From Cryobacterium inferilacus (GTDB taxonomy: Bacteria > Actinomycetota > Actinomycetes > Actinomycetales > Microbacteriaceae), in the NCBI RefSeq assembly GCF_019599185.1, contig NZ_JAIEUL010000003.1, positions 1 through 64,000 of the forward strand: a stretch of DNA of 64,000 nt, in the 5' to 3' direction. Every line of letters starts with the position of its first letter. Position 1 is the stretch's first letter. Below the pieces are notes generated by a model, which did not search any database, was not told the origin of the DNA, and saw nothing but the letters and a program-made list of their open reading frames with translations. The position numbers were made by a program, and so were the translations under genes. Below are positions 1 through 64,000 of this stretch, one piece after another.

Positions 1-540
1 CCCGCCGAGGGCAGCGCCGCGCTCCCCCCCGGCGCCACCGCGCGGGCCGAGGGCCCCGCCTCGGCCGCCGACGGGGCCGCCGCCCTGGCCACCGGAGCCG
101 CCGGCGCGGCCGAGGGCGCGGCCACGGCAGCCACCGGCGCCGCCACCCTCGCCGACGGCGCGAGCCAGACCGCCGCGGGGGCCGACACCCTGGCCGAGTC
201 GCTGGCCACGGCCGCCGCGGGCAGCCAGACCCTCGCCGAGGGCGCGAGCGGCGCCGCCACCGGGGCCGCTGCGGTAGCCGCCGGCGCGAGCCAGACCGCC
301 ACAGGGGCATCCGCCCTCGCCGCCGGCGCCACCGATGCCGACACCGGCGCAGGCACCCTGGCCGCCGGGGCCGGCCAGACCGCCGCAGGGGCGGCGTCAC
401 TGAGCACCGGCGCGGCCTCTGCCGCCGACGGCGCCGCCGCCCTCAGCAGCGGCGCGGACTCCGCCAAGTCGGGCGCAGAGACGCTGGCCACCGGCGCCTC
501 GTCGCTCAGCGACGGGCTCGTCGGCCTCGAAGACGGCGCG
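1..540 (+). repeat. In-frame Ala/Gly helical repeat of the YhgE-like protein
   Basis: The coding sequence has many degenerate units translating to variants of 'GA.TLA.GAS.TA.'. The DNA repeat follows from the protein repeat and is not a separate element. Such a region is prone to slippage and assembly error. Confidence 0.6.
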
Positions 541-1281
541 GGCACCCTGCGCGACGGCCTCACCGAGGGGGTCGACAGCATCCCGAACACGGATGCGGCA
601 ACCCGCGACCTGCAGGGCTCCACCATTGCCGACCCGGTCGACCTGCAGACCGCCGCGGTGACCTCCGCAGGCACCTACGGCGCCGGGCTGGCGCCGTTCT
701 TCGCGAGCCTGGCGGGCTGGATCGGCATCTACGCCCTGTTCCTGATCGTCAAGCCGGTCTCCCGCCGCGCCATCACGGCGCTGCACTCGCCGCTGAAGAT
801 CACCCTGGCCGGCTGGCTCACCCCTGGCATCCTGGGGCTGGCGCAGATGGCCGCCCTGTTCGGCATCCTCACCGCGGTGCTGCACTTCGAAGTGCACAAC
901 CCGCTCGGCACCTACGCCATGATGGGCCTGGCCGCGCTCACCTTCGCCGCGATCATCCTGGCGCTGAACGTGTGGCTGGGCAGTGTGGGCCAGTTCGTCG
1001 GCCTCGTGCTGATGGTGCTGCAGTTGGTCACCGCCGGCGGCACCTTCCCGTGGCAGACCCTGCCGGCACCGCTGGCGTTCCTGCACCACGTGGTGCCGAT
1101 GAGCTACGCCGTCGACGGCATCCGCCAGCTGATGTACGGCGGCAACCCGGCCACCGCCCTCAACGACGCCGGCGTGCTGCTGCTCTGGCTCACCGGGGCG
1201 CTCGTCCTGGCCGCCGTCGGCGTGGTGCGGATGACGCACTTCCGCACCCTGCGCGACCTCAAGCCCAGCCTGATCGGCTGA
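1..1281 (+). CDS. YhgE/Pip-type ABC-2-like membrane protein, C-terminal part (5' end outside window)
   Basis: The reading frame is open from base 1 to the TGA at 1279-1281, so the gene begins before the window. The first about 180 residues are an Ala/Gly-rich repeat with recurring 'LA.GA' and 'TLA.GA' steps about every 7 residues, the helical extracellular repeat typical of YhgE/Pip proteins. After 'TYGAGLAPFFASL' there are five hydrophobic segments matching the ABC-2 permease end of this family. YhgE/Pip proteins are linked to phage infection (Pip) and type VII secretion or export; the substrate cannot be told here. An internal ATG at 658 opens only the membrane part and is unlikely to be the true start because the repeat is in frame. 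Confidence 0.8.
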   Translation, partial: PAEGSAALPPGATARAEGPASAADGAAALATGAAGAAEGAATAATGAATLADGASQTAAGADTLAESLATAAAGSQTLAEGASGAATGAAAVAAGASQTATGASALAAGATDADTGAGTLAAGAGQTAAGAASLSTGAASAADGAAALSSGADSAKSGAETLATGASSLSDGLVGLEDGAGTLRDGLTEGVDSIPNTDAATRDLQGSTIADPVDLQTAAVTSAGTYGAGLAPFFASLAGWIGIYALFLIVKPVSRRAITALHSPLKITLAGWLTPGILGLAQMAALFGILTAVLHFEVHNPLGTYAMMGLAALTFAAIILALNVWLGSVGQFVGLVLMVLQLVTAGGTFPWQTLPAPLAFLHHVVPMSYAVDGIRQLMYGGNPATALNDAGVLLLWLTGALVLAAVGVVRMTHFRTLRDLKPSLIG

Positions 1282-1372
1282 GTCCGAGGCGCTTGCCGGT
1301 CTGGCAAGCCGACTTGCGGGCGTGCTGCGTGGGCGGCACGATCGGGGGAAGCAGACGAACCGAAGGGCCGGC

Positions 1373-2071
1373 ATGACCACGCACAGCTTCGACAAGGACT
1401 ACTGGGAACAGCACTGGGAGCAGGCGGGAGGCCCTGCCGCGCCGGTCGCCGAACGAGGTGCGCCGAACCCGCACCTCGTGCGCGAGGTGGCGGGCCTGAC
1501 GCCGGGTACCGCCCTGGACGCCGGCTGCGGCACCGGCGCGGAAGCGCTCTGGCTGGCCGGGCAGGGCTGGCAGGTCACCGCCGCGGACATCTCCGCGGCC
1601 GCCTTGGCCCGAGCCAGGGAGCTGGCCGAGGGAGTCGAGCGGGTGACCTGGGTCGAGGCCGACCTCACCACCTGGGAGCCAGGGAACGTGTTCGACCTCG
1701 TGGTCACCAACTACGCCCACCCAGCCATTCCGCAGTTGGCCTTCTACGACCGCATCGCGCGCTGGGTCGCACCCGGCGGCACCCTGCTGATCGTGGGGCA
1801 CCTGCACGATGCCGGCGGACAGGCGCACGGAGGCGGGCACGGGTATCACGAGGCACACGGCGGCGGGCATGGCGAGGCGCACGGAGAGCGCGAGGCCCCG
1901 CACGGCGAGGAGCCGCCCGCCGAGGCGACGGTGACCCTCGCGAACATCACCGCGCTGCTCGACCCCGGGGTGTGGCGCATCGATACCGCCGAGGAACAGA
2001 CCCGCGAGCGACCCGGCGGCCAGGGTCTGCCACTGCACGACGTGATCGTGCGCGCCGGGCGCTTGGGCTGA
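1373..2071 (+). CDS. Class I SAM-dependent methyltransferase with His-rich insert
   Basis: Predicted 232-residue soluble methyltransferase. Motif I 'ALDAGCGTGAEALWLAG' (about residues 46-62) is the SAM-binding loop, followed by 'VTAADIS' with the acidic ribose-binding residue and 'VEADLTTWEP'. The ATG at 1373 is chosen because an AAGG-type ribosome site precedes it and the fold starts at once ('HSFDKDYWEQHWEQ'). Residues about 147-180 are an unusual insert rich in Gly-His pairs ('AHGGGHGYHEAHGGGHG') just before the last strand. Poly-His stretches like this often bind Ni, Zn or Cu. The family fits metal, metalloid or thiol methylation and tellurite-resistance-like enzymes, but the substrate is unknown. 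Confidence 0.8.
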   Translation: MTTHSFDKDYWEQHWEQAGGPAAPVAERGAPNPHLVREVAGLTPGTALDAGCGTGAEALWLAGQGWQVTAADISAAALARARELAEGVERVTWVEADLTTWEPGNVFDLVVTNYAHPAIPQLAFYDRIARWVAPGGTLLIVGHLHDAGGQAHGGGHGYHEAHGGGHGEAHGEREAPHGEEPPAEATVTLANITALLDPGVWRIDTAEEQTRERPGGQGLPLHDVIVRAGRLG

Positions 2072-2153
2072 CCGCGCCGACCGACGGCCACCTAGGCTGG
2101 TGCCGCGCCCACCGCACCGGCCATCGCCGCCGAACGGGGAGCGGCCCTCGACG

Positions 2154-3317
2154 ATGAGACGGAGCACCGTGACCGAAACGCCCACCACCGCCGGGCTCGG
2201 CGCCTTCGCCGGCCTGGTCGACCTGGCACGGTCAGTGCGCCCGTTGTTCGGCACGGATGACCCGTCGCCCGCGGAGATCGAACGCCGGTTGCGCGACACC
2301 CTGGGGGTGCTTCCGGCACCGACGGTGGTCGACGTGACCGAACACATCCGCTGGTCGAGGGACGGCATCGACGGCGTGGAGCTGTCGTGGGAGACCGGTT
2401 TCGGGCCGCGTGCCAGGGGCTGGCTGCTGCGGCCGGCCGGGGAGACCGGCGCCCTGCCCGGGGTGCTCGCGCTGCACTGCCACGGCGGCATGAAGTTCTT
2501 CGGCAAGGAGAAGATCGCCAACGGGCCCACCGGCCCGGTGCCAGCGGCCATCAATGCGTTCCGGGAGCGGTGCTACTCCGGCCGGGCGCTGGCCGACGAG
2601 TTCGCCCGGGCCGGCTTCGCGGTGCTCGCGCACGATGTCTTCGGCTGGGGCAGCCGGCGCTTCCCGGTGGCCGATATGCCGGCGTCGAGCGAGCGCGTCG
2701 CGGCGGCCCTGCGCGCCACAGCGAACGAGCCGCCGAATGAGCCGCTGACGGAGCCCGAGGTCTACGACCTGCACGCCGGCGCCGTCGAACACGACCTGGC
2801 CAAGGCGCTCGGTGTGCTCGGCACGTCGTGGGCGGGCCTGATCGCCCGCGAGGACCTGTTGGCCCTCGATGTGCTGGCCGCCCGGCCGGAGACCCTGGCT
2901 GCCGCTCCTGCGTTGGTCGGGTTCTCCGGTGGCGGTGCCAGGGCGCAGGTGACCTCCGCGCTCAGTGACCGGGTGGGTGCCACGGTGGTGGTCGGCATGA
3001 TGTCGACCCTGGCCGAACTGGTCGAGGCCCACCTGCACGAGCACAGCTGGACCCTGATGAGCCCGGGCCTCGGCACGATCGCCGACCTGCCGGGCATCGC
3101 GGGCGCCCGGGCGCCGCGCCCGCTGTTCGTGGGATACGGCGAGACCGACCCGCTGTTTCCACCGGCCGGCATGCGGGCCGCCCACGACGCTCTCACCCGG
3201 CGATACGCCGGTACGGCTGCCTACCAGGGCCGTTTCGCACCCGTTCCGCACTGCTTCGACAGCGAGATGCAGACCGCGGCGATCCGGTTTCTGCACGGGG
3301 TGCTCCCCCGCCGGTGA
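2154..3317 (+). CDS. Alpha/beta hydrolase (dienelactone hydrolase/acetyl-esterase-like)
   Basis: A 387-residue protein with the alpha/beta-hydrolase core: oxyanion region 'VLALHCHGGMKFFGKEK', nucleophile elbow 'GFSGGGARAQ' (Ser), a likely catalytic Asp in 'GYGETDPLFP' and the closing His in 'PVPHCFDSEM'. The about 110-residue N-terminal extension and the insert after 'DVFGWGSRRFP' resemble large esterases of the abhydrolase_7 type. No signal peptide is seen, so it is probably cytoplasmic. The start could be ATG 2154 or GTG 2169; a GGGGAG site sits about 12 bases before the ATG. It stands alone and converges on the efflux gene. Substrate unknown. Confidence 0.75.
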   Translation: MRRSTVTETPTTAGLGAFAGLVDLARSVRPLFGTDDPSPAEIERRLRDTLGVLPAPTVVDVTEHIRWSRDGIDGVELSWETGFGPRARGWLLRPAGETGALPGVLALHCHGGMKFFGKEKIANGPTGPVPAAINAFRERCYSGRALADEFARAGFAVLAHDVFGWGSRRFPVADMPASSERVAAALRATANEPPNEPLTEPEVYDLHAGAVEHDLAKALGVLGTSWAGLIAREDLLALDVLAARPETLAAAPALVGFSGGGARAQVTSALSDRVGATVVVGMMSTLAELVEAHLHEHSWTLMSPGLGTIADLPGIAGARAPRPLFVGYGETDPLFPPAGMRAAHDALTRRYAGTAAYQGRFAPVPHCFDSEMQTAAIRFLHGVLPRR

Positions 3318-3319
3318 GT

Positions 3320-3343
3320 CCGGCCGGGCTCGCACCCGGCCGG
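3320..3343. terminator. Bidirectional hairpin between convergent genes
   Basis: Perfect 9-bp stem CCGGCCGGG / CCCGGCCGG with a 6-base loop, placed between the hydrolase stop and the efflux gene stop. There is no T tract, as is common for actinobacterial terminators. Confidence 0.6.
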
Positions 3344-3351
3344 CGGTGCAC

Positions 3352-5672
<2,321 letters not shown>

Positions 5673-5684
5673 AGAGTGCAGCTT

Positions 5685-5709
5685 TGCACTTTATGCTAGG
5701 TAGTGCAAG
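5685..5709. promoter_or_regulatory. TetR operator candidate 2
   Basis: Inverted repeat TTGCACT-N11-AGTGCAA, the same TGCACT half-site as operator 1 and immediately upstream of it. A -10-like TAGCAT (minus strand) lies in its centre, so binding would block the promoter. Confidence 0.6.
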
Positions 5710-5741
5710 TTATCGAGCGGTGCGTCGGTGGCTGCACCGGT

Positions 5742-5783
5742 TATGGCCCAGTGCGCCCGCTAGAGCGGGTGCACCGGGCCATA
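5742..5783. terminator. Long hairpin downstream of the SnoaL-like gene
   Basis: A 20-bp imperfect stem (arms beginning TATGGCCC and ending GGGCCATA, with CCCGCT/AGCGGG next to a 2-base loop). It lies just after the minus-strand SnoaL-like gene and upstream of the TetR promoter. Confidence 0.6.
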
Positions 5784-5804
5784 CGGGGTGCAGCGAGCGT
5801 GAGC

Positions 5805-6179
5805 CTAGACGGGCGACTCCTGGTGGGCCGCGATCGACCAGCCGCCGTTGTTCTCGTCGAAGAGGTAGGTGGTGGACATCTGCAGCTCGGTGAGCGCGTC
5901 GCCCCGCCAGGCCAGTGAGCGGTAGACCAGCACACCGGCGTGCTCGCCCAGGCGGATGACGGCCGGTTCGTGCAGCTCGTAGCGGTCCAGCGGCGGCGCG
6001 GCCTTGAAGGCGGCGCGCACCTGGTCGCGCCCGACCACCTGGCCAGGCAGGATGAGCAGGGCATCCCCGGTCATGGTGCGCTGGTAGTAGTCACCGCCCT
6101 TGCCGGCGAGGATGGCGCGCCAACCCTCGTGGGCTTCGTGCAGGAGTCTGGCAGGGAGATCGTCGGTGATCACAGTCAT
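5805..6179 (-). CDS. SnoaL-like/DUF4440 (NTF2-fold) small protein
   Basis: 124 residues with NTF2-fold features: N-terminal helix 'LLHEAHEGWRAILAGKGGDYYQRTMTGDALLILP', then strands 'VVGRDQVRAAFKA' and C-terminal 'LTELQMSTTYLFDENNGGW'. This is the usual shape of SnoaL-like/DUF4440 proteins, which can be small isomerases, hydrolases or ligand binders; the residues do not settle the reaction. The ATG follows a TACCGT -10 box by exactly 6 bases, so the mRNA is probably leaderless. It is monocistronic and ends in a strong hairpin. Confidence 0.7.
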   Translation of the reverse strand: MTVITDDLPARLLHEAHEGWRAILAGKGGDYYQRTMTGDALLILPGQVVGRDQVRAAFKAAPPLDRYELHEPAVIRLGEHAGVLVYRSLAWRGDALTELQMSTTYLFDENNGGWSIAAHQESPV

Positions 6180-6185
6180 GACTCC

Positions 6186-6191
6186 ACGGTA
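6186..6191 (-). promoter_or_regulatory. -10 box, leaderless start of SnoaL-like gene
   Basis: Minus strand reads TACCGT-GGAGTC-ATG: TANNNT six bases before the start codon. Confidence 0.5.
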
Positions 6192-6212
6192 GACCCCAGC
6201 GGGCCATCCCGG

Positions 6213-6842
6213 TCAGAATCGGTGCTGCAGGATCCAGGCGTGCATGGTCACCGCGGCCGCGGCCGAGGCGTTCATCGAGCGGGTGGAGCCGTACTGGCTG
6301 ATCTCGACGAGGGCGTCGCCGGCGGCGACGGCCTCCGGGGAGAGCCCCGGCCCCTCCTGGCCGAAGAGCAGCACGCAGCGCTGCGGGAAGGTAAAGGTCT
6401 CCATGATCACGCTGCCAGGCAGGTTGTCGATGGCGATAATCGGGAGGCTCTCGGAGCGAGCCCACTGAACGAACGTCGCCACATCCGGGTGGTGCATGAC
6501 GTGCTGGTAGCGGTCGGTCACCATGGCGCCGCGCTTGTTCCAGCGCTTGCGGCCGATGATGTGCACGGTGTCGGCGCCGAATGCGTTGGCGCTGCGCACG
6601 ATCGAGCCGATGTTCATGTCGTGCTGCCAGTTCTCGATAGCCACGTGGAACGGGTTGCGGGTCTCGTCGAGGTCGGCGACGATCGCGGCCATGGTCCAGT
6701 ACCGGTAGCGGTCGATCACGTTGCGGGTGTCACCGCGTTCGAGCAGCTCGCGGTCGTAGTACGGCTCGTCCGGCCACTCGCCGACCCACGGGCCGACCCC
6801 GTTGGTGGACAGTTCTGGCGTGGGGTTCAGCGGTTCTGGCAC
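6213..6842 (-). CDS. SpoU/TrmH-family RNA 2'-O-ribose methyltransferase
   Basis: About 209 residues from a GTG start. The SPOUT knot motifs are clear: motif 1 'NIGSIVRSANAFGADTVHIIG', motif 2 'LLFGQEGPGLSPEAV', motif 3 'STRSMNASAAAAVTMHAW'. Enzymes of this family methylate a ribose 2'-hydroxyl in tRNA or rRNA using SAM bound in the knot. A longer frame reaches an ATG at 6956, but the extra 38 residues are Arg/His-rich and not family-like. The GTG at 6842 has a TACGGT box six bases upstream, which settles the start. Target nucleotide unknown. Confidence 0.85.
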   Translation of the reverse strand: MPEPLNPTPELSTNGVGPWVGEWPDEPYYDRELLERGDTRNVIDRYRYWTMAAIVADLDETRNPFHVAIENWQHDMNIGSIVRSANAFGADTVHIIGRKRWNKRGAMVTDRYQHVMHHPDVATFVQWARSESLPIIAIDNLPGSVIMETFTFPQRCVLLFGQEGPGLSPEAVAAGDALVEISQYGSTRSMNASAAAAVTMHAWILQHRF

Positions 6843-6848
6843 TGCACC

Positions 6849-6854
6849 ACCGTA
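6849..6854 (-). promoter_or_regulatory. -10 box, leaderless GTG start of the SpoU gene
   Basis: Minus strand reads TACGGT-GGTGCA-GTG, with the same 6-base spacing as other leaderless starts in the window. Confidence 0.5.
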
Positions 6855-7078
6855 TCTCGCCAGCGCAGGCTTGTGCTCGCTGCAGGGTCCGCGACGAGCA
6901 CGAGGGTGAGCGACGAGCAGCAGGATGCGTCTGCGATTTACCCAGCTTCCGTTCATACGGGGTTCGCTACCCTAAGGGCAGGGTGCGTTTTCGCCGGCAC
7001 CCGCGCGGCCTCGGTCGCCGCCCAGCCGGCACCATCCGATCGAGACCGTAATCATGACCCCGACCGGAAGGCATCCGC

Positions 7079-7780
7079 ATGCAACCCCTACTCTTCGGCA
7101 TCGACTTTCTCGACTCCGAGTGGCTGATCGGTTGGTTCGGCTCGTTCGTGCTGATCGGCGTGGCCGCCGTGGTCTTCGTCGAGACCGGCTTCATCGTGCT
7201 GTCCTTCCTGCCGGGTGACTCGCTGCTTTTCACGGTGGGACTGCTCACCGCAACCGGTGACGTGCCCGTGCCCATCTGGGTGACCTGCGCCATCATCTTC
7301 GTCGCCGCGTTCGCGGGTGACCAGCTGGCCTACGGCATCGGCCGCAAGGCCGGCCCGGCCGTGTTCGCCCGCGAACAGAACCGGTTCTTCAACCCCAAGA
7401 ACGTCGAACGCACCAACGCCTTCTTCGCCAAGCACGGCGGCAAGGCCGTCATCATCGCCCGCTTCCTGCCGGTGTTCCGCGCGTTCGTGCCGCTCGCGGC
7501 CGGTGTCGGCAAGATGAGCTACCGCACCTTCGTGACCTTCAACCTCATCGGCGCGTTCGCCTGGGGAGTCGGCCTCACCCTGGTGGGCTACCTGCTCGGC
7601 CAGATTCAGTTCGTCGCCGACTACTCCGAGTACTTCATCATCGGCATCGTGCTGCTCTCAGGAATCCCGATCCTCACCGAGCTCTACAAGGCCGGCCGGG
7701 AAGCCATGCGCAACCGTGGCAAGGCCCCCGTGCCCGCCGTCGAGCTGCCGGAGGACGTGCGCGAAGACGCTCGCGAGTAG
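7079..7780 (+). CDS. DedA-family membrane protein
   Basis: 233 residues with about 5-6 membrane segments. Family marks: 'FIVLSFLPGDSLLFTVGLL' (the conserved Pro-Gly-Asp-Ser), the amphipathic 'FNPKNVERTNAFFAKHGGK', and 'IIARFLPVFRAFVPLAAGVGKM' with the conserved Arg residues. DedA proteins are half-transporters that flip polyprenyl- or glycero-phospholipid carriers and affect envelope homeostasis. It has its own ribosome site (GGAAGG, about 8 bases before the ATG) and no operon partner. The C-tail is short and charged. Confidence 0.88.
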   Translation: MQPLLFGIDFLDSEWLIGWFGSFVLIGVAAVVFVETGFIVLSFLPGDSLLFTVGLLTATGDVPVPIWVTCAIIFVAAFAGDQLAYGIGRKAGPAVFAREQNRFFNPKNVERTNAFFAKHGGKAVIIARFLPVFRAFVPLAAGVGKMSYRTFVTFNLIGAFAWGVGLTLVGYLLGQIQFVADYSEYFIIGIVLLSGIPILTELYKAGREAMRNRGKAPVPAVELPEDVREDARE

Positions 7781-7926
7781 CGTGCGCCCCGCACTGGGGC
7801 TGATCCAACACCACCCGGCCGGGTACCGTGAGGTGAATCACACGGCCGGGGGGACGTCTTGATGCACTGGAGTACACACACGCCGAGGCCAGCCGGGCCG
7901 CGCCGGCCGGGAGCGGACGCCTGACC

Positions 7927-8220
7927 GTGGGGCGGTTGATCTATGCCTCCGGCCTGACCGTACTGCTGGACGACGACACCCTCGCCCACCTCCAGGCGGT
8001 GATCGGGGCCAAACTGCGCCTGCAGCAGTCCTTCCACCTCAGTTGGGGCGACCCCGACAATGCCGGCGGCTGCCGCAGCACCATCTGGGTGACACCCAGC
8101 ACCTCGCTGCTGTTCCGTTATCGCAGCGCACGCGCCCCGGTGCTCGACCGCGATCGGATCGACACCCTCTTCGCGCAGGCGAACAGCCCCGGCGGGCTGG
8201 TGCTGCACCTCGATGCCTGA
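7927..8220 (+). CDS. DUF7882-like small protein of Microbacteriaceae
   Basis: 97 residues from GTG, preceded by GGAGCG. The pattern 'GRLIYASGLTVLLDDDTLAHLQAVIGAKLRLQQSFHLSW' (in short pieces: an N-terminal hairpin, then a helix ending in 'KLR.QQSF.LSW') and 'STIWVTPSTSLLFRYR' is what I recall for the DUF7882 family. These proteins are common in Microbacteriaceae, sometimes mislabelled as DNA ligase, and of unknown function. No catalytic residues or membrane segments. The name rests on memory of the family, not a search. Confidence 0.6.
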   Translation: MGRLIYASGLTVLLDDDTLAHLQAVIGAKLRLQQSFHLSWGDPDNAGGCRSTIWVTPSTSLLFRYRSARAPVLDRDRIDTLFAQANSPGGLVLHLDA

Positions 8221-8278
8221 CCCCGGGTGCGCGGAGACAGTACGCGGAGAAAAGCGGAACCACGGCAAAGTTTCGGGT

Positions 8279-8299
8279 TGCCTAAATAATCTGTAAGAT
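8279..8299 (+). promoter_or_regulatory. mntH promoter with MntR-like half-site
   Basis: TTGCCTAA, a half-site like those bound by DtxR/MntR repressors, overlaps the promoter. A TAAGAT -10 box ends six bases before the mntH ATG, so the message is probably leaderless. The site is AT-rich against a very GC-rich background. Repression by the downstream MntR with bound Mn is inferred. Confidence 0.45.
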
Positions 8300-8305
8300 T
8301 TCGGT

Positions 8306-9589
8306 ATGCCTCAATCTCCATCCGCCGATGCGGCCACGACCGATGCGCCGGCCTCACCACCCGCACTGAACTCGGTGGCCTCCACCCGCCTGCTCTGGCT
8401 GCTCGGCCCTGCCCTGGTGGCCGGGGTGGCGTACCTCGATCCTGGCAACGTGGCGAGCAACATGACCGCGGGCGCCCGTTACGGCTACCTGCTGGTCTGG
8501 GTGGTCGTGGCCGGCAACCTGATGGCCTGGCTGATCCAGTACCTCTCCGCCAAGCTCGGCATCGTCACCGGCACCAGCCTGCCCGAGGTGCTCGGCGTGC
8601 GGCTGCGCCGGCGCACCTCCCGCCGGTTGTACTGGGTGCAAGCCGAGCTCGTGGCCATGGCCACCGACCTGGCCGAGATCATCGGCGGCGCCGTGGCCCT
8701 CAACCTGCTCTTCGGCCTGCCGCTGCTGGCCGGCGGTGTGATCACCGGCGTCATCTCGATGCTCGTGCTCACCGTGCAGACCCGGCGCGGCCCGAAGGTG
8801 TTCGAACGGGTGATCGTGGCGCTGCTGCTGATCATCACCGTGGGCTTCGCCGCCGGGGTCTTCTTCGCGCCACCGGATGCCGGTTCGGTCGTCGACGGGC
8901 TCGTGCCCCGGTTCGAGGGCACCGACTCCGTGCTGCTGGCGGCGTCGATCCTGGGCGCCACGATCATGCCGCACGCCATCTACGCGCACTCGGCCCTCAC
9001 CCGCGACCGCTTCCCGATGCAGGAGGGCCCCGCCGCGACCAAACGGCTGCTCTGGGCCACCAAGTGGGATGTCACGATCGCCATGGCCATCGCCGGCACG
9101 GTCAACCTGGCCATCCTGTTGCTGGCCGCGTCTGCGCTGCAGGGCGTGCCGGGCACCGACTCCCTCGACGGCGCGTACCGGGCCCTGCAGGACGGCCTGG
9201 GACCGGTGGTGGCGACGATCTTCGCCGTGGGCCTGCTGGCCTCCGGCCTGGCCTCCACCTCGGTGGGCGCATACGCCGGCGCGGAGATCATGCACGGCCT
9301 GCTCAAGATCCGGGTACCGCTGTTGCTGCGCCGTCTGGTCACCCTCATCCCGGCGCTGCTGATTCTGGGGGTGGGTTTCGACCCCACCCAGGCACTCGTG
9401 CTCAGCCAGGTGGTGCTGTCGTTCGGCATCCCGTTCGCCCTCATCCCCCTGGTCTGGCTCACCGCCCAGAAGGGCCTGCTCGGCGACTTCGCCAACCGCT
9501 GGTTCACCACGGTCGCCGGCGGCATCGCCGCGGTGCTGCTGGTCACCCTGAACGCCGTGCTGCTGGTGCTCGTCTTCAGCGCACCCTGA
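8306..9589 (+). CDS. mntH: Nramp-family Mn(II)/divalent metal transporter MntH
   Basis: 427 residues and about 11 membrane helices. The metal-site motifs are 'DPGNVASNMTAGARYGY' in TM1 and 'GATIMPHAIYAHSAL' in TM6 (DPGN and MPH), diagnostic of Nramp proton-coupled uptake of Mn2+ and Fe2+. A 25-base gap separates it from the DtxR-type regulator gene, giving the usual mntH-mntR pairing. The start ATG lacks a ribosome site but follows a -10 box at leaderless distance. Confidence 0.93.
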   Translation: MPQSPSADAATTDAPASPPALNSVASTRLLWLLGPALVAGVAYLDPGNVASNMTAGARYGYLLVWVVVAGNLMAWLIQYLSAKLGIVTGTSLPEVLGVRLRRRTSRRLYWVQAELVAMATDLAEIIGGAVALNLLFGLPLLAGGVITGVISMLVLTVQTRRGPKVFERVIVALLLIITVGFAAGVFFAPPDAGSVVDGLVPRFEGTDSVLLAASILGATIMPHAIYAHSALTRDRFPMQEGPAATKRLLWATKWDVTIAMAIAGTVNLAILLLAASALQGVPGTDSLDGAYRALQDGLGPVVATIFAVGLLASGLASTSVGAYAGAEIMHGLLKIRVPLLLRRLVTLIPALLILGVGFDPTQALVLSQVVLSFGIPFALIPLVWLTAQKGLLGDFANRWFTTVAGGIAAVLLVTLNAVLLVLVFSAP

Positions 9590-9614
9590 CCCGGCCAGCT
9601 ACCCTGAAGGGGCC

Positions 9615-10259
9615 ATGAAACCCACCACACCCGCCGCCGAGGACTACCTCAAGACGATCTACGCCCACACCGAGTGGCAGCCAGAGCCGATCACCCCCAA
9701 GGTGCTGGCCACGCGGCTGGGCATCGCGCCGTCGTCGGTGACCGAGATGGTGAAGAAGCTCGCCGCGGCGGGGCTGATCGCGCACGTGCCGTACGGGCCG
9801 CTCACCCTCACCGATGAGGGCCGGCTGCGCGCCACCGCCGTGGTGCGCAGGCACCGCCTGATCGAGACCTGGCTGGTGCGGGAGCTCGGCTACACCTGGG
9901 ACGAGGTGCACGACGAGGCCGAGGTGCTCGAACACTCCATCTCCGACCGGTTGCTCGAGGCGATCAGCACGCACCTCGGCCACCCGCGAGCCGACCCGCA
10001 CGGCGACCTCATCCCCGCCGCAGACGGTTCCACCGCCCGCGTTCGGGCCGTTCTGCTGGCGGATGCGCCGGCCGGCCACTCCGGTACCGTACTGCGGGTG
10101 AGCGACCGCGACCCGGCCATCCTGCGCCTGCTCGCCGACGCGGGCATCGGGCCGGGCAGCAATGTCACCGTGGTCGACTCCGCCACCTTGCGGCTGGACG
10201 CCGGCCAGGCCCATCCGTTCTCGGCCGATGTGGCCGCGGCCGTCTGGCTCACCGGCTGA
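9615..10259 (+). CDS. mntR: DtxR/MntR-family metal-dependent repressor
   Basis: 214 residues. N-terminal winged HTH 'AEDYLKTIYAHTEWQ...ITPKVLATRLGIAPSSVTEMVKKLA', then the dimerisation and metal region 'RRHRLIETWLVRELGYTWDEVHDEAEVLEH' with Glu/His ligands ('HDEAEVLEHSIS'), and a C-terminal SH3-like FeoA-type domain ('GSNVTVVDSATLRLDAG'). This is the full IdeR/DtxR architecture. It should sense Mn or Fe and repress mntH just upstream. The ATG is preceded by GAAGGGG. Confidence 0.88.
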   Translation: MKPTTPAAEDYLKTIYAHTEWQPEPITPKVLATRLGIAPSSVTEMVKKLAAAGLIAHVPYGPLTLTDEGRLRATAVVRRHRLIETWLVRELGYTWDEVHDEAEVLEHSISDRLLEAISTHLGHPRADPHGDLIPAADGSTARVRAVLLADAPAGHSGTVLRVSDRDPAILRLLADAGIGPGSNVTVVDSATLRLDAGQAHPFSADVAAAVWLTG

Positions 10260-10379
10260 GTCGGCGGCCCGACCGCGTGTGGCCAGCGGGTGACGGTGAC
10301 AAACCCTGCCCCGATAGTCTGGACGCGGCAGCGTGTTCCCGGGCTGCTTCCAACCGCGTCACCCACGAAGGAGCGAGCC

Positions 10380-11180
10380 ATGAGAACCCGTGATGAGATC
10401 GAATGCTGGCTCACCGACATGGATGGCGTGCTGGTGCACGAGAACCAGGCCCTGCCCGGCGCCGCCGAACTGCTGCAGCAGTGGACAGACGCGGGCACCC
10501 CGTTCCTGGTGCTGACGAACAACTCGATCTTCACCCCGCGCGACCTGTCCGCCCGGCTGCGCTCGTCGGGGCTGAACGTTCCCGAGGAACGCATCTGGAC
10601 CTCCGCCCTGGCCACGGCCGACTTTCTCAAGCAGCAGAGCCCCGGCGGCACGGCGTTCGTGATCGGCGAGGTCGGGCTCACCACCGCGCTGCACGAGGCC
10701 GGTTTCATCATGACCGAGACCAACCCCGACTACGTGGTGGTGGGTGAGACCCGCAACTACTCGTTCGAGGCCATCACCAAGGCCATCCGGCTGCTGCTCA
10801 AGGGTGCCAGGTTCATCGTGACCAACCCGGACGCCACCGGGCCCAGCGCTGAGGGGCCGATGCCGGCCACCGGTGCGATCGCCGCGCTGATCACCAAGGC
10901 CACCGGCATGGAACCGTACGTGGTGGGCAAGCCCAACCCGATGATGTTCCGCTCGGCCATGAACCGCATCGGCGCGCACTCGGAGAACACCGGCATGATC
11001 GGCGACCGGATGGACACCGACATCGTCGCGGGCATCGAGGCCGGCCTGCACACCGTGCTGGTGCTCACCGGCATCAGCGACCCCGCCGAGATCGCCCGGT
11101 ACCCGTTCCGCCCGGATGAGATCCTCGAGGGTGTGCACCAGCTGCTGGCCACCGAGCCGCTGGAGTCCGACCAGATCTGA
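10380..11180 (+). CDS. HAD-IIA family phosphatase (NagD-like)
   Basis: 266 residues from ATG 10380, which follows a GAAGGAG site; the longer frame from 10290 adds 30 unrelated residues. HAD motifs: I 'WLTDMDGVLVHE' (nucleophile Asp), II 'FLVLTNNSIFTP', III Lys in 'VVGKPNPMMFRSAMN', IV 'MIGDRMDTDIVAG'. The large C2 cap between motifs II and III places it in the NagD-like class IIA, small-molecule phosphatases (UMP, p-nitrophenyl phosphate, phosphoglycolate-type). The exact substrate is not predictable. Monocistronic, ending in a strong terminator. Confidence 0.88.
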   Translation: MRTRDEIECWLTDMDGVLVHENQALPGAAELLQQWTDAGTPFLVLTNNSIFTPRDLSARLRSSGLNVPEERIWTSALATADFLKQQSPGGTAFVIGEVGLTTALHEAGFIMTETNPDYVVVGETRNYSFEAITKAIRLLLKGARFIVTNPDATGPSAEGPMPATGAIAALITKATGMEPYVVGKPNPMMFRSAMNRIGAHSENTGMIGDRMDTDIVAGIEAGLHTVLVLTGISDPAEIARYPFRPDEILEGVHQLLATEPLESDQI

Positions 11181-11195
11181 TCTGGTCACACCAGA

Positions 11196-11221
11196 CAGGC
11201 CGGGCCCTCTGGCCCGGCCTG
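11196..11221. terminator. Bidirectional terminator
   Basis: Perfect 11-bp stem (CAGGCCGGGCC / GGCCCGGCCTG) with a CTCT loop, followed by GTTGTCGTTGT, between the convergent HAD and septum-protein genes. Confidence 0.85.
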
Positions 11222-11252
11222 TTGTCGTTGTCGGGGCGGATGCGCCGGCTTG

Positions 11253-13478
11253 TCAGGCGACCGGGGCCAGACTCGAGGTGAGTGGCTCGCCGGAGGATCG
11301 GCTGGCGAAGCAGTAGAAGTACCGGTCGCCGGCGTCCCACTGCTCGGCGGTGACCGGGTAGCTGCCCTGCAGCTGCAGGTCGTCGTAGGCCCCGGCGGCC
11401 GTGAAGTCGATCACGCCTGGCGCGCTGCAGAGCACGTTGATCTGGTCGGCGAAGGCCTGCTCGCCGGGGAATTCCGAACCGCTCTCGCCCTCGAGGATGC
11501 CGCGGTAGACCAGCTGGCCGGTGTGCGGGGTGGCGCAGTCGACCACGGTGAACTCTTCGTCCCACGGTGACGTGTACGGCTCGAGGCATTCGGAGCCGAA
11601 CATGGTGTCCCAGGCGTGCACACCGACGGGCTGCGGCGCGGTGGGCTCCGGCACGGCCTCTGCGGTGGGCGTGGGAGTGGCGGACTCGGCGGCGCTTTCC
11701 GCGGCCGACTCGGTGGGAACGGGCGCCGTCGCCTCTGGCCCGGCCAGGCTCTGGCCGAGGAAGAAGAGTCCGATGATCACGATGACCGCGAGCACCGCCG
11801 CTCCGGCCCAGACCAGGGTGCGCTTGGCGGGGCCGCGCGGAGGCGTGCCGCTCGTGGAGCCGGAGCCGGCCGTCGAAGCGGTGGTCGAGCCGGCCGTGGG
11901 GGTGGGGCGTTCTGCTCCGCCCTGGGCGGCGACCGGGGTGGGCGCAGAGGTTCGGGCGAACGCTGGGGCCGTCTCCGCCGTGGCGTCGGCCGGCAGCAGC
12001 GGCTGCGCGGCAGCAGCCGAGACCGGCGGGCCGGAAACGGCGGGCGCAGCGGTGCTGGCGGGCGGGGTCGGTGTGGTGGCGCCGACCGGGGGCGTGGCGA
12101 CGGCGGGCACCGGCGTGGTTCCCAGCGGCATCGGCGGCGTGCGGCGGATGGCGCCCGCGGCTTCGTCGTCGGCGGTGGGCACGAGCCTGGCCTGGGCCGG
12201 CGTGGTCCACCAGGGTGCGGCTTCGGGGTCAAGCGGGGCGCGTCGGGCGGAGAACGGCGGCTTGGTGAGGGGTTGGCTGGGGTCGGCGGGCGGCACCGTT
12301 GCCGCGGACACGGGTGCCGGCGGCACGCTCGCGCCGGCCGCCGGCGTCGGGTCGGGCAGGTCGGATGCGGCGGCGCCGGTCGCGGCCGTCGTCGGTGGTG
12401 TGGACTGCGTACCGGCGACGGGCTGAGCACTCGCAGACTCGGCGGCGGCGGGCACGGCGGGCTCGGCCTCGGCACCCGCGGACTCGGCGGAGGACTCCCC
12501 GGTGGCGGGGTTAGCGGCGGCCGGCTGGGGCGCGGGCGCAGCGGCGGCCGGCTGGGAAGCGGCGGCAGCCTTCGCAGCTGCCGAAGCGGACGCCGCAGTT
12601 GCGGCCGCGGCGGCAGCAGCAGCGGTCCTCTCCTTCGCCTGCCGGGCCGCGACCAGGGGGTCGGCCTCGGTCGTGGGGGTCAGGCCCCACCGGTAGGCGT
12701 TGGGATCGATCTCCCCGGTCTCGTCGAACTCCTGGTCGTCATCGGACGCTGACGGGTGAGCGACGGCGCGTTCGGATTCGGCCCTGGCGGCGCTGGTTCG
12801 TTCTGCGCTGGTTCGTTCTGCGCTGGTTCGTTCTGCGCTGTTTCGTTCGGCGGCGACCCGTTCGGCCTCCGCGAGTTCGGCGTCGATGCGGTCGGCCTCG
12901 GCCAGCGCTGCCGCGGCCGTGGCGGCGGCGAGGCGGTCGGCCTCGGCCTGCTCGGCGGCGGCACGTTCGGCCGCGACCCGCTCCACCTCGGCACGACCGG
13001 CCTCAGCGCGCTGAACCGCGGCGCGTTCGTCGGCCACGCGTTCGGCAGCGGCACGTTCGGCGGCGGCGCGGATGGCGATGACGCGCTCGGCGTCGACCCG
13101 TTCGGCCTCGATACGATCGGCCTCGGCCCGCTCGGCTTCCACCCGTTCGGCCCGGGTGGGGTAGGCATCCACCGCCATCGGCTCGACTGAGGACTCAGCG
13201 GACTCGTCGGCGGGCGGTGTGGGCGGGGTGCTGGAGAAGTGCAGTTCGCGGGAGGACGCGGCGGGCGCAGCGGGCGGTACGACGGGCATGACGACCGTGG
13301 AGGCCGAGTCAGCCGAGGAATTCGGTTGCGCCACAGCGTCACCGGCGTCGTCCGCCGGGGCGTCTTCGTCGACGTCGATGGCATTCTCGTCATCGCTCAG
13401 CTGCGAGGTGAGCCACTCGATACCGAGTTCGTCCTCGTTGCGTTCGTCGTCGCCGTATACGTCCCGCGGTTCACGCAT
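11253..13478 (-). CDS. Large single-pass protein with septum-formation C-domain
   Basis: 741 residues in four parts: an acidic N-terminus; an Ala/Glu/Arg coiled-coil region (about residues 105-260) of repeated 'ERVAAERA' and 'AERTS' units; a long Ala/Pro/Thr linker; then a TM helix ('TLVWAGAAVLAVIVIIGLFFL', about 550-570) and an outside C-domain of about 150 residues with 'GSECLEPYTSPWDEEFTVVDC..PHTGQLVYRG' and further Cys, as in the actinobacterial 'septum formation' family. The topology puts the coiled coil in the cytoplasm. Its ATG overlaps the pyrE stop (ATGA), so it is coupled to pyrE. A role in septum or wall assembly is inferred from the family label only. Confidence 0.72.
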   Translation of the reverse strand: MREPRDVYGDDERNEDELGIEWLTSQLSDDENAIDVDEDAPADDAGDAVAQPNSSADSASTVVMPVVPPAAPAASSRELHFSSTPPTPPADESAESSVEPMAVDAYPTRAERVEAERAEADRIEAERVDAERVIAIRAAAERAAAERVADERAAVQRAEAGRAEVERVAAERAAAEQAEADRLAAATAAAALAEADRIDAELAEAERVAAERNSAERTSAERTSAERTSAARAESERAVAHPSASDDDQEFDETGEIDPNAYRWGLTPTTEADPLVAARQAKERTAAAAAAAATAASASAAAKAAAASQPAAAAPAPQPAAANPATGESSAESAGAEAEPAVPAAAESASAQPVAGTQSTPPTTAATGAAASDLPDPTPAAGASVPPAPVSAATVPPADPSQPLTKPPFSARRAPLDPEAAPWWTTPAQARLVPTADDEAAGAIRRTPPMPLGTTPVPAVATPPVGATTPTPPASTAAPAVSGPPVSAAAAQPLLPADATAETAPAFARTSAPTPVAAQGGAERPTPTAGSTTASTAGSGSTSGTPPRGPAKRTLVWAGAAVLAVIVIIGLFFLGQSLAGPEATAPVPTESAAESAAESATPTPTAEAVPEPTAPQPVGVHAWDTMFGSECLEPYTSPWDEEFTVVDCATPHTGQLVYRGILEGESGSEFPGEQAFADQINVLCSAPGVIDFTAAGAYDDLQLQGSYPVTAEQWDAGDRYFYCFASRSSGEPLTSSLAPVA
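12791..12850. repeat. 15-bp tandem repeat inside the coiled-coil coding region
   Basis: About four head-to-tail copies of a 15-base unit containing GGTTCGTTCTGCGCT, in frame, encoding 'AERTS' repeats. Copy number could change without frameshift. Confidence 0.8.
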
Positions 13479-14026
13479 CAGCTCAGACCCAGGTCCTCGA
13501 GTCCGATGGCGGCGTAGTACGGGTATCCGGCGGCCTCGATGACCTCGCGGGCGCCGGTGTTGCGGTCCACCACCACGGCGACGCCGGCGATGACGGCGCC
13601 CACCTTGAGCAGTGCCTCAATGGCGGCCAGCGGGGAGCCGCCGGTGGTGGAGGTGTCTTCGAGCACGATGACGCGCTTGCCGGCCAGGTCCGGGCCTTCG
13701 ACCTGGCGGCCGCGGCCGTGGTCCTTGGGCTCCTTGCGCACCACGAAGGCGTCGTAGGCCAGGCCTCGGGCAGCGCCCTGGTGCAGGATCGCGGTGGCGA
13801 CGGGGTCTGCGCCCATGGTCATGCCGCCGACGGCGACGACATCCGGGATGTCCTTGATGAGGTCGATCATGACCTGACCGATCAGCGGGGCGACCCTGTG
13901 GTCGAGGCTGACCTTGCGGAGGTCGACGTAATACGTGGCCTTCTTGCCGCTGGTGAGGGTGAAGTCACCGTGGAAGACGGCGTCGGCCGAGATGAAGTCG
14001 ATGAGCTGCTTGCGTGTATCCGTCAC
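13478..14026 (-). CDS. pyrE: Orotate phosphoribosyltransferase
   Basis: 182 residues, the normal length. It joins orotate and PRPP to OMP in pyrimidine synthesis. The PRPP loop 'VIVLEDTSTTGGSPLAAIEAL' and the upstream 'GGMTMGADPVATAI' are diagnostic; 'KKATYYVDLRKVSLDHR' carries catalytic basic residues. It starts with GTG, and a TAAAGT box lies six bases upstream, so it is probably leaderless. It is co-transcribed and coupled with the septum-domain gene, an unusual partner for pyrE. Confidence 0.95.
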   Translation of the reverse strand: MTDTRKQLIDFISADAVFHGDFTLTSGKKATYYVDLRKVSLDHRVAPLIGQVMIDLIKDIPDVVAVGGMTMGADPVATAILHQGAARGLAYDAFVVRKEPKDHGRGRQVEGPDLAGKRVIVLEDTSTTGGSPLAAIEALLKVGAVIAGVAVVVDRNTGAREVIEAAGYPYYAAIGLEDLGLS

Positions 14027-14032
14027 AGACCC

Positions 14033-14038
14033 ACTTTA
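14033..14038 (-). promoter_or_regulatory. -10 box, leaderless GTG start of pyrE
   Basis: Minus strand reads TAAAGT-GGGTCT-GTG. Confidence 0.5.
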
Positions 14039-14096
14039 GGCCACATGCCCGCCGGGAGTCCCGCGAGTCATACCGGGGCTCCCGCGACGGGGCTGA

Positions 14097-14219
14097 CTAG
14101 AAGCTGCGAACGAACTTGCGCTCGGGCACGCGGCTGTAACCATCCGTGCTCACGGAGACGACGGTACCGACGATGGAGGCAACGGCGACGAGGGAGAGGA
14201 TGAGCAGGAAAACGAACAC
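14097..14219 (-). CDS. Small single-pass membrane protein (40 residues)
   Basis: A GTG at 14219 with GAAAGG about 8 bases upstream gives a 40-residue peptide: one TM helix ('FVFLLILSLVAVASIVGTVV') and a polar tail 'SVSTDGYSRVPERKFVRSF'. The 'STDGY.R.P' tail recurs in short membrane proteins of Microbacteriaceae as I recall them, so I take this as a real gene. A longer frame from ATG 14288 exists but has no ribosome site. Function unknown. Confidence 0.6.
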   Translation of the reverse strand: MFVFLLILSLVAVASIVGTVVSVSTDGYSRVPERKFVRSF

Positions 14220-14336
14220 GGGCGTGCCTTTCGAATGAAGTGAATGGCCGGTCAAAAGGGGCGAATGCCCGGGAACCGACGTCTTCATCAGACCACTAAC
14301 AACCTTTCAGCACAATCTCATTGTTTAGCAAGAACT

Positions 14337-14353
14337 ATGTAGTCTGGCTACAT
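14337..14353. promoter_or_regulatory. LysR promoter/operator overlapping the start codon
   Basis: Inverted repeat ATGTAG-N5-CTACAT running into the LysR ATG at 14352. Within it TAGTCT (14340-14345) is a -10 box six bases before the ATG, so the start is probably leaderless and self-repressed. Confidence 0.5.
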
Positions 14354-15278
14354 GGACGTGCAACGCCTCGAGCTGCTCCGCGAACTGGCCGTGCGCGGCA
14401 GTGTCACGGCGGTGGCGCGGGCCACCCACCGCACCCCGTCCGCGGTCTCGCAGCAGCTCAAGGTGCTCGAACGTGAGGCCGGCCTGCCCCTCACCGAGCG
14501 CAGCGGGCGCGGGCTCGTACTCACGGATGCCGGCCGGGCGCTGGCCGCGAGCGCGACCGATATCGCCGTGGCCCTGGAGCGCGCCACGGCGGTCTGGGAC
14601 ACCTTCCGCAACCGGGCCACCGGTGACGTCAGCCTGGTGACGTTCCCCACCGCCGGTCAGATGTTGCTGCCGGGCGCGCTGCAGGATCTCGCCGACCACG
14701 ACGGCCTCGCGGTGCACTGCACCGACATGGACCCGGAGCTCAGCGACTTTCCCGCGCTCACGAGCGAGTACGACATCGTGCTCGCCCACAGCATGCGCGG
14801 CCAGCACACCTGGGGTGGCCGTGGCCTCACCTCGGTACCGCTGATGACCGAGCCGCTGGATGTCGGCCTGCCGACCGGCCACCGGCTGGCGACTCGTGCG
14901 TCCCTCGGCGCCGCCGACGTGGTCGGGGAGACCTGGATCGGGGTGCCGCTGGGCTACCCGTTCGGGCGCATCCTGCACGACATCGAACTGCAGACCGGCA
15001 GCCGCGCCCTGGTGACCCAGCGGTTCGCCGACATGCGGCTGATCGAATCATTCATCATGGCCGGCCTCGGTATCGCCCTGGTGCCCCGCTACACCTCGAG
15101 CGCCGACCCGACCGGCCGGATGGTGCTCAAGCCGCTGCGCGGTCTCGACGCCGAACGGCAGATCGTGGCCCTGATGCGCCCCGACCGGGCGGAGCGGCTG
15201 GCCGTGCGCACCGTGGTGGAGGCCCTCCGCGCCCGCGCCACCCAGGTGCAGGCGGAGCACGCGGCGGCGACCGCCTAG
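14352..15278 (+). CDS. LysR-family transcriptional regulator
   Basis: 308 residues. The N-terminal winged HTH is 'LELLRELAVRGSVTAVARATHRTPSAVSQQLKVLE' (in pieces: helix 2 'SVTAVARATH', helix 3 'PSAVSQQLKVLE'). The rest is the periplasmic-binding-like effector domain, with 'LGIALVPRYT' near the C-terminus as in most LysR proteins. No adjacent divergent target enzyme is present; the divergent neighbour is the 40-residue membrane peptide. Effector and regulon unknown. It converges with, and overlaps by 4 bases, the coiled-coil gene. Confidence 0.88.
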   Translation: MDVQRLELLRELAVRGSVTAVARATHRTPSAVSQQLKVLEREAGLPLTERSGRGLVLTDAGRALAASATDIAVALERATAVWDTFRNRATGDVSLVTFPTAGQMLLPGALQDLADHDGLAVHCTDMDPELSDFPALTSEYDIVLAHSMRGQHTWGGRGLTSVPLMTEPLDVGLPTGHRLATRASLGAADVVGETWIGVPLGYPFGRILHDIELQTGSRALVTQRFADMRLIESFIMAGLGIALVPRYTSSADPTGRMVLKPLRGLDAERQIVALMRPDRAERLAVRTVVEALRARATQVQAEHAAATA

Positions 15279-15556
15279 CGGGAGTGGGTCGATTCGTTGG
15301 CGGCGACGCCGGTGACCACGAGGTCGGCGAGTTCGGCGATCCGGAGGGAGTCCTGCCGCAACTCGTTCACGGCGGTCTGCATGGCCTGCTCCCGCTCGGC
15401 CAGTTCATTCATCCGCTCCTCCAGCCGGTCGGCGCGCTCGATCAAGCCCGGCAGGGTCTGACCGGTGCGGCGGAGGGTGGCCAGGTCTTCCAGCGACCGC
15501 ATGGTCTCCGGCGCGAGGCGCCGGATTATGTCGGCGGCACGTCTTTTCACGATCAC
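15275..15556 (-). CDS. Short coiled-coil protein coupled to the LicD fusion gene
   Basis: 93 residues, almost all helical. Residues about 35-75 form a charged coiled coil ('LIERADRLEERMNELAERE'). The N-terminus 'MIVKRRAADIIRRLAPETM' is amphipathic. It starts with GTG overlapping the LicD-fusion stop (GTGA), so both are made together and may interact. I do not recognise the family with certainty (DUF6752-like is possible). No catalytic or metal site is visible. Confidence 0.65.
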   Translation of the reverse strand: MIVKRRAADIIRRLAPETMRSLEDLATLRRTGQTLPGLIERADRLEERMNELAEREQAMQTAVNELRQDSLRIAELADLVVTGVAANESTHSR

Positions 15557-17178
15557 AGCGAGTCTCCTGTTCTCATCACAATGGCGGTGGCGGGGTGCCG
15601 GTCCGCGAGGGGGTCGACCCGGATCGAGACGATCCGCAGGTCAGGTTCGGTGGCGATCAGATCGCGGAACTGGCTCTCGGTGAGGTGCCAGGTGGTGGGG
15701 TCGTCGACGCTGAACCGGTCACCCAGCACGGTGGGGAAGCTCACATGCCACTCGCCGTCGGCGCCGAGCAGGTGGCGCACCAGGGTGAGCACACCCGGGC
15801 GGGCCTCGATGGTGAGCACCTGCAGCAGGTTCACGGCCAGGATGCGCACCGGTTCGCTCGAGTGCACCTCCCGCCGGGCGAGGGCGAGGGTCTGACGGCG
15901 GTCACCGAGGTCGAGCTGCAGGAGTTCCACGGCCGGGTAGGCCGTGCCCAGCCGGGCAGAGGCGGCGACAGCGGCCGAGCGGGCGAAGTCGATGCCCACC
16001 ACCCGGTGCCCACGGCCGGCGAGGTGCGCGAGGTCGGTGCCGTTGCCGTGGCCGAGTTCGAAGATGGTGGCGCCGGCCGGGGCCGCGGCCAGGAGGTCGA
16101 CGGCCAGGGTCGACGGCGCATCCGCCGCGGTGACCCGATCGGCGTAGTACTCGTCCCAGAAGTCGAGGTGCTGGTTGAGGTTGCCGAACCAGTTGATGAA
16201 GCGGTCGGCCGCCGAGGCCGGAGTGACGAACCTGTGGCCGGTGTCCGGGACCCGCCAGCCGGTGCCGTAGTTCGCCTCGAGCCAGGGCTCTGGCGGGTTC
16301 GGTGCGGGGAACTCCCAGTCGGCCAGGGTGATCGGCGCCAGGTCGGTGAAGATCGCCTTCGGCAGGGCGGCGCGCACATGGAACGGCTGCATGAACATGT
16401 CGTCGCGGTAGAAACCGCCGAAGACGTCGACGTGGAATCCCGCCCCAGGGCCGGTGTGGAACAGGATCTGCATCTGAGTGGCGCTGTACCTGATGACGGT
16501 GTGGCCGGCGGCTTCGAGGAAACGCTGCAGGGCAAAACTCTCCAGCGCCGCATCCACCGGGTTGGTGTGCGCGCTGACGTAGCCGAGGTCGGCGTCGTCG
16601 TCGTGCGGAAGCAGCTCGCCGGTGCGCACGGCGCCCAGCAGGGTGCCGCCCATCAGCCACGGCCTGAGGCCGAACTCGGTGATCTGGGCGATCACCTGGC
16701 GGGTGTGGCGCAGGAGGCCGTCGACCATGGCCGGCGAGGCATCGGCGAAGGTGATCGACCGGTGCCCCCACTTGTTGAGCACCACCGGGTTGCCGTCGCC
16801 GTCGACGAATCGCAGCGCCCCGGAGTCTGGGTCGACGTGGGCCGCCACCTGGGTGCGGTCGATCAGCTCGCCGGTGTCCGCGTAGTGCAACGCCAGCTCG
16901 CCGCTGCCGGAGAGGGTGGCGCCGAAGGCCGGCGGCAGCCGGTAGCTCACCGATGCGGCGGGATGCTCCGCGCCGGGCACCGAGTCGGGCTCGGCGGCCG
17001 GTTCGACATCCGGCTCTGCGTGCGGTTCGACGGGCTGATCGGCGGGGATCCCCTGGCCCGAGCGGGCCTCCGCGGTGAGCGTGAGCACCCGGCGGTCGGC
17101 CACCCGGATCTCGACGGCGCGGGTGATATCAACGTCGGCGTCGACGTCGAGGACTGCGTGGGCGAGGGAGATCTTCAT
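15553..17178 (-). CDS. LicD-type transferase fused to a SAM methyltransferase domain
   Basis: 541 residues from ATG 17178; the frame could start at 17220 but the extra 14 residues add nothing. There is an about 150-residue N-domain of unknown fold with a Pro/Glu-rich linker. Residues about 160-330 are LicD-like: 'WLMGGTLLGAVRTGELLPHD' and 'HDDDADLGY' are the nucleotidyltransferase-fold signature of LicD/fukutin proteins, which add phosphorylcholine or related phospho-groups to surface glycans. Residues about 372-470 are a class I methyltransferase ('IFELGHGNGTDLAHLAGRG' motif I, 'VVGIDFA'). It likely modifies a cell-surface glycan or teichoic acid twice. The acceptor is unknown. Confidence 0.72.
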   Translation of the reverse strand: MKISLAHAVLDVDADVDITRAVEIRVADRRVLTLTAEARSGQGIPADQPVEPHAEPDVEPAAEPDSVPGAEHPAASVSYRLPPAFGATLSGSGELALHYADTGELIDRTQVAAHVDPDSGALRFVDGDGNPVVLNKWGHRSITFADASPAMVDGLLRHTRQVIAQITEFGLRPWLMGGTLLGAVRTGELLPHDDDADLGYVSAHTNPVDAALESFALQRFLEAAGHTVIRYSATQMQILFHTGPGAGFHVDVFGGFYRDDMFMQPFHVRAALPKAIFTDLAPITLADWEFPAPNPPEPWLEANYGTGWRVPDTGHRFVTPASAADRFINWFGNLNQHLDFWDEYYADRVTAADAPSTLAVDLLAAAPAGATIFELGHGNGTDLAHLAGRGHRVVGIDFARSAAVAASARLGTAYPAVELLQLDLGDRRQTLALARREVHSSEPVRILAVNLLQVLTIEARPGVLTLVRHLLGADGEWHVSFPTVLGDRFSVDDPTTWHLTESQFRDLIATEPDLRIVSIRVDPLADRHPATAIVMRTGDSL

Positions 17179-17317
17179 CGATGGAGCTCGTCTGGCGTGT
17201 TGGAGCCGGGTGAAGTTCACCCGATGTTGCCGCGCCAGCTTTCAACCAGCCACCTTAGCGTCTCCCCTCCCTGCTATGCACCTGGTGCGGTTCTCGTAGC
17301 CGGCGGTGGCCTGCGGT

Positions 17318-17323
17318 TAGGCT
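17318..17323 (+). promoter_or_regulatory. -10 box, leaderless start of the NodA-like gene
   Basis: TAGGCT-GGCCGG-ATG on the plus strand, with six-base spacing. Confidence 0.5.
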
Positions 17324-17329
17324 GGCCGG

Positions 17330-17884
17330 ATGGCTGACATCGTCTGGACCCTGCGCTGGGAAGCCGATCTCGCTGCCGAGGACCACACCGCCCTGGCGGC
17401 CCTGTTCGCGCGCTACTACCCCCGCGACCACGCCACCTTCACCGGGACCCGCAGCTGGATGGGCGCCCGGCCGGAGGCCCGGGTGATCGGCTACGACGGC
17501 GACCGCCCCGTGGCCCACCTCGGCTTCGTGCGCCGGATGCTGCGCCTGGACGACGGCGGGTCGCAGCTGGTCGGCGACGTGGGCCTGGTCGGCGTCGATC
17601 CCGACTATCAGGGCACCGGACTCGGCGGCCGGCTGCTCGCGGAGGCCGGAGCGGCCCTGAACCGACTGCGCCTGCCGTACGGGTTTCTCACCTGCGCCCC
17701 CGGCGTGGTGGGCTTCTACGCCACCGGCGGGTGGCGGCAGGCCGAGGGCCAGGTCACCCGCATGATCGACACCGAGCACCGACCGGAGACGTTCACCGGC
17801 CCGGCCCTGGTGCTGCCGGTGACGGCGTCATTCGCCGACTGGCCCACCGGGCAGACGGTCATCCGCGACGGCCTCGAGGTCTAG
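17330..17884 (+). CDS. NodA-like N-acyltransferase (GNAT fold)
   Basis: 184 residues. The N-terminal half closely follows what I remember of rhizobial NodA: 'LRWEADLAAEDHTALAALF', then 'GTRSWMGARPEARVIGYD' and 'VAHLGFVRRMLRL', where NodA has a very similar 'GSRSWAGARPEVRAIGYD' stretch. Later 'VGVDPDYQGTGLGGRLLAEA' is a standard GNAT acetyl-CoA loop. NodA attaches a fatty acyl chain to de-N-acetylated chito-oligosaccharides. No nodB or nodC is nearby; the divergent neighbour 151 bases away is the LicD fusion, so a surface or secreted glycan is a reasonable acceptor. The similarity is from memory and needs a profile search. Confidence 0.65.
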   Translation: MADIVWTLRWEADLAAEDHTALAALFARYYPRDHATFTGTRSWMGARPEARVIGYDGDRPVAHLGFVRRMLRLDDGGSQLVGDVGLVGVDPDYQGTGLGGRLLAEAGAALNRLRLPYGFLTCAPGVVGFYATGGWRQAEGQVTRMIDTEHRPETFTGPALVLPVTASFADWPTGQTVIRDGLEV

Positions 17885-17941
17885 CGCAGCCGGCCGCAGC
17901 AGCATCCGCCCCGCCCACCGGCCCGGTGCCCGCCCCGCGGT

Positions 17942-18034
17942 GCATAACTCCTGCAATTCACCGCAGCCGCGGGCAACAGCTGCCGGAACGACGCGGAACT
18001 CTGCCGCGGCGGCAAAATTCTGCAGGAGTTATGC
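17942..18034. repeat. Palindromic repeat family A, copy 1 (93 bp)
   Basis: Terminal inverted repeat GCATAACTCCTGCA / TGCAGGAGTTATGC (14 bp, perfect) around a 65-bp core. The core shares GGGCA...TGCCGGAA with copy 2. The right arm supplies the TAA stop of the CbiX-like gene. Confidence 0.8.
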
Positions 18035-18781
18035 CCACGGACCGCGGGTGGCGGCGGCCAGGTAGCGGTCCAGGATCAGGTCGACGAGGGCGGGTGGGGG
18101 CTCCTCGGACTCGACGAGCAGGGTGGCGCTGAGCACATCCGCCCCGGCATCGCGCGCCCACCTGGCGAAGGTGCCCGGCGCGAGAAGGTAGTTGGCGACC
18201 ACCACTCGGGCGGTCGGCGACGCGATGCGTGCGGCGGCCACCGCGTCGACCAGGCTCGGCTGGGCTGCGGCGATGAAGGCCACGGTGACCGGGCGGCCGA
18301 GCACGGCGGCGAGCTCCTCACCGGCGGCGCGGCAGTCGGCCACGGCATCCGCGTCACTCGAGCCCGCGGCGGCGAGGATGACGCTGTCGCCCTCGCGCAG
18401 GCCGCTCACCGCCAGCCGGTCGGCCAGGATGCCCGTCAGCCGGCTGTCTGGGCCGAGGGCAGCGGTGACCGTGACCCGGCGCGGCAGGGCCTCGGCCACC
18501 GCGTTGGCGAGGTCGAACTTGACGTGATAGCCGGCGGACACCAGCAGCGGCACGATCACGGCGTCGCGGCCGGGCTCCGCCTCGGCGAGGCAGCGCGGAA
18601 CATCCGGCTGCTGCACGTCGATGAAGCCGGCCACGACCGGCGTGGTCGGGCTGCTCGCGGCGAGCGCCCGGGTGACCGCGGCCACGAGCGCCAGCACGGC
18701 GCGCTGGGCAGCCGGATCGCGGGAGCCGTGCGAGGCGAGCAGGAGCAGCGGCGAGGCGGCCGGCGCTGACGCGGCGGTCAT
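18029..18781 (-). CDS. CbiX/SirB-like sirohydrochlorin chelatase
   Basis: 250 residues from an ATG that overlaps the nirD stop (ATGA); the in-frame extension to 19111 is a shadow of nirD. The N-half has the catalytic His in 'LLASHGSRDPAAQRA' and the second motif 'VPLLVSAGYHVKFDL'. The C-half repeats the fold ('AAAGSSDADAVADC') but lacks that His, so only one half is likely catalytic. It inserts Fe2+ into sirohydrochlorin to form siroheme, the prosthetic group of the NirB encoded next door. The last codon and stop lie in a palindromic repeat. Confidence 0.8.
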   Translation of the reverse strand: MTAASAPAASPLLLLASHGSRDPAAQRAVLALVAAVTRALAASSPTTPVVAGFIDVQQPDVPRCLAEAEPGRDAVIVPLLVSAGYHVKFDLANAVAEALPRRVTVTAALGPDSRLTGILADRLAVSGLREGDSVILAAAGSSDADAVADCRAAGEELAAVLGRPVTVAFIAAAQPSLVDAVAAARIASPTARVVVANYLLAPGTFARWARDAGADVLSATLLVESEEPPPALVDLILDRYLAAATRGPWA

Positions 18782-19170
18782 CAGGCTGCGGACGCCGAAG
18801 TCTCCGCGGCGACCCGCACCCGTACAGAGCCGGATTCGATCCTGGTCTCGTAGGTGGGCAGGGTCAGGTCGGCCGAGCTGAAGCACTCCCCCGTGGCCAG
18901 GTCGTAGACTTGCTTGTGCAACGGCGATGCCAGGGTGTCGCGGTCGCCGTGCGAGCCCACGATGCCGCGGCACATCACGAAGGATCCCGTGGCGGGGTCC
19001 TGGTTGGAGACCGCGTAGACCGTGCCGTTGGCCATGAGCACCAGGGCGAGCTGCAGGCCGTCGACCATGGCCGCTTCGGCCCAGAGCGGTTCGAGCTGCG
19101 ACAGTTCGCACACGGTCGCCCAGCCGGTGGCGTCGACCCGGGTCGCGGTGGTGCCGTTTTCGGTCAGCAT
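18781..19170 (-). CDS. nirD: Nitrite reductase small subunit (Rieske-like)
   Basis: 129 residues, NirD-type Rieske-like ferredoxin domain: 'VYAVSNQDPATGSFVMCRGIVGS' and 'SPLHKQVYDLATGECF'. As in many NirD proteins the full set of Rieske Cys/His ligands is incomplete, so a bound cluster is doubtful. It partners NirB. The gene is divergent from nirB across a 202-base region that must hold both promoters, and is translationally coupled to the chelatase. A GAGGAAC ribosome site precedes the ATG. Confidence 0.85.
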   Translation of the reverse strand: MLTENGTTATRVDATGWATVCELSQLEPLWAEAAMVDGLQLALVLMANGTVYAVSNQDPATGSFVMCRGIVGSHGDRDTLASPLHKQVYDLATGECFSSADLTLPTYETRIESGSVRVRVAAETSASAA

Positions 19171-19372
19171 GGTGTTCCTCTATTCCGGCGCCGGGCCAGT
19201 GGATGCGTGCGGTGCACCTTCAGGGTACCCATCGCCCCGGTGGGTTTCTCGGGACTAAATACCTTTTAAAGAGCGCGCGGGTCTGGCTTACTTGAGAGAC
19301 GCCATGAGGCAGCGCGGCGGCGGACGACGCCGTTGGGATTATGCGGCCTGATCTACCCCGAGAGATGCCGAA
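19171..19372. promoter_or_regulatory. nirD-nirB divergent control region
   Basis: A 202-base intergenic region, AT-rich near 19255-19275 (ACTAAATACC, then TTTTAAA). It must carry both promoters. A GlnR-type nitrogen site would be expected, but I cannot point to a convincing one by eye. Confidence 0.35.
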
Positions 19373-22045
19373 ATGACATTGAACATTCCCCTTTCAGACG
19401 CGAGCGAATCGAACGGCGTACGTCGCGTCATCGTGATCGGCGGCGGCCCGGCCGCACACCGGTTCGCCGAGGCCATGGTGGCCCGCGCAGAGGCCGCCGG
19501 CGACTCTGCCCGCCGCAGTGACGTCACCGTCATCGGCGAGGAGATCCACCTGCCATACGACCGGGTCTCGCTGTCGCACCGGCTGAACGGCCCAGAGGAC
19601 CTCACCCTGGGCGACCCGGTGTTCTGGCAGTCAGAGCACACCCACTACCGCGGCGGCAGCCGGGTCACCGCGGTGGATGCCACGGCCCGCACCGTCACCC
19701 TCGACAACGGGGACGTCCTGACCTACGACGACCTGGTCTTCGCCACCGGCTCCAGCGCATTCGTGCCCCCTGTGCCGGGCGGCGACAGCGGCGTCGTCTA
19801 CCGGACCATCGAAGACGTCGACTTCCTTGTCAGCGAGACCGCCCGGCTGAAGGCCAAGTTCGGCCGGCCGGCGAACGTCACCGTGATCGGCGGTGGCCTG
19901 CTCGGCCTCGAGGCCGCCGGCGGGGTGCAGCGCCTCGGCGCGAACACCACCATCGTGGATGGCGCCACCTGGCTGATGCCCACCCAGCTCGACCAGGGCG
20001 CCGGCATGGCGCTGGGCCGCCTGATCGACCAGCAGGGCATCCGCCTCGAACTCGGCCACCGGCCCACCGAGATCCTCGCCGCCGAGACCGGCCAGGTTCT
20101 CGGGCTCACCCTCGACGACGGCCGCCAGCTGAACGCCGACCTGATCGTCTGGTCCATCGGCATCCGGGCCAGGGACGAACTCGCCCGCGCGGCGGGCCTG
20201 GAGATCGGCCCGCGCGGCGGGATCGTGATCGGCGACGACTGCGCCAGCTCGGTGCCCGGCATCTGGGCCATCGGCGAGGTCGCCAGCTACGACGGCCGGT
20301 GCATCGGCCTCGTCGCCCCGGCGAACGCGATGGCCGAGGTCGTCGCCGACCGGCTGAACGGCGGCCAGGCCCTGTTCCCCGGCATCGACGACGCCACCAA
20401 GCTCAAACTCTCCGGGGTGGAGGTGGCCAGCTTCGGTGACGCCTTCGGCACCGGCGACCGCGCCCTCGAGGTCGTCTACGCCGACCCCGCCCGGGGCCTG
20501 TACCAGAAGGTCGTCGTCTCCAGCGATGCCAAGACCCTGCTCGGCGGCATCTTCGTCGGCGATGCCTCGCCCTACCTGTCGCTGCGACCCCTGCTCGGCC
20601 GTGAACTGCCCACCGAGCCCGGCGCGTACCTGTCCGCCTCCGGCGCCGAGCTGCCGTCCAGTTCTGACATGCCGGACGACGCCCAGCTGTGCTCGTGCAA
20701 CGACGTCTCCTTCGGAACCGTGCGCGCGGCCATCCGTGGCGATCACGGCGACCCGGTCACCGAGCTCGGCGCCCTCAAGGCCTGCACCAGAGCCGGCACC
20801 CAGTGCGGCTCGTGCGTGCCGCTGCTCAAGAAGGTGCTCGAAACCGAACTGACCGCCGCCGGCCTCGAGATCTCCACGGCGCTCTGCGAGCACATCTCGA
20901 TCAGCCGCAGCGAACTGTTCGAATCGGTGCGGGTGCTGCAGCTCAGCTCGTTCGACCAGATCATGGAGCGTTTCGGCACCGGTCTCGGCTGCGACGTCTG
21001 CAAGCCCACCATCGCGTCGATCCTGGCCTCGCAGTCCTCCGCCTACATCCTGGATGCCGGCCGGGGCGGCCTGCAGGACACCAACGACCGTGCCCTCGGC
21101 AACATGCAGAAGGACGGCAGCTACTCGGTCATCCCCCGCATCCCCGGTGGCGAAATCACCCCGGAGAAGCTCATCGCGATCGGCGAGGTCGCCGCGGAAT
21201 TCAACCTGTACACCAAGATCACCGGTGGCCAGCGAATCGCCCTGTTCGGCGCCCGGCTCGACCAACTGCCCGACATCTGGCGGGTACTTGTGGACGCCGG
21301 CTTCGAATCCGGCCAGGCCTACGGCAAGAGCCTGCGCACGGCGAAGTCCTGCGTCGGATCGGCCTGGTGCCGCTTCGGAGTGCAGGATTCCGTGGCGCTG
21401 GCGATCACGCTGGAGAACCGCTACCGCGGTTTGCGCTCGCCGCACAAGTTCAAGATCGGGGTGTCCGGCTGCGCCCGCGAGTGTGCAGAGGCCCGCGCCA
21501 AGGACATCGGCGTCATCGCCACCGAGCTCGGCTGGAACCTCTACGTCGGGGGCAACGGTGGCTTCCAGCCCGTGCACGCCGTTCTTCTGGCGAAGGACCT
21601 CGACGAGGACACCCTGATCACGTACATCGACCGGTACCTGATGTACTACATCCGTACCGCAGACCGCGTGCAGCGCACCGCCCGCTGGCAGGAAGAGATC
21701 GCGGGCGGCATCGACCACGTTCGCGATGTCGTCTGCACTGATTCCCTGGGCATCGCCGCCGACCTCGAAGCGGCCATGGCCGCGCACATCGACGTGTACG
21801 AAGACGAGTGGGCGGCCACGCTGGCCGATCCGGAGCGCCTGCGCCGGTTCCGGCCGTTCGTGAACGCCGACACCCCCGACCCGTCGCTGCTGCAGGTCAT
21901 CGAGCGCGGCCAGCCGCGCCCGGCCCGACCGGACGAACGTGACGGCACCAGCGCCGCCGGCCCCGTGCACCTGGCCGGACTCACCATCCCGGTTCGCCGC
22001 GACGGCGTCGACACCCAGGTCGCCTCGGCAATGGGCGCGGAGTGA
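19373..22045 (+). CDS. nirB: NAD(P)H-nitrite reductase large subunit
   Basis: 890 residues, full-length NirB, reducing nitrite to ammonium in the cytoplasm. In order: FAD/NADH oxidoreductase domain ('VIGGGPAAHRFAEAM', then 'VIGGGLLGLEAAGGV'); a BFD-like [2Fe-2S] domain at about 438-490 ('CSCNDVSFG' and 'TQCGSCVPLL'); a second Cys pair 'GLGCDVCKP' (about 540); and the sulfite/nitrite reductase half with the siroheme-[4Fe-4S] Cys residues in 'SCVGSAWCRFG' (about 659) and 'SGCARECAEA' (about 698). nirD and both siroheme genes flank it. It likely serves nitrate/nitrite assimilation. Confidence 0.95.
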   Translation: MTLNIPLSDASESNGVRRVIVIGGGPAAHRFAEAMVARAEAAGDSARRSDVTVIGEEIHLPYDRVSLSHRLNGPEDLTLGDPVFWQSEHTHYRGGSRVTAVDATARTVTLDNGDVLTYDDLVFATGSSAFVPPVPGGDSGVVYRTIEDVDFLVSETARLKAKFGRPANVTVIGGGLLGLEAAGGVQRLGANTTIVDGATWLMPTQLDQGAGMALGRLIDQQGIRLELGHRPTEILAAETGQVLGLTLDDGRQLNADLIVWSIGIRARDELARAAGLEIGPRGGIVIGDDCASSVPGIWAIGEVASYDGRCIGLVAPANAMAEVVADRLNGGQALFPGIDDATKLKLSGVEVASFGDAFGTGDRALEVVYADPARGLYQKVVVSSDAKTLLGGIFVGDASPYLSLRPLLGRELPTEPGAYLSASGAELPSSSDMPDDAQLCSCNDVSFGTVRAAIRGDHGDPVTELGALKACTRAGTQCGSCVPLLKKVLETELTAAGLEISTALCEHISISRSELFESVRVLQLSSFDQIMERFGTGLGCDVCKPTIASILASQSSAYILDAGRGGLQDTNDRALGNMQKDGSYSVIPRIPGGEITPEKLIAIGEVAAEFNLYTKITGGQRIALFGARLDQLPDIWRVLVDAGFESGQAYGKSLRTAKSCVGSAWCRFGVQDSVALAITLENRYRGLRSPHKFKIGVSGCARECAEARAKDIGVIATELGWNLYVGGNGGFQPVHAVLLAKDLDEDTLITYIDRYLMYYIRTADRVQRTARWQEEIAGGIDHVRDVVCTDSLGIAADLEAAMAAHIDVYEDEWAATLADPERLRRFRPFVNADTPDPSLLQVIERGQPRPARPDERDGTSAAGPVHLAGLTIPVRRDGVDTQVASAMGAE

Positions 22046-22049
22046 CCCA

Positions 22050-23138
22050 GTGAGCCTCGGCCTCGACTTCGCCGGAAAACGGGTGCTGGTGATCGGCGGT
22101 GCCAGGGCGGCGCGCCGGGTGCTCGCCCGCTACCTGGCCTCCGGGGCCAGCGTGTACCACCTGGCCGGCCCCGTTTCTCCCGGTGCACCCGCTGTTGCCG
22201 GGGTGACCACCCCGGTATACCCCCGGTCGCTGGGCGCGTGGGACACGCTCATCGCCGCCGTGGACCTGGTGGCCATCGTGGAAACCAGCCCGGGCACCGA
22301 CGTCACCATCGCGGCGGCCTGCGCCAGGCACCGCACCTGGCTGACCAGGGAGAGCGCAGCGGCCACTGCCCCCGTCGGCTCGGTCACCCTCGTCGGCGGC
22401 GGCCCCGGCGTGGAGGGACTGCTCACCCAGGGCGCCCTGGCGGCCCTCGGCGCGGCCGACATCGTCTATTACGACCGACTGGGCCCCACCGACCGCCTCG
22501 ACGCGTGGGCGCCAGGCGCCGAGCACATCGACGTGGGCAAGGCGCCGGGTCACCACGCGATCCCCCAGCGTGATGCCGAACGGATGCTGGTGGCATCCGC
22601 CCTGGCCGGCCTCACGGTGGTGCGCCTCAAGGGCGGCGACCCGTTCGTGTTCGGCCGGGGCGGCGAAGAGGTGCTCGCCTGCCGCGCCGCCGACGTGCCC
22701 GTGACCGTGATCTCGGGTGTGACCAGCGCCATCGCCGTGCCGGCCGCCGCCGGCATCCCCGTCACCCACCGCGACATCACCCGGCTGTTCACGGTGATCT
22801 CCGGACACGCGCCGATCAGCGACACCGAACTGACCCACCTGGTGGGCCTGAACGGCACCATTGTGGTGCTGATGGGCATCGGCACCCTGCAGCAGCTGGT
22901 CGCCGGCCTGAGCAGGCTGGGGATGCGTACCGACATGCCCGTGGCGATCGTGGAACGCGGGTTCGCCCACGACCAACGCACCACCCTCGGCCGGCTGGAC
23001 ACCATCGCCGGTCTCGCGGCCGGCGCGGGCGTGCGCTCGCCCGCCGTCGTGGTGATCGGCGAGGTCGTGAGCCTGGCCTCGCACGGCGATGACGCCGCCG
23101 CCGCCCTGCTGCGCGAGGCCGCGGAGCTGGCCGGCTAG
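22050..23138 (+). CDS. cobA: Siroheme synthase-like: dehydrogenase-like N-domain fused to uroporphyrinogen-III methyltransferase
   Basis: 362 residues from GTG 22050, with GGAG 8 bases upstream and 4 bases after nirB. Residues 1-110 look like the Rossmann part of precorrin-2 dehydrogenase ('GKRVLVIGGARAARRVLARYL'). Residues about 112-350 are SUMT: 'VTLVGGGPGVEGLLTQGA', 'DIVYYDRLG', 'VRLKGGDPFVFGRGGEE', 'VTHRDITRLFTVISGHAP'. It methylates uroporphyrinogen III to precorrin-2 and perhaps oxidises it. The CysG dimerisation/chelatase part is absent; the CbiX-like protein across the locus would supply Fe insertion. The longer frame from 21939 is a shadow of nirB. Confidence 0.85.
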   Translation: MSLGLDFAGKRVLVIGGARAARRVLARYLASGASVYHLAGPVSPGAPAVAGVTTPVYPRSLGAWDTLIAAVDLVAIVETSPGTDVTIAAACARHRTWLTRESAAATAPVGSVTLVGGGPGVEGLLTQGALAALGAADIVYYDRLGPTDRLDAWAPGAEHIDVGKAPGHHAIPQRDAERMLVASALAGLTVVRLKGGDPFVFGRGGEEVLACRAADVPVTVISGVTSAIAVPAAAGIPVTHRDITRLFTVISGHAPISDTELTHLVGLNGTIVVLMGIGTLQQLVAGLSRLGMRTDMPVAIVERGFAHDQRTTLGRLDTIAGLAAGAGVRSPAVVVIGEVVSLASHGDDAAAALLREAAELAG

Positions 23139-23246
23139 CCGCCCTGCCACCATCCGCCCCCAGCCGCTCTCGGCCACCTCCTCCGTCGCATCCGCCCGGG
23201 TGAACGCCTCGGGCGGTGACGCGGTGCCGGTGCGCCCGGGCCTCGC

Positions 23247-23339
23247 GCACAACTCCTGCATTTTTCCGGTTCGACGGGCAGCGGATGCCGGAAACACGCG
23301 GATGCGCGCCCATCTGAGGAAAATCTGCAGGAGTTGTGC
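23247..23339. repeat. Palindromic repeat family A, copy 2 (93 bp)
   Basis: Arms GCACAACTCCTGCA / TGCAGGAGTTGTGC (14 bp, perfect), with the same overall length as copy 1. The copy 1 and 2 arms differ by a compensated A/C change (ATAA versus ACAA), so the palindrome, not just the sequence, is kept. Confidence 0.8.
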
Positions 23340-23417
23340 ACCCGAACGGGCACAGACGGTGATCCCGCCGCCGGCCGGCTCGCTGCCGATGAGGCAGCAG
23401 AATCACCGCCTTCTCTG

Positions 23418-23448
23418 CCGCCTCCGCCCGGCCCCGGGCGGGAGGCGG
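23418..23448 (-). terminator. Terminator of the sugar ABC operon
   Basis: A near-perfect 14-bp GC stem (CCGCCTCCGCCCGG / CCGGGCGGGAGGCGG) directly abutting the permease stop. Confidence 0.7.
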
Positions 23449-24753
23449 TCAGGCTCTACCGTGTGACACCCGGCTTCGGCGCGACAGCGAGTCGACGATG
23501 ACCGCGAGTAGCAGCACCGCGCCGGTGATCATGTACCGGATCGACGAGTCCAGGTTGAGCAGGGTGAGGCCGCTGGAGATCGACTGGATCACCAGGATGC
23601 CCAGCAACGCCGAGAACGCGCTGCCGCGGCCGCCGAAGAGGCTGGCGCCCCCGATCACGGCGGCGGCGATGGCGTTCAGGTTGGTGTCACCGCCACCGGA
23701 CCCCTGATTGGCTGCCGCCAGACGACCGGCCGCGAGGAGGCCGCCGAGCGCCGCGAATGTGGAGCAGAGCACGAACACCGTGACGTAGATCTGGGTGACA
23801 TTGATACCGGCTCGACGGGCGGCCTCGACATTGCCGCCGACCGCGTAGACGGCACGGCCCCAGCGGGTGCGGGTGAGAAAGAAATTCATGATCACCACGA
23901 GTGCCAGGAACAGGACGAACATGGCGCCGACCCCGCGGGTCTGATTGAGGTACCAGGTCGGCACGGTGAGCACCACCAGCAGGGCCGCACTGCGGATCAC
24001 GATTGAGGAAACCGGGAGCGCGGAGAGCCCGGCGGCGGTGCGGCGGCGGGAGGTGCCATAGCGCAGGGCCGCATACGCGAGAACCGTGAGCACCACGAGC
24101 AGGTACGACAGCCAGTCGGGCAGGAAGGTCTGTTGGGCGAACTGCACGATCCACGAGTCGAAGGGGATATTGATCGACCCGGTGCTACCGAGCACCCAGA
24201 GTTGCAGGCCGAGGAACCCCAGCAGCCCGGCGAGCGTGATCACGAAGCTCGGCACCCCGAACCGGGTGTACAGGAACCCGTACAGGAGACCGACCACGAC
24301 GCCGGCGGCGAGGGCGGCGAGGATCGCCAGAACCAGCGGCCACTCGAGGTTGACGAAGCCAACGGCAAGGATGGCGGCCGACAGCCCGCTGACCGAGCCC
24401 ACCGACAGGTCGATTTCGCCCAGGAGCAGCACCAGCACTATTCCGATGGAGATGGTGCCGACGGCCGCGCACTGCAGGGTGAGGTTGACCAGGTTGGTGC
24501 TGGAGAGGAAGTTTGGATTGAGCAGGGAGAACGCCACCCAAATGACCAGCAGCCCAATGATGACGGGCAGCGAACCGATGTCACCCGCGCGCACCCGGCG
24601 GCGGAAGGAGCTGATGGCGCCGCCGATGCCGTGCTGCTGGATGAGTCGCTCGTCTTGCAGGTCCGCAGCGACGGCGGCGAGCCGAACGGTCTCAGTGGGC
24701 GGCGCCGCCGACTCGGAGGAACTCGACGGTGAGGGAGTTGTCGGGGTTGTCAT
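23449..24753 (-). CDS. Sugar ABC transporter permease (XylH/FrcC-like)
   Basis: 434 residues from ATG 24753; the longer in-frame extension to 25311 shadows the ATPase gene. About 10 membrane helices. The family loop 'LGEIDLSVGSVSGLSAAIL' and the C-terminal 'IAAAVIGGASLFGGRGSAF' are signatures of ribose/xylose/fructose-type permeases (RbsC/XylH family). It is the last gene of the operon substrate-binding protein, ATPase, permease, overlapping the ATPase stop by 4 bases. A monosaccharide such as xylose is a fair guess. Confidence 0.9.
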   Translation of the reverse strand: MTTPTTPSPSSSSESAAPPTETVRLAAVAADLQDERLIQQHGIGGAISSFRRRVRAGDIGSLPVIIGLLVIWVAFSLLNPNFLSSTNLVNLTLQCAAVGTISIGIVLVLLLGEIDLSVGSVSGLSAAILAVGFVNLEWPLVLAILAALAAGVVVGLLYGFLYTRFGVPSFVITLAGLLGFLGLQLWVLGSTGSINIPFDSWIVQFAQQTFLPDWLSYLLVVLTVLAYAALRYGTSRRRTAAGLSALPVSSIVIRSAALLVVLTVPTWYLNQTRGVGAMFVLFLALVVIMNFFLTRTRWGRAVYAVGGNVEAARRAGINVTQIYVTVFVLCSTFAALGGLLAAGRLAAANQGSGGGDTNLNAIAAAVIGGASLFGGRGSAFSALLGILVIQSISSGLTLLNLDSSIRYMITGAVLLLAVIVDSLSRRSRVSHGRA

Positions 24754-25622
24754 GGCCGGTCCTCCTCTGGTGGTGCAGCGTCTGGGGATGCACCGGCGGC
24801 CACAGCCGCGTCCCCTGCGGCATCGACCCTCGCCTGGGCACGCCTGGTGACGGCGTTGTCGGTGGCGCCGGTGATGGCCGCGATGATGTCTTCGTAGGTG
24901 ACCTCGGCCACCGTGAACTCGCCGTTGTTGCGACCGAGGCGCAACACCACGATCCGGTCGGCGACGGCCTGCACATCCGCCATGTTGTGGCTGATCAGCA
25001 CGACGGCGAGGCCGCGTTCTCGGAGCCGCTCGATGAGGTTGAGCACTTCTGCGGTCTGGGCCACGCCCAGTGCAGCGGTGGGCTCGTCGAGGATCACGAT
25101 GCGCGGGTCGCCGATGAGGGATCTGGCGATTGCCACGGTCTGACGCTGGCCGCCCGACAACGACGCCACCGGGATGCGCACCGACGGGATCCGTGCGGAG
25201 AGCTGTCGGAGGAGATCCCAGGACCGTTTCTCCATCTCGACCTCGTCGATAGTGGCGCGGCCGAGTTCGTGACCGAGGAACAGATTGGCGACGACGTCGA
25301 GGTTGTCGCACAGGGCCAGGTCCTGGTACACCGTAGCGATGCCCAGCTCGTTGGATTCGGCGGGGTTGTTGATCGACACCGGCCGGTCACCGTAGGTGAT
25401 CGTGCCGCCGTCTTTGGGGTGCACTCCGGCGAGGATCTTGATCAGGGTGGACTTGCCGGCACCGTTGTCGCCGACCAGGGCGACCACCTCACCGGAATAA
25501 ATGTCCAGATCGATGGCGGTGAGCGCTTGAACGGCGCCGAAGTTCTTGTCGATCCCGCGCATCGAGAGCACGAGTTCGCCGGTCGGTGCGCTGCGCACCT
25601 GGTCCTGATTCAGCACGGTCAT
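24750..25622 (-). CDS. Sugar ABC transporter ATP-binding protein, single-domain
   Basis: 290 residues with one ABC domain: Walker A 'GDNGAGKSTLIKILAG', signature 'LSGGQRQTVAIARSL', Walker B 'IVILDEPTAALG', H-loop 'LISHNM'. RbsA/XylG proteins are about 500 residues with two ABC domains; this is the half-size FrcA-like form that would work as a homodimer. The C-tail (about 50 residues) is Ala/Asp-rich and disordered. It is coupled to the permease by ATGA. Confidence 0.9.
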   Translation of the reverse strand: MTVLNQDQVRSAPTGELVLSMRGIDKNFGAVQALTAIDLDIYSGEVVALVGDNGAGKSTLIKILAGVHPKDGGTITYGDRPVSINNPAESNELGIATVYQDLALCDNLDVVANLFLGHELGRATIDEVEMEKRSWDLLRQLSARIPSVRIPVASLSGGQRQTVAIARSLIGDPRIVILDEPTAALGVAQTAEVLNLIERLRERGLAVVLISHNMADVQAVADRIVVLRLGRNNGEFTVAEVTYEDIIAAITGATDNAVTRRAQARVDAAGDAAVAAGASPDAAPPEEDRP

Positions 25623-25670
25623 TTCGGTTCCTCCGTTGTGCGACGGCGGGTGCGGGAATCAACTGGGGGC

Positions 25671-25707
25671 CGGCCGGGCGCCCATCGTGGGAGGGGCTCC
25701 CGGCCGA
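25671..25707 (-). terminator. Intercistronic hairpin after the substrate-binding gene
   Basis: A 13-bp stem (CGGCCGGGCGCCC with its complement, one mismatch) between the binding-protein stop and the ATPase start. Such hairpins usually let the binding protein be made in excess of the membrane parts. Confidence 0.6.
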
Positions 25708-25734
25708 CGTGTGACGGAGTGCGAGCGGACGGCG

Positions 25735-26820
25735 CTACTGCAGGCCGGCCGCGGCGCACGCCTCGGCGTACTCAGCGGTGCAGATCTCGTCGACAGTGTA
25801 GAACTCATCCGCGATCACGGTGTCTTGGATGTTGTCGACGGTCACCACAACCGGGGTGAGCAGCGTCGCGGGGATGCCATCGACCTCGGTGTCGCCCTCA
25901 GGGGTTTCCCCACGGGCGAGTTGGTCTGCGATTTCCGCAGCCAGCTGGGCCTCCTCACGGATCGCCTTGTAGACGGTCATGTACTGGTCCCCGGCGACGA
26001 TGCGCTGGATGCCGGTGAGCTCGGCGTCCTGACCGGTGACCGGCGGGATCGGGTCGACCCCGGCAGCCCGCAGGGCCGCGATGGCGCCGCCGGCGGTGCC
26101 GTCGTTGGCTGCGTAGACACCCGAGATCTGGTCGCCGAACTGGCCGATCTGCCCGGCGGCGAAGGTCTGGGCCTCTTCGGGGCTCCAGTCAGGGGTGTCG
26201 AATTCGGCCAGGACAGGGATACCGCTCTCGTCGATGACCGAGTGTGCGCCTTCCTTGAACAGCGTGGCGTTGCCGTCCGTGGGTGACCCGTTGATCATGA
26301 TGATTCCGGTTGTCGTTCCGTCGGCCTGCAGCCGTTCGACCAGGGCCTCGCCCTGGAGGACGCCGACCTGCTCGTTGTCGAAGGAGATGTAGTAGGCGAC
26401 CTCGTCGCTCTCGATGAATCTGTCGTAGGCGATCACGGGCACGTCCTGAGCGGCGGCGTTGGCCACGATGCTCGCTGCGGCAGCACCGTCGACGGGATCG
26501 AGCACCATCACCTCGATTCCCTCCGTGAGTGCCGACTCCGCCTGTTGCTGCTGTTTTGCGGCGTCCTGGTCGGCGTTGGCGTAGACGACTTCGTAGTCGC
26601 CGAGCGTGGCCAGGTGTTCTTCGAACAGCGGCCGGTCGAAGCTTTCGTACCGGGTGGTCTGGGATTCGGGAAGGAGCAGGCCGATCTTCACGGCTTCGCC
26701 GGAGCCACCGCCGCCATCGGTGCCGGCGTCGCCGCCGTTGCTGGTGCACGCGGTCAGGGCGCCTGCGGTCATGATCAATGCGACCGACAGGAGCGCGACA
26801 CTCTTCCTGGGTTTTCTCAT
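25735..26820 (-). CDS. Sugar ABC transporter substrate-binding lipoprotein
   Basis: 361 residues from ATG 26820, after an AGGAGG site. The signal peptide with lipobox 'TAGALTACTS' predicts a lipid-anchored Cys. The mature part has the Gly/Asp-rich linker and then the type I periplasmic-binding fold of XylF/ChvE proteins ('VKIGLLLPESQTTRYE', 'VMVLDPVDGAAAASIV', 'VIAYDRFI', 'GVYAANDGTAGGAIAAL'), consistent with xylose or a similar pentose/hexose. First gene of the importer operon. The ROK regulator is directly upstream on the same strand. Confidence 0.9.
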   Translation of the reverse strand: MRKPRKSVALLSVALIMTAGALTACTSNGGDAGTDGGGGSGEAVKIGLLLPESQTTRYESFDRPLFEEHLATLGDYEVVYANADQDAAKQQQQAESALTEGIEVMVLDPVDGAAAASIVANAAAQDVPVIAYDRFIESDEVAYYISFDNEQVGVLQGEALVERLQADGTTTGIIMINGSPTDGNATLFKEGAHSVIDESGIPVLAEFDTPDWSPEEAQTFAAGQIGQFGDQISGVYAANDGTAGGAIAALRAAGVDPIPPVTGQDAELTGIQRIVAGDQYMTVYKAIREEAQLAAEIADQLARGETPEGDTEVDGIPATLLTPVVVTVDNIQDTVIADEFYTVDEICTAEYAEACAAAGLQ

Positions 26821-26867
26821 GATGTGCCTCCTACTGTGACCACCCTCGTTGGCGGCGTAACGAGCAT

Positions 26868-26892
26868 GGCCCCGGGGCCAAATGCCGTCAAG
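26868..26892 (-). promoter_or_regulatory. Promoter/operator candidate of the sugar operon
   Basis: On the minus strand TTGACG is followed 17 bases later by CATGCT. The spacer contains the perfect palindrome GGCCCCGGGGCC (26868-26879), a possible ROK operator. A second palindrome, CTTGA-AC-TCAAG, lies at 26894-26905. Which one binds is not determinable here. Confidence 0.35.
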
Positions 26893-26900
26893 GCTTGAAC

Positions 26901-28223
26901 TCAAGAGGCCAGGCCGCCCCTGTCCGGCGCGTTCTCCGGCGCCAGATCGGGCACGATCCCACTGATCCGCGGCCCGGCAATGCCCATCGGATACGGCCCT
27001 GTCGTCCGAGCGGCGTCCGATGGCCGGCCCGCCGTGATGTGAGCCAGGTCGATGGCGTAGAGGACCGCCCCGAGCACCTCTGCCCGCTCGCCCAACTCGC
27101 CCTTCACCACGTCGGGCACCCCGGATGCCGTGGCCAGAGTGGACCGCTCCAGCGCGTGCCGCAGAGGGCTGAGCAGCATCTCGTCAGCCTCGGCCAGCTC
27201 ACCGCCGACCACGATGCGGTGCGGGTCGACGAGATTGCTCAGGCCGGCGAGCGCCACGCCCAGGTGCCGGCCGGCATCGGCGATCACGCGCCGCGCCGCG
27301 GCGTCGCCGGCGTTGGCCCGCAGCACGATATCGCGCAGTTTCACCTGGGTGTGGCTGCCGGGGAACTTCGCGGCGAGCGCCGCGGCCCCCACCAGGGTTT
27401 CCAGACACCCCCGGTTGCCGCAGCGGCAGACCTGGCCCTGCTCGTCGAGGGTGAGATGGCCGATCTCGCCGGCCTTTCCACTGCCGCCGCGGTATACCCG
27501 GCCGTCGATGATCAGCCCGGCGCCGACTCCGTGCGAAACGCGGAGGTAGGCTGCCTGCCGGACACCCTGCGCTGCCCCCATCCGATACTCGCCGAGGGCG
27601 CCGAGATTGGCCTCGTTGTCGACGAACACCGGCCTGCGCAATCGCGTTTCGAGTTCGTCAGCGACGGGTACTCCGTCCCAGCCGCGCATCAGGCCCCGAG
27701 TCGCGATGAGGCCGGTGCCAGGGTCGATGGGTGCGGCGAGACCCACGCCCACCGCGAGAACCTCGTCGAGGCCGGTGCCGACCGACTCGGCCATGTCCTG
27801 GATGAGCAGCACCACCCGGTCGAGCTCGCTGTCGGCGCGGTGGTCGCGGGCGAGCGGCAGCATCCGCTCGACCAGCACCTGATGCCCGGCGTCGGCCAGG
27901 GCCACCCGCAGCTGCCGGTTCGACACGTGCAGGCCCACCACCAGGCCCATCTCGCGGGCCAGGGTGACCCGCACGGCCCTCCGGCCGCTCCGTGAAGTGG
28001 GAGTGGTGGCCAGAACCCCCGCGGCGGCCTGCTCCTTGACGATGTTGGACACCGTGGCGGGTGACAGCCCGGTGACCGCGGCCAGCTCCACCTGGGTGAG
28101 GGCGCCGTGATGGGTGATCGCGTCGACGATGCGAGCGCGATTCGCCTCACGCAGAGATGACTGCGACCCGGGATTGCGGGGACTGCTCACGGGAGCCACG
28201 ATAGTGCCGGACGAGGCCACCAC
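26901..28223 (-). CDS. ROK-family transcriptional repressor
   Basis: About 440 residues. Residues 25-75 are a MarR-like winged HTH ('HHGALTQVELAAVTGLSPATVSN', in pieces). Then comes a ROK sugar-kinase-like domain with the ATP/sugar elements 'VGVGLAAPIDPGTGL', 'VFVDNEANLGALGEY' and the zinc-binding motif 'CRCGNRGCLETLVG'. This is the XylR/NagC layout: a sugar-sensing repressor, probably of the importer downstream. The start is uncertain (GTG 28223, 28220 or 28193). The gene's 5' end abuts a truncated Asp23 gene, so its promoter sits in old asp23 sequence. Confidence 0.85.
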   Translation of the reverse strand: MVASSGTIVAPVSSPRNPGSQSSLREANRARIVDAITHHGALTQVELAAVTGLSPATVSNIVKEQAAAGVLATTPTSRSGRRAVRVTLAREMGLVVGLHVSNRQLRVALADAGHQVLVERMLPLARDHRADSELDRVVLLIQDMAESVGTGLDEVLAVGVGLAAPIDPGTGLIATRGLMRGWDGVPVADELETRLRRPVFVDNEANLGALGEYRMGAAQGVRQAAYLRVSHGVGAGLIIDGRVYRGGSGKAGEIGHLTLDEQGQVCRCGNRGCLETLVGAAALAAKFPGSHTQVKLRDIVLRANAGDAAARRVIADAGRHLGVALAGLSNLVDPHRIVVGGELAEADEMLLSPLRHALERSTLATASGVPDVVKGELGERAEVLGAVLYAIDLAHITAGRPSDAARTTGPYPMGIAGPRISGIVPDLAPENAPDRGGLAS

Positions 28224-28339
28224 ACCGATTTCCGACGAACCTGGTGGGCCTGGAGGTCGTGGAGGTCAACGTCGCCGTGAACGATGTGCACCTGCCGACC
28301 GACGACCAGGATGACCAGACGGAGGCACGCGTCTCATGA
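28205..28339 (+). pseudogene. C-terminal remnant of an Asp23/Gls24 family gene
   Basis: Frame open from a stop at 28202 to TGA 28337-28339, with no credible start. From about 28241 it reads 'LVGLEVVEVNVAVNDVHLP', the highly conserved C-terminal strand of Asp23/Gls24 envelope-stress proteins (typically 'GLEV.EVN..V.D...P'). Upstream of this the sequence is unlike the family and runs into the ROK start. So the first three quarters of the gene are gone, while the downstream envelope operon remains. A late GTG at 28244 would give only about 31 residues. Confidence 0.65.
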
Positions 28340-28524
28340 GTGCAACCGTCAGTGGCATGGCCGTCGGCGCGGTCCTCGCATTCGCGGCGCTCGTCTTCGG
28401 CTTCTGGGGATTCCTCCTGGTCGCCGTGTTCATGGCGGTCGGGCTCCTGGTCGGGCGCATTGTCGAGGGCAAGCTCGACGGGCGTGGCCTCGCCAACGCC
28501 CTGACCGGAAGACGTACGTCCTGA
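28336..28524 (+). CDS. DUF2273-like small membrane protein of the Asp23 operon
   Basis: 62 residues, two membrane helices ('VGAVLAFAALVFGFWGFLLV' and 'VAVFMAVGLLVGRIV') with a Gly-rich turn and a short basic tail, as in DUF2273 proteins that accompany Asp23 and AmaP. ATG overlaps the remnant's TGA (ATGA); its own TGA overlaps the next ATG (TGATG). Coupling to the broken asp23 frame suggests its translation may be weak now. Confidence 0.75.
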   Translation: MSATVSGMAVGAVLAFAALVFGFWGFLLVAVFMAVGLLVGRIVEGKLDGRGLANALTGRRTS

Positions 28525-28919
28525 TGTCGACCGCCAGCCTCGGCTCCACCGGCCGGAAGGTCACCCTCCCGGCTGGTGCGGCCGGCTTACCCGGCCACAT
28601 CACGGTGCGACAGAACGCCTTGAACACCGTCGCCAGGGCGGTCTCCGCGGAGACGCTCGGCGTGAATCCCGGGCAGGTCACCGTGACGTTGCGGGACGAC
28701 CACGGCCTGCTCGCACTGGAGGTCACGACCCCGATCAGCATGCCAGACCTCGACACCGTGGGGCCAGACTACGCCGGACCCACCCTGCTGCAGCGGCTGT
28801 CCGACGCGCAGCTGGCCATCCGCACCATGACCACCCGCATCACCGGCAACCAGGTGGGGCGCGTGGACATCCGTGTGCGCGGCGCACACATCGCCGGGGA
28901 ACGGCGGATACCCCGATGA
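28524..28919 (+). CDS. Asp23/Gls24-related envelope protein
   Basis: 131 residues from ATG 28524; the longer frame from 28284 is a shadow. The layout is one strand-helix unit as in Asp23-like proteins: 'GHITVRQNALNTVARAVSAE', then 'QVTVTLRDDHGLLALEVTT' and a C-terminal 'GRVDIRVRGAHI'. It seems to be the second, diverged Asp23-type copy usual in actinobacterial clusters. Likely membrane-associated through the AmaP-like partner encoded downstream. Function in envelope stress is inferred from family and context. Confidence 0.65.
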   Translation: MSTASLGSTGRKVTLPAGAAGLPGHITVRQNALNTVARAVSAETLGVNPGQVTVTLRDDHGLLALEVTTPISMPDLDTVGPDYAGPTLLQRLSDAQLAIRTMTTRITGNQVGRVDIRVRGAHIAGERRIPR

Positions 28920-29491
28920 AGACTCCATACGCCCGCATTGTGCGCCGGGAGACCCACTCCCCTCGAACCGTCACGACGATCGTGCTCGCCAGCATGATCG
29001 CACTCGGCTGCGTCTACCTGGGCACCGAACTGGTGCTGCGGATGCTCGGGCAACCGGCGCTTCTGGTCACCCCGGAGGATGCACTCAGCTGGCTGGCCGC
29101 GCTGCCCACCCTGCAACCGATCTGGGCGATCGGCCTCGGCGGCGCCGTGCTGGGCCTGATCGGCCTGCTGCTCATGGTGCACGCGGTGCGGTCCGGACGG
29201 CTGGCCAGGCACCAGATGCTGCATGAGGGCCGGGCCGTGATCGTGGACAACGGGGTTCTCGCGTCGAGCATCGCCCGACGCGTCGAAACCGTCGCCCGCA
29301 TTCCGCAGGGGCAGGCCGAGGTATCGGTGTCGCACCGCCGCGCGGTCGTGGACGTCACCCCCACGTCCGGGATCCCGGTCGACGAGGCGGCCATCCGTAC
29401 CGCCGTCGCGGAGGAGATCGCCTCGTACAACCTCAAGCCAACCCTGCGCCACACCGTGCGGGTGAACACGACAGGAGCGATCGGCCCATGA
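28916..29491 (+). CDS. DUF6286-like membrane protein of the Asp23 cluster
   Basis: 191 residues, coupled on both sides by 4-base overlaps. Two membrane helices (about 21-45 and 75-98: 'IVLASMIALGCVYLGTELVL', 'AIGLGGAVLGLIGLLLMV') are followed by a cytoplasmic Asp23-like strand-helix domain ('SSIARRVETVARIPQGQAEVSVSHRRAVVDV'). This resembles DUF6286 proteins in actinobacterial Asp23/AmaP clusters. It probably anchors or pairs with the Asp23-type protein. Confidence 0.65.
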   Translation: MKTPYARIVRRETHSPRTVTTIVLASMIALGCVYLGTELVLRMLGQPALLVTPEDALSWLAALPTLQPIWAIGLGGAVLGLIGLLLMVHAVRSGRLARHQMLHEGRAVIVDNGVLASSIARRVETVARIPQGQAEVSVSHRRAVVDVTPTSGIPVDEAAIRTAVAEEIASYNLKPTLRHTVRVNTTGAIGP

Positions 29492-30105
29492 ACGACACCA
29501 ACCGGGCGTTGAACCGCCTCTTCATCTTCGTCGTCGGGCTGATCCTCCTCGTTGTGGGCGCGGCGGCCGCCGCTCTGCTGGTGTGGCCATGGTGGGCGAA
29601 CCGGTGGGAGGAGGCAGGCAGAACCGCCGACGCCGCCGTGACCGATGCCCTCGAGGCCTCCCCTGTGCCTGGCACCGACTTCAGCTGGTGGCTGCTCGCC
29701 GCCGCCGCGGTGTTGCTGCTCCTCGTCATTCTGATGGTGGTCATCATCGCCAACGTCGGTGGCGGGGGCAGCCGGGAGATCTATCGCAAACGGATCAGCG
29801 AGCAGGATGCCGCCTCGGACCGGCTGCTGATCGACACCTCGTTCGCGGCGGAGGCGCTCAAGCACTCCCTCGACAAACGCCCAGACCTGGTCGGCAGCAC
29901 CGTCGGCGCGTTCACGGTGAAGCGCCGGCCCGTGCTGCACCTGGGCATCACACCGCGGCAGGGCGTCTCGCCCCGACTCATCGTGGAGGAAGCCGACCGG
30001 CTGATCGACAACCTCGCCCGGGTCGTCGGTGACGCCCCCGCAACCTGTCTCACCATCCACTCGGGGCTGCGCGCCAAGCTCGGCCACGACCAGCGCGTGC
30101 GCTGA
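29488..30105 (+). CDS. AmaP-like membrane anchor of the Asp23 cluster
   Basis: 205 residues. Two helices (about 10-32 'LFIFVVGLILLVVGAAAAALL' and about 66-90) with a short outside loop, then a soluble C-domain ('GSTVGAFTVKRRPVLHLGI', 'EADRLIDNLARVVGD') like AmaP. In staphylococci AmaP tethers Asp23 to the membrane. It ends the operon; the next gene has its own promoter. Confidence 0.65.
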   Translation: MNDTNRALNRLFIFVVGLILLVVGAAAAALLVWPWWANRWEEAGRTADAAVTDALEASPVPGTDFSWWLLAAAAVLLLLVILMVVIIANVGGGGSREIYRKRISEQDAASDRLLIDTSFAAEALKHSLDKRPDLVGSTVGAFTVKRRPVLHLGITPRQGVSPRLIVEEADRLIDNLARVVGDAPATCLTIHSGLRAKLGHDQRVR

Positions 30106-30163
30106 CCGGCTCGGTTCGCCCTCGGCGCCGGCGCCGTGGGCACTGTTCTACCCTGACGGATGC

Positions 30164-30202
30164 CTATTGACAATCGATAGGCAACGTATTGATAATCGAT
30201 AG
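30164..30202 (+). promoter_or_regulatory. Promoter with two superimposed operators for DUF2975/XRE
   Basis: CTATTGACAATCGATAG (30164-30180) and GTATTGATAATCGATAG (30186-30202) are direct repeats, 22 bases apart, each an imperfect palindrome. Repeat 1 contains TTGACA (-35, 30167-30172) and repeat 2 contains GATAAT (-10, 30191-30196), with an 18-base spacer. The -10 ends six bases before the ATG, so the transcript is leaderless. Binding of the XRE protein to both repeats would shut the promoter. Confidence 0.7.
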
Positions 30203-30688
30203 ATGACCCTGACGACGCCGACCACATCCCATCCCGCCATGATCGCGCTGACACGGGTGGCCCTCGGCGTTCTCGTCGTTCTGGTCGTTCTCGGTGAGGT
30301 GGTGGTCATCATCTCCGCCTCGTCCTCCGCCGAGCTCTACCCGGAATTCGCCTACCTGCAGGTGCCCTTCGTCATCGCGGCGCTCGCGTTCGGCGTCTGC
30401 GTGGAGGTGGCCCTGGTCGTCACCGCCGTGCTGGTGGGCTACACCCGCGATCGCCGCATTTTCGAGCCGGCCGCGCTGAGACTGGTGGACTCCCTGACCA
30501 GCGCGATCGCCGTGGCCACGATCATCGTGGTGGCCGTGCTGGTGGCGATTCCGGGCCCACCCGCATTGGCGCTGCTGCTGCTCGGCGGTGCGGCCGTCGG
30601 GGCCGCCTTCGCGCTGGTTCTCCTCGTTCTCCGCTCCCTCCTCCGCAGCGCGGTGTCGATGCGGGTGGAGCTGGACGAGGTGGTGTGA
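30203..30688 (+). CDS. DUF2975 membrane protein
   Basis: 161 residues with four membrane helices ('VALGVLVVLVVLGEVVVII', 'VPFVIAALAFGVCVEVALVV', 'AVATIIVVAVLVAI', 'LALLLLGGAAVGAAFALVL') in the order typical of DUF2975. These proteins are almost always encoded with a small YozG-like Cro/CI regulator, as here. Function unknown. The next gene starts at its stop (GTGATG). Leaderless start; no ribosome site is possible because the operator touches the ATG. Confidence 0.8.
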   Translation: MTLTTPTTSHPAMIALTRVALGVLVVLVVLGEVVVIISASSSAELYPEFAYLQVPFVIAALAFGVCVEVALVVTAVLVGYTRDRRIFEPAALRLVDSLTSAIAVATIIVVAVLVAIPGPPALALLLLGGAAVGAAFALVLLVLRSLLRSAVSMRVELDEVV

Positions 30689-30894
30689 TGGCGGTCCAGG
30701 TTCTGATCGACCGGCTGCTGGCCGAACGACGGATGTCGGTGGGCGAGTTCGCCGCCAGGGTCGGCATCACCCCGGCGAATGTGGCCGTGCTGAAGAACGG
30801 TCGTGCCCGCGCGATCCGGTTCTCCACCCTCGACGCGATCTGCCGGGTGCTCGAGTGCCAGCCCGGCGACATTCTGGTCTGGACCGAGGACTAG
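30685..30894 (+). CDS. YozG-like Cro/CI-type regulator
   Basis: 69 residues (or 68 from ATG 30688), a bare HTH: 'MSVGEFAARVGITPANVAVLKNGRARAIRF' in two helices, ending 'ICRVLECQPGDILVW', the hallmark of the YozG/HTH_26 group. It is coupled to DUF2975 and most likely controls this operon through the twin repeats at 30164-30202. Confidence 0.88.
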   Translation: MMAVQVLIDRLLAERRMSVGEFAARVGITPANVAVLKNGRARAIRFSTLDAICRVLECQPGDILVWTED

Positions 30895-30920
30895 GCCGGC
30901 TGCCCGCCTCCCCCGCAGCG

Positions 30921-31517
30921 TCAGGGCCGGCCGAACCGGGTCGCCAATCCCGGGTAGTCGATCACGATGCCGTCGGAATCGACGGTCAACTCGGCGTGGA
31001 AGTCGCCGCTGGCGCTACGGAACCGCACCCGGCCGGGCATCGATGCGGCATACACCTGGTCGCTCCGGAACACCCGCAGGGAGGGCACCTCGATCCAGGC
31101 CATCACCAGGGAGGTCTCCTGGACGTTCCCGTTCAGCAGCCCCAGGCGGCGGATCGGCATGGTGTTCGTCGCCGGGCACAGGGCGATGTCGCAGTCGAGT
31201 GCACCGTCCACGCTGCCGGGGTCAGCGAGTCCGGCGGGCGGAAGATCCGCGTCGCCGTGCATCTGGGTCACCGCGGTCCAGTGGTCGTTCTCGTCCCGGA
31301 TGAGGGCCAGCGAGCGCATCCAGCCGGCGCCGTGAGCGCTGATGTCGACCGTGCGGGTGCGCCAGGCATCGGAGGCATCCAGCGACCAGGCGGTGGCGTA
31401 CGCGGCCGTGATCGAGGCGCCCTGAGCCTCCATGCCGCTCTGGCCGATCTCGATCAACGCTCGATCGATGCGACCAGGGTCATCGTGCCCGCGCCAGGCC
31501 ACATCCGACTGCGTCAT
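30921..31517 (-). CDS. Putative glycolipid-binding (DUF1089) protein
   Basis: 198 residues from ATG 31517; the longer frame to 31625 crosses a palindromic repeat and is not credible. A beta-rich barrel of the glycolipid-binding family (PF06475 type): 'ASITAAYATAWSLDASDAWRTR', 'GAGWMRSLALIRDENDHWT' and 'ALDCDIALCPATNTMPIRRLGL' are the recurring marks ('D.D...CP.TNT.PIRRL'). Soluble, no signal peptide. Physiological ligand unknown. Confidence 0.75.
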   Translation of the reverse strand: MTQSDVAWRGHDDPGRIDRALIEIGQSGMEAQGASITAAYATAWSLDASDAWRTRTVDISAHGAGWMRSLALIRDENDHWTAVTQMHGDADLPPAGLADPGSVDGALDCDIALCPATNTMPIRRLGLLNGNVQETSLVMAWIEVPSLRVFRSDQVYAASMPGRVRFRSASGDFHAELTVDSDGIVIDYPGLATRFGRP

Positions 31518-31559
31518 GCCCCCATGATGCCCAGGATGCTGCCGACAGGTAAGGCGGGC

Positions 31560-31642
31560 ACGTACAGGCGGAGATCTTCGTGAATCGCCGTTCCGGGCAC
31601 GTGCGGAAACACGGCGTGTCGGCAAAAACTCCGCCTTTACGT
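31560..31642. repeat. Palindromic repeat family A-like, copy 3 (83 bp)
   Basis: Arms ACGTACAGGCGGAG / CTCCGCCTTTACGT (13 of 14 paired). The core TTCCGGGCACGTGCGGAAA resembles the core of copies 1 and 2 (GGGCA...TGC.GGAA). The arms differ from copies 1 and 2, so it is a subfamily. It lies just downstream of mmsA and may act as its terminator. Confidence 0.65.
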
Positions 31643-31648
31643 CGCCAG

Positions 31649-33148
31649 CTAGGTGTTCTGCGGGAAGCCCAGGTTGATGCCGCCGTGGCTGGGGTCGAGC
31701 CAGCGGGCGGTGACGGCCTTCTCCCGGGTGTAGAAGCTGATGCCGGCGGGGCCGTAGGCCTTGGCGTCGCCGAACAGGGAGTCCTTCCAGCCGCCGAACG
31801 AGTGGTACGCCACCGGCACCGGGATCGGCACGTTGATGCCGACCATGCCCACCTGCACCTCGTGCTGGAACCGCCGGGCGGCGCCACCGTCATTGGTGAA
31901 GATGGCGGTGCCGTTGCCGTATCTGCTGGCGTTGATCACGGCCACCCCATCGGTGTAGCTGGCCACCCGAACGACGCTGAGCACCGGGCCGAAGATCTCG
32001 TCCTGGTAGACGGCGGAGTCGAGGCTGACCCTGTCGAACAGGGTGGGGCCGAGCCAGAAACCGGATGCGTCGCCGTCGACCTCGATGCCGCGCCCGTCGA
32101 TCACGACGTCCGCGCCGTCCGCCAGGGCGATGTCGATGTAACCGGCGACCTTGTCGCGGTGCGCCTCGGTGATCAGCGGGCCCATGTCGCAGCCGCGCAT
32201 GCCGTCGCCCACCGTGAGGCCCCTCACGCGCTCGGCGATCTTGGCGATGAGCTCGTCGGCGACGGGCTCGACGGCCACGATCACGCTGATGGCCATGCAG
32301 CGCTCCCCCGCCGACCCGAAGCCGGCGTTGACCGCGGCATCCGCGGCCAGGTCGAGGTCGGCATCCGGCAGCACCAGCATGTGGTTCTTCGCGCCGCCGA
32401 GCGCCTGCACCCGCTTGCCGTGGTGCGCGGCGGTCTCGTAGATGTACTTGGCGATCGGGGTGGAGCCGACGAAGGAGATGGCCTGCACGTCGGGGTTGAC
32501 CAGCAGGGCGTCGACGGCCTCCTTGTCGCCGTGCACGACGTTGAAGACCCCGTCGGGCAGGCCGGCCTCGGTGAGCAGGGCGGCGAGCCAGTTGGCGGCG
32601 GACGGGTCCTTTTCGCTGGGCTTGAGCACGACGGTGTTGCCCGCGGCGATGGCGATGGGAAAGAACCAGAGCGGCACCATGGCCGGGAAGTTGAACGGGC
32701 TGATGATGCCGACCACACCGAGCGGCTGCCGCAGGGTGTAGACGTCGACGCCGGTGGAGACGTTCTCGGAGAACTCGCCTTTGGCCAGGTGCGGCAGGCC
32801 GAGTGCGAACTCGACGACCTCGAGGCCGCGGGCGATCTCGCCGAGGGCGTCTGAGGTGACCTTGCCGTGTTCATTGGTGAGGATGTCGGCCAGCTCACCC
32901 TTGCGGGCGTTGAGCAGTTCACGGAAGGAGAACATGACGCCCTGGCGTTTGGCGATGGAGGCGTCACGCCAGGCCGGGTAGGCGGCCTGGGCCGAGGCGA
33001 CGACGGTGTCGACATCGGCGGCGGAGGCCAGGGACACCAGGCGCTGCACTGCGCCGGTGGCCGGGTTGTAGACGGGGGCGGTACGAGTGGAGGCGCCGGT
33101 TCCGGGGGCGCCGTCGATCCAGTGGGTGAGGACGGGGAGGTCGGTCAT
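31649..33148 (-). CDS. mmsA: CoA-acylating methylmalonate/malonate-semialdehyde dehydrogenase
   Basis: 499 residues, the full MmsA length. Catalytic Cys in 'GSAGERCMAISVIV' (about residue 284), NAD-fold 'SFVGSTPIAKYIYETAA' and the MmsA-specific 'YNPATGAVQRLVSLAS', 'QALGGAKNHMLVLPDAD', 'HEVQVGMVGINVPIPVPVAYHSF'. It converts malonate semialdehyde to acetyl-CoA (or methylmalonate semialdehyde to propionyl-CoA). As last gene after a beta-alanine-type aminotransferase, it closes the route from uracil/thymine via beta-alanine to acetyl- or propionyl-CoA. Confidence 0.92.
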   Translation of the reverse strand: MTDLPVLTHWIDGAPGTGASTRTAPVYNPATGAVQRLVSLASAADVDTVVASAQAAYPAWRDASIAKRQGVMFSFRELLNARKGELADILTNEHGKVTSDALGEIARGLEVVEFALGLPHLAKGEFSENVSTGVDVYTLRQPLGVVGIISPFNFPAMVPLWFFPIAIAAGNTVVLKPSEKDPSAANWLAALLTEAGLPDGVFNVVHGDKEAVDALLVNPDVQAISFVGSTPIAKYIYETAAHHGKRVQALGGAKNHMLVLPDADLDLAADAAVNAGFGSAGERCMAISVIVAVEPVADELIAKIAERVRGLTVGDGMRGCDMGPLITEAHRDKVAGYIDIALADGADVVIDGRGIEVDGDASGFWLGPTLFDRVSLDSAVYQDEIFGPVLSVVRVASYTDGVAVINASRYGNGTAIFTNDGGAARRFQHEVQVGMVGINVPIPVPVAYHSFGGWKDSLFGDAKAYGPAGISFYTREKAVTARWLDPSHGGINLGFPQNT

Positions 33149-33177
33149 GTCAGTCGATTCTGTTGGGGGTGAGAGCG

Positions 33178-33325
33178 GTTGATCGAGCTTGTCGAGATCT
33201 GGTTAGCCGTCCTCTGAACGTAGGCACGGTCACCGGGTCTCGACAAGCTCGACCAACGTATGGGGACGGGTCTCGACAAGCTCGACCAGCGATCGGGGGC
33301 GGGTTTCGACAAGCTCAACCAGCGA
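33178..33325. repeat. Cluster of four 'TCGACAAGCTCGACCA' repeats (family C)
   Basis: Copies at about 33178-33200 (inverted), 33235-33258, 33268-33291 and 33300-33325, each TCTCGACAAGCTCGACCA or a near variant. The last copy enters the aminotransferase gene and encodes its final residues and stop. Inverted pairs can fold into hairpins. Confidence 0.85.
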
Positions 33326-34664
33326 GGTCGAGGGAGAGGACCTCGTCGTAGATGGCGAGGGCCTCGGCCACCTCGGAGTCGGTGACGACGCAAGGCGGCA
33401 CCACGTGGATGCGGTTCTCCATGATGAAGGGCAGCAGGTTGCGGGCCAGCAGCTCGGTCTTGATCCGGCCCATCACGGCCGGCGACACCGGCTCACGGGT
33501 CACGGGGTCGGCCACGAGCTCGATCGCCCAGAAGACGCCCTCGCCGCGCACCTCCCCGATGATCGGGTGTTTCGCCGCCAGCGCCGCGAGGCCAGGGCCG
33601 ATCGCCTCGGTGCCGATCCGGGCGGCGTTCTCCACGATGCCCTCCTCGGCCATGGCGTCCAGCGCCGCGACGATCGAGGCCATCGCCAACGGATGCCCGC
33701 TGTAGGTGAGCCCGCCGGGGAACACGGTCTCGTCGAAGTCGGCGGCGATCGGGTCGGAGATGATCACCCCGCCGACGGGCACGTAGCCGGAGTTGACCCC
33801 CTTGGCGAAGGTGATCAGGTCGGGCACCACCCCGCTGCCCTCGAACGCGAACCAGCGCCCGGTGCGGCCGAAGCCCGCCATCACCTCGTCGAGGATGAGC
33901 ATGATGCCGTACCGGTCGCAGAGCGCCCGCACTCCGGCGAGGTAGCCGGGCGGTGGCATCAGCACCCCGGCGGTGCCAGGGATGGACTCCAGCAGCACGG
34001 CGGCGATCGAGGTGGCACCCTCGCTCTGGATGACCCGCTCGAGGTGGTGCAGGGCCCGCTCGGTTTCCTGCTCGGGCGTCGTCGCCCAGAACTCGGATCG
34101 GTAGAGGTAGGGGCCGAAGAAATGCACGTGCCCGCGAGCGTATTCGTTGGGGATCCGGCGCCAGTCGCCGGTGGCGACGATGGCCGCGCCGGTGTTGCCG
34201 TGGTACGAGCGGTAGGTGGAGAGCACGGTGTCGCGGCCGGTGTGCAGGCGGGCCATCCGGATGGCGTTCTCGTTGGCATCCGCACCGCCGTTGGTGAAGA
34301 AGATCTTGTTGAAGCCGGCCGGAGCACGGTCGACGATACGCCGAGCTGCCTCGCCGCGGGCCAGGTTGGCGGTGGACGGCGCGATGGTGGTGAGCAGTTT
34401 CGCCTGCTCGATGATGCCCCTGATCACGGCCGGATGCTGGTGGCCGATGTTGACGTTCACCAGCTGGCTGGAGAAATCGAGGTAGCTGCGCCCGTCGTGG
34501 TCCCAGACCCGGCAGCCGAGGCCGCCGGCGATGACGAGGGGCTTCAGTGCCCCCTGGGCGGACCAGGAGTGGAAGACGTGGGCCCGGTCGAGCTCGGTGG
34601 TGACTTCGTTCAGGCCGGCAGCGGCGGGAGCGGCTGTTCCGGTGTCGGTGTCGATGTCGGTCAC
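33315..34664 (-). CDS. Class III aminotransferase, likely beta-alanine:pyruvate/omega-amino acid type
   Basis: 449 residues from GTG 34664, preceded by GAAGGAA. PLP-enzyme marks: 'FFTNGGADANENAIRMARLHTGRD', 'YRSYHGNTGAAI', 'MLILDEVMAGFGRTGRWFA' (Asp for the PLP nitrogen) and the Schiff-base Lys in 'ITFAKGVNSGYVPVGGV' (about 288). With a dihydropyrimidinase, a ureidopropionase and MmsA in the same cluster, it most likely transaminates beta-alanine (and beta-aminoisobutyrate) to the semialdehyde. The C-terminal 'LAG' and stop come from a repeat element. Confidence 0.82.
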   Translation of the reverse strand: MTDIDTDTGTAAPAAAGLNEVTTELDRAHVFHSWSAQGALKPLVIAGGLGCRVWDHDGRSYLDFSSQLVNVNIGHQHPAVIRGIIEQAKLLTTIAPSTANLARGEAARRIVDRAPAGFNKIFFTNGGADANENAIRMARLHTGRDTVLSTYRSYHGNTGAAIVATGDWRRIPNEYARGHVHFFGPYLYRSEFWATTPEQETERALHHLERVIQSEGATSIAAVLLESIPGTAGVLMPPPGYLAGVRALCDRYGIMLILDEVMAGFGRTGRWFAFEGSGVVPDLITFAKGVNSGYVPVGGVIISDPIAADFDETVFPGGLTYSGHPLAMASIVAALDAMAEEGIVENAARIGTEAIGPGLAALAAKHPIIGEVRGEGVFWAIELVADPVTREPVSPAVMGRIKTELLARNLLPFIMENRIHVVPPCVVTDSEVAEALAIYDEVLSLDLAG

Positions 34665-34709
34665 GATGTTCGTTCCTTCGGTTCTGCCCGCTCGAGGCGG
34701 GAAGGTGGT

Positions 34710-34740
34710 GACCGGGCGGCCGCGGGGCGACCGCCCGGTC
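34710..34740 (-). terminator. Hairpin after the ABC substrate-binding gene
   Basis: Stem GACCGGGCGG / CCGCCCGGTC (10 bp, perfect), 11-base loop, between the binding-protein stop and the aminotransferase start. It may be a partial terminator or an mRNA-stabilising hairpin. Confidence 0.6.
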
Positions 34741-34749
34741 GGGGTTGTT

Positions 34750-35895
34750 CTACTCGCCGCCCTCCTGCAGGGTGACCTCGATCGGTGCCCACTCGGCGCC
34801 CATCACGTCGACGTCCTCCTCGGTCAGCTCATCCAGCGCCTGCTGCACGTACTCGTTGGAGTACGCGGTCTCGGGCGGGTCTGTGGTGATGATGGTGCCA
34901 CCGGTTTCGTTCTCCGTGTTCATTGCGATGTCGACGGTGTTCGCCCAGGCGTCCTCGTCGATCAGGCCCACACCGTTCGAGGACGGGAAGATCAGCTTGC
35001 TGGCCTCGTTGGTCATCCACAGCTGGTGTCCGGCGGGCAGGGCCGAGCCTGCGTCGGCGACAATGGTGGCGGCGTCTTCGGGGTTCTCGGCGGCGTAGAT
35101 CCAGCCCTTGATCGAGGCCTTGATGAAGGCGACGGTCTGGTCGGCGTAGGCCTCGTCGTCGGCGAGCATGTCGGCGTTGGCCCAGATGGCGTCCTGGAGC
35201 ATCGCCGTGCCCTCGTCGTTCCAGTCGATGACGTTGATGTCGTCGGGCTGGTACAGCTCACCGGTGTCGGGGTTGATGGTTTCCAGCACCTGCGCGTACT
35301 CGTTGTAGGTCATCGCCTGGGCCGCGTCGATGTCGCCGGCCAGGAACGCGTTCATGTCGAAGGCCTGCTGCACGAGGCTGATGTCGCCCACCTCGACACC
35401 GGCCTGCTGCATGCCGGCGAAGAGTTCCCACTCGTTGCCGTAGCCCCAGCTGCCCACGTCCTTACCGGCCAGGTCGGCCGGGCTGGTGATGCCCGCCTCC
35501 TTGAACGAGATCTGGGTGGTGGCGCTGCGTTCGAAGATCTGGGCCACGTTGGTGATGTTGGCGCCCTGTTCGATCGAGCCGAGCACCTTGGGCACCCAGG
35601 AGATGGCGTAGTCCACGTCGCCGGACGCGAGCACGTCCTGCGGCACGATGTCGGCGCCGCCCTCGGCGATGGTCACGTCCAGGCCCTCGTCTTCGTAGAA
35701 GCCCTGGTCGACGGCGGCGTAGTAGCCGGCGAACTGGGCCTGGGCCACCCACTGCAACTGCAGGGTGACGGGGGTGAGACCGGCGGAGTCCTCCGAGGGT
35801 TCGGTGTCGCCGGCGGCGGAGCATCCGGTGAGAACCAGGGCGCTGGCCGCCGCGAGAGCGCCGGCCGTGCCCAGCCATCGAGTGCTGTGTGTCAT
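34750..35895 (-). CDS. ABC transporter substrate-binding lipoprotein (NMT1/SsuA/ThiY-like)
   Basis: 381 residues from ATG 35895; the longer frame to 36015 is translated from a GC-rich tandem repeat. Lipobox 'LVLTGCSAA'. The mature part is a type II binding fold of the NMT1/THI5-like group: 'VTLQLQWVAQAQFAGYYAAVDQGFYEDEGLDVTI' (broken here across strand and helix), 'GADIVPQDVLASGDVDYAI', 'QAMTYNEYAQVLE'. This group binds pyrimidines, sulfonates or nitrate. In this locus a pyrimidine or hydantoin ligand is the natural guess. Confidence 0.85.
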   Translation of the reverse strand: MTHSTRWLGTAGALAAASALVLTGCSAAGDTEPSEDSAGLTPVTLQLQWVAQAQFAGYYAAVDQGFYEDEGLDVTIAEGGADIVPQDVLASGDVDYAISWVPKVLGSIEQGANITNVAQIFERSATTQISFKEAGITSPADLAGKDVGSWGYGNEWELFAGMQQAGVEVGDISLVQQAFDMNAFLAGDIDAAQAMTYNEYAQVLETINPDTGELYQPDDINVIDWNDEGTAMLQDAIWANADMLADDEAYADQTVAFIKASIKGWIYAAENPEDAATIVADAGSALPAGHQLWMTNEASKLIFPSSNGVGLIDEDAWANTVDIAMNTENETGGTIITTDPPETAYSNEYVQQALDELTEEDVDVMGAEWAPIEVTLQEGGE

Positions 35896-35921
35896 GTCTG
35901 CCTCCTGATAGGTACTGCTGC

Positions 35922-35972
35922 GGGGGTGGTGCTGTGGGGGTGGTGCTGTGGGGGTGGTGCTGTGGGGGTGGG
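35922..35972. repeat. 14-bp tandem repeat in the leader of the binding-protein gene
   Basis: Three full copies and one partial copy of GGGGGTGGTGCTGT, 27 bases upstream of the ATG (minus strand gene) and between two operon genes. Such a G-rich array could vary in copy number and tune translation. Confidence 0.8.
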
Positions 35973-36011
35973 TGCGGATGCTGCGGTGCGGGTTGGCTGT
36001 GCGGGAGAGGT

Positions 36012-36836
36012 TCAAGCGGTGGGGGCGCGGCGGCTGACCAGTTTCTCCAGGCCGAGGGCTGCGCAGTAGAAGAGGAGCCCGAGGATGATGGAGCCGAGTA
36101 CGTACGCCCAGGCCAGGCCGTAGTTGCTGCTGGACGCCGCCGAGGTGATCGACTTGCCGAGGCCGCCGACCGGGCCGCCGAAGTACTCGGCGATGAGGGC
36201 AGAGATCACGGCGAGGGACGCGGCTATGCGCAGACCAGTGAACACGAACGGCACCGCGGTGGGCAGGGTCACCGTCCTGGTGGCCTGCCAGCTCGACGCG
36301 GCGTAGGACCGCATCAGGTCCCGGTGCACCGGGCGCACCATCCGCAGGCCCTTGAGGGTGTTGAAGTAGACCGGCACGAACACCGCCAGAGCGGCCACGA
36401 GCTGCCGGGCGGTCTCGGCGTTGGCGCCGAACATCGTGTACAACACGGGCGCCAACGCCACGATCGGCACCACCGCGACGGCCGCGACGATCGGGGCCGC
36501 CATCTCGTCGAGAACCCGCACCAGGGCCGAGAGGATGGCCAGCAGCACGCCGACGATCGCGCCGAGCACCAGCCCGATCAGGGCGTTGCGGCCGGTGACG
36601 ATGGAGCCGGCCAGCACGTTCTGCAGGTTGCCGGCGAACTCCTCGCCGATGAGGAACGGGCCGGGCAGGATGAACGGTTCCACCGCCAGCACGGTGACGA
36701 AACCCTGCCAGAGCAGAATGGCCGCCGCCCCGAGCAGCACCGGCGGCAGCACGGTGCGGGCCAGGCCGGACCCCGCCGCACCCGAGCGGGCCGGGCCGGA
36801 TGGGGCCACCACCCGCGTGCTCGCCCCGGCGCTCAT
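36012..36836 (-). CDS. ABC transporter permease 1 (SsuC/ThiX-like)
   Basis: 274 residues, six membrane helices, with the EAA-type loop 'NTLKGLRMVRPVHRDLMRSYAASSWQ' (in pieces) contacting the ATPase. It is coupled to the ATPase gene by a 4-base overlap. It forms, with permease 2, a heteromeric pore, whereas SsuC/TauC systems usually have one permease. Substrate as for the binding protein. Confidence 0.87.
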   Translation of the reverse strand: MSAGASTRVVAPSGPARSGAAGSGLARTVLPPVLLGAAAILLWQGFVTVLAVEPFILPGPFLIGEEFAGNLQNVLAGSIVTGRNALIGLVLGAIVGVLLAILSALVRVLDEMAAPIVAAVAVVPIVALAPVLYTMFGANAETARQLVAALAVFVPVYFNTLKGLRMVRPVHRDLMRSYAASSWQATRTVTLPTAVPFVFTGLRIAASLAVISALIAEYFGGPVGGLGKSITSAASSSNYGLAWAYVLGSIILGLLFYCAALGLEKLVSRRAPTA

Positions 36837-37660
36837 CGCGTCTCGACCCCGCGCGCCCCGGTGGGGGCGGCGCCGTGCAGCAGCTCCCGCACCCGGCTGA
36901 CCGAGTGGAAGAAGCCCTCCTCCTCGCGCAGGTTCTCGCCGCGGTCGCTCATCCGGCCGAGGTTCACGCTGAGCACGTCACGGATGCGGCCGGGCCGCGG
37001 CGACATCACCACCACCCGGTTGGACAGGAACACCGCCTCGGGGATGGAGTGGGTGACGAAGACCACGGCCGCACCGGTCTCGGCGCAGATGCGCACGAGC
37101 TCGTTCTGCATGCGCTCACGGGTCATCTCGTCCAGGGCGCCGAACGGTTCGTCCATCAGCAGCAGGCTGGGGCTCTCGGCCAGGGACCGGGCGATCGCCA
37201 CCCGCTGCTGCATGCCGCCGGAGAGCTGGTCGGGGTAGTGCGCGGCGAAGTCGGTCAGGCCCACCAGCTCGATCAGTTCGGCGGCGCGCTCGCGCCTGGC
37301 GGCCTTGTCGGCGCCGTGCAGCTCCAGCGGCAGTTCGATGTTGCCGGCCACCGTGCGCCAGGGCAGCAGGCCGGCCTGCTGAAAGGCGATGCCGTAGTCC
37401 TGGTCGATGCGCGCCTGCCTGGCGGTCTTGCCGAACACCTCGATCGACCCGCTGGTGGGGGTGTCGAGGTCGGCGATCAGCCGCAGCAGGGTGCTCTTGC
37501 CGCAGCCGCTCGGCCCGATCAGCGAGACGAATTCGCCGGGGGCGACGGTGAGGTTCACCGCATCCAGGGCCGTGACGGATGCGCCCTTGCGGCCGGTGAA
37601 GACCCGGCTGATGTCGTTCACCTCCACGGCGTGCTGTACCGGTGTTGCTGCCGTGGTCAT
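36833..37660 (-). CDS. ABC transporter ATP-binding protein (SsuB/ThiZ-like)
   Basis: 275 residues. Walker A 'IGPSGCGKSTLLRLIADL', Q-loop 'GIAFQQAGLLPWRTV', signature 'LSGGMQQRVAIARSLA', Walker B 'LLLMDEPFGALDEMTRE', H-loop 'VTHSIPEAVFLSNRV': a complete nitrate/sulfonate/taurine-type ATPase. Start and stop overlap both permease genes by 4 bases, tying the three membrane-complex genes together. Confidence 0.93.
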   Translation of the reverse strand: MTTAATPVQHAVEVNDISRVFTGRKGASVTALDAVNLTVAPGEFVSLIGPSGCGKSTLLRLIADLDTPTSGSIEVFGKTARQARIDQDYGIAFQQAGLLPWRTVAGNIELPLELHGADKAARRERAAELIELVGLTDFAAHYPDQLSGGMQQRVAIARSLAESPSLLLMDEPFGALDEMTRERMQNELVRICAETGAAVVFVTHSIPEAVFLSNRVVVMSPRPGRIRDVLSVNLGRMSDRGENLREEEGFFHSVSRVRELLHGAAPTGARGVETR

Positions 37661-38532
37661 GCGGCCACCTCTCCCCTGCGGAATCGACGTAGGAACAGTG
37701 AGATCAGGCCGACGAACCCGGCGGCGACGAGGCCAACCAGGATCGACCCGAAGATGGGGGCCCAGGGCTTGCCCGGGTCGCTGCCGGCGGCGCCGGCGTA
37801 TTCGACGATGAGCCGCCCGATGCCGCCGCGCAGCCCGATGGAGACCTCAGCGACGACGCTGCCGATCACGGCGCTGGCCGCGGCGAGGCGGAGGGCCGGC
37901 AGCAGGTAGCCCACGCTGGCCGGCAGCCGCAGTCGCCAGAGGGTCTTCCACCAGCCCACCGCGTAGCAGCGCATGAGGTCCACGTGGTTGGCGTCGGGTG
38001 AGCCGAGGCCCTTGAGGGCGCCGATGGAGACCGGGAAGAAGGCGAGGTAGGACGCGATCAGCGCCACCGACATCCAGTTCTCCCAGCTGAAGGCGCCGAA
38101 CTCGATCTGCGCACCCCAGCGCCGCACGAGCGGGGCGAGGGCGATCAGCGGCACGGTCTGGCTGAGGATGATCCAGGGCAGGATGGCCGATTCGGCCAGC
38201 GTGAACCGCTGCATGAGCAGCGCCAGCGCCAGTCCCACCGTGACGCCCACGATCCAGCCGACCGCGGAGATACCGAGGGTGAACAGCGACGCAGCCAGCA
38301 CGGCCTGCCACATCGGCACAGCACTCGCGCTGCCGGTGACGGGGTCGAGAGCTCGCTCCAGCATCACCCAGAGGTGCGGCATGGCCATCTCGCTGGCCCG
38401 CGGCAGCACGGTGAGACCGCCCACGACCACGCCGTCCGCGGGTCCGAGAAAGATGTACAGCTCCCACAGAAGCGCGAGCGCGAGCACACCGAGGGCGCCC
38501 ACCAGGATGCGCCGCGGCATCCGCTGGGTCAT
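37657..38532 (-). CDS. ABC transporter permease 2 (SsuC-like)
   Basis: 291 residues, about six membrane helices. The loop 'GALKGLGSPDANHVDLMRCYAVGWWKTLWRLRLP' (in pieces) is the ATPase-contact EAA motif. Diverged from permease 1, so the importer is probably a heterodimer. It overlaps the oxidoreductase stop upstream by 4 bases, showing that transporter and catabolic enzymes form one operon. Confidence 0.87.
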   Translation of the reverse strand: MTQRMPRRILVGALGVLALALLWELYIFLGPADGVVVGGLTVLPRASEMAMPHLWVMLERALDPVTGSASAVPMWQAVLAASLFTLGISAVGWIVGVTVGLALALLMQRFTLAESAILPWIILSQTVPLIALAPLVRRWGAQIEFGAFSWENWMSVALIASYLAFFPVSIGALKGLGSPDANHVDLMRCYAVGWWKTLWRLRLPASVGYLLPALRLAAASAVIGSVVAEVSIGLRGGIGRLIVEYAGAAGSDPGKPWAPIFGSILVGLVAAGFVGLISLFLRRFRRGEVAA

Positions 38533-39563
38533 GCCTTGGCCGTGATGTGGTTGGCCAGGGCGGGGATCACGGTTTCGCCGTAGACGCGCAGGGTCTCCTC
38601 TTTGTTGTCGTGCTGCAGATAGCCGGCGAACTGGTCGACGCCCATCTCCTTGAGCGCCTTGAGCTTCTCGATGTGCGCCTCTGCGGGGCCGAGCAGGCAG
38701 AACCTGTCGACGATCTCGTCTGGCACGAAGTCGGCGTGGGTGTTGCCGGCGCGGCCGTGCTCGTTGTAGTCGTAGCCCTCACGGCCCTTGATGTAATCGG
38801 TGAGAGCCTTCGGCACCGCCCCTTGCCCTGAGCCTGTCGAAGGGTCTCCGTACTTGGCCACGATGTCGGCCACGTGGTTGCCCACCATGCCGCCGAACCA
38901 GCGGTTCTGATCACGCAGGTGCGGCATATCGTCGCCGATGTGCATGGGCGCGGCCACGCAGAACTTGATCGCGTCGGGGTCACGGCCCGCGTTCTTGGCG
39001 GCGGCACGCACGGTCGTGATCATCCACTCGGCCACGTCGAGGTCGGCCATCTGCAGGATGAAACCGTCGCCGACCTCACCGGTGAGCTTGAGCGCCAGCG
39101 GACCGTACGCGGCCACCCACACGTCCAGGGTGGAACCCGTGCTCCAGGGGAACTGCAGGGTCGCGCCGTTGTATTCCACCGGGCGGGAGTTGGCGAGCTC
39201 GCGGATGACGTGGATCGATTCGCGCAGGGTCTTCAGCGTGCTGGGCCGGCCGTTGGTCACCCGCACCGCGGAGTCGCCGCGGCCGATGCCGCAGATGGTG
39301 CGGTTGCCGTACATCTCGTTGAGGGTGGCGTAGGTGGAGGCCGTGACGGTCCAGTCCCTGGTGGCCGGGTTGGTGACCATCGGGCCCACGATCACCTTGC
39401 GGGTCTCATTGAGAATCTTGCTGTAGATCACGTAGGGCTCCTGCCAGAGCAGGTGCGAGTCGAAGGTCCACACGTGGCTGAAGCCGTGGTTCTCGGCCAA
39501 CACGGCCAGTTGCACGGTGCGAGCCGAGGGCGGGTTGGTCTGGAGTACTGCGCCGAAGTCCAT
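38529..39563 (-). CDS. LLM-class flavin/F420-dependent oxidoreductase (TIGR03842-like)
   Basis: 344 residues from ATG 39563; the huge in-frame extension to 41921 is a shadow. Luciferase-like TIM barrel: 'MDFGAVLQTNPPSARTVQLA', 'GPMVTNPATRDWTVTASTYATL', 'ICGIGRGDSAVRVT'. The pattern fits the family I recall as CPS_4043-type LLM oxidoreductases, found next to hydantoinases, which may use F420 or FMN. It could do the first reductive step on the pyrimidine ring, since no dihydropyrimidine dehydrogenase is present. About residues 239-248 'DPSTGSGQGA' are encoded by an inserted repeat. Confidence 0.8.
   Translation of the reverse strand: MDFGAVLQTNPPSARTVQLAVLAENHGFSHVWTFDSHLLWQEPYVIYSKILNETRKVIVGPMVTNPATRDWTVTASTYATLNEMYGNRTICGIGRGDSAVRVTNGRPSTLKTLRESIHVIRELANSRPVEYNGATLQFPWSTGSTLDVWVAAYGPLALKLTGEVGDGFILQMADLDVAEWMITTVRAAAKNAGRDPDAIKFCVAAPMHIGDDMPHLRDQNRWFGGMVGNHVADIVAKYGDPSTGSGQGAVPKALTDYIKGREGYDYNEHGRAGNTHADFVPDEIVDRFCLLGPAEAHIEKLKALKEMGVDQFAGYLQHDNKEETLRVYGETVIPALANHITAKA
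38819..38847 (-). repeat. REP-like repeat inside the oxidoreductase coding sequence
   Basis: CCTTCGACAGGCTCAGGGC (minus strand), a sequence widespread between genes in Microbacteriaceae and related to family C (TCGACA.GCTC). Here it is in frame and adds 'PSTGSGQG'. Confidence 0.7.
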
Positions 39564-39571
39564 GGTGTCCC

Positions 39572-41020
39572 CTAGATCAGGTACTGGCTGAGGCCGCGTT
39601 TGATGTACTTGCCATCGCCCTTGGCGCCGAGGTACTGGTTGTGGTCGATGACGACCTTGCCGCGGGAGAGCACGGTGTCGACGTGGCCGTCGATCTCGAA
39701 GCCCTCCCAGGCCGAGTAGTCCATGTTCATGTGGTGGGTCTTGTCGCGCCCGGTCTCTGGCAGGCCGATCGAGGTGTGCCCGTTCGGGTCGTAGATCACC
39801 ACGTCGCCGTCGGCGCCTGGCTGGATGACACCCTTCTGGCCGTACATGCCGAACATGCGCGCCGGGGTGGTGGAGGTGACCTCCACCCAGCGTTCGAGGG
39901 AGATCTGCTTGTCGACCACGCCCTGGTAGAGCAGGTCCATCCGGTGTTCGACCGAGCCGATGCCGTTGGGGATCTTGGAGAAGTCGGTCAGGCCCATATC
40001 CTTTTGGCCCTTCATGCAGAACGGGCAGTGGTCGGTGGAGACCATCTGGATGTCGTTCGTGCGCAGGCTCTGCCACATGTGGTGCTGGTGGCCCTCGGCC
40101 TTGGACCGCAAGGGTGTGCTGCACACCCACTTGGCGCCCTCGAAGCGGCCCCACTCCTCGCTCTCGGCGCCGAGCTGGTCTTCCAGCGACAGATAGAGGT
40201 ACTGCGGGCAGGTCTCGCCGAACACGTTCTGGCCGCGGTCGCGGGCGGTGGCGATCTGCTCCACCGCTTGTTTGGCGCTCACGTGCACCACGTACAGCGG
40301 CGCCCCGGTGAGGTTGGCGAGCATGATGGCCCGGTGGGTGGCCTCCTCCTCGGCCTGCCACGGCCGGGTGAGGCCGTGATAGTACGGCGTGGTGTTGCCG
40401 GCGGCGACGGCCTGCTGCACGAGCAGGTCGATGACGCTGCCGTTCTCGGCGTGCATCATGATCATGCTGCCGTTGCTGGATGCCTTCTGCATGGCCTTGA
40501 CGATCTGGCCGTCGTCGGAGAGGAACACCCCCTTGTAGGCCATGAACAGTTTGAAGCTGGAGACGCCCTCGTTGACCAGCTCGTCCATGGCGACGAGGGA
40601 GGAGTCCTGCACGTCGGAGAGGATCTGGTGGAAGCCGTAGTCGATGGCGCACTCGCCACGGGCCTTCTCCTGCCAGAGGTGATACTGGTCGAGCACGTTC
40701 TCGCCCGCGTACTGCACCACGAAGTCGACGATGCTCGTGGTGCCGCCCCAGGCCGCGGCCCGGGTTCCGGTCTCGAAGGTGTCGCTGGCCTCGGTGCCAC
40801 CGAACGGCATCTGCATGTGGGTGTGCGCGTCGATGCCGCCGGGGATGACGTACTTGCCGGCCGCGTCGATGACGGTGTCGACGTTTCGCTCGATGTCGAA
40901 GCCGAGCAGGGTGGAACCGGGGGCGAGCACCGCGGCGATTTTCTCGCCGTCGATGAGCACATCCGCTGTGGCCGTGCCCGTGGAATTGACCACGGTGCCG
41001 TTCTTGATCAGGGTCTTCAT
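39572..41020 (-). CDS. hydA: Dihydropyrimidinase / D-hydantoinase
   Basis: 482 residues, cyclic amidohydrolase. Metal site: 'GGIDAHTHMQMPFGG' (HxH), a carboxylated-Lys candidate in 'FKLFMAYKGVFLSDD', His in 'MHAENGSVIDLL' and 'VHVSAKQAVEQI', and Asp in 'STDHCPFCMKGQ'. It opens dihydrouracil/dihydrothymine (or hydantoins) to N-carbamoyl-beta-amino acids. The gene for the next step, beta-ureidopropionase, is directly upstream, separated by a pair of inverted family C repeats. Confidence 0.93.
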   Translation of the reverse strand: MKTLIKNGTVVNSTGTATADVLIDGEKIAAVLAPGSTLLGFDIERNVDTVIDAAGKYVIPGGIDAHTHMQMPFGGTEASDTFETGTRAAAWGGTTSIVDFVVQYAGENVLDQYHLWQEKARGECAIDYGFHQILSDVQDSSLVAMDELVNEGVSSFKLFMAYKGVFLSDDGQIVKAMQKASSNGSMIMMHAENGSVIDLLVQQAVAAGNTTPYYHGLTRPWQAEEEATHRAIMLANLTGAPLYVVHVSAKQAVEQIATARDRGQNVFGETCPQYLYLSLEDQLGAESEEWGRFEGAKWVCSTPLRSKAEGHQHHMWQSLRTNDIQMVSTDHCPFCMKGQKDMGLTDFSKIPNGIGSVEHRMDLLYQGVVDKQISLERWVEVTSTTPARMFGMYGQKGVIQPGADGDVVIYDPNGHTSIGLPETGRDKTHHMNMDYSAWEGFEIDGHVDTVLSRGKVVIDHNQYLGAKGDGKYIKRGLSQYLI

Positions 41021-41047
41021 GACGTTCTCCTGTTCGTTGGGTATCGC

Positions 41048-41102
41048 TGGTCGAGCTTGTCGAGACCTCGTTACCTGGCCTCGACAAGCTCGACCAACGG
41101 AC
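41048..41102. repeat. Inverted pair of family C repeats
   Basis: GGTCGAGCTTGTCGAGACC at about 41051-41069 and CTCGACAAGCTCGACCAACG at about 41082-41101 face each other between two genes of one operon, giving a potential 19-bp stem. Confidence 0.8.
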
Positions 41103-41107
41103 AGTGG

Positions 41108-41986
41108 CTACGGCTTGGGGATCGAGGTGTACGACTCCGGGCGGCGGTCGCGGTAGAACTGCCAGTTGTTGCGCACCTGGCGGATCATGCCGAGGTCGAG
41201 GTCGCGGATCACGACCTCCTCGTTCTCGCTGCTGCCCAGCTCGCCCACGTAGTTGCCCTGCGGGTCGACGAACTGGCTGGTGCCGTAGAACGTCACGGCG
41301 TCCTCGCCGTACTCGTTGTCCTCCCGGCCCACCCGGTTGGGCGCGGCCACGAAGTATCCGTTCGCGGCGGCGGCGGCCGGCTGCTCGATCTCCCAGAGCC
41401 GGTTCGACAGCCCCGGCTTGGTGGCGTTGGGGTTGAACACGATCTGGGCGCCGTTCAGGCCCAGCTCCCGCCAGCCCTCCGGGAAGTGCCTGTCGTAGCA
41501 GATGTACACGCCGATCGGCCCGACGGCGGTGGTGAAGACGGGGTAGCCGAGGTTGCCTGGGCGGAAGTAGAACTTCTCCCAGAACTTGTCGAGGTGGGGG
41601 ATGTGGTGCTTGCGGTACTTGCCGAGGATCGTGCCGTCGGCATCCACTACCACCGCGGTGTTGTAATACACGCCGGGCTGCTCCTCCTCGTAGATGGGGA
41701 GCACCATGACCAGGTTCAGTTCCTGGGCCAGCGCTGCGAAGCGCTGCACGATCGGGCCGTCGGCGGGCTCGGCGTAGTCGTAATACTTGGCGTCTTCGGT
41801 GATGCCGAAGTAGGGGCCGTAGAACAGCTCCTGGAAGCAGATCACCTGCGCGCCGTCGGCCGCTGCGTCGCGGGCGAACTGCTCGTGCTTGACGATCATC
41901 GATTCGATATCCCCCGTCCACGTGGTCTGGGTGATCGCCGCTCGCACGATGTTGGCTGTGCCGGTGCTGGTTGTGTCAACGCTCAT
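41108..41986 (-). CDS. N-carbamoyl-beta-alanine amidohydrolase (beta-ureidopropionase), nitrilase family
   Basis: About 292 residues from ATG 41986, 8 bases after GGAGG; a GTG at 42001 lies within that ribosome site. Nitrilase triad: Glu in 'VICFQELFYGPYFG', Lys in 'GKYRKHHIPHLDKFWEKF', Cys in 'VYICYDRHFPEGWRELG' (about 163). The 'QELFYGPYF' and 'HFPEGWRELGLNGA' stretches are those of beta-ureidopropionases. It releases beta-alanine (or beta-aminoisobutyrate), CO2 and ammonia. First gene of the catabolic operon, divergent from a MocR regulator. Confidence 0.92.
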   Translation of the reverse strand: MSVDTTSTGTANIVRAAITQTTWTGDIESMIVKHEQFARDAAADGAQVICFQELFYGPYFGITEDAKYYDYAEPADGPIVQRFAALAQELNLVMVLPIYEEEQPGVYYNTAVVVDADGTILGKYRKHHIPHLDKFWEKFYFRPGNLGYPVFTTAVGPIGVYICYDRHFPEGWRELGLNGAQIVFNPNATKPGLSNRLWEIEQPAAAAANGYFVAAPNRVGREDNEYGEDAVTFYGTSQFVDPQGNYVGELGSSENEEVVIRDLDLGMIRQVRNNWQFYRDRRPESYTSIPKP

Positions 41987-42227
41987 ACTGTCTGCCTCCA
42001 CTGGGTCTCACACTGTGGAACCTCGTCAGCGGGGGTCGGACGGCAACGCGGTGTTCTGCGAGCTGAACGGTGAGAGTGCTTGTCGAGATCGAGCCACGTT
42101 ACGGTGTCCGGTTTTGTTATTATTCGACGTAAACATTTCTGTTCTGTTTCTTCACATGACGCATGCGTAAATCATCATCCTGTCGTTAGCGGATGCTGCT
42201 GGCAAGCATTTGCCCAGGAAGGACCCC
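41987..42227. promoter_or_regulatory. Divergent control region, catabolic operon / MocR
   Basis: 241 bases with an unusually AT-rich centre (about 42100-42170, e.g. GGTTTTGTTATTATTCG then AAACATTTCTGTTCTG). It must hold the operon promoter and the MocR promoter. A decayed family C copy lies at about 42076-42097. No single operator can be fixed by eye. Confidence 0.5.
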
Positions 42228-43562
42228 GTGCAGCTGTATCTGAACGAGATCGAAGAGGCCACGCCGGCCGGAATCGCGGCCGCCCTCGGCCGGCTGATCA
42301 GCACCGGCCGGATCGCCCCCGGCGAGCGCCTGCCCACAGTGCGGGACCTCGCCGGGGTGCTCGGGGTGAGCCCCGCGACGGTCAGCCACGCCTGGCAGGC
42401 GCTCTCCGCGGCGGGGCTGATCGTCTCGCGCGGCCGCAGCGGCACCTTCGTTCGGGAGCAGCCCACGAACTGGCTGCCGGCCCGCACCCAATCGCTGGCC
42501 GGCCATCTGAGCGAGACCCGCATCGACCTGTCCCGGGGCACGCCGGATCCGCTCCTGTTGCCCGCGCTGGGCCCCGCACTCTCCAGGGTCTCCCAGCGCG
42601 CGATGACGCCCAGCTACCAGGCGCCACCGGTGATCCCGGAGCTGCTCACCGTGCTGACCGGCTCCTGGCCGTACCCGTGCGAGTCGATCACGGTGGTCGA
42701 CGGGGCCCTCGACGCGATCTCGCGCAGCCTCGAGCAGGTGGCCAGGTTCGGTGACAGGGTCATCGTCGAAGACCCGGGCTTCCCCCCGTTCTTCGACCTG
42801 CTCGAGCAGATGGGCATCGAGCGACTGCCCGTTGCGGTGGATGCGGAGGGTATCGAGCCGGCCGCTTTCCAGGCGGCGCTGGCGCAGTCGCCGGCCGCGG
42901 TCATCCTGCAGCCGCGGGCGCACAACCCCACCGGGGCGTCGATGTCGCCGGACCGGGCTGCCGAGCTGGCCCGGCTGCTGACCGCCGGCAAACGGGCCGC
43001 GCACACCGTGGTGATCGAGGACGACCACTCCGGTGCGATCAGCACCTCCCCCGATGTGTCCCTCGGCCGCTGGCTGCCCGAGCGGGTGCTGCACGTGCGC
43101 AGCTACTCCAAATCGCACGGCCCCGACCTGCGGATCGCCGCGCTCGGCGGGCCGGCCGCGCTGGTGGACCGGATCGTGGCCCGGCGGATGCTCGGCCCGG
43201 GTTGGACCAGCCGGATGCTGCAGACCATCCTGCACGAGCTGCTCACCGACAGCACCAGCATGGCGCTGGTGTTCGAGGCCCGGCACGTGTACTTCGCCCG
43301 GCAGAAGGCGTTGGCGGATGCCCTCACCGGGTTCGGCCTGCCGCTGGCCCGGGCCGACGGCATCAACGCCTGGGTGCCGGTGGCCGACGAGCGCGACGCC
43401 ATCGTGCGGCTGGCGGCATCGGGCATCCGGGTGGCCGGCGGCAGCCCGTTCCTCGCATCGGAGCGGCCGGAGGCTTTCATCCGGGTGACCGCCGGGGCGC
43501 TGGTCGACGATGTGGCGCCCGTCGCCCGGGCGATCGCGGCGGCGGCCGGAGCGCTGGCGTAG
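42228..43562 (+). CDS. MocR-type GntR regulator with aminotransferase domain
   Basis: About 444 residues from GTG 42228, with AGGAAGG just upstream; a TTG at 42210 would add six residues. N-terminal GntR winged HTH ('ERLPTVRDLAGVLGVSPATVSHAWQALSAAGLI', in pieces) is joined to a fold-type I aminotransferase domain with 'VIVEDPGFPPFFDLL', 'LQPRAHNPTGASMSP', 'VVIEDDHSGAI' and the PLP Lys in 'RSYSKSHGPDLRIA'. MocR proteins sense an amino compound as PLP adduct. Being divergent from the ureidopropionase operon, it is its probable activator or repressor, perhaps sensing beta-alanine. Confidence 0.85.
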   Translation: MQLYLNEIEEATPAGIAAALGRLISTGRIAPGERLPTVRDLAGVLGVSPATVSHAWQALSAAGLIVSRGRSGTFVREQPTNWLPARTQSLAGHLSETRIDLSRGTPDPLLLPALGPALSRVSQRAMTPSYQAPPVIPELLTVLTGSWPYPCESITVVDGALDAISRSLEQVARFGDRVIVEDPGFPPFFDLLEQMGIERLPVAVDAEGIEPAAFQAALAQSPAAVILQPRAHNPTGASMSPDRAAELARLLTAGKRAAHTVVIEDDHSGAISTSPDVSLGRWLPERVLHVRSYSKSHGPDLRIAALGGPAALVDRIVARRMLGPGWTSRMLQTILHELLTDSTSMALVFEARHVYFARQKALADALTGFGLPLARADGINAWVPVADERDAIVRLAASGIRVAGGSPFLASERPEAFIRVTAGALVDDVAPVARAIAAAAGALA

Positions 43563-43696
43563 CCAGCCTTCTCGGGGCGGGGTCGCGGGCCGCGCTGCCG
43601 AGGGGCATGCTGGGCGCTGACAGTGACTCACCAGTGCGGTCCGGCGGATGCGACTCGGGGACGATCGATGCCGCACGCGACAGGTGTGGAGGCATC

Positions 43697-45004
43697 ATGA
43701 TCGACGGCTTTGCGGGCACGATCCTCGGGCCCGATTCAGACGAATACCTCTTGGCGGCCACCGCATACGGCAAGGTCGGCAGGCCCGTGCTGGCGGCCCG
43801 ACCGACCACTGCGGCGGACGTCGCGGCGGCGATCGCCTATGCCAGGGCCGAGGGCCTCGTGCTGTCGGTGCGGAGCGGCGGGCACAGCCCGCTGAACACC
43901 AACGACGGCGGCATGGTGCTCGACCTCTCCCGCATCCGTGACGTCGAGGTGCAGGGCGGCAACCTGGTGCGCCTGGGCAGCGGCGCCACCTGGGGCAGTG
44001 TGGCCCAGGAGCTGCTCGAGTACGACCTGGCGGTCTCCAGCGGCGACACCTACTCGGTGGGCGTCGGCGGTCTCACCCTGGGCGGCGGCATCGGCTGGCT
44101 GGTGCGACAACACGGCCTGGCGATCGACAGCCTGCGCGAGGCCGAGGTGGTGCTGCCCAGCGGCGCCATCGTGACGGCCAACGAGAGCAGTGAGCCGGAG
44201 CTGTTCTGGGCGCTGCGCGGCGGCGGCGGCAACTTCGGCGTCGTGACGAGGTTCACCTTCCAGGCGCATCCGCTGCGGGGTGTGGTCTTCGGCACCATCG
44301 ACGTGCAGCCGGCGCGCCTGGCCGAGACTCTGCCCGGCTGGCGGGACGTGATGCGCGCCGCGCCGGAGAAGCTCAATTCGACGGTGTACGCCACACCGGA
44401 GTTCGGTCCCGAGATGCCCGCGACGACGAAGGTACTGGTCTGTTACGGCAGCGCCGACGAGGACGAAGCCTGGTCGGCCATCCGGCCCCTGCTCGCTCTG
44501 CCGGGGGTTATCGGCATCGGCAACGACGTTGAGCTCAAACTCTTCGTGGAGGTCTTCGACGAACCGTCGGCGCCGCCGGGGTCGATACGGATCGTCGACC
44601 GCAATGGCTTCGCCTGCGACCTCGACGACACGCTCATCGAACGGGTCACCACCGTGAACGCCGCCCTCGATTCGGCGGTGCTGATGGTGCGGTACCTGCG
44701 CGGGGCGTTGAACCGGGTGCCCACCGATGCCACGGCATTCCCGCACCGGGATGTGGAGGCCTTCGTGATGTCGGCGGCGTTCCTGCCGCCGGATGCCCCC
44801 GACGAGGACGAGCGGCGCATCCTGGACGGGTGGGCGCCCGTGGCCGAGAGGTTGACGGGCACCTACGGCAACTTCAATCTGCGCGCGTATCCCGACGTGC
44901 TCGATCTGATGTACCCGCCGGCCACCATGGAACGGCTGCGGGCGGCGAAACGTCGCTACGACCCCGACAACGTGCTGGCCCACAACCTCAACATCGTGCC
45001 CTGA
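43697..45004 (+). CDS. FAD-binding (berberine-bridge-type) oxidoreductase, copy 1
   Basis: 435 residues from ATG 43697 after GGAGG; the frame upstream to 43202 shadows the MocR gene. PCMH FAD domain: 'LVLSVRSGGHSPL' carries the His that binds FAD covalently, and 'GDTYSVGVGGLTLGGGIGWL' is the FAD loop, where two-bond enzymes have Cys; here it is Thr-Tyr, so a single bond. The C-terminal BBE element 'RYDPDNVLAHNLNIVP' is standard. Soluble, no signal peptide; typically oxidises sugars or aromatic/polyketide alcohols with O2. Tandem duplicate of the next gene. Confidence 0.88.
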   Translation: MIDGFAGTILGPDSDEYLLAATAYGKVGRPVLAARPTTAADVAAAIAYARAEGLVLSVRSGGHSPLNTNDGGMVLDLSRIRDVEVQGGNLVRLGSGATWGSVAQELLEYDLAVSSGDTYSVGVGGLTLGGGIGWLVRQHGLAIDSLREAEVVLPSGAIVTANESSEPELFWALRGGGGNFGVVTRFTFQAHPLRGVVFGTIDVQPARLAETLPGWRDVMRAAPEKLNSTVYATPEFGPEMPATTKVLVCYGSADEDEAWSAIRPLLALPGVIGIGNDVELKLFVEVFDEPSAPPGSIRIVDRNGFACDLDDTLIERVTTVNAALDSAVLMVRYLRGALNRVPTDATAFPHRDVEAFVMSAAFLPPDAPDEDERRILDGWAPVAERLTGTYGNFNLRAYPDVLDLMYPPATMERLRAAKRRYDPDNVLAHNLNIVP

Positions 45005-45134
45005 GCCCGGATGACGGGGGTCGCGGTGCGGGTGCACGAGGGGCATGCTGGGCGTCGACGGCTACTCAGCCCGTGCGGGCCGGCGACTGCGACAGGGGGT
45101 GTCGGCGCCGCACGCGACAGGCGTGGGAGGAACG

Positions 45135-46436
45135 ATGATCGACGGATTCGCGGGCAGCATTCTCCTGCCCGACTCGGCAGAATACCCGGCGGCCGCCACC
45201 GCCTACGGCGTGCTCGGCAGCCCGGCGCTGGTTGCCCGGCCGTCGTCCGCGGCGGATGTCGCGGCGGCGATCGGCTATGCCAGGGCGCACGGTTTGCCAC
45301 TGTCGGTGAGGAGCGGCGGGCACACTCTGTTCAGCACCAACGACGGCGGGATGGTGCTGGATCTGGCCGGCATCAGCGACGTGGAGGTGCTGGGCGACGG
45401 ACTGGTGCGGGTGGGCGGCGGCGCCGTCTGGGGCGACGTGGCCCGAGCACTGCAACCACACGGGCTGGCCATCTCGAGCGGCGACACCTACTCGGTGGGC
45501 GTGGGCGGCCTCACCCTCGGCGGCGGCATCGGTTGGATGGTTCGGCAGCAGGGCCTCGCCCTCGACAGCCTGCGCGAGGCCGAGGTGGTGCTGCCCAGCG
45601 GCGCCGTCGTGACGGCCAGCGGCACCCGTGAGCCGGAGCTGTTCTGGGCGCTGCGCGGCGGCGGCGGCAATTTCGGCGTGGTGACCCGGTTCACCTTCCA
45701 GGCGCATCCGCTGCCCGGTGTGGTGGCCGGTTCGATCACCGTGGATCCGGCGCGGCTGGCCGACACCCTGCGCGGCTGGCGCGACGTGATGCGGCACTCC
45801 CCGGAGGAGCTCAACTCCACCGTGATCGCGATGCCCGCCTTCGGCCCCGAGATGCCGGCCGCAACCCAAGTTCTGGTCTGCTTCGGCGGCAATGACGTCG
45901 ATGAGGCGATGACGGCCATCCAGCCGTTGCTGACCCTGCCCGGGGTGACCGGACACGATGTGGCAGCCAAGGCCTATGTGGACGTTCTCGAGGAGCCCGA
46001 GCTGCCTCCGGCCCAGATCCGGCTGGTCGACCACAACGGTTTTGCCCGCAACGTCGACGACGGGCTGATCAGCCGGCTCACCACCGCGCACGCCGCGTTC
46101 GGAGCGGCCGTGCTCATGGTGCGCTATCTGCGTGGGGCGTTCAACCGGGTGCCGGCGGATGCCACGGCGCTGGCCTACCGGGACGCCGAGGCCTTCGTCG
46201 TGTCGGCGGCGTTTCTGCCGCCGGATGCTCCGGCCGACGCCGAGCGCCGCATCCACGACGGTTGGGCCGCTCTGGCCGGCGATGTGACCGGCGAGTACGG
46301 CAATTTCAGCATGCACCCGGATGCGACGACGATCACCCGGATCTATCCGCCGGCCACCGTGGAGCGGCTGCGGGCGGCGAAGCGGCGCTACGACCCCGAG
46401 AACGTGCTCGCTTTCAACCACAACATCGTGCCCTGA
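45135..46436 (+). CDS. FAD-binding (berberine-bridge-type) oxidoreductase, copy 2
   Basis: 433 residues from ATG 45135 after GGGAGGA. Nearly collinear with copy 1 ('MIDGFAGSILLPDSAEYPAA' versus 'MIDGFAGTILGPDSDEYLLA'; same RSGGH and 'GDTYSVGVGG' sites; C-terminus 'RYDPENVLAFNHNIVP'). The most different segment is about residues 250-330, likely the substrate-binding face. The leader is also duplicated, including GAGGGGCATGCTGGGCG and CCGCACGCGACAGG. This indicates a recent tandem duplication followed by divergence. Confidence 0.88.
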   Translation: MIDGFAGSILLPDSAEYPAAATAYGVLGSPALVARPSSAADVAAAIGYARAHGLPLSVRSGGHTLFSTNDGGMVLDLAGISDVEVLGDGLVRVGGGAVWGDVARALQPHGLAISSGDTYSVGVGGLTLGGGIGWMVRQQGLALDSLREAEVVLPSGAVVTASGTREPELFWALRGGGGNFGVVTRFTFQAHPLPGVVAGSITVDPARLADTLRGWRDVMRHSPEELNSTVIAMPAFGPEMPAATQVLVCFGGNDVDEAMTAIQPLLTLPGVTGHDVAAKAYVDVLEEPELPPAQIRLVDHNGFARNVDDGLISRLTTAHAAFGAAVLMVRYLRGAFNRVPADATALAYRDAEAFVVSAAFLPPDAPADAERRIHDGWAALAGDVTGEYGNFSMHPDATTITRIYPPATVERLRAAKRRYDPENVLAFNHNIVP

Positions 46437-46466
46437 GCCGGGGGCGGCCGCGGGCTCCCGCGGAGT

Positions 46467-46531
46467 AACTGTTCCCCGTGCGGACAATCGTTGCCGGCAC
46501 ACCGGGTGCGTTTGTCCGCACGGGCAACAGT
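46467..46531. repeat. Palindromic repeat family B, copy 1 (65 bp)
   Basis: Arms begin AACTGTTCCCCGTGCGGACAA and end TTGTCCGCACGGGCAACAGT, around a CCGG.ACACCGGG core. It shares a left flank (GGGCTCCCGCGGAGT) with copy 2. Lies between the oxidase and the GH13 gene. Confidence 0.85.
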
Positions 46532-46562
46532 CGGGCGCTGCCGTGAGGCGGGGCGGGGCGCG

Positions 46563-48155
46563 TCAGGCGGCGCGGAGGACCCAGGCCGCTGAGTCGGCCG
46601 GGAGCCGGCCGTCCGGCAGCAGGGGCGCGGAGCTGGCGAGCACCCGGCCGGCCGGCAACCTCACCGGGGTGTCGCCCATCGCCACCGCGACGGTGACGCC
46701 GCCCTCGCGCTCGCAGAGCACCAGGCCGTCACCCGCCAGCCGCCAACGCGTCGATTCGCTGGCCTGGAACACCCCGGACGCCAGCAGCTCACCGCGCAGC
46801 TTGATGGCGGCGGTGAAGGCGGAATACGCCGATTCCTCGGTGAGCTGCTGGGCGTCGATGCCCCATGCACCCCAGCCTTCCGGCGCCGGCAGCCAGGCCG
46901 GCTGGGCGCCATCCGGCGAGAAACCGTGTGTGCCTGCCGCAGCGGACGTCCATGGCAGCGGGATGCGCGCACCGTCGCGGCTGACCCCGCCCCGGCTCCA
47001 CATCGGGTCGACCCGGGTTTCCACGGGCACATCCACCTCGGGCAGGCCGAGCTCCTGGCCCTGGTAGACGTACATCGCTCCGGGCAGGCCGAGCAGCGCC
47101 AGCAGGGCCGCCCTGGCGCGGGCAGCGCCGCGCGCGCCGCCGCCGCCGAAGCGGGTCACCGTGCGCACGAGATCGTGGTTCTCCAACGCCCAGCTCGGGT
47201 CGGCGCCGTAGCGGCGGCGGGCCGCCTCCAGTTGCTGCCCCACGGCCACCCATTCCTCGGGCTGCCAGCCGAGGCGGGCGAACGCGAAGGCGAAGGTCTG
47301 GTGCAACTCGTCGGGCCGGGTGTACCGGCCGGCGCGATCGGGCTCGAGGTTCACCTCACCCACGAGCAGCCGCGGCGGGTCGTACTCGTCGGCGATGCGG
47401 CGCCACCGGCGGTACACGTCGTGGACGGGTTCCTGATCCATGGCCATCGGGTTGGAGCGCAGGCCGTCGATCACCGTCGGCACCGTCGGCGCGTCGGGCA
47501 GCCCCTCGGCCTTGAACAGACCGTGCGCCACATCCACCCGGATGCCGTCGACCCCGCGGTCGAACCAGAACCGCAGCACGCCGTCGAAGTAGTCGGCTAC
47601 CTTGGGGTTCTGCCAGTTCCAGTCGGGTTGAGCGGCGGAGAACAGGTGCAGGTACCACTGCCGGTCCTGGGCGGAACCGGGGTGCGCCCGGTCCCAGACG
47701 CTGCCGCCGAAGACGCTGATCCAGTTGTTGGGCGGGGTGGCCCCGGCCGCATCCGGGCCGTCGACGAAGTGGAACATCGCCCGGGCGTCGGAGCCCGGCG
47801 CCGACTGCAGGGCCGCCTGGAAGAGCACGTTCTGGGTGCTGGTGTGGTTGGGCACGAGGTCGACGAGGAGGCGGATGCCGAGGGCGTGCGCATCCGAAAG
47901 CAGGGCGTCGAAGTCGGCGAGGGTGCCGAACAGCGGGTCGACGTCGCAGTAGTCGCTGATGTCGTAGCCCTGGTCGACCTGGGGTGAGGTCTGGAACGGG
48001 GTGAGCCAGATTCCCTGCACGCCGAGGGAGGCGATGTACGGCAGGCGCTGGCGGAGCCCGCGGAGGTCGCCGACGCCGTCGCCGTCGGCATCCGCGAACG
48101 AGCGCGGGTAGACCTCGTAGATGACGGCGGTCTGCCACCAGGCGGTGCCGGTCAC
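46563..48155 (-). CDS. GH13 alpha-glucosidase
   Basis: 530 residues from GTG 48155, overlapping the permease stop (GTGA). GH13 regions: I 'LVDLVPNHTS', II 'GIRVDVAHGLF' (nucleophile Asp), III 'LLVGEVNLEPD' (Glu), IV 'ALENHDLVRT' (Asp). 'VIYEVYPRSFADADGDGVGDL' at the N-terminus is that of oligo-1,6-/alpha-1,4-glucosidases. No signal peptide, so it acts inside on sugars brought in by the coupled maltose-type importer. The usual C-terminal beta domain is present. Confidence 0.92.
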   Translation of the reverse strand: MTGTAWWQTAVIYEVYPRSFADADGDGVGDLRGLRQRLPYIASLGVQGIWLTPFQTSPQVDQGYDISDYCDVDPLFGTLADFDALLSDAHALGIRLLVDLVPNHTSTQNVLFQAALQSAPGSDARAMFHFVDGPDAAGATPPNNWISVFGGSVWDRAHPGSAQDRQWYLHLFSAAQPDWNWQNPKVADYFDGVLRFWFDRGVDGIRVDVAHGLFKAEGLPDAPTVPTVIDGLRSNPMAMDQEPVHDVYRRWRRIADEYDPPRLLVGEVNLEPDRAGRYTRPDELHQTFAFAFARLGWQPEEWVAVGQQLEAARRRYGADPSWALENHDLVRTVTRFGGGGARGAARARAALLALLGLPGAMYVYQGQELGLPEVDVPVETRVDPMWSRGGVSRDGARIPLPWTSAAAGTHGFSPDGAQPAWLPAPEGWGAWGIDAQQLTEESAYSAFTAAIKLRGELLASGVFQASESTRWRLAGDGLVLCEREGGVTVAVAMGDTPVRLPAGRVLASSAPLLPDGRLPADSAAWVLRAA

Positions 48156-49060
48156 TTGTTCGCCCCCGAGGTGAGGCCTTCCACGATTCGGCGCTGGAAG
48201 ATCAGCACCACGATCACCAGCGGGATCGTGACGAGCACACCCGCCGCCATCTGGGCACCGTATGGCGCCTGGAAGTCGCTGGCGCCGGTGAACTTGGAGA
48301 TCGCCACGGTGGCGGTCTGGATGGCGGGGTCGTTGACCATGGACAGGGCGATGATGAACTCGTTCCAGCTGTGGATGAAGGTGAGGATGGCCGTCGTGAA
48401 GATGCCGGGAGCCGCCAGCGGCAGCAGCACCAGCCGGAACGCCTGCCACTTGGTGCAGCCGTCGATCATGGCGGCCTGTTCCAGCTCGTAGGGCAGTTGT
48501 TTCATGAAGGTGGTGAGGTTCCAGACCGCCAACGGGATGGCGAACGAGAGGCTCGGCACGATCATGGCCTGGTAGGTGTTGATCCAGCCGATGTCCGAGA
48601 AGAGCCGCAGGAGCGGGACCACCACGGAGATGCCCGGGAACATGGACGTTCCGATGATCACGGCGAGCACGACGGTCTTGAACCTGAAGTTGAGCCGGGC
48701 GATGGCGTAGGCGGCGAAAATGCCGAGTACCAGGGCGAACGCCGTGGTGGTGCTCGCCACGATGAGGCTGTTGAGCATCGCCTGGCCGAACATCGTCGAC
48801 CCGTCGAAGACCTGCCGGTAGCTCTCCAGGGACCAGGTCGTGGGCAGCAGGGTGTTTTGGAAGATGTCGGTGGAGCGGCGGAAACTCGACACGATCATCC
48901 AGTAGAACGGGGCCAGGCAGTAGACCGCGATGAGGATGATCGCGACGGTGCGCCCGATCGGGCCGATGCCGCGGAACCAGCCCTTGGTCGGGGCGGTACG
49001 GGTGCCGGGCCGCGTCACGGCCGGCCGGTCGGTGAGGGGGCGCGTGGCCGTTGTCGTCAT
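48152..49060 (-). CDS. Maltose-type ABC transporter permease (MalG-like)
   Basis: 302 residues from ATG 49060. Six helices and the EAA loop 'MKQLPYELEQAAMIDGCTKWQAFRLVLLPLA' (in pieces) that docks the ATPase. No ATPase gene is in the cluster, so a shared MsiK-type ATPase encoded elsewhere is expected, as in other actinobacteria. Overlaps the partner permease stop (ATGA). Confidence 0.92.
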   Translation of the reverse strand: MTTTATRPLTDRPAVTRPGTRTAPTKGWFRGIGPIGRTVAIILIAVYCLAPFYWMIVSSFRRSTDIFQNTLLPTTWSLESYRQVFDGSTMFGQAMLNSLIVASTTTAFALVLGIFAAYAIARLNFRFKTVVLAVIIGTSMFPGISVVVPLLRLFSDIGWINTYQAMIVPSLSFAIPLAVWNLTTFMKQLPYELEQAAMIDGCTKWQAFRLVLLPLAAPGIFTTAILTFIHSWNEFIIALSMVNDPAIQTATVAISKFTGASDFQAPYGAQMAAGVLVTIPLVIVVLIFQRRIVEGLTSGANK

Positions 49061-50097
49061 CGGGTCACCTTCGTCTGGGTCGGTTCGGATCGGGTCACGT
49101 CTGCGGCAGGCGGTTCCTGGGACCGCCGGCGTGCGCGTACGGCCTTGGGCTTCTTCTCCCCCACCACGTCGGCGCCCAGGATGGTGATGAAGACGTAGGC
49201 GATCACCGCCACGTAGAGCAGCAGGATGATCGAGAACGCGGATGCGGTGCCGTACTGCAGCTGGTTGGATTCGTCCCAGGCCAGGATGGACAGCGTCTCC
49301 ACCGAGCTCTTTCGTGGGCCGATCAGCACGAAGGGCAGGTCGAACATGCGCAGCGAGTCGAGCAGCCGGAACAGCACGGCCACGAGCAGGGCGGGCCGCA
49401 CGAGCGGCAGCGTGATGGCGACGAACTGCCGCCACGCGTTCGCACCGTCGAGCTTGGCCGCCTCGTAGACCTCCTCGGGGATGATCTGCATGCCGGCCAG
49501 CACGAGCAGGCCGATGAACGGTGCTGTCTTCCAGACCTCCGCGACGATGACGGCAGCCTGGGCGGCGAACCCTTCGGCCGTCCAGAGCACCTGCTGGTTG
49601 GTCAGGGTGTTGACGATGCCGTCGGCCTGGAACATCCAGCGCCAGAGCAGTCCGGACACTGCCGTGGGGATCGCCCACGGCACCAGGATGCTGGCGCGCA
49701 GCAGCGCCCGGCCGCGGAAGGCACGGTTCATGGCCACGGCCATCGCGATGCCGATGATGACCTCGAGGGTGACCGTGGTGAAGGTGAAGAAGGTGGTGTT
49801 CCAGAGCGCATTGTAGAAGCGTGCGGCGTCGGCGCCGGCGAAGATCTGCACGTAGTTGCCCAGGCCAACGAACGCGTCACCCTCGACCACGAAGCCGTCG
49901 GCGTCGAGCCCGGACTGAGAGCTGAACAGGGACTGGTGGAAGGCCGAGAGGAGCGGGTAGAGCACCACCAGGGCGAGCACGAGGAAGGTCGGCGAGAGCA
50001 GCAGCGCGGCCCTGCGCCCCTCGCCCAGGTCGAGGCGGCCGGTCTTTCGCGCGGGCGTCGTGCGCTGCCCGGGGCGCTGTGTCGTGGATGTCGACAT
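49057..50097 (-). CDS. Maltose-type ABC transporter permease (MalF-like)
   Basis: 346 residues, six to seven helices. EAA loop 'IPEEVYEAAKLDGANAWRQF' contacts the ATPase; 'WRWMFQADGIVN' and 'VPWAIPTAVSGLLWRW' are standard for MalF/UgpA. A disordered basic N-tail and a long charged C-tail ('VRARRRSQEPPAADVT') flank the membrane part. Pairs with the MalG-like protein. Confidence 0.92.
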   Translation of the reverse strand: MSTSTTQRPGQRTTPARKTGRLDLGEGRRAALLLSPTFLVLALVVLYPLLSAFHQSLFSSQSGLDADGFVVEGDAFVGLGNYVQIFAGADAARFYNALWNTTFFTFTTVTLEVIIGIAMAVAMNRAFRGRALLRASILVPWAIPTAVSGLLWRWMFQADGIVNTLTNQQVLWTAEGFAAQAAVIVAEVWKTAPFIGLLVLAGMQIIPEEVYEAAKLDGANAWRQFVAITLPLVRPALLVAVLFRLLDSLRMFDLPFVLIGPRKSSVETLSILAWDESNQLQYGTASAFSIILLLYVAVIAYVFITILGADVVGEKKPKAVRARRRSQEPPAADVTRSEPTQTKVTR

Positions 50098-50122
50098 GGG
50101 GGTCCTTCTGGTCAGTGGGAAG

Positions 50123-50153
50123 GGCGGTCGCCGGAAGGTGCCCGGCGACCGCC
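50123..50153 (-). terminator. Intercistronic hairpin after the sugar-binding gene
   Basis: A 12-bp perfect stem (GGCGGTCGCCGG / CCGGCGACCGCC) with a 7-base loop, between the binding protein and MalF genes. Same position as the hairpin at 25671 in the other sugar operon. Confidence 0.65.
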
Positions 50154-50176
50154 GGTGAAACGGGTGGGGTGTTCGG

Positions 50177-51490
50177 TTACTCGGCGACGATGTCGGCGAG
50201 GGCCTGCTGCAGGTCGGCCAGGGCCGCCTCCGGGCTCGTGTCGCCGGTCAGTGCCGGGTAGATCGCATCCTGGATCGCGGCAGTGGTGGCGCCGTACTGC
50301 ACGACCTTGGGTCGCGGCTGGGCCTTCTCGAGAGAGGTGAGCAGGTCGGGCAGGTACGGCAGACGTGCGGTGACAGCGTCATCGGCGAAGAACTCCGAGA
50401 ACACCGGCGCCCTCGAGCTCACCGCGAGACGTTCGCCCTGCTGCTCCTGACCGGTGAAGAAGGCGATGAAGTCCAGCGCCGTGGCCTGGTTCTCGGCGTA
50501 GCTCGAGATCGCGATGTTGCGGCCGCCCAGGGTGGAGACGCCCGGGCCGGTTTCGCCGGGGATGGGGCTGGTGCCGAACTTGTCCTGCACGGCGCTGGAG
50601 CCATCCGTGGCGCTGAAGGAGGCGTAGACGTAGGGCCAGTTGCGGAGGAACACCAGGTTGCCGTCGAGGAAGGACTGCCGGCCCTGTTCCTCCTGGAAGG
50701 TGATGGCCTCCTCGGGGATCATGCCGCTTTCGAAGCCGTCGACGAGGAAGTTCAGGGCGGTCAGGGCCTCCGGGGTGTCGACGGTGGGTTCACCATCGGC
50801 GTTGAACAGGGAACCGCCGGCGGAGTTCACCGCCTCGCTGAAGTTGACGGTGAGGCCCTCGTTCTTGTCGAACTGGCCGGCGTAGCAGGACATCTCGGCA
50901 GCCTCGGGCAGGGCCAGGACGGCGTCGCAGGCCTTCTGCATCTCGGCCCAGGTCTCGGGCGGCTCGGTGACGCCGGCGGCCTCCATCAAGTCGGTGCGCG
51001 AGTACAGCAGCGCGGCATCCGTGTAGTACGGGGCCGCGTAGAGGGTGTCGCGGTAGCGGGCGGCCTCGACGGTGGCGGGGATCTCGGCGTCGAGCGGCAG
51101 GGCGTCCTCTGGCAGGGCGGTGATCCACCGGTTGGCGGCGAACTCCGAGGTCCACACCACGTCGAGGTTGAGCACTGTGTACGCCTCGCCCTTGACCTGG
51201 GCGTTCTGCACCATCTGCTGGCGCTGCTGGTCGGCATCCAACGGCAGCTCGATCCAGTCGACGAGCTCGTCGGGATGCTCGGCGTTCCAGGCATCGATGG
51301 TCTGCTGGGCGGCGCCGGAGGCGTCGGGGCTGCTGACGTAGGTGATCGGGCCGCGGCCGGTGAGCTCGGCCGCGTCGCGGGGCGCCGCCGGGGTGCCGGC
51401 GCCGCTCGCGCAGGACGTGAGCGCGAGGACTCCGACGGTTACCAGTGCGGCGCTGAGGACTCCGCGCCGATCATGGCTTCGTTGCTTCAT
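50177..51490 (-). CDS. Sugar-binding lipoprotein (MalE-like)
   Basis: 437 residues from ATG 51490, preceded by AGGAGA. Lipobox 'VLALTSCASG'. A type I extracellular solute-binding protein: 'AWNAEHPDELVDWIELPLDADQQRQQMVQNAQ' (in pieces), 'WTSEFAANRWITALPED', 'LYAAPYYTDAALLYSRTDLM'. Binds an alpha-glucoside, judging from the co-encoded GH13. First gene of the operon regulated by the LacI protein next to it. Confidence 0.9.
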   Translation of the reverse strand: MKQRSHDRRGVLSAALVTVGVLALTSCASGAGTPAAPRDAAELTGRGPITYVSSPDASGAAQQTIDAWNAEHPDELVDWIELPLDADQQRQQMVQNAQVKGEAYTVLNLDVVWTSEFAANRWITALPEDALPLDAEIPATVEAARYRDTLYAAPYYTDAALLYSRTDLMEAAGVTEPPETWAEMQKACDAVLALPEAAEMSCYAGQFDKNEGLTVNFSEAVNSAGGSLFNADGEPTVDTPEALTALNFLVDGFESGMIPEEAITFQEEQGRQSFLDGNLVFLRNWPYVYASFSATDGSSAVQDKFGTSPIPGETGPGVSTLGGRNIAISSYAENQATALDFIAFFTGQEQQGERLAVSSRAPVFSEFFADDAVTARLPYLPDLLTSLEKAQPRPKVVQYGATTAAIQDAIYPALTGDTSPEAALADLQQALADIVAE

Positions 51491-51598
51491 GATGTCTCCT
51501 TCTAGATGGGTTCGGTTGAAAATGGGCATGGCGGAAGGACAGGGGGTGCTGGGGTGTCTGTTCGGTGACGGGGTGCGGTGCGACTGGGCCGCCGGTGC

Positions 51599-52579
51599 TC
51601 AACCGGGCGGCACCTGGGTGGTCGAGCCGCGTTCGACCAGGCGGTGGGGCAGGATGCGCGGCCGCAGGTCGGTTCCGGCGAGCAGCCTCTCGACCGCCAG
51701 CTCGCCCATCTTCTCGAGCGGTTGCGCGATCGTGCTGAGCGCCGGGTGCACGTGCCGGGCGGTGCGGGTGTTGTCGAAGCCGAGCACCGATACGTCTTCG
51801 GGCACCCGGCGGCCCAGGCGCTGCAGGTCGTTCACCACGGCCGCCGCCATCTCGTCGCTCAGCGCGAAGACCGCGGTCAGGAGCGGGTCGCGTCGGAGCA
51901 GGCGGCCGAGGGCGGGCGGGGCGCTGTCGTAGAGCGAGTTGCCCTGTTCGAGCACGGCGGGCAACCCGGCTTCGGCCATGGCGCGCAGGTAGCCCCGTTC
52001 CCTGACCGTGTTGACCAGCACCGACCGGGGGTCGCCGGCCAGGAGGCCGATGTGCCGGTGGCCCAGGCCGATCAGGTACCGGGTGCCGTCGTAGGCCGCT
52101 CGTTCGTCGTCGATGGACAGGCTGGGAAACCGGAGCCCGTCACGGATGGCGACCGAAACGAGGGGGATGCCCGAACCGAGGGCGCGGCGCATGTCGGCGG
52201 TGATGGCCGCGGAGATGAGAATGACGCCCGCTGCCCGGTAGGTGCGCAGGGTGCGCAGGTAGCCGGCGGCGTGCTCGGAGCCGAGTCCGGTGCGGCCGAG
52301 CATGACCGAGTAGCCGCGCGAGCGGGCCGCGCTCTCGACCCCGCCCATGATCTCGGAGGCCAGCGCGTCGGACACCAATGGCGCCAGTACGCCCATGACC
52401 GCGGACTGCTTGGTCTTCAGGCCCCGGGCGAGCGAGTCCGGCTCGTAGTTGAGGGCCAGGACGGCCTCTTCCACGCGCAGCTGGGTGGTCTTGGAGTAGC
52501 CGGTCAGTCCGTTCACCACGCGCGACACCGTCGCAGGCGACACACCGGCGTAGCGCGCCACGTCTCTGATCGTCACCAT
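51599..52579 (-). CDS. LacI-family repressor
   Basis: 326 residues from ATG 52579, 7 bases after GGAGGG. HTH 'VTIRDVARYAGVSPATVSRVVNG' (19 core residues) and hinge-helix region 'EEAVLALNYEPDSLARGLKTK', then the sugar-binding core. It probably represses the glucosidase/importer operon and itself. Two LacI-type palindromes lie 50-120 bases upstream of its start. Confidence 0.93.
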   Translation of the reverse strand: MVTIRDVARYAGVSPATVSRVVNGLTGYSKTTQLRVEEAVLALNYEPDSLARGLKTKQSAVMGVLAPLVSDALASEIMGGVESAARSRGYSVMLGRTGLGSEHAAGYLRTLRTYRAAGVILISAAITADMRRALGSGIPLVSVAIRDGLRFPSLSIDDERAAYDGTRYLIGLGHRHIGLLAGDPRSVLVNTVRERGYLRAMAEAGLPAVLEQGNSLYDSAPPALGRLLRRDPLLTAVFALSDEMAAAVVNDLQRLGRRVPEDVSVLGFDNTRTARHVHPALSTIAQPLEKMGELAVERLLAGTDLRPRILPHRLVERGSTTQVPPG

Positions 52580-52631
52580 CCAGCCCTCCGTTGGGTCGTT
52601 CGTGCGGGTCACGCCGAGCGGCCTCGGTGGC

Positions 52632-52645
52632 CGCAATCGTTTGCG
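52632..52645. promoter_or_regulatory. LacI operator 1
   Basis: CGCAATCGTTTGCG: a 14-bp palindrome with one mismatched pair, matching the LacI/GalR centre CG form. Confidence 0.65.
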
Positions 52646-52685
52646 TTGTTGCGCTTATTGAGGCTAAACAACCGTCGGCGGGCTG

Positions 52686-52699
52686 CGCAAACGTTTACG
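52686..52699. promoter_or_regulatory. LacI operator 2
   Basis: CGCAAACGTTTACG: near-perfect palindrome with AACGTT core, 54 bases from operator 1 (about five helical turns), suited to looping. Confidence 0.7.
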
Positions 52700-52738
52700 A
52701 AACATCCTGTGGGTCGCCGGTCGGGGCTCCCGCGGAGT

Positions 52739-52804
52739 AACTGTTCCCCGTGCGGACACGTGTTACCGGCGCACCGGGCGCATTTGTCCGCACGGGCAAC
52801 AGTT
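52739..52804. repeat. Palindromic repeat family B, copy 2 (66 bp)
   Basis: Arms AACTGTTCCCCGTGCGGACA / TTGTCCGCACGGGCAACAGTT. The left flank is the same as copy 1 (GGGCTCCCGCGGAGT). Confidence 0.85.
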
Positions 52805-53089
52805 AGGGCGGCACCGCGGGTACCGGCCACGGGCATCCGCCGCGGACGCCGGGGGTTTAGGCTGGATGTGACCCCCGGTTCGATCTGACCGGTTGCGCCG
52901 GCCCGGATTTGGGCGGCAGGTCGGGGCTTTGCCTTTAGTTTCATCCCCACCTCGTTCGAGCCCTGCTCCCACGCGTTACGCCTGCGGCGCCGGTCGGTGC
53001 CGGTGTCGGCCGCGACACCGTGTTTCGGTCCGTTGCCTGGCGACCACGCAAACGGATGCTCGGAGCTCCCGCCGCTCAGATTGGTCCCC

Positions 53090-54076
53090 ATGAAGACTCG
53101 CTACCCCGCCATCGCCGCCACCGCGGCCGTGCTCCTGCTCGCCGGCTGCGCCTCCGGATCGACGGCCGCCGCGCCCGCCCCCACCGCCTCGGCCGGCGGG
53201 TCGAACGCGTTCCCGGTGTCGTTCGAGAACTGCGACACCACCATCACCCTCGAGGCCGCCCCCGAACGCATCGTCACGATCAAGTCGAACACCACCGAGC
53301 TGTTGCTCGCGCTGGGACTCGGCGAGCGCATCGTCGGCTCGGCGTTCCTCGACGGGCCGCTGCCGGCATCCCTCGCCGGCGCCGATCTCACCGTGATCAG
53401 CGACTTCGTGCCCGGCCAGGAGGCCGTGCTGGCGCTGAACCCCGACTTCGTCTACGGCGGCTGGGAGTCGAACTTCTCCGCAGAGGGCGTTGGCGAGCGC
53501 AGCGCGCTGGCCGACCTGGGCATCGGCAGCTACGTGTCGCCGGCCGCGTGCAAGGGCGACGCCATGCCGGATCCGCTCACGTTCGACACTGTGTTCGCCG
53601 AGATCGACGAGGCCGGCGCCGTGTTCGGCGTGCCGGATGCCGCCGACGCGCTCGTCGCCGAGCAGGAGGCGGAACTGGCCGGCCTTGAACCCGCCACCGG
53701 CGAGACCACCGCGCTCTGGTACTCCAGCGGCACCGACACCCCGTATGTGGGCGCCGGCATCGGCTCACCGCAGATGATCATGGATGCGGCGGGCCTGACC
53801 AACATCTTCGCCGATGTGCAGGACACCTGGACCTCGGTCGGCTGGGAGTCGGTCGTGGAGGCGAACCCGAGCGTGATCGTGCTCGTCGACGCCACCTGGA
53901 ACACCGCGGACTCGAAGATCGCCAACCTCAAGGCCAACGCGGCGACCGCCGGACTCGACGCGGTGCTGAACGACCGCTATATCGTGGTGCCGTTCGCGGC
54001 CACCGAGGCGGGCATCCGCAACGTGGAGGCCGCCGGTTCGATCATCGACCAGCTCGCCGCCCTCGAGGCCGAGTAG
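53090..54076 (+). CDS. Proposed F420-0 ABC transporter, substrate-binding lipoprotein
   Basis: 328 residues from ATG 53090. Signal peptide with lipobox 'LLLAGCASG'. The mature part has the type III (B12/siderophore) binding fold: 'ERIVTIKSNTTELLLALGLG', 'NPDFVYGGWESNF', 'VEANPSVIVLVDATWN'. On its own it would be called an Fe/cobalamin binder, but it heads an operon ending in cofD. I recall this arrangement as the proposed F420-0 transporter of actinobacteria (TIGR03868-type). The true ligand is not proven. Confidence 0.78.
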   Translation: MKTRYPAIAATAAVLLLAGCASGSTAAAPAPTASAGGSNAFPVSFENCDTTITLEAAPERIVTIKSNTTELLLALGLGERIVGSAFLDGPLPASLAGADLTVISDFVPGQEAVLALNPDFVYGGWESNFSAEGVGERSALADLGIGSYVSPAACKGDAMPDPLTFDTVFAEIDEAGAVFGVPDAADALVAEQEAELAGLEPATGETTALWYSSGTDTPYVGAGIGSPQMIMDAAGLTNIFADVQDTWTSVGWESVVEANPSVIVLVDATWNTADSKIANLKANAATAGLDAVLNDRYIVVPFAATEAGIRNVEAAGSIIDQLAALEAE

Positions 54077-54128
54077 GCCAGGGGCGGGCAGTCACGCCTC
54101 ACACCAACATCGATTCGAAGGACCGCGG

Positions 54129-55268
54129 ATGACCGTCACCCCGAGCAGGCAGGGCCCCGGCACCGCCGCGCCCCGCGGGTCCGCGGTGCACGGTGCGCCC
54201 GGTGCGGCGGGCACCGCGGCATCCGCTCGCGCCCGGCGCGACGGGCCGGGCCGGTACCTGGCCTGGCTGGTCGCGGCGGTGCTGGCGCTGGTGCTCGGCA
54301 GCGCCGTGGCCGTGACGATCGGCCCGGCCGACGTGAGCCTGGCGCAGGTGTGGGCCAGCGTCGCCGGCCATCTCGGCCTGCCCGGGCTCGCCGGCGACAC
54401 CCCGGTGCCGCCGCTGACCGACGCGATCGTCTGGCAGCTGCGGATGCCGCGGGTGCTCACCGCCGCGATGGTGGGCGCGGGCCTGGCGCTCAGCGGTGCG
54501 GTCATGCAGAGCGTCACCCGCAACCCGCTGGCCGACCCCTACCTGCTCGGCCTGTCGTCCGGGGCGTCGCTCGGCGCGGTCTGCGTGGTCGTCCTCGGCA
54601 TCGGCTTCGCGCTGCCGGCGGCCGCGTTCGCCGGGGCGCTGATCGCCCTGTTCGCCACCCTCAACATCGCCCGCGTCGGCGGCAGCATCACCCCCGGCCG
54701 GGCCGTGCTGGCCGGGCTGGCGATCGCCCAGCTGGGCTCGGCGGGCACCTCGTTCATCATCTTCTGGGCGGCCAAAGGCGACTCCTACCGGGAGATCCTC
54801 AACTGGCTGCTCGGCTCGCTGGCGGGCAGCTCGTGGAGCAGCGTGCTGATCTCCTCTGTGGCGCTGGTCGTGGTGGGCACCGGCATCCTGCTCGCCGCCA
54901 GCCGGCTGGATGCGTTCACCTTCGGCGACACGAACGCCGCGTCGCTGGGCATCAACGTGAACGCCACCCGCTGGGGGTTCCTCGTGGCCGTGGCGCTGCT
55001 CACCGGCGCGATGGTGGCGGTGAGCGGGGCGATCGGCTTCGTCGGGCTGATCCTGCCGCACCTGGTGCGCGGGCTCAGCGGGCCAGGACACCGGCGTCTG
55101 CTGCCGCTGGTCGCGGTGGTCGGGGCGTTGTTCCTGGTGCTGGCCGACACCCTCGCCCGCACGGTCTTCGACCCGCGCGAGCTGCCGGTGGGCATCATCA
55201 CGGCGTTCATCGGGGTGCCCGTGTTCATTCTGCTGATCAAGCGCAAGCGAAGCGCGGCCTGGGCATGA
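54129..55268 (+). CDS. Proposed F420-0 ABC transporter, permease (FecCD family)
   Basis: 379 residues with about 9-10 helices. FecCD/BtuC marks: 'WQLRMPRVLTAAMVGAGLALSGAVMQ' (in pieces), 'NPLADPYLLGLSSGASLGA' and 'GAIGFVGLILPHLVRGLSG'. An about 40-residue disordered N-tail precedes the first helix. The stop overlaps the ATPase start (ATGA). In this operon it should form the F420-0 (or precursor) pore. Confidence 0.85.
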   Translation: MTVTPSRQGPGTAAPRGSAVHGAPGAAGTAASARARRDGPGRYLAWLVAAVLALVLGSAVAVTIGPADVSLAQVWASVAGHLGLPGLAGDTPVPPLTDAIVWQLRMPRVLTAAMVGAGLALSGAVMQSVTRNPLADPYLLGLSSGASLGAVCVVVLGIGFALPAAAFAGALIALFATLNIARVGGSITPGRAVLAGLAIAQLGSAGTSFIIFWAAKGDSYREILNWLLGSLAGSSWSSVLISSVALVVVGTGILLAASRLDAFTFGDTNAASLGINVNATRWGFLVAVALLTGAMVAVSGAIGFVGLILPHLVRGLSGPGHRRLLPLVAVVGALFLVLADTLARTVFDPRELPVGIITAFIGVPVFILLIKRKRSAAWA

Positions 55269-56200
55269 GCGTGGAGCGCGGCACGGCCGCGCGAGCGCCC
55301 CAGAGCTCGCGAGAAGACAGTACGGCGCAGTCCATGGCGGGGGTCGTGCTCGACGGGGTGTCGCTCAGCCTCGAGGGCACCCGCATCCTGCAGGAGGTGT
55401 CGGCGACCCTGCCGCCCGGCACCGTCACCGGGCTGCTCGGGCCCAACGGGGCCGGCAAGTCGAGCCTGTTGCGCATCATCGCGGGCATCGACCGGGCGGA
55501 TGCGGGCACCGTCACCCTGGACGGCACGGTCGTGGGGCAGCTGCGGCGGCGCGAAGCCGCCCGGCGCATCGCTCTGCTCGAGCAGAGCGTGGCGCCCAGC
55601 GTGGACCTCTCCGTGCGCGAAGTGGTGTTGCTCGGCCGGATCCCGCACCGCAGCCGGCTGCTGGGCAGCTTCGGCGGTGAGGACGACCTCGGCGTGGCCC
55701 TCGAGGCGCTGGCGATGGTGGGCGCAGGCGAGCTGATCGACCGCCGCTGGCACACCCTCAGCGGCGGCCAGCAGCAGCGGGTGCAGATCGCCCGGGCGCT
55801 GGCGCAACGGCCCAGCCTGCTGCTGCTCGACGAACCCACCAACCACCTCGACGTGAGCGCCCAGTTGTCGTTGCTGCACCAGGTGCGCGGGCTCGGCCTC
55901 ACCTCGGTGCTGGCCCTGCACGACCTCAACCTCGCCGCCGCCTACTGCGACCGCATCGTGCTGCTGCAGGGCGGCCGGGTCGCCGCGTTCGGCACCCCCG
56001 CCGAGGTGCTGCGGCCCGAGATCATCAGCGCGGTCTACGGTGTCGACTGCGACATCGTGCCGCACCCCCGCACCGGGCGCCCGGTGATCGTGTTCTCCGG
56101 CCCCGACGACCAGCTCGCACCGGCCGGGCCGGCCGGGCACGCCGCATCCGCCCCGCCCACGAACGCCGCACAGCACACCCTGATCGAAGGAACCTCATGA
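55265..56200 (+). CDS. Proposed F420-0 ABC transporter, ATP-binding protein
   Basis: 311 residues. Walker A 'LLGPNGAGKSSLLRIIAG', signature 'LSGGQQQRVQIARAL', Walker B 'LLLLDEPTNHLDVSAQ', H-loop 'ALHDLNLAAAYCDRI': a FepC/BtuD-type ATPase. The about 25-residue N-terminal and about 35-residue C-terminal tails are disordered. It overlaps both neighbours by 4 bases, linking the transporter to cofD. Confidence 0.88.
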   Translation: MSVERGTAARAPQSSREDSTAQSMAGVVLDGVSLSLEGTRILQEVSATLPPGTVTGLLGPNGAGKSSLLRIIAGIDRADAGTVTLDGTVVGQLRRREAARRIALLEQSVAPSVDLSVREVVLLGRIPHRSRLLGSFGGEDDLGVALEALAMVGAGELIDRRWHTLSGGQQQRVQIARALAQRPSLLLLDEPTNHLDVSAQLSLLHQVRGLGLTSVLALHDLNLAAAYCDRIVLLQGGRVAAFGTPAEVLRPEIISAVYGVDCDIVPHPRTGRPVIVFSGPDDQLAPAGPAGHAASAPPTNAAQHTLIEGTS

Positions 56201-57654
56201 CCCGAGTCACCGTGCTCGCCGGCGGCGTCGGTGGCGCCCGCTTCACCCGCGGGCTGCTGCAGCAGTTGGCGGCCGAAGACGCCCGCAGCGCCAGCGCCAG
56301 CGAGGTCACCGTCATCGTCAACACCGGCGACGACATGTGGCTCGACGGGCTGCGCATCTGCCCCGACCTCGACACGGTGATGTACACCCTGGGCGGCGGC
56401 ATCAGCGAGGAACAGGGCTGGGGCCGCCCGGACGAGTCCCGGCGCACCTCCACCGAGATCGCCGCCTACGGTCGCGGCTGGTCGTGGTTCACCCTCGGCG
56501 ACCTCGACCTGGCCACCCACATCGTGCGCACCGACCTGCTCCGAAACGGCGCCACGCTCAGCGCCGCCACCGAGTTCCTCTGCCGCCGCTGGCAGCCCGG
56601 CGCCAGGCTGCTGCCGATGAGCGACCAGTTCGTCGAGACGCACGTGCGCCTCGCCGCCGACGCCGACGAGCACCGCGCGGGCGACCTCATCCACTTCGAG
56701 GAGTGGTGGGTGCGTTACCGCGCCACCAAGCCCGTCACCGAGTTCGTGCAGCAGGGCCTGGCCGACGCGGTCGCCGCGCCCGGCGTGATCGACGCCATCC
56801 TCACCGCCGACATCGTGATCCTGCCGCCGTCCAACCCGGTCGTCTCGGTCGGCACCATTCTGGCCATCCCCGGCATCCGTGACGCCCTCCAGGCCACCCC
56901 CGCCCGGGTCGTGGGCATCGCGCCGATCATCGCCGGCGCCGCGGTGCGCGGCATGGCCGACGCCTGCCTCAGCACCATCGGCGTGCAGACCACGGCGCTC
57001 GCGGTGGGGCTGCACTACGGCTCCCGCCAGCAGGGCGGCGTGCTCGATGCCTGGCTGGTCGACGAGACGGATGCCGCGGCCGTGCCCGCGCTCGAAGCCG
57101 CCGGCATCCGCTCGGCCGCCGTGCCGCTCTGGATGACCGATGTGGCCGCGACCGCGCGCATCGCCGCCGACGCGCTGCGGCTCGCCTCCGCCGGAGAACA
57201 CACCGTAGAGCCCGCCGCGGATCACACCGCAGAGCCGACCCTGCCGGTGGCGGAGTTCGCCTTCCCCGGGCCGCTGCGGGACAGGCTGGTCGCCGCGATC
57301 CTGGACGGCTCGAAGACCTCGACCACGTCGATCCTGCGCGAGTACGAGATCGAGAACGAGCCGTTGCCGGTCGCGGGCAGCCGGCAGCTGTTGCTCGACT
57401 CGGCCGAGCGGCCGGTGGCGATCATCGAGACCACCGGGGTTCGGGTGGTGCGGCTCGGCGAGGTCGATCTCGAGCACGCCCGTGACGAGGGCGAGGGCTT
57501 CGACTCCGTGGCGGCCTGGCGGGCCGGCCACGAGGGGTTCTGGCACAGCCCGGCCATGCGTGCGCAGCTGGCGGATCCCGCCTTCGAGGTCTCCGACGAG
57601 ACCGAGGTCGTTCTCGAACGGCTGCGCGTGGTGCGCACGCTGCCCGGCAGCTGA
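56197..57654 (+). CDS. cofD: 2-phospho-L-lactate transferase CofD fused to an ASCH domain
   Basis: 485 residues; CofD enzymes are about 310-330. Residues 1-335 are CofD/FbiA: 'VLAGGVGGARFTRGLLQQL', 'VNTGDDMWLDGLRICPD', 'QGWGRPDESRRTSTE', 'LPPSNPVVSVGTIL'. It moves a phospholactyl-type group from its GDP/GTP carrier to Fo, giving F420-0. After a repeat-like linker ('EHTVEPAADHTAEP') residues about 349-485 form an ASCH-like domain: 'AAILDGSKTSTTSILREYE', 'LRDRLV' and 'GVRVVRLGEVDLEHARDEGEG'. ASCH is a PUA-like fold for RNA or nucleotide binding. The frame is continuous across the junction. Confidence 0.82.
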   Translation: MTRVTVLAGGVGGARFTRGLLQQLAAEDARSASASEVTVIVNTGDDMWLDGLRICPDLDTVMYTLGGGISEEQGWGRPDESRRTSTEIAAYGRGWSWFTLGDLDLATHIVRTDLLRNGATLSAATEFLCRRWQPGARLLPMSDQFVETHVRLAADADEHRAGDLIHFEEWWVRYRATKPVTEFVQQGLADAVAAPGVIDAILTADIVILPPSNPVVSVGTILAIPGIRDALQATPARVVGIAPIIAGAAVRGMADACLSTIGVQTTALAVGLHYGSRQQGGVLDAWLVDETDAAAVPALEAAGIRSAAVPLWMTDVAATARIAADALRLASAGEHTVEPAADHTAEPTLPVAEFAFPGPLRDRLVAAILDGSKTSTTSILREYEIENEPLPVAGSRQLLLDSAERPVAIIETTGVRVVRLGEVDLEHARDEGEGFDSVAAWRAGHEGFWHSPAMRAQLADPAFEVSDETEVVLERLRVVRTLPGS

Positions 57655-57751
57655 GCCCGACGGAGCGGCCGCGGTACCCGCCCGCGCGAATCCCGGTGGA
57701 GCGGCCTATCATCGGCGGAGAACGCACCGAGAACCGAAGGGTGGGACCATC

Positions 57752-58093
57752 GTGGACACCGTTGCCGTGCTCTGGATCATCGTCGGCATTGTGGTGCTGC
57801 TCGCCCTGATCGGGGTGATCTTCTCCGTCGCCGGGCGCCGGGTGGCGGAGCAGCGCGAACTCAAGCGCCAGGCGACGGGGCGCAGCCCAGACGACACCCG
57901 GCGGGTCGCGGATGAACTCGACCCCGCCTTCGACCCCGCTGTCGACCCTGCCGTCGATGCCGGTGGCGACACCGCGGGCGCCGTCAGTGACGGAGCTACC
58001 CGCGGCGGCCGCCACAACGCCGGCACCCCGGCAGCCGACACCGGGCAACCGCCACCCGCGGGCCGCCACCGCCGCGACGACGACACCGACTGA
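57752..58093 (+). CDS. Small membrane protein with acidic/His tail
   Basis: 113 residues from GTG 57752, with GAAGGG upstream and a TATCAT -10-like box about 40 bases before. One N-terminal TM helix ('AVLWIIVGIVVLLALIGVIF') followed by a disordered cytoplasmic tail containing the repeat 'DPAFDPAVDPAVDAG' and a His/Arg/Asp-rich end. I do not recognise it. Confidence 0.6.
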   Translation: MDTVAVLWIIVGIVVLLALIGVIFSVAGRRVAEQRELKRQATGRSPDDTRRVADELDPAFDPAVDPAVDAGGDTAGAVSDGATRGGRHNAGTPAADTGQPPPAGRHRRDDDTD

Positions 58094-58191
58094 GCCCACG
58101 GTCACAACCCCCAGCGCCCGGGCCTGACGGCAAACCCACCGCCGGGCTACTCTCGCCTAGGTCGACGCCCCTCGAGCGAAGGACCAGCCGC

Positions 58192-59073
58192 ATGAACAGC
58201 ACCCCGTCACCTCCGCGCATGTACGGCACCTGGCCGCGCGGGATGCCCTTCCTCGCGGTGGGATCGGGGCCGCCGCTGGTCTTCCTGCCCGGCATCACCC
58301 CCAACCACGAGCCACCCACGGGAGCCGACCGCCGCTTCCAGGCCCGGCAGCTGGCGCCGTACGCGGCGTCCCGCCGGGTGTGGTGGGTCAACCGCCGGCC
58401 GGGCCTGAACCCCGACGCCACCATGGCCGATATCGCCGCCGACTACGCCAACGCCATGCTGCGCCGCTTCGACGAACCCGTCGACGTGCTCGGCGAATCC
58501 ACCGGCGGGAGTGTGGCGTTGCAGCTCGCCGCCGATCATCCGACGGTGGTGAAGCGACTCGTGATCGTCTCGGCGGCCTACACACTCAGCGAGGACGGCC
58601 GGGACACCCAGCTGCGGGTCGCCGACGACGTGCTCGACGGCCGGGCCCGTGCGGCGGGCGCAGAGCAGATGCGGATGGCCGGGTCGGGGCCGGCATCGCA
58701 GAAACTCCTGGCCGCCCTCGGCTGGCTGCTCGGTCGAGCCTATTTCGCGCACGCCACGGCCGACCTGATCACCATGATCCGGGCCGAGGACGCCTTCGAT
58801 CTGCGGACCCGGCTGGCCGACATCGTGGCACCCACGCTGGTGGTCGGCGGGGAGAAAGACGCATTCTTCTCCGCCGAGTTGTTCCGCGAGACCGCGGCGG
58901 GTATCAGCAGGGGCAGCCTCGCCCTGTACGAGGGCCGGGGGCATCTGAGTACCACCATGGACCCCCGGTTCCTACCGGACGTGTTGGCCTTCCTCGACCC
59001 GCCCGGTGACGACCGCAACTCGGATGCCGCCAGGGCCGAGCCTGGCGCCGGGCGCGATGACATCACGCGCTGA
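58192..59073 (+). CDS. Alpha/beta hydrolase
   Basis: 293 residues from ATG 58192, 10 bases after GAAGGA. Nucleophile elbow 'VLGESTGGSVALQLA' (Ser), Asp candidate in 'VVGGEKDAFFSAELF', His in 'YEGRGHLST'. The opening 'PLVFLPGITPNHEPPTGADRRF' and 'VWWVNRRPGLN' fit epoxide-hydrolase/haloperoxidase-like esterases. No signal peptide. Substrate unknown. Confidence 0.8.
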   Translation: MNSTPSPPRMYGTWPRGMPFLAVGSGPPLVFLPGITPNHEPPTGADRRFQARQLAPYAASRRVWWVNRRPGLNPDATMADIAADYANAMLRRFDEPVDVLGESTGGSVALQLAADHPTVVKRLVIVSAAYTLSEDGRDTQLRVADDVLDGRARAAGAEQMRMAGSGPASQKLLAALGWLLGRAYFAHATADLITMIRAEDAFDLRTRLADIVAPTLVVGGEKDAFFSAELFRETAAGISRGSLALYEGRGHLSTTMDPRFLPDVLAFLDPPGDDRNSDAARAEPGAGRDDITR

Positions 59074-59104
59074 CGAGCCCGCTCCCCCGGCGGCCAGGCC
59101 CCGC

Positions 59105-59200
59105 TCAGGGTGACACCTCGAGGATGCCGCGAGCACCCTTCTCGGCATCCGACATCACGTGACTCACGAAGGGATAGCTCACCATCGTCGACGGCGATGT
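59105..59200 (-). pseudogene. C-terminal scar of a copper nitrite reductase / multicopper oxidase
   Basis: A 32-codon minus-strand frame with a stop immediately upstream (59201-59203) and no start. It reads 'YPFVSHVMSDAEKGARGILEV', in the pattern Y.FV.H.(L/M)..A..GA....(F/L).V of the last NirK cupredoxin strand, where the His is the type 2 Cu ligand. The rest of the gene is missing. Because the downstream end of the Cys-rich regulator gene lies 36 bases away on the same strand, I read this as a nirK deletion scar. Confidence 0.5.
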
Positions 59201-59236
59201 CTACGTCGACGTGTCCAGCCAGATCGACGTGTCCGC

Positions 59237-59932
59237 CTACGTGGCCTGACCCTGACCGCTGGAACGGGTGGGCAGGTGCACGAGACACAGTTGCGGCTGC
59301 ACGAAGGGCTCGAGGCGGATGCCGTCGGCGGAGGCGCCCAGGGAGCGAACCAGGCTCCGGATCAGGCCGAGGTGCACCGAGCAGACCACGTCGGGATTGG
59401 CCCTGGCCTCGGTCCGGAACGGGCAGGCGGCGAGTGCGATCTGGGCCCCGTCGGCCCACAACTCCGGCTCGAAGCCGATCTCGGTGAGCACCCGCAGCAG
59501 CGGGGTCGCCAGGTCGGCCGGAGGCGTGCCGGCGGCCGCCGCATCCGCCACGGCCTGGTACTGCGCCGACCAGCGCTCGCCGGCCCGCACAGAGCGGGCG
59601 CGGCCCCCGTCGGCGTCTTCGGCGAGCACCGCGGCGAGGGCCTGGGTGAGCTGCTGCTGGGCCGTCTCGACCGGCAGGGGTGCAGAGACCGCGCTGAACA
59701 GTACGTTCGGGCGGCCACGCTGGCCGGCCCTGGCCACCCGGCGTTCGATGAGGCCGGCCGCCTCCAGGTGCTCGAGGTGGAAGCGGGCGGTGGTGAGGTG
59801 CAGGCCGAGGGCCTCAGCAACGGCCGCGACGCCCAGTGGCAACGCGGAGTTGCTGATCAGGGCCAGCGCACGACGACGAGGCTCACTGGCGAGGGCGGTG
59901 TGCCTGGCATCGGTCTGCGTGGTCGGAACCAT
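59237..59932 (-). CDS. ArsR-like winged-HTH regulator with C-terminal Cys motif
   Basis: 231 residues. N-terminal wHTH 'ALISNSALPLGVAAVAEALGLHLTTARFHLEHLE' (in pieces). The C-terminal sensor has conserved-looking Cys: 'AACPFRTEARANPDVVCSVHLG' (two Cys) and 'VQPQLCLVHL' (third), which could hold Fe-S or metal, as in SufR/NsrR-like regulators. It sits next to a nirK remnant and moaA, suggesting a nitrite/NO-responsive role. Its ATG is leaderless (TACCCT, 6 bases). Confidence 0.75.
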   Translation of the reverse strand: MVPTTQTDARHTALASEPRRRALALISNSALPLGVAAVAEALGLHLTTARFHLEHLEAAGLIERRVARAGQRGRPNVLFSAVSAPLPVETAQQQLTQALAAVLAEDADGGRARSVRAGERWSAQYQAVADAAAAGTPPADLATPLLRVLTEIGFEPELWADGAQIALAACPFRTEARANPDVVCSVHLGLIRSLVRSLGASADGIRLEPFVQPQLCLVHLPTRSSGQGQAT

Positions 59933-59938
59933 GAGTTG

Positions 59939-59944
59939 AGGGTA
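59939..59944 (-). promoter_or_regulatory. -10 box, leaderless start of the Cys-rich regulator
   Basis: Minus strand TACCCT-CAACTC-ATG. Confidence 0.5.
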
Positions 59945-59975
59945 GCAGCGCCCGGTTTAACCGGCGAGGCGGCGA

Positions 59976-61091
59976 TCATCCGCCGATGTAGGACATCTCG
60001 ATCTTGGTGCCAGACGAGCGCACCGCGCCGGTCTGGGCGCTGCGCAGCTGGGAGGCCCTGTCGGTGCGCTGCCGCCAGATGGAGCCCATCGCGGCCGAGA
60101 GCTGCTCGTCGGTGCTGCCGTTGCGGAGCAGCTCGCGCAGGTCATGGCCCTCGCTGGCGAACAGACAGGTGAACAGCTTGCCGTCGGTGCTGACGCGGGC
60201 ACGGGAACAGGTGTGGCAGAACGACTGGGTGACGCTGGAGATCAGCCCGATCTCGCCCTCGCCGTCGAGGTAGCGCCAGCGCCGGCTGGTCTCGCCGGTG
60301 TAGTTGGGCGCCACCTCCTCCAGCGGCAGTTCGGCGTGGATGCGGTCACGCACCTCGCTGGAGGGCAGCACGGCGGCCATGTCCCAGCCGTTGCTCGTAC
60401 CCACGTCCATGAACTCGATGAAGCGCAGGATGTACGGGGTGCCCTTGAAGTGCCTGGCCATGTTGACGATGTCGTGGTCGTTCTGGCCGCGCTTGACCAC
60501 CATGTTGATCTTGATCGGGCCCAGTCCCACGGCGTGCGCGGCGTCGAGGCCGGCCAGAATACGGGACACCGGGAAGTTGACGTCGTTCATGGCCCGGAAG
60601 GTGGCGTCGTCGAGGGAGTCGAGCGACACGGTCACGCGTTTGAGGCCGGCGTCCTTGAGCGCCTGCGCCTTCATCGCCAGGGCGGAGCCGTTGGTGGTGA
60701 GGGCGATGTCGACCGGCTTGCCCGCCGGGGTGCGTAGGGCGGAGAGCATCGCGATGAGCTCTTCCAGGCCCTTCCGCAGCAGCGGTTCGCCGCCGGTGAG
60801 GCGGATCTTCTCCACCCCGTGCGCCACCGAGATGCGGGCCAGCCTGGTCATCTCCTCGAAGGAGAGCATGTCGTCCCTGGGCATGAACGCGAAGTCCTTG
60901 CCGAAGACCTCCTTGGGCATGCAGTACACGCAGCGGAAGTTGCACCGGTCGGTGACGGACAGGCGCAGGTCGTGCAGCGGACGATTGAGGGTGTCCACGA
61001 GCGGCGCATCCGCCGGCCGCGGGGCAGGCGAGACCGGTGCTTCGCCGGCCCGAGGCCTGACGAAGGGCACTGGGAGCGGTGCACCGGACAT
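59976..61091 (-). CDS. moaA: GTP 3',8-cyclase, molybdenum cofactor biosynthesis
   Basis: 371 residues. Radical SAM cluster '[13 protein letters not shown]', C-terminal cluster '[19 protein letters not shown]' and the catalytic C-terminal Gly-Gly ('SYIGG') are all present, so it should be active. '[16 protein letters not shown]' is the SAM-binding GGE region. The first about 40 residues are a Pro-rich extension. It makes the pterin precursor of Moco, needed for example by nitrate reductase. No other moa gene is nearby. Leaderless start (TAGGGT, 6 bases). Confidence 0.95.
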
Positions 61092-61097
61092 ATACCG

Positions 61098-61103
61098 ACC
61101 CTA
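61098..61103 (-). promoter_or_regulatory. -10 box, leaderless start of moaA
   Basis: Minus strand TAGGGT-CGGTAT-ATG. Confidence 0.5.
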
Positions 61104-61168
61104 ACCCCGAACGCCTAATATCCCCGCGAGACCGGATGCGCGGGGCCGGATGCGCGGGGTGGGCGACG

Positions 61169-61789
61169 CTAGATCCAGCCCTGCTGCCAGGCGATCTCCG
61201 CCGCCTCGTGCCTGGATCTGGCGTTGAGCTTGGTCATCGCCGAGGAGAGGTAGTTGCGCACGGTACCGGCCGCGAGGTGCAGCCGGTCGGCGATGTCCTG
61301 CACGCTCATGGTCGACCGGCTGTGCCGCAGGGCGTCGAGCTCGCGGTCGGTGAGCGGGCAGCGTTCGGCCATCAGCGCCGTCGCCGCGATCTCGGGGTCG
61401 ATGTAGCGCCTTCCGGCCACCACCTCGCGGATCACGTTGGCGAGGTCCTCGGCCGGGGTCGACTTGGGCACGAACCCCGAGACCCTGGCCGCCAGGGCCC
61501 GGCGCAGCACGCCAGGGCGGGCGTGCCGGGTGACGATCACGACCTTCGTCGCCACCGTCGAGAGGATGCGGGTCGCCGCCTCGATGCCGTCGGCCTGGGG
61601 CATCTCCAGGTCGAGCAGGCACACGTCCGGTCTGGTCTGCAGCGCGAGCTCGGCCGCCGCGACGCCGTTGTCGACGCTCGCGACCACCTCGATGTCGTCC
61701 TCCAGGCCGAGCAGAGCGCTGAGCGCCCCGCGAATGAGGTGCTCGTCGTCGGCGATGAGCAGCCGGATGACCGGTCGCTGCGCGGTCAC
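61169..61789 (-). CDS. NarL/DesR-type response regulator
   Basis: 206 residues. Receiver: acidic pair in 'RLLIADDEHLIRGAL', phospho-Asp in 'VCLLDLEMPQADG', Thr/Lys switch in 'VVIVTRHARPGV' and 'FVPKSTPAEDLA'. LuxR HTH: 'LTDRELDALRHS', 'SVQDIADRLHLAAGTVRNYL'. It starts with GTG overlapping the kinase stop (GTGA). Output likely includes its own operon and perhaps the divergent small export protein. Confidence 0.92.
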   Translation of the reverse strand: MTAQRPVIRLLIADDEHLIRGALSALLGLEDDIEVVASVDNGVAAAELALQTRPDVCLLDLEMPQADGIEAATRILSTVATKVVIVTRHARPGVLRRALAARVSGFVPKSTPAEDLANVIREVVAGRRYIDPEIAATALMAERCPLTDRELDALRHSRSTMSVQDIADRLHLAAGTVRNYLSSAMTKLNARSRHEAAEIAWQQGWI

Positions 61790-63015
61790 GCGCGGGCCGC
61801 CGTACGCACGGGCACGGTCACCCGCAGCACGAACCGGGTGCCGTCCCTGTCGGTGTCCAGCCGTCCGCCGAGCGCCGCGACCCGGTCCCGCAGTCCGTCC
61901 AGGCCGCTGCTCAAGGTGCGCGCCCGCGCATCCGTGGGCCCCGTGGCCTCGTTGTTACCGATCTCGAGGGTGCTGCCGTCGGTGGTCGTGGTGAGGGTGA
62001 TCGTGGCCTCGTTCGCGTCGCTGTGCCGCAGGATATTGGTCGTCGCCTCACGCACCACGAGCGCGAGCACCCGGCGCACCTCGATGTCGCCGGGCAGCGC
62101 ACCGACCGTGAGCGAGCAGTCGGCGCCGGACGCGGTCAGCACCTCCCTGGCGTTCTCGAGCTCCGACGCCAGGTCCACCTCGCGCAGACCGGCGACCAGA
62201 GAGCGGGTCTCCTCGAGCGCCTGCTTGGCGATGAGTCGGGTCTCGTGCAGGTTCTCGCGCGCGGCATCCGGGTCGACGGCCAGCAGCCGTTCGGCCAGCT
62301 CGGACTTGAGCGCGATCACCTGCAGGTGGTGGCCCTGGATGTCGTGCAGGTCGGCGGCGAATCTGAGTCGCTCCTGCGCCACGGCGAGGTCGGCGGCGAC
62401 CGACCGGTGCCGGTCGAGGGTCACCACGATCTCCCACCACCACAGGCTGGAGATCACCATCAGAGGCAGGAACGCACCGTAGATGAGCAGCACCCAGCCG
62501 CCAGAGGTGCTCTCGGCGTCGACCGGGTTGCCCAGCGACGACGCCAGCAGCGGATGCACCACCGTTGCGACGATGGCGGCCAGGAGCACCAGCCGGCGGC
62601 GGGGCTTGGGCAGCAGGGGTGCGAACGCGTTGACGCTCATCCACAACGAGACGGCGGCGAAGAGGCCGGCTCCGGGGGTGACGAGGCCGAGCAGCCACAC
62701 CGCGACCGCGGGAACGAGCAGAGCGACCGTCCAGGCCGGGCGCGGCATCCCCCCGCCCCGGCCGACGCGCAGGAACCAGCAGTAGCGCACGTGCAGGGCA
62801 GAGGAGAGCAGGACGAGCACCACGAGCGCGGCGTCGCGTCCGTCTTCGGTGGCCGCGAAGTTCGTCGACACGACGCCGAGCAGAACCGCGTCGAGCACCA
62901 CGAAGAAGAAGACGATCGAGCCGAGGGTGTAGGTCCAGGTGGTCTGCACGCTACGTGCCGGCCCGGCCAGGCTCGCAAACTCGCGGGAGGGCTCGCGGGT
63001 CGGCTCGGCAGTCAT
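61786..63015 (-). CDS. DesK-type sensor histidine kinase
   Basis: About 409 residues from ATG 63015, chosen because TACGCT lies exactly six bases upstream; an ATG at 63039 is possible. Six membrane helices in the first about 210 residues with little outside loop (an intramembrane sensor), then HisKA_3 with the phospho-His in 'ADLHDIQGHHLQVIAL' and an HATPase domain ('SDANEATITLTTTTDG', 'GLDGLRDRVAALGGRLD'). DesK-like kinases sense membrane state, antibiotics or cold. Signal unknown here. Confidence 0.9.
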   Translation of the reverse strand: MTAEPTREPSREFASLAGPARSVQTTWTYTLGSIVFFFVVLDAVLLGVVSTNFAATEDGRDAALVVLVLLSSALHVRYCWFLRVGRGGGMPRPAWTVALLVPAVAVWLLGLVTPGAGLFAAVSLWMSVNAFAPLLPKPRRRLVLLAAIVATVVHPLLASSLGNPVDAESTSGGWVLLIYGAFLPLMVISSLWWWEIVVTLDRHRSVAADLAVAQERLRFAADLHDIQGHHLQVIALKSELAERLLAVDPDAARENLHETRLIAKQALEETRSLVAGLREVDLASELENAREVLTASGADCSLTVGALPGDIEVRRVLALVVREATTNILRHSDANEATITLTTTTDGSTLEIGNNEATGPTDARARTLSSGLDGLRDRVAALGGRLDTDRDGTRFVLRVTVPVRTAARA

Positions 63016-63021
63016 GCTGCC

Positions 63022-63047
63022 AGCGTAGAGCAGTGACATTTGTCACG
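63022..63047. promoter_or_regulatory. Kinase promoter with GTGACA palindrome
   Basis: -10 TACGCT (63022-63027, minus strand) and, 6 bases further, the perfect palindrome GTGACA-TT-TGTCAC (63034-63047). A good candidate binding site for the coupled LuxR-type regulator. Confidence 0.5.
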
Positions 63048-63163
63048 GTTCGCGGTGCGAAAGCGCCCGGGATGCGGTGACACGGCGACACTGCGGCCTT
63101 GCCGGGTGGGCTGCGAGGGTGGGATCAGCACCGAAACCCAGACGCACAACGAAAGGCCCGATC

Positions 63164-63637
63164 ATGCAGGACGCACTGCGCGACTTCACCGCTTCCCTTC
63201 CCGAACTGCTGCAGTGGGTGGGCATCGTTCTCGCCGCCGCCATCCCGTTCGTCGAGTCCTACTTCGGAGCCGTCATCGGCGTCGTGGCCGGCCTCAACCC
63301 GGTCGTCGCCATCGCCGCCGCCGTCGTGGGCAATGTGATCTCGATGCTGATCTTCGTGCTCGTCGCCCACCGGGTGCGCACCACGGTGCGCTCCGGCCAG
63401 ACGCCCAAGCCCGAGACGGCCCGCCGGGCCAAGCTGCGCGAACGCTTCGACCGGTACGGTGTGGCCGGCGTGAGCCTGCTCGGCCAGACGCTGCTGCCGA
63501 GCCAGATCACCTCGGCCGCGATGGTGTCGTTCGGGGCCTCCCGCAACGCCGTCATCCTCTGGCAGACCATCTCGATCATCATCTGGGGCGTGCTCTTCGG
63601 TGTGCTGGCCACGGTGGGCGTCACGGTCCTCAGCTAG
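63164..63637 (+). CDS. Small multidrug-export-like membrane protein
   Basis: 157 residues from ATG 63164 with GAAAGG 8 bases upstream. About four membrane segments; a 'GIVLAAAIPFVESYFGAVIGVVAG' pair and a C-terminal 'QTISIIIWGVLFGVLATVGV', with an amphipathic Arg-rich linker between. This matches the Sm_multidrug_ex/DedA-related group often named small multidrug efflux in Microbacteriaceae. Divergent from the histidine-kinase operon by about 150 bases, so possibly its target. Confidence 0.7.
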   Translation: MQDALRDFTASLPELLQWVGIVLAAAIPFVESYFGAVIGVVAGLNPVVAIAAAVVGNVISMLIFVLVAHRVRTTVRSGQTPKPETARRAKLRERFDRYGVAGVSLLGQTLLPSQITSAAMVSFGASRNAVILWQTISIIIWGVLFGVLATVGVTVLS

Positions 63638-63667
63638 CCTCGGGTGCCTCGGCACCCTGGCAGCCAG

Positions 63668-63733
63668 AACTGTTGCCCGTGCGGACAATTGCGCCCGGTA
63701 CGCCGGGCGCAATTGTCCGTTTCGGCAACAGTT
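63668..63733. repeat. Palindromic repeat family B, copy 3 (66 bp)
   Basis: Arms begin AACTGTTGCCCGTGCGGACA and end with GGCAACAGTT, with an inner palindrome GCGCCCGG...CCGGGCGC. The arm changes are partly compensated relative to copies 1 and 2. Confidence 0.85.
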
Positions 63734-63819
63734 GTCGGTGCGCGTCGAAGGCCCTGGCTGTACGCCAAAAAAGTTCTCCACAGAGTGAGATATCCTCACA
63801 CAAAGCTTCGTAATCGGGC

Positions 63820-63825
63820 TATATT
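63820..63825 (+). promoter_or_regulatory. -10 box, leaderless start of the last gene
   Basis: TATATT-CGTGGC-ATG: six-base spacing, as elsewhere in the window. Confidence 0.5.
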
Positions 63826-63831
63826 CGTGGC

Positions 63832-64000
63832 ATGACAACCCAGTCATCCATCGCAGAAACGTTCCCCGTCGGGGCAGCCCCCGACGGTACTGCGGGTGGT
63901 GCGGCGGGTGATGCTGCGGGTGGCGCCGCTGAGGCTGGGGGCGCGGCGGCCGTTGCGGCGGTGCGGGGCGATGCGCTGCAGGAGGCAGCCCGTGCGGTGG
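63832..64000 (+). CDS. Probable HNH endonuclease (DUF222 family), N-terminal part, cut by window end
   Basis: ATG 63832 opens a frame running off the window (56 codons). It is an Ala/Gly-rich leader ('GGAAGDAAGGAAEAGGAAAV') followed by 'RGDALQEAARAV', resembling the start of DUF222/13E12-repeat HNH proteins, which are many-copy in Microbacteriaceae. Too short for certainty; the function call is a guess from the style of the N-terminus and the presence of a repeat just upstream. Confidence 0.35.
   Translation, partial: MTTQSSIAETFPVGAAPDGTAGGAAGDAAGGAAEAGGAAAVAAVRGDALQEAARAV

Follow-up and report, generated by a model that had tools for sequence, protein, structure and literature searches.

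Two small genes on the same strand were identified in the window, i.e., the whole stretch of 64,000 nucleotides that was analyzed (Table 1). The product of the first gene matched the Pfam family DUF2975 with 72.2 bits against a curated cut-off of 27, its residues 40-161 aligning to positions 4-130 of the 130-position profile, and that of the second matched HTH_26 with 77.2 bits against a cut-off of 22. The HTH_26 gene is located directly 3′ of the DUF2975 gene, and the stop and start codons share one base. The first-pass annotation had assigned 69 amino acids to the second protein, starting at a GTG at position 30685, but the 68-amino acid product that starts at the ATG at 30688 is likelier, since the one-base overlap is kept in relatives. 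The same annotation called this protein YozG-like; the profile search gives HTH_26. The hexamer GAGGTG in front of the second gene is presumably its Shine-Dalgarno sequence, judging by a comparison with the anti-Shine-Dalgarno sequence. The flanking genes tested by Pfam (DUF6286-like and Trp_oprn_chp-like matches, both under the cut-off, and a convergent Glycolipid_bind gene) had no evident tie to the pair, and no toxin operon was suggested among the ORFs of positions 27500-33500, five proteins of which were analyzed with Pfam. A second DUF2975 match in the genome of the window (C44:223915, E 8e-4, under the cut-off) was considered as a further pair and rejected, because inspection by eye of the surrounding ORF list revealed no HTH pair.

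Table 1. Coordinates of the genes, predicted operators and promoter elements of the DUF2975/HTH_26 locus in the window.
Feature	Position	Strand	Details and basis
Operator 1 (predicted), CTATTGACAATCGATAG	30164-30180	+	Imperfect dyad CTATTGA-CAA-TCGATAG; holds the -35; conserved in relatives
-35 hexamer TTGACA	30167-30172	+	Promoter-pattern search
Operator 2 (predicted), GTATTGATAATCGATAG	30186-30202	+	Imperfect dyad GTATTGA-TAA-TCGATAG; holds the -10; touches the start codon; conserved in relatives
-10 hexamer GATAAT (GAnnnT in leaderless relatives)	30191-30196	+	Promoter-pattern search; relatives
Predicted transcription start, A of the start codon (leaderless mRNA)	30203	+	Hexamer spacing; 7 nt behind the -10
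DUF2975 membrane-protein gene	30203-30688	+	161 aa; Pfam PF11188, E 5e-20
Tail codons, residues 142-161, ending VELDEVV	30626-30685	+	Conserved in relatives
Likely Shine-Dalgarno of the second gene, GAGGTG, also tail codons	30677-30682	+	Sequence; junction letters, 131 loci
HTH_26 (Cro/CI-type) putative DNA-binding protein gene	30688-30894	+	68 aa; Pfam PF13443, E 1e-21

The region upstream of the pair was described in the first-pass annotation as two 17-base repeats, 22 bases apart, which contain TTGACA and GATAAT with an 18-base spacer and the second of which touches the ATG. All of these elements were borne out: the two sites are identical at 15 of 17 bases, their starts are 22 nt apart, the hexamers lie inside them, and site 2 ends at position 30202, immediately before the ATG at 30203. 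With 11 of 12 bases and the 18-base spacer, TTGACA/GATAAT was the sole promoter-like match in positions 29900-31000 (mean of 50 shuffles, 0.0). In addition, each site is an imperfect dyad, CTATYGA-N3-TCRATAG, a property that had not been remarked upon. Site 1 is the sole exact match to this dyad in the 4.0-Mb genome, and when the outer bases are removed, giving TATYGANNNTCRATA, the exact matches are sites 1 and 2 only.

Conservation upstream of orthologous pairs had been named beforehand as the test for the repeat. The loci compared were all picked by protein similarity, best-scoring first and never by motif, and are not a random sample. The first set took all 27 places found in the genus and 30 of the 60 found in the family (57 loci fetched, 55 kept; L001, L057 and L037 were left out as repeats), and the wider set was composed of the best 80 of at least 585 relatives found by scanning GTDB genomes with the HTH alignment. 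Two of the latter, L095 and L128, repeat first-set loci (same contigs as L035 and L042); they were excluded from the spacing, shuffle, tail and distance counts and retained in the wider-scan counts of gene order and of the core. The repeat was kept. Its core, TATYG-N5-CRATA, was present with at most one mismatch upstream of the genes in 55/55 Microbacteriaceae loci (mean of shuffles, 1.5) and in 74/79 loci of the wider scan (mean, 0.8), with a fixed 21-nt spacing, and was absent in the remaining 5 of the 79. A family search supplied 16 further loci, all over the Pfam cut-off and separate from the 132 actinobacterial loci of the counts given below, and the core was found, at the same stringency, in 11 of the 13 that have an HTH partner; the family-search places outside the samples were one repeat of L009 and 13 under the cut-off. 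A plasmid and phage set was taken as 16 of 210 plasmid and 23 phage records, with L147 and L158 left out of the operator count, and L147 of the tail count, for having no clear DUF2975 ORF or start. The core with at most one mismatch was detected in 9 of 13 Bacillota/Pseudomonadota loci of this set (shuffles, 0.75) and was absent in the other four (L148, L150, L151 and L155).

The arrangement of the two sites was conserved as well. A pair of cores 20-22 nt apart was present in 128 of the 132 non-repeated actinobacterial loci (mean of shuffles, 9.4; maximum, 17), the spacing rule giving no pair in L049, L106, L134 and L137, and strict limits left 98 of 132 loci, 20 shuffles giving 0. In 124 of the 128 loci the best pair was spaced by 21 nt and in four by 22 nt, one of which is the window; the 22-nt interval therefore stands for the window but not as the norm, relatives having mostly 21 nt (promoter spacer, 17). 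The leaderless arrangement proposed for the window was kept in 80 of the 128 loci, where the second core is followed within 4 nt by a start codon (73 ATG, 7 GTG). The -35 region of these loci reads TTGAC (80-100% per base) and the -10 region GAnnnT (A 91%, T 98%). The 21-nt spacing thus serves two helical turns and the 17-nt promoter spacer at once. A short leader is present in another clade, in which AGGA occurs at the end of site 2; L004 was put in the leader class by the pairing rule, and by eye its sites are 22 nt apart with the ATG behind the second one. Outside Actinomycetota only 4 of 13 loci, of Bacillota/Pseudomonadota, have a clear 21-nt pair, which indicates that the twin layout is mainly actinobacterial. 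Three putative viral or prophage contigs (L167, L169 and L173) carry DUF2975/HTH_26 pairs with the exact core, and variant palindromes with the same geometry, TTAATG-N5-CATTAA, stand before divergent pairs in the viral contigs L171 and L174, where altered specificity is possible. A comparison by eye of variant operators with the letters of the recognition helix yielded no simple rule for a specificity code.

Specificity was assessed by searching 60 genomes, blind to genes, for pairs of cores with a spacing of 21 and up to 3 mismatches. Fifteen places in 14 genomes were returned, against 0 in the reversed control, and 14 of the 15 precede a DUF2975/HTH module (12 are loci of the genus search, and there are two more). 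Neither the genome of the window, whose spacing is 22, nor seven others of the genus in which DUF2975 was matched (G005, G011, G018, G031, G041, G044 and G047) were hit by the pattern, so that this search measures specificity and not sensitivity. The fifteenth place, in G223, stands before an unlinked gene for a DUF4153 membrane protein (Pfam E 3e-56), behind which lie two alpha/beta-hydrolase ORFs. About 170 kb off, the same contig carries a membrane-protein/HTH pair that has its own site and a DUF2975-like tail. This DUF4153 gene is the sole candidate target in trans that was seen, and the operator pair before it means that regulation of self only is not universal. In the same locus (L257, G223:C11:206500-212500), three operator-type sites were noted near 5380, 5401 and 5432, before the DUF4153 gene.

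In the genome of the window, TATYGANNNTCRATA with one mismatch was located at three places (reversed control, 2), one of them before a second pair formed by genes for a 214-amino acid membrane protein and an HTH_26 protein that overlap by one base. Pfam made no DUF2975 call for the 214-amino acid protein, which ends in RLQQDTAGLV. The second pair occupies positions 1468-2400 of L062 (G000:C44:103202-106216), with operator-like sites 33 nt apart in front of it, and tails akin to that of its membrane protein (RLQRDTDGLV and the like) were observed in L273, L274 and L275.

As judged by the distribution of its sites, the regulator looks almost wholly devoted to its own kind of operon. A different possibility is that the sites at home provide mere feedback and that the main output of a CylR-like or LytTR-like signaling pair lies elsewhere in the genome. 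There are precedents in the excerpts cited: the promoter bound by CylR2 belongs to a separate toxin operon, the induction of which requires CylR1 (PMC3709268), and LytTR systems govern further regulons (PMC6193735); the operator pair before the unlinked DUF4153 gene of G223 points in the same direction. We consider this unlikely here, because the exact core occurs in the genome of the window at three places, two of which are sites 1 and 2, so that only one further place is left and the total equals that of the reversed control (three), and because 14 of the 15 pair places in the 60 genomes belong to the module, a count that single or weak sites would escape. The same specificity bears on the idea that the repeats are conserved promoter elements only and not operators. 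That they hold the -35 and -10 hexamers is what such elements would do, but the dyad arms beyond the hexamers are conserved, the core is kept in Bacillota/Pseudomonadota, where it stands at other distances from the gene, and the pair pattern is nearly specific to the module. The idea, to which we attach hardly any probability, was dropped because of the conserved arms outside the hexamers and the module-specific pattern.

The two genes are tightly coupled. An HTH ORF lies directly behind the DUF2975 gene in 54 of the 55 first-set loci, with the one-base overlap in 52 of the 54; in the wider scan the DUF2975 gene is directly upstream of the HTH gene in 79/80 loci, with the overlap in 71/79, and an HTH gene follows in 13 of the 16 further loci. 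Protein distances of the two partners correlate (r 0.79, n = 117, permutation maximum 0.14), a correlation that also reflects common descent, and the median pairwise difference over these 117 loci is 67% for DUF2975 against 28% for the HTH protein. Among 57 genomes of the genus, 24 gave a DUF2975 match, as did 50 of 150 in the family (the genome of the window being counted in both); matches were also found in 18 of 198 genomes of a phylum-wide draw, 12 of them over the cut-off, and in the B. subtilis genome used as a control. Relatives of the HTH protein turned up on plasmids as well as on viral contigs; the DUF2975 protein, used as a query against plasmids, gave no match.

A toxin-antitoxin-like module, in which DUF2975 would be a membrane toxin and the HTH protein the autoregulating antitoxin, could also account for a pair of short genes that overlap, are inherited together and have operators on their promoter; the HTH relatives on plasmids and viral contigs and the patchy presence in the genus (24/57 genomes) would suit it. 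Against it, DUF2975 genes without an HTH gene behind them exist in L266, L271 and L272, and in G004 (L003) the HTH gene is degenerate while the DUF2975 domain is still an open frame. This explanation is regarded as very improbable. In the three genes without an HTH partner the C-terminal tail described below and the core with at most one mismatch are both absent (3/3 each). Tail, operator and HTH gene seem from these sequences to be lost together, three cases being few.

The DUF2975 protein diverges fast, but its C-terminal end, which in Actinomycetota mostly reads L-R-x-[DE]-[LM]-x-x-V-[IV]-COOH, is conserved across phyla. The penultimate residue is V in 131/131 actinobacterial loci and the last one is I in 89, V in 41 and L in 1; D or E occupies position -6 in 129/131 and L, M or I position -5 in 131/131. 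In this phylum the tail codons probably double as the ribosome-binding site of the HTH gene, which could explain part of the conservation. Yet a terminal V or I was also present in 14 of 14 loci from outside Actinomycetota (e.g., SENDLTV, DEQELVI, QEQEDYTV and DENNQFV), although the two genes are separated there by 1-16 nt instead of overlapping. A V or I end was also found in all 13 of the 16 further DUF2975 loci that have an HTH gene, and in 8/8 viral-contig partners, four of them nearly identical, that match the DUF2975 model at E <1e-3 among 23 distinct upstream ORFs from 80 loci; three of the ORFs outside the model (L168, L171 and L180) have a conforming tail.

An AlphaFold2 model of the DUF2975 protein built with 69 aligned proteins consists of four long helices (mean pLDDT 91.9, pTM 0.81). 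With loop boundaries set by eye, four K/R residues are in loop 2-3 and three in the tail, loops 1-2 and 3-4 having none, and on the basis of these loop charges both ends are predicted to be cytoplasmic. A comparison of the model with the PDB returned no match at E <=0.001; the weaker rows consist of helical bundles (Z up to 9.8), which are common for such models. The AlphaFold2 model of the HTH protein (pLDDT 87.5) matched Stl, VanUg and CylR2 in the PDB, the Foldseek values for CylR2 (2xiu_A) being E 8e-4 and TM 0.80/0.82. With a conserved free carboxyl end, a predicted cytoplasmic side and a co-inherited soluble partner, the DUF2975 end is best read as a docking tail for the HTH protein, the chief alternative being a degron for a membrane protease.

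Taken together, we infer that the pair is probably negatively autoregulated, with the HTH_26 protein binding to and repressing its own operon and the DUF2975 protein sensing and providing the input by docking through its tail. HTH_26 dimers would bind the two palindromes, which are 21-22 bp or about two helical turns apart, so that one dimer would cover the -35 and the next one the -10 and the start of the leaderless promoter, and RNA polymerase would thereby be excluded. The sign of the regulation is assigned from position, because the sites cover both promoter hexamers and the start site. In the genome of the window the HTH protein would have few or no targets beyond such operons. The DUF2975 protein would act as the input, its cytoplasmic C-terminal helix ending in the tail that contacts the HTH protein, and the state of the membrane or the envelope may set the amount of free repressor.

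The opposite sign was also considered: the HTH protein could activate the promoter and be inhibited by DUF2975, as a membrane protein and a small regulator share one operon and the repeats that serve LytTR positive feedback are placed, in the excerpt cited, immediately 5′ of the -35 (PMC6193735). In the window, the -10 and the start site are overlaid by site 2, and the promoter is near consensus already (11/12), both of which make activation a very unlikely alternative. Activators seldom bind over the -10 and the start site.

For the probably autorepressed pair, the CylR1/CylR2 system of the Enterococcus faecalis cytolysin operon is the nearest working analogue. According to the excerpt cited, it consists of a small membrane protein and an HTH repressor of about 66 residues that binds at a promoter, and its signal path is described as not understood (PMC3709268). 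The likeness extends to structure, since the HTH model matches the CylR2 structures 2xiu and 1utx with a TM of about 0.8. There are differences too. CylR2 is reported to repress a toxin operon that is divergent, whereas the genome of the window shows no second kind of target, and CylR1, compared by description, has three transmembrane segments while DUF2975 has four predicted helices. The LytTR systems HdrRM and BrsRM are likewise autoregulated two-gene operons of a regulator and a membrane protein with repeats at their own promoter; they are said in the excerpt cited to be widespread and mostly uncharacterized (PMC6193735). Their repeats are direct, located upstream of the -35 and used for positive feedback, as far as this excerpt goes, while those described here are palindromes on the -35 and -10, and the gene order is reversed, the membrane protein being first here. 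The pair is not a LytTR member: the regulator is of the HTH_26 and not the LytTR family, and direct repeats upstream of the -35 are absent. VanUg (3tyr) and SaPI2 Stl (8q86) are the nearest solved sequence or structures to the HTH protein, a relation of fold or domain only that implies no membrane partner.

The yoaS-yozG genes of Bacillus subtilis constitute another DUF2975/HTH pair. In Streptomyces cacaoi, cppC-cppD places DUF2975 beside a small HTH gene in the excerpt cited (PMC7827011). No function or operator for either of these pairs was found in the literature searched, which excludes most subscription papers. In that literature DUF2975 was named in two papers, once in a figure legend and once in a table, and no dedicated study of the DUF2975/HTH pair, nor one of leaderless autorepressed operators dealing with this pair, was found by title. 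A YozG subfamily of XRE regulators is described, and called barely characterized, in restriction-modification cassettes, where it precedes methyltransferase and nuclease genes; the excerpt cited mentions no membrane partner (PMC12376442). Annotated plasmids already show the two genes side by side, so that what is novel is the operator with its geometry, together with the tail.

A bolder proposal, which we hold tentatively and with somewhat less than even confidence, is that DUF2975/HTH_26 pairs are a widespread, unrecognized class of phosphorylation-free membrane-to-DNA switches that work by negative feedback, as a mirror of the LytTR systems. One operator code across phyla (TATYG-N5-CRATA) and one docking tail with a free V or I carboxylate would unite partners with membrane domains too divergent to be recognized, among them the second pair of the genome with its RLQQDTAGLV end. 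DUF2975 is an uncharacterized family present in several phyla, and the operator, the promoter geometry and the candidate docking tail make its role directly testable. If repression is true, a leaderless transcript with one operator on its -35 and another on its -10 would be a very compact natural autorepressor.

Some loci depart from the usual arrangement. L003/L166 (G004:C9, about 512000-515400) has twin operators and DUF2975 with the degenerate HTH gene, and the open frame of the DUF2975 domain continues through the HTH remnant to another membrane stretch. L129 (KL569154.1, 1300-2204), from Streptomyces violaceus, has an HTH gene without a recognized upstream DUF2975 ORF; KEVI* is found just before it and is perhaps the remnant of a truncated partner. 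L093 (WNZI01000008.1), titled Vibrio cholerae strain 35D, contains a DUF2975/HTH pair of the actinobacterial type, and the record is probably mislabeled or contaminated. L151 (NZ_CP079740.1, 266-1722), a Paraclostridium plasmid, carries a DUF3955 gene, two DUF2975 genes in tandem and one HTH gene.
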